A program made the translations under genes and the position numbers. From the IMG/VR virus record IMGVR_UViG_3300037584_000674, positions 1 to 34,662 of that record: a stretch of 34,662 nt of DNA. One strand, written 5' to 3'. The notes beneath the pieces were generated by a model, which saw only the letters and a program-made list of their open reading frames with translations, was not told the DNA's origin and ran no database searches. Shown piece after piece: positions 1 through 34,662 of the stretch. The stretch is from a virus. Numbering within the stretch: position 1 is the stretch's first letter; every line of letters begins with the position of its first letter.

Positions 1-93
1 TAATGCACTTGATTCTGCATATTTTTTTAAAAACATTTTAGCAGACATTTCAGTAGATGTATTTGCTGCTGATCTATAATTATTATATTCCAT
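1..93 (-). CDS. Portal protein, N-terminal fragment (cut by window edge)
   Basis: The 31 codons visible here encode exactly the first 31 residues of the full portal gene at 31386-32978 (start of MEYNNYRSAANTS). The gene is cut by the window edge rather than broken; the complete copy is the one on the right. Its start codon overlaps the stop of the 245-aa gene, as in the right-hand copy. Confidence 0.85.
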   Translation of the reverse strand, partial: MEYNNYRSAANTSTEMSAKMFLKKYAESSAL

Positions 94-830
94 TAAACTA
101 AGAAAGTGTTTCCAAATCCTTTACTTGATGTTTGTATAAACTTTCTATCTCCTTTAGCTAACTCTGCACTTTTTAAACTAGCTAAATATTTTTTTCTTGC
201 AGCTTCATTTTCTGCTCTAAATGCGTTAGGATCTTGATTTCCCATTTCTGTTGTTTGATCAGATCTTTGATTAGAATCTTTTTTTGTTTGGTTTGATCCA
301 GCTGTACTATAAGAAAATACTCCACCTTCTTTTTTATTAATATAACTTTGATATGGCACTTGTGATTGTTGAAATAAAATACCTGGCATTACAGGAATAC
401 CAGCAAGTGCTGCTACTGCTGCTATACCAAGTTTAAAATTTTGCTGACTTTGATACATTTGTTTTGATAATGGAATACTTGTTTTATTTACAGCATCCAT
501 TAATTCTTTTGATTTATCATATACTGTAAATTTTTTACCAGTAGCATCTGTAATTTCTCTAGCTGTTGCTAAACCTTTTGATGCTAAAAATTCTCCTTGA
601 GCTTCTCTGTATTTATCACCATACATTTGATTAGAAACTTTACTTGAGTAAATACCAGTAACACTAGTATTTGCTCCTTTAATTGGACCAGCTACTGTTT
701 TAGTAATACCTAATTTATCTCTTGCATATTTTTCTGATGCTTGAATTAAACCTATAGTTTTTGTATCTTTTTTTGATTGCTCCATTCCAGAAGCAACACT
801 TCTATTTGAAGCTGCGTTTTGAGAACCCAT
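93..830 (-). CDS. Hypothetical protein in the terminase-portal interval, variant A (245 aa)
   Basis: I do not recognise this family. The first 24 residues (MGSQNAASNRSVASG...) and about the last 40 (FRAENEAARKKYLASLKS to FGNTFLV) are nearly identical to those of the right-hand allele at 32978-33724, whereas most of the middle is diverged. Islands kept in both are IPLSKQM, AAVAALAGIPVMPG (a hydrophobic, possibly membrane-inserting stretch near residues 137-150) and a Ser/Asn/Gln/Thr-rich segment ending TTEMGNQ. It sits between the 73-aa gene and the portal gene with stop-start overlaps on both sides, so it is translated with virion genes. A minor virion or ejected protein is a guess from position only. 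Confidence 0.75.
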   Translation of the reverse strand: MGSQNAASNRSVASGMEQSKKDTKTIGLIQASEKYARDKLGITKTVAGPIKGANTSVTGIYSSKVSNQMYGDKYREAQGEFLASKGLATAREITDATGKKFTVYDKSKELMDAVNKTSIPLSKQMYQSQQNFKLGIAAVAALAGIPVMPGILFQQSQVPYQSYINKKEGGVFSYSTAGSNQTKKDSNQRSDQTTEMGNQDPNAFRAENEAARKKYLASLKSAELAKGDRKFIQTSSKGFGNTFLV

Positions 831-1051
831 TAACTTTTTTCCCCATCACTAAAAAAACCTCCACCTCCAGCTTTTGAGAATAATGATCTGACACCTATCA
901 TTCCTTTACCAAATCTTTTTTTGTATCTTTTTTCTTCTGCTTCTAATCGTTTTTTTTCTTCTTCAGCTTTTTTACGATCTTCTTCCATCTGTTCTTCCAT
1001 AGCTATTTCTGCTGCTGATTTTCTATATTTTGGTGTTCTAAATATTCCCAT
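830..1051 (-). CDS. Small charged coiled-coil protein (73 aa)
   Basis: The protein has a basic N-terminus (MGIFRTPKYRKSA), a long Lys/Glu/Arg helix around residues 14-46 that should form a coiled coil, and a Gly-rich tail (KAGGGGFF). Family unknown. It overlaps the end of the upstream 147-aa gene by 49 bp in another frame, and its stop overlaps the start of the 245-aa gene. The second copy at 33724-33945 differs by only three amino acids, all in or near the charged helix. A structural or scaffolding-type role fits the composition and location but is inference. Confidence 0.7.
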   Translation of the reverse strand: MGIFRTPKYRKSAAEIAMEEQMEEDRKKAEEEKKRLEAEEKRYKKRFGKGMIGVRSLFSKAGGGGFFSDGEKS

Positions 1052-1446
1052 TTCTTACATCCATTATTTACTAAGTATTTATATAACCCATAAGGTGTTA
1101 TAATCAACCTATTAATACCTAATACCCTCATTATGACAGTTACGCAACTATTTTCTCTAAGCCATGCACCCTGAAATAATTTAAATTTTTCTCTCTGTAA
1201 TGGGCATCTTAGTATAACACCCTTGTTATTCATAATGTAATCAATAACATAAGATATTTCTTCTCCTGATAAAATCTTCACATCTAGTCTTTTGTGGATG
1301 TGTTCTACTGTAATCCATACATTTTTTGTATGGTCAAAAGCAAACATTCCACAATGAGCCATTCCTCCTTTTCTGAATATATGATACCACGATTCTAGAG
1401 GTGGATCATAAAAGAATACTAGCCATTCCTTCGGAAAATATCCCAT
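1003..1446 (-). CDS. Possible permuted papain-like (NlpC/P60-type) protein (147 aa)
   Basis: Two motifs suggest a circularly permuted papain fold: a strand with His (HCGMFAFDH, about residues 32-40) and, later, a Cys at the start of a hydrophobic helix (SCVTVIMRVLGI, about residues 99-110). In permuted NlpC/P60 and YiiX-like enzymes the His precedes the Cys in this way. Similar small proteins are often found beside terminase in phages, from memory. The start overlaps the terminase stop by 28 bp, so the genes are co-translated. Substrate unknown; it could be a cell-wall or amide hydrolase, or an inactive structural homologue. Confidence 0.6.
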   Translation of the reverse strand: MGYFPKEWLVFFYDPPLESWYHIFRKGGMAHCGMFAFDHTKNVWITVEHIHKRLDVKILSGEEISYVIDYIMNNKGVILRCPLQREKFKLFQGAWLRENSCVTVIMRVLGINRLIITPYGLYKYLVNNGCKKWEYLEHQNIENQQQK

Positions 1447-2942
1447 TTACCTCGCTTATTTATTAATCCTCTTTCATACAGATTCCAAGTTTTGTAAACA
1501 TTTGTAACTCCTTGTTTTTGTGGTCCTACTGTCAAAGATCTTCCTTCTCCAGCACCTAGCATCAAATATTGTAGTGCATCATGGACATGAGAGTATTTAT
1601 TTTTATTAGGGCGATCTTCATATCTTTCTCCAGAGGTTTGGATTCTTCTATAATGATATCCTCCAAGAAACCCTTTTCTTAGTTGTTTACAGGATGGTGA
1701 TAGTAAAAACCCTGATTTACCATCAACCATCCTATTTAATGCAGATTCTACTGATTCTATCCGTAGAGCTACATCATTTGATGGAGCTGGAAAGGCTTGG
1801 ATACCTTGCTGTCTAAGTATCTGAAAAGGAGTAGTTTCATCAGTCTGCGCCCTAAAATCACCAGCTGGATCACCAAATATTTTTAAATCTTTATCAGCAC
1901 AATGCTTTATTATTTCATGCTTTAACATTTCACTAAACTTAACTGTACCAATATCAAAACAAACTAACTCATGATTTATTATCCATCTACCATCAGGTAG
2001 TCGTTGTCCAAATACAGCTGATGGTGTTAGCCCAAAGTCTAGTCCAATGTATACTGTAGTATCTGCAAACTCTATTTCTTCACTAGCTATATGCGTATCT
2101 TCTCTAAATGAACCATAGACTAACTTTCCATCTTCTATAGTTCCTAATCTATTTAAAACATAAACATCAATCCAAGATTTAGACTTTCCTCGTATGATAT
2201 TTGAATAGTAATCTGGTGTAACATTTCTGATATTTTCTGCTCTATCATTAAGTTCATAACCTTTAATTTTATCATCTTCCTTTTTTTCTAACATACCTGG
2301 AGGTTGTACAAAAAATTTCCAGTTATCTGGTTTCACTAACATAACTGATTCTTCTTGTGATAGATGATCTGGTGGTGGTACTTCTCCTGACATAATAGAC
2401 CACCAATGATCTTCATCAGGTGCGTTAGTATCTGCTATCACACCATACCATGTAGGTCCACCATCTTTTACTGCTGGATATCTTCCAACACGCATAGTAC
2501 ACGCATCTACAATAGACTTAGGTATTTCTCTAGCTTCATTAATCCATACCCCTGTCAATTCTAATGATAATAGTTTCTTTACATCTTCTGGTCTATCTAA
2601 TGCTAAAAATATAACTTCTAATTCTATATCATTGATTCGGATGTGATGTGTAAAAGGAACTGAATAAGTAAAATTACCGAAGGTATTTTCTGGAAACCAA
2701 TCTAACCATGTTTTCATGGTAGTAGTTTTTAACTGAGGGTTAGTATTTCTAATTACTGCCCATCTAGATTTTCGTTTACCATCTGGAGATGGTTCTTGTT
2801 TAGCAGCCCTCCTAAATACTTCTATACAACAAGAAACTGATTTGCCTGATCCTACTGGACCTCGTACACCTCTAAAGAAGCTATTATCCTTCATAAAGGA
2901 TTTAATAACTTCTCCAGGTGCTTTATAATTTAATCCACTCAC
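1419..2942 (-). CDS. terL: Terminase large subunit
   Basis: This is the ATP-driven DNA packaging motor with a headful or concatemer-cutting nuclease. The ATPase domain shows Walker A GPVGSGKS at residues 28-35 and Walker B VWINEA at about 132-137 with catalytic Glu136. The RNase H-like nuclease domain shows its acidic residues in LDFG (Asp302), FGDPAGD (Asp358) and HVHDAL (Asp455). At 507 aa it has ordinary length for a podovirus terminase. It lies directly downstream of a 65-aa gene (4-bp overlap) and upstream of the papain-like gene. The right-hand strain copy of its 3' end is at 34313-34662. Confidence 0.96.
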   Translation of the reverse strand: MSGLNYKAPGEVIKSFMKDNSFFRGVRGPVGSGKSVSCCIEVFRRAAKQEPSPDGKRKSRWAVIRNTNPQLKTTTMKTWLDWFPENTFGNFTYSVPFTHHIRINDIELEVIFLALDRPEDVKKLLSLELTGVWINEAREIPKSIVDACTMRVGRYPAVKDGGPTWYGVIADTNAPDEDHWWSIMSGEVPPPDHLSQEESVMLVKPDNWKFFVQPPGMLEKKEDDKIKGYELNDRAENIRNVTPDYYSNIIRGKSKSWIDVYVLNRLGTIEDGKLVYGSFREDTHIASEEIEFADTTVYIGLDFGLTPSAVFGQRLPDGRWIINHELVCFDIGTVKFSEMLKHEIIKHCADKDLKIFGDPAGDFRAQTDETTPFQILRQQGIQAFPAPSNDVALRIESVESALNRMVDGKSGFLLSPSCKQLRKGFLGGYHYRRIQTSGERYEDRPNKNKYSHVHDALQYLMLGAGEGRSLTVGPQKQGVTNVYKTWNLYERGLINKRGKWDIFRRNG

Positions 2943-3136
2943 ACAACATTAGAATCAGTACCAGCTTTGATTAACTTATAAATAGTTTCTGGAAGTAATG
3001 ATTCAATAAACATATCTGCTTCTCTATCTGTGATGAGATCTTTAGGATAGTGTGCAAAATGAACTTTCTTGACAATCTTTCTTAGTTTCATTCTATCTTG
3101 AAAAGATATAAGATCTTGTGCGTATTGCTGTGTCAT
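2939..3136 (-). CDS. Hypothetical protein upstream of terminase (65 aa)
   Basis: This small, mixed-charge, probably all-helical protein has no recognisable motif; it starts MTQQYAQDLISFQDRM and ends with a helix of the type LLPETIYKLIKAG. The stop overlaps the terminase start and its own ATG overlaps the TGA of the 35-aa membrane peptide gene (ATGA), so it is part of a tightly coupled string. Position suggests it assists packaging, but nothing in the sequence proves it. Confidence 0.7.
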   Translation of the reverse strand: MTQQYAQDLISFQDRMKLRKIVKKVHFAHYPKDLITDREADMFIESLLPETIYKLIKAGTDSNVV

Positions 3137-3240
3137 ACAGCTTTAGCAATAGCTATTATAGCAATAACTAAAATAGCAATAACAATACCTTTACCTTTTT
3201 TGTTTAAACGATCCCAACGATCAAGTACTGGTTCTAACAT
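3133..3240 (-). CDS. Single-span membrane mini-protein (35 aa)
   Basis: A good Shine-Dalgarno (AAGGAG) stands 6 bases before the ATG. The product has a short charged N-terminus (MLEPVLDRWDRLNKKGKG) and one membrane span made almost only of Ile, Val and Ala (residues 19-35), running to the C-terminus. TGA overlaps the next ATG. Family unknown. A pinholin-like, membrane-anchoring or regulatory peptide are all possible; the recognisable lysis genes are elsewhere (12514-14534), so I do not call it a holin. Confidence 0.65.
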   Translation of the reverse strand: MLEPVLDRWDRLNKKGKGIVIAILVIAIIAIAKAV

Positions 3241-3249
3241 ATTAGCTCC

Positions 3250-3375
3250 TTACTTTTTCTTTTTACTAGCCATAATTTTCTTCTTCAGAAAATCAGGTAG
3301 ATTCTTTTGTTTGCCTTTTAACTTTTTTGATGGTCTGCCTTTTTGTGAACCATAAGTGCCTTTACCCATAGGCAT
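3250..3375 (-). CDS. Very basic mini-protein 1 (41 aa)
   Basis: The protein starts MPMGKGTYGSQKGRPSKK and ends with a Lys run (ASKKKK); about one third of residues are Lys or Arg. A MGKGTYGSxxGRPxKK start is seen in short phage proteins, from memory. The start could be the first or the third codon (both ATG). It belongs to a run of six similar basic proteins between the small and large terminase genes. Nucleic-acid binding is likely from charge alone; no fold is recognisable. Confidence 0.6.
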   Translation of the reverse strand: MPMGKGTYGSQKGRPSKKLKGKQKNLPDFLKKKIMASKKKK

Positions 3376-3376
3376 A

Positions 3377-3493
3377 TTAGTATCCACCCATCATAGGTTT
3401 TTTAGGCTTCTTACCAGCTTTCTTCATAGACATAGCTGTAGCTGCCTGTTTCTTTGCTTTCTTAGTCTTTTTAGGTTTCATCATACCTTTCAT
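3377..3493 (-). CDS. Very basic Met/Lys-rich mini-protein 2 (38 aa)
   Basis: The product is almost only Lys, Met, Ala and Gly (MKGMMKPKKTKKAKK at the start, KKPMMGGY at the end). A Shine-Dalgarno AGGAG lies 6 bases upstream and the ATG overlaps the TGA of the preceding 82-aa gene, so it is translated by coupling. Composition resembles DNA-condensing tails such as those of protamines or H1 histones. That analogy is inference. Confidence 0.6.
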   Translation of the reverse strand: MKGMMKPKKTKKAKKQAATAMSMKKAGKKPKKPMMGGY

Positions 3494-3738
3494 GTTACTC
3501 TCCTATATGCTCTTGTTTTTGCTGCAATAGACTTAGGTTGCTTAACAAACTGTTTACCTTTCCTACTGCCTTTTCTCTTAGCTCTAGTTGTAGCTGCATA
3601 TTCACTAGCAGTCAATGATTTGATCGCTGCTTCAGGCAGATACCTTTCTCCAGTTTTTGCACTTGGTTTACCAGATTTAGTTCTCCACTTCTGCTTTGTC
3701 CATGCTTTCAGACTGCGTTGTGATTTTGCTAATGCCAT
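3490..3738 (-). CDS. Basic protein with conserved KWRTKSGKP motif (82 aa)
   Basis: This strongly basic protein starts MALAKSQRSLKAWTKQKWRT and has a central ERYLPEAAIKSLTASEYAAT segment followed by a Lys/Arg-rich tail. The combination W-x-x-Q-x-W-R-T-K-S-G-K-P and GERYLPE recurs in short hypothetical proteins of many phages and giant viruses, from memory; no function is established to my knowledge. The fold may be a small helical DNA-binding unit. It lies between two other basic genes with overlapping stop and start codons. Confidence 0.7.
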   Translation of the reverse strand: MALAKSQRSLKAWTKQKWRTKSGKPSAKTGERYLPEAAIKSLTASEYAATTRAKRKGSRKGKQFVKQPKSIAAKTRAYRRVT

Positions 3739-3908
3739 TAACCTTTTGCTTTTTTCTTAGCAGTAGGACTAAGATCTTTAAAATGTACTACTGGCTTACT
3801 ACTACTACTATGTGTTTTGCCAGTATGTATCACACCTTTACCCATTTTATGAACTGCACCTTTGTATTCTTTACCATTCTTAAAATAGTGTTTTGTTCCT
3901 TTTCCCAT
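3738..3908 (-). CDS. Basic Gly/Lys/His-rich mini-protein (56 aa)
   Basis: The start MGKGTKHYFKNGKEYKG is followed by HKMGKGVIHTGKTHSSSS and a basic end. The F-K-N-G-K-E-Y-K-G and V-I-H-T-G-K-T-H phrases look like a short beta-hairpin repeat. It overlaps both neighbours at stop and start codons. Function unknown; similar short proteins accompany the other basic proteins of this block in marine phages, from memory. Confidence 0.6.
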   Translation of the reverse strand: MGKGTKHYFKNGKEYKGAVHKMGKGVIHTGKTHSSSSKPVVHFKDLSPTAKKKAKG

Positions 3909-4096
3909 TATTTATAGCCACCCCCAGCTTTCTTATAAGCAACAGCTAACATCTGTGCTTTTCTAGCAGACCATTGTCCAGGCTTACCACCTTTTCCACC
4001 AGATTTTATTCTTTGAAATATGCGTTTACGCATTGTTGGTTTAGTATAGTTTCCAGCTTTATTAACTGTACTCACCACTTCACCTTGTTTGCCCAA
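3908..4096 (-). CDS. Basic GQWSARKAQ-family small protein (62 aa)
   Basis: The motif GGKPGQWSARKAQ followed by YKKAGGGYK at the C-terminus, after a segment of the form GNYTKPTMRKR, is a recurring signature of short viral and bacterial hypothetical proteins, from memory. Codon 1 here is TTG. A GTG at 4075 overlaps the TGA of the upstream gene and would give 55 aa, so the start is uncertain. The pattern (basic helix, then Ser-Ala-Arg-Lys-Ala helix) suggests a small nucleic-acid or nucleoprotein binder. Confidence 0.65.
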   Translation of the reverse strand: MGKQGEVVSTVNKAGNYTKPTMRKRIFQRIKSGGKGGKPGQWSARKAQMLAVAYKKAGGGYK

Positions 4097-4371
4097 TATG
4101 CTGCTGACATTGGTCCTCTCGCAATATTCTTTGCGTGTCTTGCCTTAAATGATTTTCTTTTTGCCTTCATTCTACTTGATTCACCCTTCTTTGGTTTTCC
4201 AGCTGTTCCTGAAACAGAACCTACCTTCTTTCCCTGTTGTCCAAATCTAATTGTTTTGATTTGTCCACCTGACTTAGCCACCACTATATGAGATTTAGTC
4301 TTATGACCAGGAGTTCTCTTAGGTTTATTAAAACCACTTACTCCAGCTCTCTTTAGTCTAGGATCTGCCAT
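4072..4371 (-). CDS. Basic protein with C-terminal ARHAKNIARG...ANKVKW motif (99 aa)
   Basis: Residues 1-30 are Lys/Arg/Pro-rich, a middle segment IKTIRFGQQGKKVG is followed by GKPKKGESSRMKAKRKSF and the conserved end KARHAKNIARGPMSAAYWAN. The C-terminal pattern is common in short phage proteins of unknown function. It is the first gene of the basic block, with its own Shine-Dalgarno (TAAGG) and a sigma70-like promoter at 4390-4418. An RNA- or DNA-binding role is likely from charge, not shown. Confidence 0.72.
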   Translation of the reverse strand: MADPRLKRAGVSGFNKPKRTPGHKTKSHIVVAKSGGQIKTIRFGQQGKKVGSVSGTAGKPKKGESSRMKAKRKSFKARHAKNIARGPMSAAYWANKVKW

Positions 4372-4389
4372 ATCCGAACCTTACTATAA

Positions 4390-4418
4390 AAAATATTTTT
4401 TTGAAGTGCTTTTTTCAA
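4390..4418 (-). promoter_or_regulatory. Sigma70-like promoter for the basic-protein/terminase operon
   Basis: On the minus strand, TTGAAA (4413-4418) is followed after 17 bp by TATTTT (4390-4395). The transcript would start near 4383 and carry a short leader with TAAGG (4379-4383) 7 bases before the ATG at 4371. This fits recognition by host RNA polymerase. Strength is unknown and A/T runs make chance matches more likely. Confidence 0.45.
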
Positions 4419-4481
4419 CTATGGTGTGCGTAGAGGTGGTTATCACTCATGCTTCGCCCTGTTTTCCAACCCCCCATGCGT

Positions 4482-4868
4482 CTAGTCTAGATCTATTTTG
4501 ATTGATACATTACCTGACAGATTATGCTGTACCTTGTCTGGTGCTTTCATACCTATTCGATCCAGTAGATCCTTTGATGCTTCTAGTCTAACATACTCAG
4601 ACTTACCATTTTGTATAAGGTGTAGTAATGTTGAGGATGCGTGGACAGAACCTAGACCTAACTTGTTGGATACTTCTTGCATAAGGTATGCTTGTACCTT
4701 TGGCAATCGTAGTGTCCGACTAGCTATTACTCTACCAGCTTCTCCCTTTGCATACCCAGCCTTTTGTGATGCTTCGGTTATGGTGCAATTACTAGCTACG
4801 AGGGTATCAACTAACTGCCTTTGTTTATATGTCAGTCCGTCTTTCTTGCCTAACTGTGTTCTTGCCAT
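4482..4868 (-). CDS. terS: Terminase small subunit
   Basis: The N-terminal part (GLTYKQRQLVDTLVASN and ITEASQKAGYA, residues 10-40) is the helix-turn-helix typical of small terminase subunits that bind the packaging site. The middle is helical and the C-terminus ends with a beta strand (VSIKIDLD) like the segment that contacts the large subunit. Length 128 aa fits. I chose ATG 4868 because the protein then starts MARTQLGKKDG. An ATG at 4898 would add ten residues inside a TTGACA/TATCTA promoter and has no Shine-Dalgarno. Confidence 0.85.
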   Translation of the reverse strand: MARTQLGKKDGLTYKQRQLVDTLVASNCTITEASQKAGYAKGEAGRVIASRTLRLPKVQAYLMQEVSNKLGLGSVHASSTLLHLIQNGKSEYVRLEASKDLLDRIGMKAPDKVQHNLSGNVSIKIDLD

Positions 4869-4873
4869 AACGA

Positions 4874-4903
4874 TAGATACCAAGCCCTCCGTAACCATGT
4901 CAA
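4874..4903 (-). promoter_or_regulatory. Sigma70-like promoter of terS, apparently leaderless
   Basis: On the minus strand a perfect -35 TTGACA (4898-4903) and TATCTA (4874-4879) are separated by 18 bp. The -10 ends only 5 bases before the ATG at 4868, so the RNA would begin about at the start codon. A GGAGG lies between the boxes but is 17 bases from the ATG and would not be in such a transcript. Confidence 0.5.
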
Positions 4904-5083
4904 GTAAAAAATTGTAAAAGAATAAAGTGGATCGAAGGACTCTCTCTCGGATTTTCGATTATGAAAAAGGATGTTGCTAGTTCTTATCAACCCACGAGGG
5001 GTAGGGATGCAACAAGATGCCTAGCTTTTTATTTATCCTATTGTATGACGATCATCTAGTCGCACCTGACAAGAACTATCAAA
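4899..5083. promoter_or_regulatory. Divergent control region between the two transcription arms
   Basis: This is the only place where leftward and rightward arms start back to back. It holds perfect inverted repeats: ATCGAA/TTCGAT (4931-4936, 4954-4959), TGTTGC/GCAACA (4972-4977, 5009-5014) and TAGTTCTT/AAGAACTA (4978-4985, 5071-5078). The first pair sits apart; the other two could stack into a stem around a loop. I see no clear sigma70 promoter for the rightward genes. An origin, operator or leader RNA are the candidates. Confidence 0.4.
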
Positions 5084-5113
5084 TCCTTTCGATTTGGCTC
5101 AAATCAGAAAGGA
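5084..5113 (+). promoter_or_regulatory. Leader hairpin hiding the Shine-Dalgarno of the first early gene
   Basis: TCCTTT (5084-5089) pairs with AAAGGA (5108-5113) and GATTTG (5091-5096) pairs with CAAATC (5100-5105) around a GCT loop, leaving only a small internal bulge. The 3' arm is the Shine-Dalgarno AAAGGAG of the gene starting at 5121. Folded RNA would therefore block initiation until opened by a ribosome, protein, RNA or temperature change. Confidence 0.55.
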
Positions 5114-5120
5114 GTTCACA

Positions 5121-5369
5121 ATGAACAAACTAACAAACCCATACATGGTAATGAGTAAAATAGCAGAGGATATCAAGGATATGCTCAAGGAAAAGTATCA
5201 AATGGACTTATGGTACAAGGATATATCACTAGATGATCAAGAAATAGATGGAGTGATAGTATCAGAAGGTGGATCTAGAGATTCATGGGGAATCACAATA
5301 GAAACACAGGATGATGAATATAAGGAGTATAATCTCTTTATAGGAGTAAAGATTGAAGGAGGTCAATAA
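5121..5369 (+). CDS. Early hypothetical protein (82 aa), first gene of rightward arm
   Basis: ATG 5121 is preferred over an upstream in-frame TTG at 5094 because AAAGGAG lies 7 bases before it. The protein is acidic and mixed alpha/beta: helix with NPYMVMSKIAEDIKDML, then strands with VIVSEGG and WGITIET. No family recognised. As the first gene after the divergent control region it is probably expressed earliest and may act on host processes. The stop overlaps the next ATG (TAATG). Confidence 0.7.
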   Translation: MNKLTNPYMVMSKIAEDIKDMLKEKYQMDLWYKDISLDDQEIDGVIVSEGGSRDSWGITIETQDDEYKEYNLFIGVKIEGGQ

Positions 5370-5539
5370 TGGACTATCAAGCAAAGATAAATGAAATGCT
5401 AGACAAAGCAGCATATGCTGAGCAAGAAAATGATTATGAACTAGCAGAAGCATACAGATCAGAAGCACAATGGATATCGTTACAGCAAGACAAAGAAAAT
5501 GATATCAAAGATCTCAATACAGATTTGGAGGTAGTATAA
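5369..5539 (+). CDS. Small acidic helical protein (56 aa)
   Basis: It follows the preceding gene with a TAATG overlap and a Shine-Dalgarno (GGAGGT) inside that gene's end, and itself ends in TAATG at the next start. The product (MDYQAKINEMLDKAAYAEQ... ) looks like a single long amphipathic helix pair rich in Glu, Gln and Ala, similar in shape to TPR-like or coiled-coil peptides. No function can be assigned. Confidence 0.65.
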   Translation: MDYQAKINEMLDKAAYAEQENDYELAEAYRSEAQWISLQQDKENDIKDLNTDLEVV

Positions 5540-6054
5540 TGACTGAATGGAGAATAGATCCACAAGAACTAGTAGCTATCAATGATGCTAGTAAACAGGA
5601 TATGAACACACTATTTGACAGTTTGTATCCAATACAACAAACAACATTCATGCAAGGATGGTGCAAAGACAGTATCATGTATGAATGTCTAGGTGCTAGA
5701 ACAGGCATGAACAATGCCAGTAGCAGAGCAGATCAAGCTAAAAGAGCATTGACTAAAGCAAAAGATGATCGTGTAGATACTGTAACAGAGATTGGTCAGC
5801 AACAAGACTATGACAGAGTGGCAACATTCAGAGGATGGTCAGATCTTGCAGACTATTGGACTAACAGATATGACACCTGGTCATCTAAGTTTGAACTAAT
5901 CTATGGTGAAACATGGGAAAAAGCTTTGGAAAACAAGAACAAAAACAAAGCAACACCATCAACACTAAGACAACCAACAGATGAGGAGCATGAAGAATTT
6001 GCAGAAAGTATTCTAAATGCAGACATCAACACATTGGTAGGTGAGGGGGTATAA
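5539..6054 (+). CDS. Early hypothetical protein (171 aa)
   Basis: A soluble, mostly helical protein with many aromatic residues in the middle (FRGWSDLADYWTNRYDTW, residues about 93-112) and an acidic C-terminus (DEEHEEFAESILNADIN). No catalytic signature is visible and I do not recognise the family. A strong Shine-Dalgarno GGAGGT lies before the ATG. Its stop codon sits inside the G5/C5 palindrome at 6045-6061, which could affect readthrough into the following membrane genes. Confidence 0.7.
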   Translation: MTEWRIDPQELVAINDASKQDMNTLFDSLYPIQQTTFMQGWCKDSIMYECLGARTGMNNASSRADQAKRALTKAKDDRVDTVTEIGQQQDYDRVATFRGWSDLADYWTNRYDTWSSKFELIYGETWEKALENKNKNKATPSTLRQPTDEEHEEFAESILNADINTLVGEGV

Positions 6055-6061
6055 TACCCCC
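6045..6061 (+). terminator. G5/C5 hairpin containing TATAAT
   Basis: GGGGG (6045-6049) and CCCCC (6057-6061) flank TATAATA. The stem overlaps the stop codon of the 171-aa gene. There is no U-tract after it, so it is not a standard terminator; it may protect the 3' end of the upstream message or reduce readthrough. The TATAAT inside has no -35 partner at 16-18 bp, so a promoter is unlikely. Confidence 0.35.
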
Positions 6062-6091
6062 CCCAACAGAGAGGAATGGTGGAATCACCGA

Positions 6092-6247
6092 ATGATACTA
6101 ATACTAATTATCACAGTCTATGTAATGTACAAAGGAGGTAAATATGCACAGGCAAACTATTGGATTGATAGATTACCTTTTCAGAATGATCAGAAAAGTA
6201 TTCATGTCAGTAATCAACGGAGTAGCTGGACTAAAATTTCAAGATAG
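6092..6247 (+). CDS. Possible overlapping membrane peptide (51 aa)
   Basis: ATG 6092 opens a frame coding a hydrophobic N-terminal span (MILILIITVYVMYKGG) and a polar tail. It overlaps the following 99-aa gene by about 100 bp in another frame. The only ribosome-binding candidate is GGAA 7 bases upstream. The span suggests a real membrane peptide, but the long overlap argues against it; I give it low weight. Confidence 0.3.
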   Translation: MILILIITVYVMYKGGKYAQANYWIDRLPFQNDQKSIHVSNQRSSWTKISR

Positions 6248-6443
6248 ATCGGAGTACATTGGTACATTTGTATTAATGTATTTATCTATTGGTGGTGGAC
6301 TAGTCATGATGTGGATGATACTAGGACTTAATCCTACACTAATACTATCAGTTATTGCAGCACCCATTTGGATATTCATTGTATGGGTATCTAACAACCT
6401 TACTAAAGCAATCATCAATGATCGCAAAAAAAGGAAGAAATAA
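6144..6443 (+). CDS. Two-span early membrane protein (99 aa)
   Basis: AAAGGAGGT stands 5 bases before ATG 6144. The N-terminal third is amphipathic and basic (YLFRMIRKVFMSVINGVAG), then two predicted membrane spans (FVLMYLSIGGGLVMMWMILG and LILSVIAAPIWIFIVWV) and a very basic tail (NDRKKRKK) likely in the cytoplasm. Family unknown. It stands in the early arm, far from the lysis genes, so superinfection exclusion or remodelling of the host membrane is more plausible than a holin; this is inference. Confidence 0.68.
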   Translation: MHRQTIGLIDYLFRMIRKVFMSVINGVAGLKFQDRSEYIGTFVLMYLSIGGGLVMMWMILGLNPTLILSVIAAPIWIFIVWVSNNLTKAIINDRKKRKK

Positions 6444-6571
6444 TGGAAACAATACTTATGGCACTAGGAATATTTGTATTACTTGGTATGTGTATATCAA
6501 TGATACTAGGATTTGCTGCTACAATATTATTCTATCGTGCAATCATCAAACAGGATGAGCAGCCTGAATAG
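6443..6571 (+). CDS. Single-span membrane mini-protein (42 aa)
   Basis: The ATG overlaps the preceding stop (TAATG) and a weak AAGGAAG lies before it. The product is one long hydrophobic segment (ILMALGIFVLLGMCISMILG and onward to FY) followed by a short charged tail ending KQDEQPE. The tandem order suggests it forms a complex with the two-span protein before it. No homologue recognised. Confidence 0.6.
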   Translation: METILMALGIFVLLGMCISMILGFAATILFYRAIIKQDEQPE

Positions 6572-6578
6572 GCTGCGT

Positions 6579-6595
6579 GTGATAGGATCTATCAC
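6579..6595 (+). promoter_or_regulatory. Perfect 7-bp hairpin between early membrane and soluble genes
   Basis: GTGATAG (6579-6585) and CTATCAC (6589-6595) are separated by GAT. There is no U-tract after it (the next T-rich run, TTTTGACTTTTT, begins 12 bases later). It could be a weak terminator, an RNA-stabilising hairpin or a protein operator. The 65-bp gap holding it is one of the larger gaps in this arm. Confidence 0.35.
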
Positions 6596-6636
6596 CGAAT
6601 CCGACATTTTGACTTTTTAAAAAAACGGAGGTTTAC

Positions 6637-6867
6637 ATGACAAGATTACCACTACCACAAGATAGTTTCACACAAGATGAACTAGATAGATTTGATGTTA
6701 TCTATACAAAGTACTATGAGCATTGTGATAATTATCAAGACTTAGAAAACAAATGTGTAGAACATATGCTACATGATGGAATGAAACTAATCTATACACA
6801 AGAAGTCAGAGAGATGGTTAGAGAAAGGTTTGATTATGATCTCAACAGAGAACCAAACATTTCGTAG
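6637..6867 (+). CDS. Early acidic hypothetical protein (76 aa)
   Basis: GGAGGT precedes the ATG by 6 bases. The product is a small acidic helical protein (DSFTQDELDRFDVIYTKYYE, two Cys at about residues 31 and 41) with no known motif. It ends by overlapping the start of the zinc-binding protein gene in another frame. Function unknown. Confidence 0.65.
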   Translation: MTRLPLPQDSFTQDELDRFDVIYTKYYEHCDNYQDLENKCVEHMLHDGMKLIYTQEVREMVRERFDYDLNREPNIS

Positions 6868-7054
6868 ATGTTTTAGATGTCTAGGACTAGGAGTAGTTAT
6901 AGATTTCAATAATCCAGAAGCATCAGATGAATGTGATGTATGTATTGGATCAGGTAAGATCGGAGGTAATAATGAATACAGAAGGATTAAAAATATTAAA
7001 AGCAAGATTGTGGGATCAAAGACTAGCCACAAGAGATGCAATAAAACATCATAG
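6836..7054 (+). CDS. Small protein with paired CxxC zinc motif (72 aa)
   Basis: CFRC (Cys12, Cys15) and CDVC (Cys33, Cys36) form a four-Cys zinc site; the CxxCxGLG ... CDVCxGSGK spacing is like one unit of the DnaJ Cys-rich domain. ATG 6836 (AAAGG upstream) is preferred over an in-frame TTG at 6830. The last 27 codons overlap the next gene in another frame. It could be a nucleic-acid binder or a decoy for host chaperone/transcription factors; no assignment is possible. Confidence 0.6.
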   Translation: MISTENQTFRRCFRCLGLGVVIDFNNPEASDECDVCIGSGKIGGNNEYRRIKNIKSKIVGSKTSHKRCNKTS

Positions 7055-7211
7055 TTTATCAACTGCACTAGATCAGTTAGATGAGTTATTTCTAGTAGAA
7101 AATGAAATGCTAGAGGAGTTTGAGAAACTAAGAACTGCTATAGCTAAAGACATATCAACTGTAGAAGGTTGGTTAAAACAATTAGAGGAACTTAAATTTG
7201 AAACCAGATAG
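6972..7211 (+). CDS. Helical coiled-coil protein (79 aa)
   Basis: ATG 6972 has a strong GGAGGT Shine-Dalgarno, so the ATG at 6927 is probably not used. The product is all-helical and rich in Leu, Glu and Ala (ALDQLDELFLVENEMLEEFE) with heptad-like spacing, ending in a basic/acidic tail. It is probably oligomeric. Family unknown. It overlaps the end of the zinc-motif gene by 83 bp. Confidence 0.65.
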   Translation: MNTEGLKILKARLWDQRLATRDAIKHHSLSTALDQLDELFLVENEMLEEFEKLRTAIAKDISTVEGWLKQLEELKFETR

Positions 7212-7220
7212 GAGGTAAGT

Positions 7221-7526
7221 ATGAAATGTATTAGACCAGGACATTACCAAGCAACAATACCATATGGTCAAGACCAAGTAATAATTGTGAACATTGTGAA
7301 GATTAAATCAAACTTCAAGCACAGTATTACTAAATGGAGATTAACTGTTGATGATAGTGTACTAGGTCCACAAGTCAAAAGCGATTGGGATTCTAAAAAT
7401 TCAGCTATGACTGTAGGAAGAAAAGCAGTAGAGAACTTAATGTTCAAAGCTCTAGAAACTAGGATTATCAAGGGTTTTCAACTACCCAAAGACTTTTATG
7501 GAAAGGAAGAATTATATGAAGTGTAG
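7221..7526 (+). CDS. Early hypothetical protein (101 aa)
   Basis: GGAGGTAAGT precedes ATG 7221. The sequence is alpha/beta with strands around HYQATIPYGQDQVIIVNIV and a helix AMTVGRKAVENLMFKALETR. It looks like a small soluble domain of the double-stranded-RNA-binding or KOW-like shape, but no diagnostic residues are present and I make no assignment. Its C-terminal codons overlap the next gene start. Confidence 0.65.
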   Translation: MKCIRPGHYQATIPYGQDQVIIVNIVKIKSNFKHSITKWRLTVDDSVLGPQVKSDWDSKNSAMTVGRKAVENLMFKALETRIIKGFQLPKDFYGKEELYEV

Positions 7527-7731
7527 TGCAGAAACATTTAAAGACTTAATGTGTAAAGTAAATAGGATCGCACCTGATGCAAGAGTGCAATTTGAATCAA
7601 GAGTATTTCATGGTACTCGTGAAGAAGCAGAGTTTGACAACCATGAATTTAAAAACATTAACAAGATCACTATTGAGTTTGCTGATAATACATTCTCAAC
7701 TAGAGATGAAATAACAATCCATCTTGGATAG
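7516..7731 (+). CDS. Early hypothetical protein (71 aa)
   Basis: ATG 7516 is chosen because GAAAGGAAG lies 7 bases upstream; an in-frame ATG at 7498 lacks one. The product has a Cys in MKCSAETFKDLMCKVNRIAP, a basic-acidic middle and a C-terminal beta pair (ITIEFADNTF, EITIHLG). No motif recognised. It lies directly before the DUF932-like gene and may act with it. Confidence 0.6.
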   Translation: MKCSAETFKDLMCKVNRIAPDARVQFESRVFHGTREEAEFDNHEFKNINKITIEFADNTFSTRDEITIHLG

Positions 7732-7739
7732 GAGGAGCT

Positions 7740-8534
7740 ATGCTACCAGAACAATTAGACTTCGCAGTACGAAGTGAAGAAGTATACAATCAACACCAGA
7801 CTAAGATACCTGGTTACAAACAGTTGGTTCGTGATGATAACAACGAGTTGATTGCAATACACAAAGATACATACAAACTAATAACACATCCACAAGCATA
7901 TGAACTAGCACATGATTATCTTGCTAGACATTTTGATACTACAGATATGTCGGAAGCATACAGGATGTCTAACAAAGGTGCTTTGATGGCAATACACTTT
8001 AGGTTACCTTTATATCAGATACCGTATAAAGATTCTTTTATTGCTTTAGAAGCTATACTTCATAACAGTTACAATGGTATGAGGCAGCTTACCTTTGATC
8101 TTGGATATTATTTCATGTTATGCTTGAATGGATTGAAATCACCACTATGGGATGTTCGTATCTCATCACAACACAAAGGTAACAAAGAAGTTACATTTGA
8201 AAGACCAAACACATTTGATGTCAATGATAGACTACGAACTGTATCTAATACAATGGAGAAGTGGTCATCTATTCCAGTAGATAAAAACGAGCTTCAGTAT
8301 CAAGTAGATCAGTTATGTTTACAACCAACTGAACAAGATAAAAGCCATGTAAATCAAAGACACAAAGGCTACATCTTAGATGAATACAATGATAATTATT
8401 CAAAACAGTTTGGTGAAAACAAGTTTAGTGCATATCAAGCTATGACACATTGGAGTACACATTACCCAAGTGATTCAATTAATACTAGATATGATCGTGA
8501 AAGAAAGGTTGCAAACTGCAAGTGGTTTCACTAA
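7740..8534 (+). CDS. DUF932-like phage protein (264 aa)
   Basis: The order of segments fits the DUF932 (YfjQ/phage) family: an N-terminal part leading to KDTYKLITHPQAYELAH, a middle with HNSYNGMRQLTFDLG then FMLCLNGL (family: asymmetric N-G-x-x-x-x-x-x-x-G and C-x-N-G-L), and a C-terminal AYQAMTHWSTHYPSD. Members are common in plasmids and phages and their role is unsettled; links to recombination or anti-restriction have been suggested. A strong AGGAGG lies before the ATG. It precedes the recombination genes in the same arm. Confidence 0.65.
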   Translation: MLPEQLDFAVRSEEVYNQHQTKIPGYKQLVRDDNNELIAIHKDTYKLITHPQAYELAHDYLARHFDTTDMSEAYRMSNKGALMAIHFRLPLYQIPYKDSFIALEAILHNSYNGMRQLTFDLGYYFMLCLNGLKSPLWDVRISSQHKGNKEVTFERPNTFDVNDRLRTVSNTMEKWSSIPVDKNELQYQVDQLCLQPTEQDKSHVNQRHKGYILDEYNDNYSKQFGENKFSAYQAMTHWSTHYPSDSINTRYDRERKVANCKWFH

Positions 8535-8543
8535 AACAGAATA

Positions 8544-8605
8544 GAGGGCAGTTATTTCATTGTATATGATCTCCTTCCTCCGCATGGCTGCCCTCATCAT
8601 GGAGG
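8544..8605 (+). promoter_or_regulatory. Switch-like leader of the small zinc-ribbon gene
   Basis: GAGGGCAG (8544-8551) pairs perfectly with CTGCCCTC (8588-8595). A second helix CCTCC..ATG (8577-8581, 8584-8586) with CATGGAGG (8598-8605) hides the GGAGG Shine-Dalgarno of the gene at 8610. The two helices cross and the 2-nt linker between their 3' arms is too short for an 8-bp pseudoknot, so they should exclude each other: one fold with the ribosome site open, one with it closed. Ribosomes finishing the upstream gene at 8534 could influence the choice. Confidence 0.5.
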
Positions 8606-8609
8606 TATT

Positions 8610-8768
8610 ATGGGTAAAAGAGGATATGTACCTAAGAGTATGTTAGTTAAAGAAAGATGCGTAGTCTGTAAGAAGATATGGACTAAAGCTATGATGATAG
8701 ATTATAAACTGTATACTTGTATAAAATGTTACAACAGGAGGTCCAATGACAAAAGTAAATCCAATTGA
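8610..8768 (+). CDS. Small zinc-ribbon protein (52 aa)
   Basis: CVVC (Cys17, Cys20) and CIKC (Cys37, Cys40) form a compact four-Cys zinc ribbon in a basic background (MGKRGYVPKSM at the start). GGAGG lies 4 bases before the ATG and can be hidden by leader RNA. It overlaps the next gene by 23 bp. Such ribbons in phages often bind nucleic acid or RNA polymerase, but nothing here defines the partner. Confidence 0.65.
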   Translation: MGKRGYVPKSMLVKERCVVCKKIWTKAMMIDYKLYTCIKCYNRRSNDKSKSN

Positions 8769-8961
8769 TCCAGGCTATTACATTGGTTCTGATTTTCAAG
8801 TTATTGATGTAATAGAACAGTTCAAACTAAATCACCATGAAGCAAACATCATTAAGTATGTTGTTCGCAATCGTCATAAGAACCCTGATAATCCAGTACA
8901 GGATTTGAAGAAGGCTAGGTGGTATATAGATAGGTTAATTAATCAATATGAAAATAGATAA
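8746..8961 (+). CDS. DUF3310 protein (T7 gp1.7-like family)
   Basis: The DPGYYIGSDFQVIDVIEQF start, the HHEANIIKYVVRNRHKN middle and the end NPVQDLKKARWYIDRLI follow the DUF3310 pattern, in which Ile-Lys-Tyr and Asp-Leu-Lys-Lys-Ala are hallmarks. T7 gp1.7, a nucleotide kinase that phosphorylates dTMP/dGMP-type nucleotides, belongs to this family; whether this 71-aa version is catalytic is unclear. AGGAGGT precedes the ATG. It sits ahead of the recombination genes. Confidence 0.75.
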   Translation: MTKVNPIDPGYYIGSDFQVIDVIEQFKLNHHEANIIKYVVRNRHKNPDNPVQDLKKARWYIDRLINQYENR

Positions 8962-9274
8962 TATAGTTAAGAACTTAGCTTATGAAAAGAGATTACGACC
9001 AAGAAAAAATACTAAATATAATTTAAATGATCCAGTACAACGCAAAAGATGGTGGATAAAAAAAGTAACATATTTAGCTAGAGTTTGGTTTGATCGTGAT
9101 ATAGAATACAAACTGCGAGTAGGTTTATTGAATGGAGATCCTTCAGCTAAGAGATTAGCTGATGCTCTCTGGAAAAAAAAATCTGATATCGAAGATATAG
9201 TTAAGAGGAAGGTAAATGAATATACAGAATCAAAAGAAAGTTATAGACAGAAAAACAGGAATCGGTGGGAGTGA
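8948..9274 (+). CDS. Basic hypothetical protein before the exonuclease (108 aa)
   Basis: A very basic protein with a Trp-rich segment (NDPVQRKRWWIKKVTYLARV) and KRLADALWKKKSDIED helix. Start and end overlap the neighbouring genes (14 bp and 59 bp). No clear Shine-Dalgarno, so it is probably translated by coupling from the DUF3310 gene. A DNA-binding helper for the exonuclease is possible but is inference only. Confidence 0.6.
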   Translation: MKIDNIVKNLAYEKRLRPRKNTKYNLNDPVQRKRWWIKKVTYLARVWFDRDIEYKLRVGLLNGDPSAKRLADALWKKKSDIEDIVKRKVNEYTESKESYRQKNRNRWE

Positions 9275-9824
9275 TGCTACATTACTTGTTGCTGGTAAAT
9301 GGAAAGAACTTTATGAGATCAAGAAGGGTATCAAAGAAGAAGATCTTTCATTTGTATTACCAGTACAACTAGGTATACACACCGAATCATTCAATAGAGA
9401 ATGGTTCACAGCACAAACAGATATGCCAGTCAAAGAATGTGATTGGACACTAGTACACAATCCAGTAGATAAGAATGGATCTAAATGGATGATGGCTAAC
9501 CTAGATGGTTTTGTGTTGAATCAAGATCTAAAAACTTTAGGTATCTTTGAAGCTAAACATACTAACATGATGACTAAAGAAGATACTATTATTGAAAAAT
9601 ACTATGCACAGATACAACACTATCTAGTTGTATCAAACTTAAAACAAGCATGGTTATCAGTTATCTTTGGTAATGTGAGATGGAAAGCATTTCATATTAA
9701 ACAAGATAAAAAGTTTCAGAAAAAACTTATTAATGCAGAGTATCAGTTCTGGACAAATCACATACAGAAAGATGTGCCACCTGATGACTATGTAGATTTT
9801 CAAACATTAGAGGAGGTAATATAA
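9216..9824 (+). CDS. YqaJ-type viral recombinase, 5'-3' exonuclease (202 aa)
   Basis: The protein has the YqaJ/lambda-exonuclease layout of the PD-(D/E)xK fold: RKTGIGGSDA near the N-terminus, Glu57 in GIHTESF, Asp97 in NLDGF, Glu112-x-Lys114 in IFEAKHT and the helix YYAQIQHYL. It would degrade one strand at double-strand ends to feed annealing. AGGAAGG lies before the ATG. The next two genes (annealase and SSB) complete a classic phage recombination set, with stop-start overlap. Confidence 0.85.
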   Translation: MNIQNQKKVIDRKTGIGGSDATLLVAGKWKELYEIKKGIKEEDLSFVLPVQLGIHTESFNREWFTAQTDMPVKECDWTLVHNPVDKNGSKWMMANLDGFVLNQDLKTLGIFEAKHTNMMTKEDTIIEKYYAQIQHYLVVSNLKQAWLSVIFGNVRWKAFHIKQDKKFQKKLINAEYQFWTNHIQKDVPPDDYVDFQTLEEVI

Positions 9825-10333
9825 TGAATGAAGTTAATGATAATAATGTTAAAGACAAGAATCTGGTTATTTGGAATCAGGCTAAAGAAACTGATCCTCG
9901 TTTCACTAAGAGGGTTTCCTTTGGAGCTAGGAGTTTTACTTCTATTGATGCTCACTATCAAATCAGACGAGCTACAGAGATCTTCGGACCAGTTGGTGCA
10001 AGTTGGGGATATGATGTCAAGTATGATACTCTAACTATGGACAACAAAGCATTTCAATTTGCTGATGTATCTATATGGGTTGGTAAACCTGAATACAAAT
10101 ATGGTCCAGTAAGAGGTTGTAATTTATTGGTAGATGCTAAAGGCAGAGTAGATGATGATGCACCTAAGAAGGCATTGACTGATGCTCTAACAAAAGCACT
10201 ATCACATCTAGGATTCAATGCTGATGTATTCATGGGTATGTTTGATTCAAACAAATATGTGAAACAGCTTGAAGAAAAATACAAGGGTAATGTTGATAAA
10301 TCAAAAGTACAGGAGGTAAATACTAATGATTAA
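9824..10333 (+). CDS. Rad52/DdrA-like single-strand annealing protein (169 aa)
   Basis: Features typical of the Rad52-superfamily annealases (Sak/DdrA-like) are IDAHYQIRRATEIFGPVG (residues about 40-57), a beta-rich middle, and KKALTDALTKALSHLGFNAD before VFMGMFDSNKYV. This is the partner of the YqaJ exonuclease for annealing ssDNA and forming concatemers. AGGAGGT lies before the ATG. The C-terminal tail is Lys/Glu-rich. The assignment to this subfamily is from pattern, not profile search. Confidence 0.75.
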   Translation: MNEVNDNNVKDKNLVIWNQAKETDPRFTKRVSFGARSFTSIDAHYQIRRATEIFGPVGASWGYDVKYDTLTMDNKAFQFADVSIWVGKPEYKYGPVRGCNLLVDAKGRVDDDAPKKALTDALTKALSHLGFNADVFMGMFDSNKYVKQLEEKYKGNVDKSKVQEVNTND

Positions 10334-10736
10334 TAAAGTAATACTTGTAGGTAGAACTGGTACAGATCCAGAGATCAAGACTATCAAGTCTGGTGAGATG
10401 GCTATTATGTCTATCGCTACTACTGAGAAAGTCAGAGATAAAGACACTCAGCAAATGACTGATAAAACTACTTGGCATAAGGTAGTTACATTTGATCCTA
10501 ATCTATCAAAGACTATCAAGAACTATGTATCAAAAGGTACTATGTTATACATTGAAGGTCAGATAGATGTATCACAATATACAGATAGTAATGGTAACAA
10601 GAGGTATAACACATCAATACTAATACCAAGATACTCTGGTGTTATGAAGATGTTAGGTGGTAAGAATGATAAGTCTGTAGAATCAGTTAATGATGATGCC
10701 TTACCAGATGATGATATACCTGACATACCATTTTAG
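10326..10736 (+). CDS. ssb: Single-stranded DNA-binding protein
   Basis: A bacterial-type OB fold: MINKVILVGRTGTDPEIK, then TTWHKVVTF, KGTMLYIEGQIDV, and a disordered acidic tail ending DDDIPDIPF, the hallmark tip that recruits host replication and repair proteins. Length 136 aa is slightly short because the linker is brief. Shine-Dalgarno AGGAGGTAAA lies inside the annealase end. As the last of the recombination set it should coat ssDNA for annealing and replication. Confidence 0.92.
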   Translation: MINKVILVGRTGTDPEIKTIKSGEMAIMSIATTEKVRDKDTQQMTDKTTWHKVVTFDPNLSKTIKNYVSKGTMLYIEGQIDVSQYTDSNGNKRYNTSILIPRYSGVMKMLGGKNDKSVESVNDDALPDDDIPDIPF

Positions 10737-10737
10737 T

Positions 10738-11303
10738 TTCCATATGGAACTGTGTAGGAAAGACATAAGGTAGTGAGCGTAAAGCACAGCTGGTGGCTAC
10801 ACGCCTACACAGAAAGTTTTAAAAGTTTCGTGATACTGAGTAGCTCTCGGTATCGGCTGACTGAATAATGTCTATACAGAGGCATAAGGTACACTAGAGA
10901 TGAAGTATGGGCAAATGCCTGAGGTACTCGAAGGTGGTTGTAAGTAGGCAAATGATGAATGTATATCTGTAGCTGAAAGCATGAGGGTAATAACACTAAT
11001 CCCTCGCCCTTGGCGAATAGATCTATTTTATGCAAAGGATAAAGACTAGGAGTCTTTTCGTAGATCTAAAAGTTTCCCCTGAGTTATGTAAGGTAAAACC
11101 TTCACCTAGCTAGGTTGATGGGGAATTAAGGTGCTGTATCAAATTATATTGAAAGGAAAATATGTTTGTGTATATCCTCTTACTATAAGCACCTTTATAT
11201 ATATGGTTGGGGAATAAGGGCGAAGTATAAAGCCATCCAGGAAAACCCATTAAATTATTCCTGGTTCATGAATTGACATGATATAAACAAAGCCATATAT
11301 ATA
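10738..11303 (+). ncRNA. Candidate large structured RNA (no credible ORF)
   Basis: About 570 bp without a plausible gene but tiled with perfect or near-perfect helices. Helix arms are 10750-10758/10804-10812 (9 bp), 10832-10840/10846-10854 (9 bp with one G-T), 10983-10987/11001-11005, 11006-11008/11012-11014, 11041-11047/11051-11057 (7 bp) inside the repeated TAGATCTA at 11018-11025/11061-11068, 11074-11079/11120-11125 (6 bp) enclosing 11090-11094/11098-11102 and palindrome 11104-11115, 11128-11135/11188-11195 (8 bp), 11196-11206/11293-11303 (11 bp) and 11237-11243/11258-11264 (7 bp). It looks more GC-rich than its neighbours by eye. It follows ssb on the same strand and may be read through. 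Class unknown; I do not recognise GOLLD, ROOL or a group I intron core. Confidence 0.5.
11273..11301 (+). promoter_or_regulatory. Sigma70-like promoter of the gene at 11308, apparently leaderless
   Basis: TTGACA (11273-11278) is separated by 17 bp from TATATA (11296-11301). The ATG at 11308 lies 6 bases after the -10, so the transcript would start at or near the start codon. The -10 lies within the 11-bp inverted repeat 11196-11206/11293-11303, so transcription and RNA folding could interfere. Confidence 0.5.
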
Positions 11304-11307
11304 ACCT

Positions 11308-11529
11308 ATGGTACTTAAATCTCAATTAGATGAGTTAATAGAAACCTTAAATGATTATAGTGCTTACTTAAAACAGTTTGGGTATGATAAAGATACTATA
11401 TTCTGTGCGTTTGCAGTAACAGCTATGTATCTAACTGGTGAAAGAAGCACAAAAAATATTGGTAAATCTATAAAAAAAAAAGTAGATAGTATTAGTGTTG
11501 TGCCAAGTACAAATCACACAGTTCATTAG
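11308..11529 (+). CDS. Hypothetical protein at the end of the rightward arm (73 aa)
   Basis: A helical N-terminus (LDELIETLNDYSAYLKQFG) with a short hydrophobic segment (IFCAFAVTAMYLTG) and a Lys-rich tail. There is no Shine-Dalgarno, which fits a leaderless transcript from the promoter at 11273-11301. Its 3' end overlaps that of the leftward nuclease gene by 38 bp. Function unknown. Confidence 0.5.
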   Translation: MVLKSQLDELIETLNDYSAYLKQFGYDKDTIFCAFAVTAMYLTGERSTKNIGKSIKKKVDSISVVPSTNHTVH

Positions 11530-11791
11530 CATATTCTAACGCATCAAATTCATAGTATTCCCAAAACTTATTTTCTGGTTTATACTTACCCCATGTCAGT
11601 TCCGAATGATGTTCAAAACATAAAGGTACTACAAGCTGATTAGATCTTTTAAATTGAACCTGAGAACCTCGTAAGTGATGGACATTCATAGGTGAATTAG
11701 ATGTACAACCAGGTACGCAGCATCCATGCTGTATGATCTTATTAAAATATTTTTTATCTTTAGATGTATATTTGCCCATCCCAAGAACCAT
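11492..11791 (-). CDS. HNH-type endonuclease (99 aa)
   Basis: The Cys/His arrangement is that of a compact treble-clef HNH enzyme: CCVPGC (Cys24, Cys25, Cys29), VHHLRGS (His38, His39), an Asn in RSNQLVVPLC and LCFEHHSEL (Cys58, His61, His62). It resembles the Ref/DUF968 type of small phage nucleases. The start could be the ATG at 11791 (AAGGAAGG immediately before) or 11779. It is the last gene of the leftward arm, overlapping the phosphoesterase gene at its start. Confidence 0.7.
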   Translation of the reverse strand: MVLGMGKYTSKDKKYFNKIIQHGCCVPGCTSNSPMNVHHLRGSQVQFKRSNQLVVPLCFEHHSELTWGKYKPENKFWEYYEFDALEYANELCDLYLAQH

Positions 11792-12461
11792 CCTTCCTTA
11801 ATAACATTGGTATTAAGTAAGGTACACCATTTATGATGCAACCACAAGATAGTATTGGTTTAGCTACATTGATTTTCATATATGCCATAGCAAGAGATGT
11901 TTTATTTACAAGACAACCTACTGACATACCCCAGTTTAAATGAAAGTCATTACCTACATACTCTATATTTGACTGCGTGTGATAATGTCCTTGGCATACC
12001 GAAGCAGACATAAGTTGTACTGACTTGACAATGTTCTTAGATACTTGATGTGCAAAATATATTCTGCCTAGTCTGTTTGTTTCCCAATGGTATTCTTTCC
12101 ATTTCCACCGAGATGATACATCAAGTATTTCATTGTAGTCTTTCAAGAAGAACTTAGACATTCCTTTTGCCATAGCTCTACGCAGTACCATAGATCCATG
12201 ATTAGATTCTAGTAGTGTCATGTCTGGATACATCTTCTCTAGTTTTTTCATCCAGAACTTACCTACTTCTAGTTCATCAGCCGCCGAAGGAAGATCTGGG
12301 TTGATGACATGGCTTACATTGATGGAGTGCCAATCCATTTCATCACCGATATTAATTATTTTATCCCAATCATATCTGTTCTTCAGCTTGTTAAGGAAAG
12401 AAAAGCTATCAGGGTGGTGATATGGTATATGAAGGTCAGAAATGACCAAAATTTTATCCAT
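11760..12461 (-). CDS. Calcineurin-like metallophosphoesterase (233 aa)
   Basis: All metal-binding blocks are present: SDLHIPYHH (Asp9, His11), NIGDE (Asp40), ESNHGS (Asn87, His88), AHQ (His138) and GHYH (His159, His161). Substrate (phosphodiester, nucleic acid or cyclic nucleotide) cannot be read from sequence. I use ATG 12461 (AGGAAAT just before); the open frame runs to a TTG at 12578, which would overlap the holin by 65 bp. It follows lysis genes in the late arm. Confidence 0.8.
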   Translation of the reverse strand: MDKILVISDLHIPYHHPDSFSFLNKLKNRYDWDKIINIGDEMDWHSINVSHVINPDLPSAADELEVGKFWMKKLEKMYPDMTLLESNHGSMVLRRAMAKGMSKFFLKDYNEILDVSSRWKWKEYHWETNRLGRIYFAHQVSKNIVKSVQLMSASVCQGHYHTQSNIEYVGNDFHLNWGMSVGCLVNKTSLAMAYMKINVAKPILSCGCIINGVPYLIPMLLRKDGSWDGQIYI

Positions 12462-12513
12462 ATTTCCTGTTTTAAGGACCGTAGGAGGGTTAGTTAATTT
12501 CTTCTTGTATGAT

Positions 12514-12894
12514 CTACTTGTCTTTTTTAAATCTATCTGCGATTTTTTCACCTGATCTACCAATAGTATATCCTCCAATACCTACTAAGATAATATTTAG
12601 TAGTGAGTTCTGTACAGATTCTGGAATATTAGGTGCAGTATAACCAAACCAATGGGCTACCATTAAACCAGCAAAGACCAACATCATAATTGGTCGCCAG
12701 TTTCTTTGTAAGAATCCCCCTTGTGCTTCTGTCTGTATGATCTTAGCAGCACCTTCTAGTTCTGCTAGTTCACCAGATATAATTTTCTCTTGTACTTTGG
12801 CTTTGAGTTTGTCTGCCTCACCTTTATTGTCTACTACTTTGTCTATGGTTTTAAATACAGCACCAGCAACTGGACCTAATAAATTAAGCAACAT
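12514..12894 (-). CDS. 3TM-type (GTA-like) holin (126 aa)
   Basis: Residues 1-20 (LLNLLGPVAGAVFKTID) form a hydrophobic helix, a basic-acidic coil follows, then the conserved QRNWRPIMMLVFAGLMVAHW and the span NIILVGIGGYTIGR. The QRNWRP-x-x-M-L motif defines the holin family also found in gene transfer agents. It would open the inner membrane for the endolysin gene just upstream (11-bp overlap). Ends with a Lys-rich tail. Confidence 0.82.
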   Translation of the reverse strand: MLLNLLGPVAGAVFKTIDKVVDNKGEADKLKAKVQEKIISGELAELEGAAKIIQTEAQGGFLQRNWRPIMMLVFAGLMVAHWFGYTAPNIPESVQNSLLNIILVGIGGYTIGRSGEKIADRFKKDK

Positions 12895-13309
12895 CTATCT
12901 CCCTCATTATTAATGCTAATTCTGATGCTCTATTTGGTGTTTGACGATACCAAAGAGAATCAATCATTTCATCAGAAGCATCAGTATACTTACCTTCTCT
13001 AAGAGCTGATAACATACCTTTAAATTTAGATACACCACCTTCACCCATTTGGTAAACCATTTCTATAACTACTTCTTTTGCGGTAGTATCTATATCACAA
13101 TCACCGAGTACACGATCTGCACCATCACAGGCAGTTTGGAAATCTTTTTCAAATAGTTCACTCCAACCTTCTTCTGTCGTAGGTATATCTTCTCCAGGTA
13201 TAATTTTATGACCATACCCACCAGTATCAAAACCTTCACTACATTTATAAACATCAGCTCGATAACCTTCATGTTTTTTGATTCTATCTTTTAGTTCTTC
13301 AAATGACAT
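12884..13309 (-). CDS. Endolysin, GH24 lysozyme with E-C-T triad (141 aa)
   Basis: KHEGYRADVYKCSEGFDTGG aligns with the T4-lysozyme active site: Glu14, then Cys23 in place of Asp20 of T4, then Thr29, spaced by 8 and 5 residues, followed by GYGH. An E-(D/C)-T triad with these spacings is known in this family and Cys is accepted there. There is no signal peptide, so holin-dependent release is expected. AAGGA lies before the ATG. It overlaps the holin start by 11 bp. Confidence 0.9.
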   Translation of the reverse strand: MSFEELKDRIKKHEGYRADVYKCSEGFDTGGYGHKIIPGEDIPTTEEGWSELFEKDFQTACDGADRVLGDCDIDTTAKEVVIEMVYQMGEGGVSKFKGMLSALREGKYTDASDEMIDSLWYRQTPNRASELALIMREIDVA

Positions 13310-13505
13310 TGTGTTCCTTCTGTGTACAAAACCCTGTAATGTACAAATCTGTTTTCTCTCTTAAACTGTATCTAAAGTTATCCACATATGCAAGACATTC
13401 CCCTACACTATTAAACTTCTCATATAGAGGCTCTACTACACAAGTTTGATCTAATGGACTTGTTAAAGACTGTACGCAAAAGACAATGATTAAGTAAAAT
13501 TTCAA
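13299..13505 (-). CDS. Small secreted Cys protein in lysis cluster (68 aa)
   Basis: A short signal-like N-terminus (MKFYLIIVFCVQSLTS) is followed by a mature part with three further Cys (CVVEPLYEKF, GECLAYVDNF, GFCTQKE), likely disulfide-linked in the periplasm. It shares layout with the 71-aa protein at 13967-14182. No lipobox, so not a clear spanin. A periplasmic helper of lysis is a guess from location. Confidence 0.62.
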   Translation of the reverse strand: MKFYLIIVFCVQSLTSPLDQTCVVEPLYEKFNSVGECLAYVDNFRYSLREKTDLYITGFCTQKEHNVI

Positions 13506-13696
13506 TTGAACTGTGTCATGAGTAATGCCAGTAGGTTAGAAAATACTAAGAATCCTACAGACCACATGACTTTTTTAATCATACTAATATCTGTTTCAAT
13601 ATGTTTAAGATGATTAGATTTGATAATCTCGATATCCTTTTTAATTAACAGGATATCTTTTTCTAATTTATTTATTTTCTCCGACTGTGTTGCCAT
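13502..13696 (-). CDS. XhlA-like coiled-coil plus membrane-anchor protein (64 aa)
   Basis: A heptad coiled coil (INKLEKDILLIKKDIEIIKS) followed by a C-terminal membrane span (MWSVGFLVFSNLLALLM). This is the shape of the XhlA family of small lysis-associated membrane proteins, or of an inner-membrane spanin turned around. It overlaps the 99-aa coiled-coil gene start by 29 bp and is next to the endolysin set. Confidence 0.6.
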   Translation of the reverse strand: MATQSEKINKLEKDILLIKKDIEIIKSNHLKHIETDISMIKKVMWSVGFLVFSNLLALLMTQFN

Positions 13697-13967
13697 TGGA
13701 TAATCCTGATGAGTTTAAATGAACTTTTTCTTGTATAGATAATTGTTCACTAATTGATTTTTCTACAGAAGAAGCATATTCAGCTTTAGCTTTCTGCATC
13801 AACACAACATCATCTACAGTCATGTTGTTTTTTTCTTCTCTTAATTTAGCATTTTTTTCATGTGCTAAATCAAGTCTATCTAATAAAAACTTGTTATGTG
13901 TTCTTAGTTCTCTAACTTCTTTTTTAACAGATCTAAGTTCTTTTTGTAATTCTGATAGTGTAGCCAT
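13668..13967 (-). CDS. Soluble coiled-coil protein (99 aa)
   Basis: Residues 1-50 form a clear coiled coil (LQKELRSVKKEVRELRTHN) followed by another helical, Ala/Ser/Glu-rich stretch and a polar Ser/Asn/Gly end. No membrane segment or signal. It abuts the secreted 71-aa protein (shared base at 13967) and overlaps the XhlA-like gene. Function unknown; a partner of one of the adjacent membrane proteins seems likely. Confidence 0.62.
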   Translation of the reverse strand: MATLSELQKELRSVKKEVRELRTHNKFLLDRLDLAHEKNAKLREEKNNMTVDDVVLMQKAKAEYASSVEKSISEQLSIQEKVHLNSSGLSNGNTVGENK

Positions 13968-14182
13968 TAATTTACTTTACTCATTGATCTAATAAATTCA
14001 ACACCTTCTATGGTTTCTATTTGTGCTTCTACTTTTGCACAGGATATTCTAACTGTATCTGACATATTTCTTTCCATAACTCTTTTTTTTTCAAGGCAAT
14101 CTTTTACACCATCAGTAACAGTATGTTCAATCATAGTGCCTTGTGAAAACAATAGTAATGCTATAATAACTTTAGTAACCAT
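13967..14182 (-). CDS. Small secreted protein (71 aa)
   Basis: A signal-like start (MVTKVIIALLLFSQG) leads to a helical mature part with two Cys (VKDCLEKKRVME and VRISCAKVEAQI), probably one disulfide. It lies in the lysis cluster between two coiled-coil genes. It is not recognisable as Rz1 because no lipobox Cys follows the signal. Role unknown. Confidence 0.6.
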   Translation of the reverse strand: MVTKVIIALLLFSQGTMIEHTVTDGVKDCLEKKRVMERNMSDTVRISCAKVEAQIETIEGVEFIRSMSKVN

Positions 14183-14534
14183 TGGCTGCTCTTATTTTAT
14201 CTTTTAATTCTTCAATGTCATTTAATGCTTTTTCCATATCAGTTTGTAATCTCATAATGTTTACTTTGTTATGTGCCATATTTTCTAAATCTTCTGACAT
14301 ACCTTCTACTTGGTCTGATACAAATTCTAATAACATAAACTGTTCCTGATCTATAGGAGTTTGATCTGCATTCTTTACAAGATCAGCTTCAAATAGAGTG
14401 GCTCTAGTTTCTATATTATTTAGTCTTTCAATAATACCAAAATAAGCCCATACTGCTGTTGCAGTAATACCTAATAATCCTAATAGATTTTTAAGAGGTA
14501 ATCCTATTTCTGTCTTTTCAGATAGAGAAGGCAT
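14172..14534 (-). CDS. Membrane-anchored coiled-coil protein (120 aa)
   Basis: A single membrane span at about residues 14-35 (LKNLLGLLGITATAVWAYFG) is followed by a long acidic coiled coil (NNIETRATLFEADL, EELKDKIRAANG) that would face the periplasm or virion lumen. This is the overall layout of a type-II inner-membrane spanin (Rz-like), but no partner lipoprotein is clear. It overlaps the next gene by 11 bp. Confidence 0.62.
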   Translation of the reverse strand: MPSLSEKTEIGLPLKNLLGLLGITATAVWAYFGIIERLNNIETRATLFEADLVKNADQTPIDQEQFMLLEFVSDQVEGMSEDLENMAHNKVNIMRLQTDMEKALNDIEELKDKIRAANGY

Positions 14535-14571
14535 TACCTACAAATACATTCACCGTTACAAAATTCACACA

Positions 14572-14943
14572 TTATGGTTTCTCTGGAAATACCACATCAT
14601 CTGGATTAGATGTAGATGTAGGTAAATCTCTTAATTGTTGTCTATAGTTACTCATCTCAGTTGTCATAGTGACATCTGATAGAGCATAATAATCTGTTTC
14701 TGCTAGAAGTTTGTTTCTTCTTTCTCTGATATAAAACCACTTTTGTTGGTCAGTTTTATTATCTACATTGTTAGGAACATCATAAGAAGAACCATTCCAA
14801 ACATCATTTATATTTCCTGTATGGTCAGTAGCAATAACTTGTCCTTCTTGAGCTAAAAAACTTGGGATATTATTAATATCAGCTACCTCGCAGATATTTT
14901 CTACGACATTACTTGTTGAATTTAAAATACATACTTTAGCCAT
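14572..14943 (-). CDS. Tail fibre assembly chaperone-like protein (123 aa)
   Basis: The C-terminal half (IRERRNKLLAETDYYALSD, then TEMSNYRQQLRDLP and DVVFPEKP) matches the pattern of phage tail assembly chaperones (Phage_tail_APC/DUF4376-like), where R-x-x-R-D/N-x-L-L and Y-R-Q-x-L-R-D are typical. It follows the Gly-rich adhesin directly (shared base at 14943), which is the normal place for a fibre-folding helper. Confidence 0.75.
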   Translation of the reverse strand: MAKVCILNSTSNVVENICEVADINNIPSFLAQEGQVIATDHTGNINDVWNGSSYDVPNNVDNKTDQQKWFYIRERRNKLLAETDYYALSDVTMTTEMSNYRQQLRDLPTSTSNPDDVVFPEKP

Positions 14944-16067
14944 TATGCGTACTCCTCTATAACCACTACACCAGCACCACCAGCGCCACCATTTCTGTTT
15001 GAACCATTATTATTTTTTACAGCAGCACCGCCACCACCACCGCCAAAAGTACCAGCATTTCCAGCAGTAGCATAAGATGAAGATATGTCATTTGCGATTG
15101 GCTGTCCTCCTCTGCCAAAATAACTTCTACCTCCCGCTCCGCTTATATCAAAAGTGCTAGAACTATTATTTTTTCTAAAAGCATGTCTGCCAAAATCCCC
15201 AAAATGATTGTAGTCGCCATTTCCTGTGCTTGTGTGTTGTTCTTCACTATGCATTGAATAACCGTCAGTCTTACAGGCTTTACCGCCATAACCACCAGTT
15301 CCTGTTATAGTAGCACCAGTTCCCGCTGGATTGAAACTTGTATCTCCACCATTACCACCATCATTTTGACTTACAGAACCACCAGAACCAATACTTATTG
15401 ATGCGTCTGCTCCTAATTCTGTGGCTGTAAAAACTTTAACTGCGGTGTTTCCACCATTCCCACCAGCAGCAAGAAATCTATCAGAACTGTTAGGAACAAC
15501 ACCACCGCCACCACCGCCACCGCCTGTAGCATAAACTCTAACAAACTTAGTTCCAGAAGTCGGAGTATAAGTTCCAGAAGAAGTAACCACTACTATATCA
15601 ACATCAGAAACACCAGCTGGTACATTGGTTAATGCAGAACCATCACCACTAAAAGCAGTAGCAGTTGCAGTTCCTGTAATTGTAACACCACCAGATGTGG
15701 TTTCTATTTTTTTGGAGTTATTGTGATAAAGTTCACAAGCACCATCTTCAACAAACTTTGCAATAAATTTTGAATTGCTTTCATCTTTTATTTGAACAGC
15801 ATTGTTACCTAATATAAATAAACCACCAGTATCATTCTGTATGTAACTGTCGTTTCCATCATGATAAAATTCTAGGTCAGTTCCTGTACCAAGTTTTATC
15901 TTATCGCTATCAGCCATAAGAATATCATGACCATTAGAAGCTAAATCACCACCTAACTGTGGTGAGGTATCATTAACTACATCACTAGCGGGTACATTAT
16001 CTAACGCACTAGATTTAACATCACCATTAGCATCTAATAAATCGGATAGGTTTCTTGTTTTACTCAC
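14943..16067 (-). CDS. Glycine-rich tail-tip adhesin (374 aa)
   Basis: Residues about 55-130 share a module with the main fibre (GTG-D-L-E-F-YHDGNDSYI and ELYHNNSKKIETTSGG). From about residue 155 a TSSGTYTPTSGTKFVRV strand opens a domain with many Gly blocks (one run of eight Gly near 183) that likely form polyglycine-II-type helices with variable loops between, as in T4-like gp38 adhesins. This domain is the probable receptor-contact part. It overlaps the 85-aa gene start by 8 bp. Confidence 0.78.
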   Translation of the reverse strand: MSKTRNLSDLLDANGDVKSSALDNVPASDVVNDTSPQLGGDLASNGHDILMADSDKIKLGTGTDLEFYHDGNDSYIQNDTGGLFILGNNAVQIKDESNSKFIAKFVEDGACELYHNNSKKIETTSGGVTITGTATATAFSGDGSALTNVPAGVSDVDIVVVTSSGTYTPTSGTKFVRVYATGGGGGGGGVVPNSSDRFLAAGGNGGNTAVKVFTATELGADASISIGSGGSVSQNDGGNGGDTSFNPAGTGATITGTGGYGGKACKTDGYSMHSEEQHTSTGNGDYNHFGDFGRHAFRKNNSSSTFDISGAGGRSYFGRGGQPIANDISSSYATAGNAGTFGGGGGGAAVKNNNGSNRNGGAGGAGVVVIEEYA

Positions 16068-16317
16068 TTGGTTGCTCCTCTGTTACTTCTGGTTCTGGTG
16101 GTGCTACATATTCAGCGATTGTGCCGAACTCACCATCTACACATCTTTGATATAAATCTCTGCCATGAGCTTCAATATCTTCTGGATTAGCAGCAAAAGG
16201 AAGATAACCTTCTTCTTCCAGATGTTCCCATTTAGCTTCTACTTCGATTAAAGTATTTTGTGCATTAGCCCATTTAGGATTTTTTGCGTCTATCAATATA
16301 CAAGTAAATTCTGTCAT
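16060..16317 (-). CDS. Small acidic tail-region protein (85 aa)
   Basis: The protein is acidic, with a Trp-rich N-terminal half (DAKNPKWANAQNTLIEVEAK, EEEGYLPFAANPED) and a Pro/Glu tail (APPEPEVTEEQPSE). No known family. It lies between the fibre and the adhesin and could be an assembly helper for either, as such genes often alternate with fibre genes. Confidence 0.62.
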   Translation of the reverse strand: MTEFTCILIDAKNPKWANAQNTLIEVEAKWEHLEEEGYLPFAANPEDIEAHGRDLYQRCVDGEFGTIAEYVAPPEPEVTEEQPSE

Positions 16318-16625
16318 TATGAAATCCTCAAGACTACAGTAAGTCTTTCTATATCACCGTCAGATGTATGAGTTTTACCCATTATTCTATAAGTTCCTGA
16401 AGGTATATTTTGATTGTTTTTACCACCATATTTAAAATCATCATTGTTTCCAGAAAATGTATTATCTGGGTTTTTAGTAGAGTTAATTCTTGCAAATAAA
16501 TAACCCCCTACTGCACCACAAAGTGGACTAGCTACTCCTGTTAAAATCTGAGAGTTAGTTGGAGCGGGAACATTTTGCAATGAGCCACCACTAGCAACAG
16601 TTGTTCCGTTAGATATAAAAGCCAT
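16317..16625 (-). CDS. Small fibre-region protein (102 aa)
   Basis: A beta-rich sequence (MAFISNGTTVASGGSLQNVP, then LCGAVGGYLFARINSTKNPD and SGTYRIMGKTHTSDGD). It resembles short fibre-tip or head-fibre proteins of marine phages in composition but I cannot name a family. It touches both neighbours at single shared bases (16317 and 16625), so it is co-translated with the fibre. Confidence 0.62.
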   Translation of the reverse strand: MAFISNGTTVASGGSLQNVPAPTNSQILTGVASPLCGAVGGYLFARINSTKNPDNTFSGNNDDFKYGGKNNQNIPSGTYRIMGKTHTSDGDIERLTVVLRIS

Positions 16626-19147
16626 TATTTTATCTCCGTTAAATTAAATTTATATTTCTTGCCATTTTTATTATTGATGAGATACAAGTTCTCCTCACCC
16701 TCTTGGAAAGTCCAAGAACCTTTTGTTCCGTCTATATCGTTTCCTTTGTCTAAACCTTCGTTGCTCATGTGGAAGTCAGAGGTATAGATGTTTCTCCATA
16801 CGAGAGATGATGAACCTAAGTCGTAGGTGTTTGTAGTTGCGGGAACTATATGACCAGAATTATCTACAGTGAATCTATGTGAACCATTTGTAGAAAACTG
16901 CATTTTGTCTTGAGCAATATCATAACTTATTTTGCCTGCATCAGCATCTGTGCTATCCCCCATGTAAATATGAGTATTTCGATTTGAACCACTAGAGTAT
17001 AAAGCTAGAACAGGGTCACTACTTGTTACAGTTACACCAGTAGATGTGGTTTCAAATTTCTTAACATTATTATGATAAAGTTCTACTGCTCCGTCAGTTA
17101 TAAATTTAGCTTTTACTTCATTACCTGCTTCATTTAAAATTTCAAAGTTAGCATTATTTTGAACATACAAATCTCCGCCACCTTCTTCAGCAATAATAGA
17201 ATTTGTGCCGTCATGGAAAATTGACATATCTCCACCAGTTCCAAATTGAATTTTTTTACTATCAGGTAATTTTAAATTAGTTCCGTCAAAGGTTAAGTTG
17301 GCTTCACCCTCTAAGGTATTAGCAGTACCACTGCCTGTAATTAATCTATTGTTAGCATTGTTATTGATTGTGGTAGAGGTAACAGTAGCAAAGGTATTAT
17401 CACCTCTTAGAAATGTGGTTGCATCTTTTGTACCAGAAGTTCCTAGTCTTGCTATTGGTACAATACCATCATTAAGATTGTTGGCATTTAGTTCTGCGAC
17501 TGTAAATGATTTAAAGGCATAAACAGTTAATAAATCTCCTGTTGCTGCACCACTACCTAATACAATAGATGTGCCTGATGTAGCTGTAAAATCACCAGAG
17601 TCTAGTAAGACACCATTTAAAGAAACTTGTAAATTACCTACACTATAAGAAAGAGTTGCTGAGTTATCATCACTACCACTAAAAGTAGTTTGGTTAGAGG
17701 TTGCTGTATATTCATAAATTATTAAAGATGCAGTACCAGCAGATGATGCAGCAATCCAGTTTGCACCATCATATACACGCATTTCATTAGCAGTTGAATT
17801 AAAGTATAAAGCACCAGATACTAAAGCATTACCATCATTATCTGTAGTAGGATTGGAAGTCTTACTTCCTAAGTATTTATCATCAAAATCATCAAATGAG
17901 TTTGCAGCTGCGGCAGCTGAATTTGCGGCTGCGGTAGCTGAATTACCAGCATTAGTAGCAGATGTCGAAGCTGATGTAGCAGATGTAGCTGCGTTTGTTG
18001 CTGATGTAGCGGCTTCACTTGCCTTTGTAGTAGCTGTAGTTGCCTGTGTAGTTGCTGTCGTAGCTGATGTAGCAGCCTCAGTAGCTTTGGTTGTAGCAGT
18101 TGTAGCTTGAGTTGTAGCTGTACTTGCAGAAGTAGCAGCATTACTTGCAGAGGTTGAGGCTTCACTTGCTTTGGTCGTTGCTGTCGTAGCAGAACTTGCA
18201 GCAGAGGTTGCGGATGATGCTGCGTTAGTTGCACTTGTACTTGCTTCACTAGCCTTAGTAGTTGCAGTTGTGGCAGAACCACTAGCACTAGTAGCCGAAC
18301 TAGCAGCTGCTGTTGCAGAACTGGCTGCATTAGTAGCAGAAGTTGCAGCTTCTCCAGCTTTGGTAGTTGCTGTAGTTGCGTGTCCAGATGCAGTAGTTGC
18401 ACTTGATGCGGCAGCTGTAGCTGAACTAGCAGCATTTGTAGCTGAAGTAGTAGCTGATGCTGCATCTACTATTAAATCATATTTAGCACTATTAGCATTG
18501 GTAGTTAATGGTTGGCTACCAGTTGATGTATGTGCAGTATTAACAATAAATATATTGTTTGTAGATGTATCTTTAACTAAATCTCTTTCTACATATGCAG
18601 TACTGGCTGACCAGTTACCTTTAAATGTGCCTATCTCTTGTGAAAATTCTAATCCATTTCCAGCACTATTTACAGTTAATAGTTTGTTTGCTACTAACTC
18701 TGGAAATGTTAAATTAAATGCAGTTGATGTAGATGATTTAGCTTGTGGAGAAAATTTATTATCTCTTTCATTTTGCTGGATCATAGCAACAATTTTGTCT
18801 AACTCAGTATTAAGTGTTTCTATAGGAAAGTTACCAGATACTGGGAAATCTGATGTTCTTGATACAGCTAAGTTTCTAAGGATAGTATATTTATCATTAA
18901 CAGTAGCACCAGCACCGAGGGTAATAGATCCACCTCCTGATACACCAGCACCAGTAACGGAATATTGTGTAGCACTAGAAGGACTAGATGCAAGTGTTAA
19001 TGTAGTATCTACACCACCAGATACAGATGTTTTAATGACTGTTAAATCAGCATCAGCAAAAAACTCAAATGGTACAGTAAATGAGGTTTGCCCAGCAGTT
19101 GCTGTATATTGTATTCTAGGTGATGTATCTGATATTGCTAATGCCAT
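16625..19147 (-). CDS. Tail fibre with T7-type N-terminus (840 aa)
   Basis: Residues 1-150 follow the T7 gp17 N-terminal attachment domain (TSPRIQYTATAGQTSFTVPF, PIETLNTELDKIVAMIQQNE). Residues about 228-405 are a low-complexity Ala/Ser/Thr coiled coil (repeats of the ATSATNAASSATAAA kind). Then come SNPTTDNDGNALVSGALYFN, a beta domain, the ELYHNNVKKFETTSTG module shared with the Gly-rich adhesin, and a C-terminus DLGSSSLVWRNIYTSDFHMS with GKKYKFNLTEIK common in marine phage fibres. It attaches to the tail tube and reads the host surface. Confidence 0.9.
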   Translation of the reverse strand: MALAISDTSPRIQYTATAGQTSFTVPFEFFADADLTVIKTSVSGGVDTTLTLASSPSSATQYSVTGAGVSGGGSITLGAGATVNDKYTILRNLAVSRTSDFPVSGNFPIETLNTELDKIVAMIQQNERDNKFSPQAKSSTSTAFNLTFPELVANKLLTVNSAGNGLEFSQEIGTFKGNWSASTAYVERDLVKDTSTNNIFIVNTAHTSTGSQPLTTNANSAKYDLIVDAASATTSATNAASSATAAASSATTASGHATTATTKAGEAATSATNAASSATAAASSATSASGSATTATTKASEASTSATNAASSATSAASSATTATTKASEASTSASNAATSASTATTQATTATTKATEAATSATTATTQATTATTKASEAATSATNAATSATSASTSATNAGNSATAAANSAAAAANSFDDFDDKYLGSKTSNPTTDNDGNALVSGALYFNSTANEMRVYDGANWIAASSAGTASLIIYEYTATSNQTTFSGSDDNSATLSYSVGNLQVSLNGVLLDSGDFTATSGTSIVLGSGAATGDLLTVYAFKSFTVAELNANNLNDGIVPIARLGTSGTKDATTFLRGDNTFATVTSTTINNNANNRLITGSGTANTLEGEANLTFDGTNLKLPDSKKIQFGTGGDMSIFHDGTNSIIAEEGGGDLYVQNNANFEILNEAGNEVKAKFITDGAVELYHNNVKKFETTSTGVTVTSSDPVLALYSSGSNRNTHIYMGDSTDADAGKISYDIAQDKMQFSTNGSHRFTVDNSGHIVPATTNTYDLGSSSLVWRNIYTSDFHMSNEGLDKGNDIDGTKGSWTFQEGEENLYLINNKNGKKYKFNLTEIK

Positions 19148-19153
19148 GATTTA

Positions 19154-22100
19154 CTAATATAATCCTTTCTCTAGTTTATCAAATAAAAAATCTGCGTACC
19201 AAACATTGTTATAGGGTATTGCCCTTCTTATTCTTCTGGCAGTATGATGTGTATGTCTGCCTCTACCCCAGTCATATATTATTTCCATAATGTTTCCAAT
19301 ACTTGATCCTGTAGGTGTTATAGAACCCATTTTTCTTTTTAATGATGTACCATAAGGTCTTTGTATACCTAATAACAGAGGTCTAATACCTACTTTATTG
19401 TCTGATAATGCCATCATAATTCTATCTATATCAGTAAATATACCACCAATACCTCCTCTTTCTGCACCATCTAATACCTTTTCTGATAATGTTTTATTAT
19501 CATAAGGTGCTCCAGTTTGCTTAGATCTAATTGCATCTATCATCATACCCAATAAGGTTAATGCAGCTAATGATTGTATAAATCTACCATCTTGTGCTTG
19601 TAATCCTCTTAATAACACTCTCCTGGTATAAGACATACCAAATTTTTTATATTGAAATATCAATGATCCACCTAAAGTATTAGCTATAAGCGGAGCATCA
19701 GCAAGTGAAGGTGTAACTATTATATTATCTACTTCTTGATATAAAGCTGCTCTAAATTTCATAGCAGCATCTAAATCATCAACACTATTAATCCATAGGT
19801 CAGTATTAGGAAACTTTAATAAATCATGGTCTTTTGTTAATGGACCACTACTTGTACCTTTACCATTACCATATTTTTGATACAACTCATTTACTTTAAT
19901 TATTGATGCCATTTCTTTTTTTGTGGCACTACCAAAACCTAATGATGCTACATATTCTCTTTCCCAGTTTTTAACACTTTTACCTTTTGCTAATCTCTCA
20001 ATAATATCTAGTAGTTTAGTTTGTGCCATAATTGTTGATGCAGTTTTAACAACAACATTCCAAGGATTTTGCATATTTCCATATTGAAACATAACTTGAT
20101 TTGCTTCTTGGAATAATTTTTCAGCACCAGTAAAACTAGAATGTAGGAAATCATTACCTGATATAATGTTAGCTCTAGACCAAGCAATAGTTGTATCCCA
20201 CATTTGACCAGCTAATCTTCCTTCTTTTAATCCAGCTTTAAATATTGATTTACCATTACCATTACTAAATGCTTGAATTAATTTTCTACTTGTATTTAAC
20301 AAACCATCTACAGTTAAAACTCTACCTATATCTGCTACTTGTGAAAATCCAGTTAGCATAGTTAAGTTATTAAATACTTTCATCATAGTAACACCTTTAA
20401 AAAAATAACTATTAGGATTATCAGGTATACCATATTTATTTTTAACTAGTTCTCTTAAATGTTCTGCTTTTATAATTTCATCATTAAATTTATCTAATTG
20501 TGATTTATTTGGATTAGGTGTTTTTCTAAAAAATTCATCATACATTTGTTGTAATCCTGGTGCATATCCTGTTTTACCATCTTCATAAAACCATCCAAAA
20601 GCATAAGGATCTCCATACTTTTTTGCTACAGCTATGTCTGGACCTACAGATCTGAAATATAAAGACATATTCATTTCCATGTTATCTTCTATAAAACCAG
20701 CTTTAGCTAATGCTTTATAGTCAATACCTTTCAAATATCTTTGTTTTAAATGTTTTGAGTGATAGCTATTTTTTAATTTATATACATTTGTAGGTGCAAT
20801 ATTTCTTGGTACTTTAGGAAAACTATTTGGTGCATAGTTTTTAAAACCATTGATGATGTCATCTATATCTTCAGGATCAAATTTAGGTTTACCTTTTACT
20901 TTTATATCTGCAAGTAATCTTCTCATTAAAGGTTCAAACTCAGCAAATCTTAAAGCTATTTGATCATGTTTATAATTTATGTTTACATAATTTTGTATCT
21001 TAGAAAAATTAGCTAGTTCTACATCTAAGTTTGCATTTTTTAAAAACTTTTCTGCTTCTGCTAATGTCCAGGTTTCTCCAGTTTCTCTAATAGTTCTGCT
21101 TTTTACTTTTGAGTTTCTCATACTATCAACTAAACCTTGTGCAAAATCTTGTCTTTTTATTGGCTCTAGCATATATAAAGCAAGGTTGTTTATTTCTCTT
21201 GCAAATACATCATAAAAATTAGAACTAATATATTCTGCATATGCAGCTATCTCTGAAACTTCATGTTTCTTTCCATTTAACATAGCATAAAATGTTTCTT
21301 TAAATACATCTTCTGGTGTCATGTATTTACTAAATTTCATACCTACTTTTGTTTTTGGTTTTACTTTGTCTTTAGATATTCTTTGTATAATTTTAGCTGT
21401 TGTTCTATATCCTTCTTCTATAGCATCTGCTAGTTTTGGAAGGTGTTCCATATTTCTAACTGTTTCTGCTGATAATGGTGTACCATAATGTTTTTTTGTA
21501 AACTCAAAATACAACGGACTAGTTACCATATTAATAGCATATTCTTTGCTACTCTTACTTCCTGTATTTACAAAATAATCTAATGGGGATAGAAACGATA
21601 ATCTTTCTACACCTAGTCCAGTTTTTTTATATCTAAAATCATCCCAATTTAATTGTTTAGTTAATTCATTATTATAGTTTGCATAGTTTCTACCTTCTCT
21701 TTCTATGATTCTATAATCATCTAACATAGTAGAACCTTTATGAACTATACCTTTTCTATTATCTAATATTTGATCATATGCTATTTTGTTTATTCTGTTT
21801 TCATAAGCAGCTTTAGTTTCTTTAGGATATTGTTTAAATACTTTATGAGCAAACTCATGCCTCATTACAAAACTTACAAACTCATCTATATTTTTAAAAT
21901 CTGATTTTTTAAAACCTTGTACTATTCCATCAGCCATTTTAACATTTTTGAAAGGTCTCCCTTGCTTGTACATATCTTTAATGCCATCTATATCTAGAAT
22001 AATAGTATCTGTTTGTTTATTATAAAATGCTGGTACATACTTTCCATCTGGTCTTGTTTTTCCTACTCCTTGACCAATGACAATATTTAGATTTGGGTAT

Positions 22101-22900
22101 TCATTTTTCATTACTTTAATGTAATCAGTTACATTTTTAGTAACTCCTGGTTTTACTGGTTTTGGTTTAGGTCCACCTATTAATCCAGATATACCTACTT
22201 CTGTTTTTGTAGCATCAGCTAAATCATCTAGGTCTATTGTTGTACCTTTAAAATCAGGATCATTTCTATACACATTACTTCTTTTGTCATACTTAGATAA
22301 TACAGGGCTTAATTTATGTAAAACACCAGCTATAGATGCACTTACTATTGCATCTGCTGTAGTTCTATCTCTATCAGTAAATTGTTTTAATGTTTCTTCT
22401 GCTGCTAATAAACCACCTATTTTAGAATATCTATTAGATTTTTCTCCCATCATAGCTAATCTTAATGGTTTGCTTAATATTAATATAGATGATGGATCTA
22501 GAAATATCTCACTAACTAAACTTACAGAATTAAAATATGGATTTTTCTGATCATCTATTTTTTGTTTTAAATTATTAATTCTAGCTATAGTTTCTGCTTT
22601 ACTTCTAGAATCAAAAAAATGTGTAGGTATTAATTCAAAATAATCTGATAATAAAGGATCTGTATAGGGATTATAATCTTCATCTGTTTGATCATCAAAG
22701 TCTTTATACTTTGCTATATTTTCAGGTATACCTAAAACAGTTCTATTTGATAAAGATCTCCATACTTTGTCAGGATTACCAAAGTAATCAAAAAATTCAT
22801 TTTTACTTTCTCTCCATTCTTCTAATGGACCTTTATCTTTTTGGATAATAGGTTTGCTTTTTTTATTTGGATCTTCGTCTTTTATAAATGGTCTACCCAT
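19154..22900 (-). CDS. Internal virion protein with HExxH peptidase motif (gp16-like, 1248 aa)
   Basis: The longest gene, placed as T7 gp16 is. A zinc peptidase motif HEFAH lies at residues 348-352, with possible third ligands Glu400 or Glu402 in RIIEREG; it follows an ITDTIILDIDGI-like strand region typical of peptidase domains in very large phage virion proteins. Most of the rest is helical and charged. It should be ejected into the host with the DNA, where the protease may open the cell wall or cleave proteins. It shares a base with the 899-aa gene. Confidence 0.78.
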   Translation of the reverse strand: MGRPFIKDEDPNKKSKPIIQKDKGPLEEWRESKNEFFDYFGNPDKVWRSLSNRTVLGIPENIAKYKDFDDQTDEDYNPYTDPLLSDYFELIPTHFFDSRSKAETIARINNLKQKIDDQKNPYFNSVSLVSEIFLDPSSILILSKPLRLAMMGEKSNRYSKIGGLLAAEETLKQFTDRDRTTADAIVSASIAGVLHKLSPVLSKYDKRSNVYRNDPDFKGTTIDLDDLADATKTEVGISGLIGGPKPKPVKPGVTKNVTDYIKVMKNEYPNLNIVIGQGVGKTRPDGKYVPAFYNKQTDTIILDIDGIKDMYKQGRPFKNVKMADGIVQGFKKSDFKNIDEFVSFVMRHEFAHKVFKQYPKETKAAYENRINKIAYDQILDNRKGIVHKGSTMLDDYRIIEREGRNYANYNNELTKQLNWDDFRYKKTGLGVERLSFLSPLDYFVNTGSKSSKEYAINMVTSPLYFEFTKKHYGTPLSAETVRNMEHLPKLADAIEEGYRTTAKIIQRISKDKVKPKTKVGMKFSKYMTPEDVFKETFYAMLNGKKHEVSEIAAYAEYISSNFYDVFAREINNLALYMLEPIKRQDFAQGLVDSMRNSKVKSRTIRETGETWTLAEAEKFLKNANLDVELANFSKIQNYVNINYKHDQIALRFAEFEPLMRRLLADIKVKGKPKFDPEDIDDIINGFKNYAPNSFPKVPRNIAPTNVYKLKNSYHSKHLKQRYLKGIDYKALAKAGFIEDNMEMNMSLYFRSVGPDIAVAKKYGDPYAFGWFYEDGKTGYAPGLQQMYDEFFRKTPNPNKSQLDKFNDEIIKAEHLRELVKNKYGIPDNPNSYFFKGVTMMKVFNNLTMLTGFSQVADIGRVLTVDGLLNTSRKLIQAFSNGNGKSIFKAGLKEGRLAGQMWDTTIAWSRANIISGNDFLHSSFTGAEKLFQEANQVMFQYGNMQNPWNVVVKTASTIMAQTKLLDIIERLAKGKSVKNWEREYVASLGFGSATKKEMASIIKVNELYQKYGNGKGTSSGPLTKDHDLLKFPNTDLWINSVDDLDAAMKFRAALYQEVDNIIVTPSLADAPLIANTLGGSLIFQYKKFGMSYTRRVLLRGLQAQDGRFIQSLAALTLLGMMIDAIRSKQTGAPYDNKTLSEKVLDGAERGGIGGIFTDIDRIMMALSDNKVGIRPLLLGIQRPYGTSLKRKMGSITPTGSSIGNIMEIIYDWGRGRHTHHTARRIRRAIPYNNVWYADFLFDKLEKGLY

Positions 22901-25599
22901 TATTTTCCTATATCTCTAAAATCTACTTGCTGTCCTGTGTATAATTGGAATAGTAATTCAGAATATAATTTATCTACATTCTCTCCACCTTTTAGTTTTC
23001 TTAGTATTGGACCTAAATACTTTTGTTGAATCATATCTTGCATATCACCATCAAGAACTAAATTGCCATCTACTAAATCTTTGAAAAATTCTTTTGTTAA
23101 AACACCAGGTTTAAACTGACCATCTTGTCCAACTATGCCTGTATATATACTTGGATTAAAATAACTACCATCAAAACTTAAATGGTTTAACATATCGTAC
23201 CCATATGGTTCATCAAACTGTGTACCAGAATTTGCTATATGAACTTCATACATTGTGGATATACCAGTAAAACCATTATCTACAGCTGTAACATATATAT
23301 TTCCTTGTTGTATTAATTCTCTAATTTCTTGATGGTTTGGTATTTCTACTTGACCACCAACAGAAAACTGACTTGCTACATCTTCATATAACTGATTATT
23401 TGGATCTGATAATATTGCATTAACATTGTTATAAACATATGAAGTAAGTGCATCTCCTATTTGGTTTTCTTTTAAATTACTGTGCATTTGTGTTATAGGT
23501 AAATATACATATGCTGTACCAGGATTATCATCCATAAAAGAACTAGTACCAAAATTATCTTTATGTCTATTTTCTAAAGCATTTCTTATTGCTTTATTTA
23601 AATTTCTTTGTATATCATTGTTATCATCATCAACATTCGATATAAGATTCATATATTCTAAAGTGTTATTTTGTATAACTTCATCTATTAATCTTGATGA
23701 TTTTTTATATATAGCCATAGCTTCAGCTTCTAATTCTGCAACTAAACTTGTTTCATCTAATCCTTGACCTTTATATGTAGTAATACCATCTTCACCAAAC
23801 TGTATGGTCATCATATCTTTTCTTCTTACTTTTTGAGATTGCACATAGTAATCAATCCAATATTGTGAGTAATTACCAATATTTTCATCAAGAAAACTCT
23901 TATTAACATTATTCATATTTGTTAATTCTGTTTCTGTATATTTAGATTTTCTTTTAAAATGTTGTGCTATTTCTTGAAAATCAAAACCTTTTGTTTGTAA
24001 ATTAATCATCTCATCATACATAGCAGATACATTTTTATTTATATTGTTTGCAATCAATCCATTACTTGTAATATTTGCATATGTACTTAATCTATTAGAT
24101 AATAAATTAGGTAATTCTTCTAATGGAGTATCTTCCATTTTTGCTGGATTTACTGCGTTTAACCAAGCAACCATACCATTAGGTACATATTGTTCTTTTC
24201 TAAATAAATTATTAAGTTGTGTTCTTGTTTCTCTACTTGCATTATCATAGTAACTAGGTGAATCTACATAATCATCACCTAAAGCATATTGTAAATATCC
24301 TTGCATTAATTCATCTTCACTAGCACCGATATTCATTTGTTTAAAATTATTACTTTGTATTAAAGATTTAAAACTTACTTCAGGATCACCTATATTTGCT
24401 ATTGCTTCATCCATATATCTTTTTACAAAGTTCTTTTTTGTATTAGCATCATACAGATTATAAATTTCTGACTCAGAAAATTTATCTTTATAAGTTTCAA
24501 AAAATTCATTGAATGTCCATTCTCTATATGTATTTGGTGAGCCTGGTGCAGCATCATCATTTCTAATAACAAACAAACTATTCGGACCCCAATAAGATAA
24601 ATTATTTAAATTATCATCAAGATCTTTGTAATCTTTATAATTATTAGCACTTACCATTCCACTTTGTTTAACTGCTTTAGTAGTATTAACTGATCTTAAT
24701 TGACCTAAATATTTTTCTGATTCATCTATAATACCTTTAACTGTTTGTTCACTTATAGACTTACCAGTTTCATCTTTAAATATATTATAGTTAATACCTC
24801 TTACATTATTCTTATCTTTTATATAATTATTAATATATTGATTAGCTGCCATATCTGCTGCTGCTACTTCTTCAGGATTTGTAATATCTATATTCTGATA
24901 AAATGATCTTAGTATTGCATTGTTTCTAGCTACTTCTACTTCAATTAATAAACCTAATTCAGTTTGTTGTAATGTTGATTCATTGTATTTACCCTGACTA
25001 AAAGGCATTAATGATTCATATTTTTCTTTATTTACTGCTAATGCTCTTGTTAAAACTGTAGCAGAATACTCATGAATAGAATCCATCATAGCTTCTGGAT
25101 TGGGTGCAGTTAAAGATAATTTCAAAAAATGATCTTCTTCATCTACAATAATATTATCTCTCCAAGTATTGTATTTTATTTCTGCATCAGCAAATGTAAT
25201 AGCATTAGATTGATCTCTTAATATTTCAAAACTATTAATAAACTTTTGTTGAAAATAACCATCTGCTGCTATCTTTAATCTTTCAGGTGCATTAGCTAAT
25301 ACAGAATCATTATATGCAGTCATTTCTGTTGTAAATGCTTCTAAGTTTGGGTTTTCGCCTGACTGTATAATTTCACTTACTTTATTATTTATATACATTC
25401 CTGTATTAAATTCGTAATCATTCATCCAGTTTGCATCATAAAGTTTTGCTTGTGCTTCACCTATTGAGTTTAATTGATCTGCTACTGTACCAGTAATGGT
25501 ACTTATAGAAGGAACACTTACACTTACAACACCCATTCTTGATGCTGTAGATGATGGTGATACTGTAGTAGTTGGACTTACTTTAGATATTTTAACCAC
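22900..25599 (-). CDS. Internal virion protein (gp15-like, 899 aa)
   Basis: A long, mostly helical, Asn/Asp-rich soluble protein with a Ser/Thr/Val-rich beginning (KVSPTTTVSPSSTASRM). I see no enzymatic signature. Placement between the 170-aa membrane protein and the giant HExxH protein is that of T7 gp15, which builds part of the DNA ejection channel in the periplasm. The assignment is by position, size and composition only. Confidence 0.7.
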   Translation of the reverse strand: MVKISKVSPTTTVSPSSTASRMGVVSVSVPSISTITGTVADQLNSIGEAQAKLYDANWMNDYEFNTGMYINNKVSEIIQSGENPNLEAFTTEMTAYNDSVLANAPERLKIAADGYFQQKFINSFEILRDQSNAITFADAEIKYNTWRDNIIVDEEDHFLKLSLTAPNPEAMMDSIHEYSATVLTRALAVNKEKYESLMPFSQGKYNESTLQQTELGLLIEVEVARNNAILRSFYQNIDITNPEEVAAADMAANQYINNYIKDKNNVRGINYNIFKDETGKSISEQTVKGIIDESEKYLGQLRSVNTTKAVKQSGMVSANNYKDYKDLDDNLNNLSYWGPNSLFVIRNDDAAPGSPNTYREWTFNEFFETYKDKFSESEIYNLYDANTKKNFVKRYMDEAIANIGDPEVSFKSLIQSNNFKQMNIGASEDELMQGYLQYALGDDYVDSPSYYDNASRETRTQLNNLFRKEQYVPNGMVAWLNAVNPAKMEDTPLEELPNLLSNRLSTYANITSNGLIANNINKNVSAMYDEMINLQTKGFDFQEIAQHFKRKSKYTETELTNMNNVNKSFLDENIGNYSQYWIDYYVQSQKVRRKDMMTIQFGEDGITTYKGQGLDETSLVAELEAEAMAIYKKSSRLIDEVIQNNTLEYMNLISNVDDDNNDIQRNLNKAIRNALENRHKDNFGTSSFMDDNPGTAYVYLPITQMHSNLKENQIGDALTSYVYNNVNAILSDPNNQLYEDVASQFSVGGQVEIPNHQEIRELIQQGNIYVTAVDNGFTGISTMYEVHIANSGTQFDEPYGYDMLNHLSFDGSYFNPSIYTGIVGQDGQFKPGVLTKEFFKDLVDGNLVLDGDMQDMIQQKYLGPILRKLKGGENVDKLYSELLFQLYTGQQVDFRDIGK

Positions 25600-26104
25600 G
25601 CATAATCCTATTCTTAAATCCTAAAACTTTTTCTCCAAATGTTTTTTCTCCTACTTTTCTATACATATCATGGTATTGCCAACCATTAATAATATTAGTT
25701 GATGCTGCTACCATTGTTCCTATAGTAGAATATCTTGCATCAAGTTTTTCATTGTAAATAGCTTGATCATATGATGTTACAATTTTTTTTGTATTAAATG
25801 CTATATTAGATAAATCTTTATCTAATACATCTCTAACATCTTGTTGGATAGCTAAAAAACTTCTACTTTCCCCTACTCCACTTGCACCCTTAACTGCTCT
25901 ATTGTTTGCAAGTATTTGTTCTACTTCTCTCCTTCTATTAAGTTCTGCTTGTAATCCTTCAAACTCTGCTATCTTTGATTCTTGTTCATATCTTCTAGTC
26001 ATTTCTTTAGCAGCAGCTCTTTGAGCTGATAGTTGCATCAAAGCTCCAGCTGTGCTAATTCCAGCAGAAATCATAAACATAGTTGCTGGTGTTATTGCCG
26101 CCAT
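25592..26104 (-). CDS. Internal virion protein (gp14-like, 170 aa)
   Basis: A hydrophobic Ala/Ser/Gly-rich N-terminal segment (ATMFMISAGISTAGALMQL) followed by a charged helix (EFEGLQAELNRRREVEQILA) and a mixed C-terminal part. T7-type gp14 proteins have this layout: a membrane-inserting N-terminus and a coiled coil used to form the outer-membrane ejection pore. It overlaps the 899-aa gene start by 8 bp. Confidence 0.75.
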   Translation of the reverse strand: MAAITPATMFMISAGISTAGALMQLSAQRAAAKEMTRRYEQESKIAEFEGLQAELNRRREVEQILANNRAVKGASGVGESRSFLAIQQDVRDVLDKDLSNIAFNTKKIVTSYDQAIYNEKLDARYSTIGTMVAASTNIINGWQYHDMYRKVGEKTFGEKVLGFKNRIMRG

Positions 26105-28299
26105 TAATATACTACCTCCAATGCCATTCCTAATAATTTTAAAGGTAATGGTTCTGTTTGTGTAATTTTAACTGTAGGGGATCTATCATATCCTAAAAAA
26201 TAAAACTCTTTTTTACCAGTAACACTCGCCACCGATTGAGCTACATCAAAGTCTACTTGTCTAATAACTAAATTTTTTGCAGTTTTATCTGATGCTTGTA
26301 ATGCTACATTTAATGTTTCAGATATATCTATAACTGCTCTTGATATTCTTTTAAACTCTCCTGTTAATGGACCAGTTTGTACTTCTTTATCAATAGGCAT
26401 TGTTTCTAACTCAGGACTAAAACTAAATCCAATATCTACTCCAGCAGCATGAGCTTCATTTAAAGTAATAGTATTTGATCCTGTAGTAGTAAATGTTCCT
26501 AATGCCATAGTACCATCAACAGCATAAACTAAAGTAGATGTCAAGTGTGCTGGAGTATTATGTAGTCTACCTTGTACTATTGTTATTACTGCGTTATCTG
26601 ATGGAGTTGCAGCAAGTGCCTGATTTAAAACTAATGTAAACCCAGATGATGTAGCATTTACAGTCTGAATAGTGTATTCTGTACTGTTACCAGCTATTGT
26701 AATAATATCATTAGGATTAGGAGCTGATGTATATCCATCTACATTCAGGGTTGATCCTGACTGACTACCACCATTTACTTTAGGTGAACCTTGTTGATTT
26801 AAAGTTGTAACACCAGAACAATCTAATGTTAATGAATCATCATCAGCAAACTTTTCTAAAGTATATATAGTAGAACCTCCTATAGATCTTTTTACCACTG
26901 TAAATAAATTTTCATTTACTGCTGTAATACTTGTATATTTATCACCTTCTCTAGTACTCCATGCTGTCCATCCAGCTATTTTTTCAGATCTAATACTATG
27001 AAATAAAGCTAATGTGCCATTTGTATTTGTAAAAAATGCAAACTGTTCTGGTCTTGTAGATGTTCCTGTAATCATTGTCATGTCTACAGGATTATCAATT
27101 ACTTGTGATGCTAATATAGAAATAGATGTAGAGGCATATGCAGATTCTACATCTGAAAAAAGATATTCTCTTATGGCTTTTCCATTTTTTTGTGCATATA
27201 AAGTTGCTCCATCAAATATTACTGGTCTTGCTCTATTACATCCGTATGGAGTTTGCCTCATAAAAACTATATTGGATGGTGTTACTGCTGATGTATCTGT
27301 AGATGTTGGAACAAAAAACTCTCCTCCATCAGTAAATACTTGTAAATTTCTTGAAGATACTAAGTGTCTTATTTCATTTATTCTATCAGCTGTTATTGTT
27401 ACATCTATTGCATCACTAGCATTTCCTGAACCTATATCAAAATTAAAATATTCTCCTACTACAGATCCTATAACTGCTGCTGGTTTATCTTTGATACCAC
27501 CAAAATATAATCTGTTATCATGGAATGTTACTGCTTGTGGAAAACCTTTAATAGAAGATATAAGTTGTTCTGCCCAAACAAAATGCGGACCATTACTTAC
27601 TGCATCTTCTATAACTGTAACTGTTATTTCTGTAGCACTTGTAAAGCCTGTTACTTTAACTTGTTTATTATTTACTAATAAATATGTTCCTACATATGCA
27701 CTTGTAAAATAACCAGAACTAGCTGTTAATGTTCTTCCTGTTCCAGTTGCATGAGCAGACAAAGTAACTGATATACTTGAATCTGCATATTTAAAAAATG
27801 GTTGTGTTGTTTTGTTTACTCCTCCAACAGATACAGTTTCATTTTCTTCGAACTCAAATAAACTTACAGAAAAATTAGATGCAGATGTTCTAACTATTTT
27901 TACTATTGGATTATTTCTATGAACTATAAATACTGTATCACCAAACTGTGCATAGTTTAGTTCAAATAACTGTGCTGTAGTCCAATTACAATTACTTGTA
28001 ATGTTTGATTGTACACTTGCACCAGTACTATCAAATACATCTAATCTATTATTAGATAAAGCAAATACTGCCATCTCATCATTTGAAAATATAAAAGGTA
28101 GTATTCTTGATTCACCTGGTAACTGTGCTTTAAATGTAGTTCCAGGTCTACGCATTAATCCACCTTCATCTAATAGATACCAATTTCTTAATGTCTTTGC
28201 TCCATTAAAATATGCTGAAGCATCAGTTCGTGCATTTAATAAGGGATTAAGTTCACCACTTGAAAAGTTGGTATATACAGTTCTGAGAACATTAGCCAT
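26104..28299 (-). CDS. Tail tubular/nozzle protein (gp12-like, 731 aa)
   Basis: The start MANVLRTVYTNFSSGELNP with LNARTDASAYFNGAKTLRNW and GGLMRRPGTTFKA is a common podovirus nozzle (tail tube B, stabilisation protein) beginning. A long beta-rich protein follows, with several propeller-like repeats. It should form the lower tail through which DNA passes and to which fibres attach. It shares a base with the tube A gene at 28299 and with the gp14-like gene at 26104. Confidence 0.85.
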   Translation of the reverse strand: MANVLRTVYTNFSSGELNPLLNARTDASAYFNGAKTLRNWYLLDEGGLMRRPGTTFKAQLPGESRILPFIFSNDEMAVFALSNNRLDVFDSTGASVQSNITSNCNWTTAQLFELNYAQFGDTVFIVHRNNPIVKIVRTSASNFSVSLFEFEENETVSVGGVNKTTQPFFKYADSSISVTLSAHATGTGRTLTASSGYFTSAYVGTYLLVNNKQVKVTGFTSATEITVTVIEDAVSNGPHFVWAEQLISSIKGFPQAVTFHDNRLYFGGIKDKPAAVIGSVVGEYFNFDIGSGNASDAIDVTITADRINEIRHLVSSRNLQVFTDGGEFFVPTSTDTSAVTPSNIVFMRQTPYGCNRARPVIFDGATLYAQKNGKAIREYLFSDVESAYASTSISILASQVIDNPVDMTMITGTSTRPEQFAFFTNTNGTLALFHSIRSEKIAGWTAWSTREGDKYTSITAVNENLFTVVKRSIGGSTIYTLEKFADDDSLTLDCSGVTTLNQQGSPKVNGGSQSGSTLNVDGYTSAPNPNDIITIAGNSTEYTIQTVNATSSGFTLVLNQALAATPSDNAVITIVQGRLHNTPAHLTSTLVYAVDGTMALGTFTTTGSNTITLNEAHAAGVDIGFSFSPELETMPIDKEVQTGPLTGEFKRISRAVIDISETLNVALQASDKTAKNLVIRQVDFDVAQSVASVTGKKEFYFLGYDRSPTVKITQTEPLPLKLLGMALEVVY

Positions 28300-28895
28300 T
28301 AATATCCTCCAGTAGTTAATCTATCCTGTATAAACCTTTTTGTATTAAGTACACTATTTGATACTTCTTGACTATCTATGTTCTTTGCTATTCTCATTTG
28401 GTTTTCACCAAGTGTTTCAAACTGTTGTATCATCTGTGCATCTCTAGCTACAGATCCAGCAAATATTGCTGCTAATTTATATTGTAAAGCTAATTTAAAA
28501 TATTCTGGAAACTCTGCTTCTGTTTGTCTAAATATATAATCTGCTATTAATGTATTGCTAGATCCATAATTATTTACAAATATTTTATCTCCATATCTAG
28601 CATATTTTATTGGGTTATCATTTACAGTAACTGTATTTAAAACTAATAATTCAGGACTTGCTGGTAGCTGATAAGCAAATTGGTATCTTCCAGTAGGTGC
28701 ATCAGCTAATAAAGAAAGTTGTTTTTGTTCTGTAGCAAACTTCCATCTATGTCTTGATAAACAAGACTTCAATATGTTTTCATACATATTAGAAGCTACT
28801 AAGGCTTCTGTAGAGCCATCATCAAAAGATGATATCGGAGAAGCTCCGATCATTATGATAGCTCTTGCACATATATCTACTTTAGTATCTGCCAT
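28299..28895 (-). CDS. Tail tubular protein A (gp11-like, 198 aa)
   Basis: The gp11 pattern is seen: VDICARAIIMIGASPISSF at the start, then SRHRWKFATEQKQLSLL, and YQFAYQLPASPELLVL. This head-tail adaptor ring joins portal and nozzle. The start codon has no Shine-Dalgarno; instead a strong G6/C6 hairpin (28903-28921) lies 8 bases upstream, so expression relative to the capsid genes may be controlled at that point. Confidence 0.85.
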   Translation of the reverse strand: MADTKVDICARAIIMIGASPISSFDDGSTEALVASNMYENILKSCLSRHRWKFATEQKQLSLLADAPTGRYQFAYQLPASPELLVLNTVTVNDNPIKYARYGDKIFVNNYGSSNTLIADYIFRQTEAEFPEYFKLALQYKLAAIFAGSVARDAQMIQQFETLGENQMRIAKNIDSQEVSNSVLNTKRFIQDRLTTGGY

Positions 28896-28902
28896 AGTTA
28901 AA

Positions 28903-28921
28903 GGGGGGAATAAATCCCCCC
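28903..28921 (-). terminator. G6/C6 hairpin between capsid and tail genes
   Basis: On the minus strand GGGGGGA pairs with TCCCCCC around a TTTAT loop, followed by TTTAACT and then the ATG of the tail tube A gene. The stem is strong but the U-run is only three bases, so partial termination or RNA protection of the capsid message is more likely than full stop. Confidence 0.5.
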
Positions 28922-28928
28922 AATATCA

Positions 28929-29177
28929 TTATGATAATAATGCAGTTGTTACTGTAGAAGATGTTGCAGCTGATACAATTAAAATATCTACTACACCATT
29001 TGATCCACCACTGTTTACAATGATTACATCACCAGCATTTAAATCGCCTGTTGCTGATAAAAAGTAATCTGCATCATCAATAGTACCAATAGCATCACCA
29101 TCAGTATAATACCAAAGTGAATTAGAATCTCCCATTTGAGATATCTTTTTCACAGGATTAGTTGTTTCGTATGCCAT
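28929..29177 (-). CDS. Small capsid-associated protein, decoration-like (82 aa)
   Basis: GGGAGG lies 8 bases before the ATG. The protein is acidic and beta-rich (LWYYTDGDAIGTIDDADYFL, GDVIIVNSGGSNG), like the short proteins encoded after the major capsid protein in marine podoviruses that decorate heads or form head fibres. Assignment is by shape and position only. Confidence 0.6.
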   Translation of the reverse strand: MAYETTNPVKKISQMGDSNSLWYYTDGDAIGTIDDADYFLSATGDLNAGDVIIVNSGGSNGVVDILIVSAATSSTVTTALLS

Positions 29178-29179
29178 GA

Positions 29180-30016
29180 TTATGCCTCCCTACATTTCTG
29201 GATTCTTACACCATCACCATCAATAAGTACTGCACCCATTGACATATATGATGTTGTTAGGTGTGCTACCTTTTCAGGTATGTAGTTTACTTCAGTTCTT
29301 ACATCAGAACCTACACCTAATCCTAAAGATGATTTATGGAAAGCAAGTGTGAATCTATCGTTTGATCCATCTTTTTTTAAGCCACTAAATGCCATCCACA
29401 TAAAAGTAATCCATCTTTTAGCAGTTAATGTGCCGCCAAATGGTAAGTCTGCTTCACCAACATATTCAGCTCTTGAGAACTGATCTATGTCTAGAAGGTC
29501 TGACCATTGTTTTCCACCAACAACCCAATACCTTTGACCATCATCTGGAACATCATTTTCTTGGAAGATCTCAAACACATTTTGTGCTTTGTCTAAGTTC
29601 ATACCAGATGTTGATCCAGCTGAGTTATGTGCTAATGCAGTTGCGTTAGCATCAAATGTATCAGTGATAATAGAATCGGTTTTTCTACCTAAAGCATATG
29701 CTGCATTTTGTGCAACAATGTTTCTTTCATCAATGTTTACTTTTAGTTCGTCTAAACGATCCACATAATCAGCAGCATAAAAGTCGTTTAATGTTGCAGT
29801 TACATTTGAGTGAACAGAGTTCATAGCGACAACTTCGGCATGTCTTGCTTTTGTTGAAGCAGAACCTTTTGCTACTTTTTGGAACTGAACAGTACTACCT
29901 TTTACATTGCTAACATTACGGACCATGTTCTTGAGCTTACTGCCCATTCGTTGATAAGCCATATGCACTTCTGCTTCGAACTGCTTTATAAAGGCTTGGT
30001 CTATAGTCGCACTCAT
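29180..30016 (-). CDS. Major capsid protein (278 aa)
   Basis: A start SATIDQAFIKQFEAEVHMAY, then a typical capsid central part (NDFYAADYVDRLDELKVNID, AYALGRKTDSIITDTFD) and GKQWSDLLDIDQFSRAEYVG, as in the short HK97-fold capsid proteins of marine podoviruses. AAAGGAAA lies 7 bases before the ATG. It has its own 114-bp leader region and is followed by a decoration-like gene and the G6/C6 hairpin, a layout that would give high capsid expression. Confidence 0.85.
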   Translation of the reverse strand: MSATIDQAFIKQFEAEVHMAYQRMGSKLKNMVRNVSNVKGSTVQFQKVAKGSASTKARHAEVVAMNSVHSNVTATLNDFYAADYVDRLDELKVNIDERNIVAQNAAYALGRKTDSIITDTFDANATALAHNSAGSTSGMNLDKAQNVFEIFQENDVPDDGQRYWVVGGKQWSDLLDIDQFSRAEYVGEADLPFGGTLTAKRWITFMWMAFSGLKKDGSNDRFTLAFHKSSLGLGVGSDVRTEVNYIPEKVAHLTTSYMSMGAVLIDGDGVRIQKCREA

Positions 30017-30130
30017 AATAAGTTTCCTTTCGAGTATTGTTATTTAATAATCAAGTTGTCGTTATAAACTTTGTTATGTTATCCAAACTGGGCATCTTCC
30101 AGTTTATTTCGGCTTGTTATGTGAGATATA
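30017..30130 (-). promoter_or_regulatory. Capsid leader region with a 7-bp hairpin
   Basis: The largest gap in the late arm. AAACTGG (30085-30091) and CCAGTTT (30099-30105) form a perfect hairpin; neither side has a U-run of terminator type. On the minus strand a TATAAT box lies at 30130-30135 at the end of the upstream gene, but I see no good -35, so a capsid promoter here is only possible. The hairpin may stabilise the capsid RNA. Confidence 0.35.
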
Positions 30131-30391
30131 TTATATTTTTGTCATCTTTACAAGACCAGAAGCAATAAAAACATTGACATCTCCAAAAGTATATGAGCCA
30201 TCAGATTCCTCTATATATGATGCGAATGTCTTAACATAGCTTTTATCTTTAGAATATAGATATGCTTCTGTAGTAATAATAGCTGGTTTTATGGAATCCA
30301 TGTCATTTTTTGACATCCATTCACTATGACCAGTAGGATCTTCCCATTTAAAAATATACTTTTTAAAAGGAAAATCTTTCTTTTTAGCCAT
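30131..30391 (-). CDS. Small protein between scaffold and capsid (86 aa)
   Basis: A basic start (MAKKKDFPFKKYIFKWEDP) followed by a mixed alpha/beta part (MSKNDMDSIKPAIITTEAYL, TFGDVNVFIASGLVKM). Family unknown. It overlaps the end of the scaffold gene by 8 bp. A head assembly helper is possible by position alone. Confidence 0.62.
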   Translation of the reverse strand: MAKKKDFPFKKYIFKWEDPTGHSEWMSKNDMDSIKPAIITTEAYLYSKDKSYVKTFASYIEESDGSYTFGDVNVFIASGLVKMTKI

Positions 30392-31142
30392 ACTTTTTTT
30401 CGTATAGCTTAGTTACTCTATTGTAATATGCTTCATCTCTTTTAGATGGATCATAGTATCTAGGATCATTCATCATAGATCTTAAATCTGTTTCTTCAAG
30501 TTCAGCATCTACTACAGTATTAGCATTAGGTAATGGTTTACTTTTAGTAATATTCATTATTTCTTCTATAGCTTTGACACCTTCAGCTGTTGAAGCTAGT
30601 TTACTCATAGCATCATATGCTTCATTAGATAGATACTTCTTTGTCCATAATTCTGCTGCTTCTAATCTAGACTTAGCATTATCGCCGAGTTCTTCCATTT
30701 CACTTTTTAGATTAGGAAGCCCAGCTATCTCATTATTAACAAAAGCATTAACACCTCTGTTAAATACATCTTGTGATAAATTATTTTCTCTACAAATATT
30801 TGACCATTCTTTTAACAGTTCCTGATCTTCATTAACTTCTATATTAACTTCTTCTGGTATTTCAGGTAAAACTATCTCATATTTTTCAGGTATAGATGTC
30901 TTTGCTTCTTGTTCTATATCTGTTCTTATTTGTTTAGAAAGCTCATCTGTTCTCATACCTAACTTCTTTTCTAAAGAGTTGTATGATGCAGATAATTCTT
31001 CTACTTTAATTTCGTTTCTATCGGTATCCCAAAACTTCTCAGGTACATACTCAGGTCTAGATAGTTCTTGTTCTTTTTCTGTAGCTTGTACTGGTTCTTG
31101 TACTGATTCTTGAGTTTCAGTTTGTGTTACTTCTTCTGACAT
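30384..31142 (-). CDS. Capsid scaffolding protein (252 aa)
   Basis: An acidic disordered N-terminus with Thr, Gln, Glu and Val repeats, then YVPEKFWDTDRNEIKVEEL, the common start of podovirus scaffold proteins, then a long helical, Glu-rich part and a basic C-terminal helix-turn (NRVTKLYEKKYG) like the end that binds capsid subunits. It shares a base with the 91-aa gene and lies between portal and capsid as usual. Confidence 0.85.
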   Translation of the reverse strand: MSEEVTQTETQESVQEPVQATEKEQELSRPEYVPEKFWDTDRNEIKVEELSASYNSLEKKLGMRTDELSKQIRTDIEQEAKTSIPEKYEIVLPEIPEEVNIEVNEDQELLKEWSNICRENNLSQDVFNRGVNAFVNNEIAGLPNLKSEMEELGDNAKSRLEAAELWTKKYLSNEAYDAMSKLASTAEGVKAIEEIMNITKSKPLPNANTVVDAELEETDLRSMMNDPRYYDPSKRDEAYYNRVTKLYEKKYG

Positions 31143-31417
31143 TAGTTCTCCTTATGTGTTTCTATTCTTTTCTTGAGTATAAAATATAAATATCTCATCC
31201 CCTCTAAATGTCTAAGCTGGTCATTTGTAATATCTCTACCAGCTACAGCATCTACTGTAATAGATTTTAAGTAATTTAAAACCTTTTTTCCTAGTTCTGT
31301 ATTAAATAATCCAGCAATATCAGCATTTAATTCTATTTCTGCTGCTTTTGATCTAGTAAATCCGTCTATTGAATGGTAAAAACCTTCAGGTTTGTTGCGT
31401 ATCTGCTCCCAAGCCAA
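31142..31417 (-). CDS. Small protein between portal and scaffold (91 aa)
   Basis: A mostly helical protein (AWEQIRNKPEGFYHSIDGFT, then NDQLRHLEGMRYLYFILKKR) with no recognised motif. It overlaps the portal gene end by 32 bp and shares a base with the scaffold start. Short genes here often help procapsid assembly, but this is inference. Confidence 0.65.
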   Translation of the reverse strand: MAWEQIRNKPEGFYHSIDGFTRSKAAEIELNADIAGLFNTELGKKVLNYLKSITVDAVAGRDITNDQLRHLEGMRYLYFILKKRIETHKEN

Positions 31418-32978
31418 CTTGTCCTCCTTGCATTTGTTGCATTTGTTGTAGTTGTTGCATTTGTTGCATCACTTGTTGTTGTTCAGCAGCATCTCGAATT
31501 AACTTTTCAGGTAAATTCATTTTCTCTGCTAAATATCTAGCTACTTCTTCTTGTTTAACAATTAAATTAAGAACTTCTGGTCCAAAAGTTTGACCTAAAG
31601 TAGCATTAAATCTATTTACATCAGCAATATCTTGTTCATTCTGCGCCCTTGATAGTGGTGATTCTGGTATAATTTTTATTTCTTTGTTATCAATGCTAGG
31701 TATTTCAATTCTTCCTTGTTTTTTTAATATATAAATAACTCTTTTGATTAATGGTTGTATAAACTCTGACTGTAATCTACCAAATGATGATCCAATCTGT
31801 CTTGAAAGATCTGCCATTCTTTCTGCAACTTCAGTAGCAGACATTGGTGTACCTCTGGTTGGACCAAGAGTATCCATGTATAATGCTTTTCTAATATTAT
31901 TTCTCATATCTTCTAATACTAATTGGGCAACATCAAATCTTCCAGCACCTTGTATTGGTTGTAATCCTCTAGATCCTGGAGCTACTGGAATAATTGTTCC
32001 AGGTACTAAGGAAATATTATCTGTATTAATTACACCATCATCTTCTAACTGATAGATACCAGATATATTCATCTGTGCATTTTCTAATATTAATTCTACT
32101 GTTAAGTTTGTTGTTTTAATTGCAGCCATAGCATTAAATACAGGACCACGACCATAAACTTCTCCACTTGCTTTGTTCCATCTAAATGTAATAAATGGAT
32201 TAGAACCCGCACCTTTGTATTGTTCTTGTACAATAATAGATTCATGTTCTGATATACAAACAATATAATCATAAACTTCTTTATTAGGATCAGCATAATT
32301 ACGCATTGTTCCTTCAATAACAGAAATCTTTTGATCAGGATTATTAATTGATTTATTTAAAGTAACTTCATCAAGTTCTGCATTAGGATATAATACTTTG
32401 ATATCTCCTAATCTAATTTGTCTTTTTCTGTATACACAATCTATTTTATTATTTGGTCCACTATTTAAAGTAACATGAGGTAATGGTATTGCATTAAATA
32501 CAATAGGTTCTGATGATGTACCTTCATTAACAAGTAAACATCCAGTACCAATAGCACAATCCATAAATGCTTCGTGGACTTCTTGATTAAAATTAGAGTT
32601 ATGTAAAACTTCAAATACATATTGTGTTATTGAATCTAATTGCTCATCTATTTCAGGAGCAACATTTGATGGTATTTCAATACCAGATTTAAGATTTATC
32701 CATCTACCAAATGTAGGGGTAATACCAGCTTGTAATCTACTTGCAAATTCTTGTATACCTACTACTGCTGTTTCATCAAATATTCTATCTGTTCTTTTTT
32801 GACCTGGTGATTCTTCATAAAATGATTCTCTACCTGGCATAGTATATTCATATGCTTCTTCAAACTTAGATCTCCAAACTTCTTTTAATGCACTTGATTC
32901 TGCATATTTTTTTAAAAACATTTTAGCAGACATTTCAGTAGATGTATTTGCTGCTGATCTATAATTATTATATTCCAT
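31386..32978 (-). CDS. Portal (head-tail connector) protein (530 aa)
   Basis: The T7-gp8-like pattern is clear: EEAYEYTMPGRESFYEESPG near residues 42-61, FDETAVVGIQEFASRLQAGI, and later IRKALYMDTLGPTRGTPMSA with EVAERMADLSRQIGSSFGRL. A Gln/Met-rich C-terminus (MQQMQQLQQMQQMQGG) follows. It forms the twelve-fold vertex ring through which DNA is packaged and ejected. The second-strain N-terminus is at 1-93. Confidence 0.92.
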   Translation of the reverse strand: MEYNNYRSAANTSTEMSAKMFLKKYAESSALKEVWRSKFEEAYEYTMPGRESFYEESPGQKRTDRIFDETAVVGIQEFASRLQAGITPTFGRWINLKSGIEIPSNVAPEIDEQLDSITQYVFEVLHNSNFNQEVHEAFMDCAIGTGCLLVNEGTSSEPIVFNAIPLPHVTLNSGPNNKIDCVYRKRQIRLGDIKVLYPNAELDEVTLNKSINNPDQKISVIEGTMRNYADPNKEVYDYIVCISEHESIIVQEQYKGAGSNPFITFRWNKASGEVYGRGPVFNAMAAIKTTNLTVELILENAQMNISGIYQLEDDGVINTDNISLVPGTIIPVAPGSRGLQPIQGAGRFDVAQLVLEDMRNNIRKALYMDTLGPTRGTPMSATEVAERMADLSRQIGSSFGRLQSEFIQPLIKRVIYILKKQGRIEIPSIDNKEIKIIPESPLSRAQNEQDIADVNRFNATLGQTFGPEVLNLIVKQEEVARYLAEKMNLPEKLIRDAAEQQQVMQQMQQLQQMQQMQGGQVGLGADTQQT

Positions 32979-33724
32979 TAAACTAAGAAAGTATTTCCAA
33001 ATCCTTTACTTGATGTTTGTATAAACTTTCTATCTCCTTTAGCTAACTCTCCACTTTTTAAACTAGCTAAATATTTTTTTCTTGCAGCTTCATTTTCTGC
33101 TCTAAATTCATTAGGATTTTGATTTCCCATTTCTGTTGTCTGATCAGATGTTTGATTAGAATCTCTAGTTGTTTGATTTGAACCAGATGAATAAGAAAAC
33201 ATTTGTTTATTTTTACTTAAGTAATCTTGATATGGTTGTCTTGATTTCATATATAAAACACCTGGCATTACAGGAATACCAGCAAGTGCTGCTACTGCTG
33301 CTACACCTTGTGTAAATCTTTGCTGACTTTCAAACATTTGTTTTGATAAAGGTATTTTTATATTTTGAGTTCTATTGTAAATATCTCTAGCTTCAGAAGT
33401 AAAAACTAAACCTTGATCTGTTTGTACTCCAGCTGTAAACTGACCATCATCTCTCATAGTTCCTAAACCTTTAGATGCTAAAAATTCATTTCTAGCTTGA
33501 TTGTATGCAGAACCATACATTTGATTTGGAACAGTTGAAGATGTAAATCCTTTTGTAACTAGTGTACCAGCTGGTGTATTCATTACATTAGGACCAGTAA
33601 TACCTAATTTATTTTGAGCATACTTATCTGCTGCTTGTGATAAATTTATCGCTTTAGTATCTTTTTTTGATTGCTCCATTCCAGAAGCAACACTTCTATT
33701 TGAAGCTGCGTTTTGAGAACCCAT
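32978..33724 (-). CDS. Hypothetical protein in the terminase-portal interval, variant B (248 aa)
   Basis: Allele of the gene at 93-830. The first 24 and about the last 40 residues are nearly identical, the core is diverged (for example the segment around residues 85-120 shares almost nothing), and three residues are inserted overall. IPLSKQM, AAVAALAGIPVMPG and the TTEMGNQ region are kept, so these may be structural anchors. Function unknown; the pattern of fixed ends and variable middle suggests contact with a changing partner. Confidence 0.75.
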   Translation of the reverse strand: MGSQNAASNRSVASGMEQSKKDTKAINLSQAADKYAQNKLGITGPNVMNTPAGTLVTKGFTSSTVPNQMYGSAYNQARNEFLASKGLGTMRDDGQFTAGVQTDQGLVFTSEARDIYNRTQNIKIPLSKQMFESQQRFTQGVAAVAALAGIPVMPGVLYMKSRQPYQDYLSKNKQMFSYSSGSNQTTRDSNQTSDQTTEMGNQNPNEFRAENEAARKKYLASLKSGELAKGDRKFIQTSSKGFGNTFLV

Positions 33725-33945
33725 TAACTTTTTTCTCCATCACTAAAAAAACCTCCACCTCCAGCTTTTGAGAATAATGATCTAACACCTATCATTCCTT
33801 TACCAAATCTTTTTTTGTATCTTTTTTCTTCTGCTTTTAATCGTTTTTTTTCTTCTTCAGCTTTTTTACGATCTTCTTCCATCTGTTTTTCCATAGCTAT
33901 TTCTGATGCTGATTTTCTATATTTTGGTGTTCTAAATATTCCCAT
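33724..33945 (-). CDS. Small charged coiled-coil protein, second copy (73 aa)
   Basis: Strain-B copy of the gene at 830-1051, with changes Ala to Ser (near residue 13), Glu to Lys (near 19) and Glu to Lys (near 37), which make the helix slightly less acidic. Other features are the same: basic start, Lys/Glu helix, Gly-rich end KAGGGGFF. It overlaps the stop of the 147-aa gene by 49 bp. Confidence 0.7.
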   Translation of the reverse strand: MGIFRTPKYRKSASEIAMEKQMEEDRKKAEEEKKRLKAEEKRYKKRFGKGMIGVRSLFSKAGGGGFFSDGEKS

Positions 33946-34340
33946 TTCTTACATCCATTATTTACTAAGTATTTATATAACCCATGAGGTGTTATAATCA
34001 ACCTATTAATACCTAATACCCTCATTATGACAGTTACGCAACTATTTTCTCTAAGCCATGCACCCTGAAATAATTTGAATTTTTCTCTTTGTAATGGGCA
34101 TCTTAGTATAACACCCTTGTTATTCATAATGTAATCAATAACATAAGATATTTCTTCTCCTGATAAAATCTTGACATCTAGTCTTTTGTGGATGTGTTCT
34201 ACTGTAATCCATACATTTTTTGTATGGTCAAAAGCAAACATTCCACAATGAGCCATTCCTCCTTTTCTGAATATATGATACCACGATTCTAGAGGTGGAT
34301 CATAAAAGAATACTAGCCACTCCTTCGGAAAATATCCCAT
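33897..34340 (-). CDS. Possible permuted papain-like protein, second copy (147 aa)
   Basis: Strain-B copy of the gene at 1003-1446, with Tyr to His in TPHGLYKYL and a Gln to His change near the C-terminus. The putative His and Cys motifs (HCGMFAFDH, SCVTVIMRVLGI) are unchanged, which is consistent with functional constraint. Confidence 0.6.
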   Translation of the reverse strand: MGYFPKEWLVFFYDPPLESWYHIFRKGGMAHCGMFAFDHTKNVWITVEHIHKRLDVKILSGEEISYVIDYIMNNKGVILRCPLQREKFKLFQGAWLRENSCVTVIMRVLGINRLIITPHGLYKYLVNNGCKKWEYLEHQNIENQHQK

Positions 34341-34662
34341 TTACCTCGCTTATTTATTAATCCTCTTTCATATAGATTCCAAGTTTTGTAAACATTTGTA
34401 ACACCTTGTTTTTGTGGTCCTACCGTCAAAGATCTACCTTCTCCAGCACCTAACATCAAATATTGTAGTGCATCATGAACATGAGAGTATTTATTCTTAT
34501 TAGGGCGATCTTCATATCTTTCTCCAGAGGTTTGTATTCTTCTATAATGATATCCTCCAAGAAACCCTTTTCTTAGTTGTTTACAGGATGGTGATAGTAA
34601 AAACCCTGATTTACCATCAACCATCCTATTTAATGCAGATTCTACTGATTCTATCCGTAGAG
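34313..34662 (-). CDS. terL: Terminase large subunit, C-terminal fragment (second copy)
   Basis: Cut by the window end. It contains the last part of the nuclease domain including HVHDALQYLMLG and matches the complete gene at 1419-2942 with almost only silent changes (one Arg-Asn to Arg-Ser change near the end). Not a pseudogene: the break is the contig edge. Confidence 0.85.
   Translation of the reverse strand, partial: LRIESVESALNRMVDGKSGFLLSPSCKQLRKGFLGGYHYRRIQTSGERYEDRPNKNKYSHVHDALQYLMLGAGEGRSLTVGPQKQGVTNVYKTWNLYERGLINKRGKWDIFRRSG

Follow-up and report, generated by a model that had tools for sequence, protein, structure and literature searches.

Comparative analysis points to a tandem array of exchangeable structured RNA modules between ssb and the last early gene of a phage contig

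The gene-free island behind ssb

The end of the early operon in a phage contig (herein the window, all 34,662 nt of IMG/VR record IMGVR_UViG_3300037584_000674) raises the question of what a stretch without genes encodes, and whether it does so as one RNA or as several. The gene-free island extends from the stop codon of ssb (positions 10734 through 10736) to just 5′ of an ORF at 11308 through 11529 (herein ORF2), for which neither Pfam nor PHROG gave a match. A structured RNA of about 570 nt had been predicted here, and its boundaries, 10738 through 11303, are right: the ssb stop lies at one side and ORF2 at the other. The accompanying claim that the stretch has no plausible ORF agrees with our data. 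The sole ORF of at least 50 aa inside it is a minus-strand TTG frame of 76 codons (10805 through 11035), and a hidden ORF was rejected because no conserved coding frame is common to the islands of 47 distinct relatives. Separately, an extra ORF of ∼109 aa lies between ssb and the array in 3 of the 47 distinct islands (named contigs: L007, L013, L014, and L058).

The plus strand of the island folds to −154.4 kcal/mol, and the expected excess over shuffled controls was found (z = −2.99; 0 of 100 shuffles as good); an equally good fold is reached in only 3 of 172 windows of that length across the contig. As the minus strand folds almost equally well (z = −2.83), the strand was chosen by homology: an Rfam match and the cyanophage relatives (both below) place the RNA on the plus strand, in the sense of the early genes. 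The island had also seemed richer in G+C than its surroundings, which is true but modest (38.3%; contig, 33.3%; early arm, 34.5%); values as high are found in 7 to 9% of same-size windows. Hairpin-like sequence also occurs in other gene-free gaps of the window, at 4899 through 5094 and at 8535 through 8609, the latter containing GAGGGCAG../..CTGCCCTC.

The helices proposed for the island are real: the 11-bp closing helix pairs 11196 through 11206 with 11293 through 11303, and compensatory changes are clear across relatives in two parts of the island, the modules M2 and M5. Three outcomes had been named that would count against the original prediction, namely no covariation, no folding excess, and a conserved ORF; none was obtained. 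The island is structured, as predicted, and covaries in relatives, but the idea of one large ornate RNA was rejected because its parts are gained and lost separately, being present or absent independently across relatives. On this comparative evidence, about six structured modules lie in tandem between ssb and ORF2, where the early operon ends (Table 1).

Table 1. The RNA array of the window, its joints, and the genes on either side
Feature	Position	Strand	Description	Basis or occurrence
ssb	10326–10736	+		Pfam SSB, E 8e-25
M1	10737–10812	+	Hairpin UUCC/GGAA (10738–10749); stem CUGUGUAGG/CCUACACAG (10750–10758 with 10804–10812)	
Double joint	10814–10828	+	AAGTTTTAAAAGTTT, M1/M2 border; AAGTTT at 10814 and 10823	
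M2	10826–11017	+	Divergent manA-like RNA; closing stem UUCG (10827–10830) with CGAA (11014–11017)	
Private hairpin domain	11018–11068	+	Stem UAGAUCUA/UAGAUCUA	Sequence, island comparison
Joint 5′ of M3	11070–11075	+	AAGTTT	BLAST break points, word count
M3	11073–11126	+	UUCCCC/GGGGAA stem enclosing AAGG/CCUU and CCUAG/CUAGG	
M4	11130–11193	+	GGUGCU/AGCACC hairpin	In 30 of 47 islands
M5	11196–11303	+	Pseudoknotted RNA, 11-bp closing helix	Covariation
ORF2	11308–11529	+	73 aa, conserved, last early-arm gene	ORF list and relatives

Modules, joints, and exchange among relatives

Most of the relatives compared are metagenomic contigs, often fragmentary, and the rest are isolate cyanophage genomes. 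In this set, whole cassettes have been acquired, lost, and swapped, and the breaks lie at or close to AAGUUU joints; BLAST alignments to the window break at ∼10735, 10816 through 10819, 11067 through 11071, 11126, and 11195 through 11200. With 18 recognizable module types, there are 19 arrangements in the 20 islands of the window's clade and 34 in all 47. The window and contig L003 encode identical SSB proteins, yet L003 is without M1 and M2. A second array site, with further module types, lies beside a DUF932 gene in three contigs (L068, 2552 through 3200; L089, minus strand, 5010 through 5536; L045, minus strand, 1792 through 2090).

The joint word begins at the gene itself, the ssb stop UAG and the following UUU forming the first AGUUU joint of the array. 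AAGTTT occurs 77 times in the 47 islands versus 9.4 ± 2.6 times in shuffles, an approximately eightfold excess that is descriptive, the islands being related. Predicted pairs crossing AAGTTT joints are fewer than at other positions (permutation, 0.004), and of two pairing tests it is this weaker one, of spanning pairs, that supports the joints as boundaries. The stricter proposal, self-closure of every joint-to-joint segment, was dropped; about half of the segments do close, and the test is not significant.

The modules differ in how widely they occur. An exact M1 core was found in 21 marine phage stretches and the module in 13 of the 47 islands; for M3 the figures are 25 viral stretches, including L134, probably a chance match, and 20 islands. 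Among the collected islands, the hairpin domain at 11018 through 11068 is confined to the window and a near-identical copy, L001. M4 is the usual 5′ neighbor of ORF2 in a second clade, and most islands have M5 and M4 directly 5′ of ORF2; these two may have a role in cis.

The individual folds were examined for pairs changed on both sides; the module alignments contain related sequences, and the pair counts consequently overstate independence. The M2 alignment of 33 homologs keeps 99.3% of base-pair cells, versus 91.2% in shuffles and 33 to 50% in slid controls, and 13 of its 43 pairs change on both sides. For M5, 97.1% of cells are paired (slid controls, 28 to 46%) and seven pairs have changes on both sides. 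Its pseudoknot joins GGG at 11209 through 11211 to CCC at 11246 through 11248, the latter in the loop of the CCAGGAA/UUCCUGG stem (11237 through 11243 with 11258 through 11264); at one pair of the pseudoknot, eight relatives have G-C and four have C-G. M1 also has seven such pairs, all contributed by one divergent homolog (L193), which makes its support weaker. Rfam scans gave no convincing match for modules other than M2, rows for snoRNA and HOTAIR being rejected as noise, and no match to antitoxin RNAs among the modules scanned.

The phage itself is a podovirus-like marine phage, probably a pelagiphage. Its nearest isolate by terminase is Pelagibacter phage EXVC031P Hodr (64%), on which the assignment to a SAR11 host is based; Hodr is itself without the array, having neither manA nor any of the module cores searched, and the island DNA had no match among isolate phages. 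The ends of the contig (1 through 1768 and 32886 through 34662) repeat one region at 89% identity, and the contig therefore probably runs beyond a full circle of ∼32.9 kb, joining two strain variants.

The manA-like module and the settings of manA in other phages

No known family had been recognized in the stretch. This stands for GOLLD and ROOL, whose Rfam covariance models had no match in our scans; however, one third of the stretch, within its largest module (M2), is a subthreshold match to manA (RF01745). In a relaxed scan, 10834 through 11013 aligns with the whole model (1 through 192) at 33.3 bits (E = 7e-7), and a single-family search gives E = 9.7e-9. Matches in the same register, at 29.7 to 43.1 bits, were found in 15 other marine phage contigs. 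Conversely, a model built from 33 M2-type sequences (R1) finds manA of Synechococcus phage S-SSM7 (E = 6.5e-7) and of P-SSM2 (E = 0.0026); it did not detect manA of S-CREM1 and is for that reason a narrow model.

M2 thus has a full-length significant alignment and reciprocal detection, together with the conserved, covarying structure described above. It shares with manA the in-register alignment to the whole model, the GACUGAAUAA and UAAUCCC motifs, and overlapping stems. It differs in an additional UUUCG/CGAA closing stem and in lying in an RNA array rather than 5′ of a metabolic gene. Because it misses the curated gathering cutoff of RF01745 (33.3 versus 55.2 bits), we class M2, on sequence and predicted structure, outside the manA family, as a divergent relative. 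Direct copies of GGCAAATG at 10910 through 10917 and 10947 through 10954, suggested as a source of alternative pairings, both exist. Relatives conserve the first, as a hairpin loop, and do not conserve the second, so alternative pairing is unlikely and was rejected.

A short M2 pattern matched 84 stretches, 13 of which were judged by eye to be chance. In a cellular genome collection the M1 pattern was not found, and the single M2-pattern match, in an Anaerolineales metagenome-assembled genome, was unsupported by R1. Likewise, R1 supported none of three IMG/VR stretches with the canonical manA pattern.

Its settings in other phages are the main evidence on what manA does. The 2010 description placed this marine and cyanophage element in possible 5′ UTRs and listed it as a riboswitch candidate, probably cis-regulatory (Weinberg 2010; PMC2864571), and Rfam, which revised the alignment in release 14 (PMC7779021), files it as cis-regulatory. 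M2, and perhaps M4 and M5, could accordingly be a riboswitch or leader of the downstream gene, here ORF2, 5 nt before which M5 ends. Near-consensus sigma-70 promoters placing starts near the first helix of manA in cyanophages and two further lineages would also fit a riboswitch leader, as would terminator-like hairpins after manA in P-SSM7 and P-HM1.

The settings of manA, however, do not generally fit cis-regulation. In S-CREM1 it abuts tRNA-Leu on one side and tRNA-Asn on the other; in S-SSM7 its end is the exact start of tRNA-Gly, and in P-TIM68 the gene after it is convergent. Two marine phage contigs (L070 and L109) have manA, then a T-run, a new TTGACA..TATAGT promoter, and only then a gene. 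The genes downstream are unrelated: in cyanophages a purL-annotated gene (P-SSM2), transaldolase (P-RSM6), gp32 (P-HM2), and unknown ORFs, and in marine phages DUF932 genes among others; upstream neighbors in the latter we take, with names (DUF932 included) read from translations, to be DNA polymerase-like and ParB-like. In the window, M2 does not occupy a 5′ UTR, whether of a metabolic or a phage gene, three further modules separating it from ORF2, and several islands have ORF2 without M2. We consider cis-regulation unlikely; judged by genomic setting, manA fits a trans-acting RNA better than a one-gene switch, which suggests that the manA-like RNA is free-standing and not a switch for the following gene.

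Small hypothetical coding sequences are annotated over cyanophage manA in P-SSM4 (164844 through 165009), P-HM2 (4792 through 4967), S-SSM5 (116413 through 116582), P-HM1 (112755 through 112922), and S-SSM7 (151363 through 151563); these are probably spurious.

Possible roles of the RNA cassettes

We lean, with some reserve, toward an array of stand-alone structured RNA cassettes, expressed early and acting in trans on the host. The array would be transcribed with the early genes through ssb, and the transcript would be cut at the joints into single small stable RNAs. The RNase E rule is RN↓WUU, with which AG↓UUU joints are consistent. The released RNAs might then bind putative host factors in trans. 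Loci that keep an early position while their content changes rapidly are typical of counter-defense and host-takeover genes, and this resemblance makes protein-binding decoys or inhibitors our first guess.

A simpler function could follow from the position of the array. It sits where early and late genes converge, and no intrinsic terminator was found there; any strong fold at the 3′ end of the early operon might protect the message or slow polymerase meeting the convergent late operon. The modules would then be interchangeable, as they are, since only stability would matter. Such a stabilizer or insulator has no need of invariant single-stranded motifs such as UGACYGAAYAA and CAAAUG or of the M5 pseudoknot, and it leaves unexplained why these modules are also found elsewhere, in some cases with a promoter of their own, and why some islands are only ∼120 nt long. 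We regard it as improbable.

The modules might instead be selfish or passive elements, small mobile DNAs propagated by recombination at AAAGTTT and without function for the phage. Their presence/absence pattern, their common joint word, and their spread across lineages are what such elements would produce. Compensatory changes, by contrast, imply selection on the RNA, and neither a transposase nor terminal repeats were seen in the modules. Copy number is also against it: repeats would often be expected of a selfish element, yet manA is present exactly once in 13 of 22 contigs tested and is absent from the others, whatever the site. This explanation appears very unlikely.

Trans-acting cassettes remain the reading we prefer, to which unit-wise exchange at one locus, a manA-like copy number of no more than one per contig, and the lack of a tie to neighboring genes point. 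A broader proposal is more tentative: RNA cassette islands may be a class in which a fixed early locus carries at least 18 kinds of free-standing RNAs on a common joint, exchanged like gene cassettes, as an RNA-only effector arsenal against hosts such as SAR11 and cyanobacteria, with manA as an effector rather than a riboswitch. What structured phage RNAs such as manA, wcaG, GOLLD, and ROOL do is a long-standing puzzle, for which the array gives a ready list of cassettes for testing; revisiting the cis-regulatory label of manA in genome annotation is also suggested.

In the literature, mostly that of nonsubscription journals, we found no function assigned to manA and no description of exchangeable RNA arrays. 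GOLLD and ROOL are large structured phage RNAs, often encoded close to tRNA islands, to which no function has been assigned (PMC12286853), and manA likewise abuts tRNAs in S-CREM1 and S-SSM7; they are, however, single large ornate RNAs, whereas here there is a row of small exchangeable modules. By analogy, RNA anti-CRISPRs (Racrs), small structured phage RNAs often encoded just behind a promoter, are a precedent for phage RNAs that bind host defense proteins (PMC10651486), although Racrs mimic CRISPR repeats and the array modules are more varied and often larger.

A comparable arrangement is in S-CREM1 (OP535465, 9745 through 10643), where wcaG, manA, and an abiF antitoxin-type RNA lie together. 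This cluster likewise groups several structured RNAs, one being manA, but has interleaved tRNA genes in place of AAGUUU joints, and its other members are named families. Given its place among tRNA genes there, wcaG may also be a free-standing phage RNA. Weak, subthreshold wcaG matches occur in cyanophages without a full wcaG match (L279/NC_015282, NC_015285, and NC_015289).
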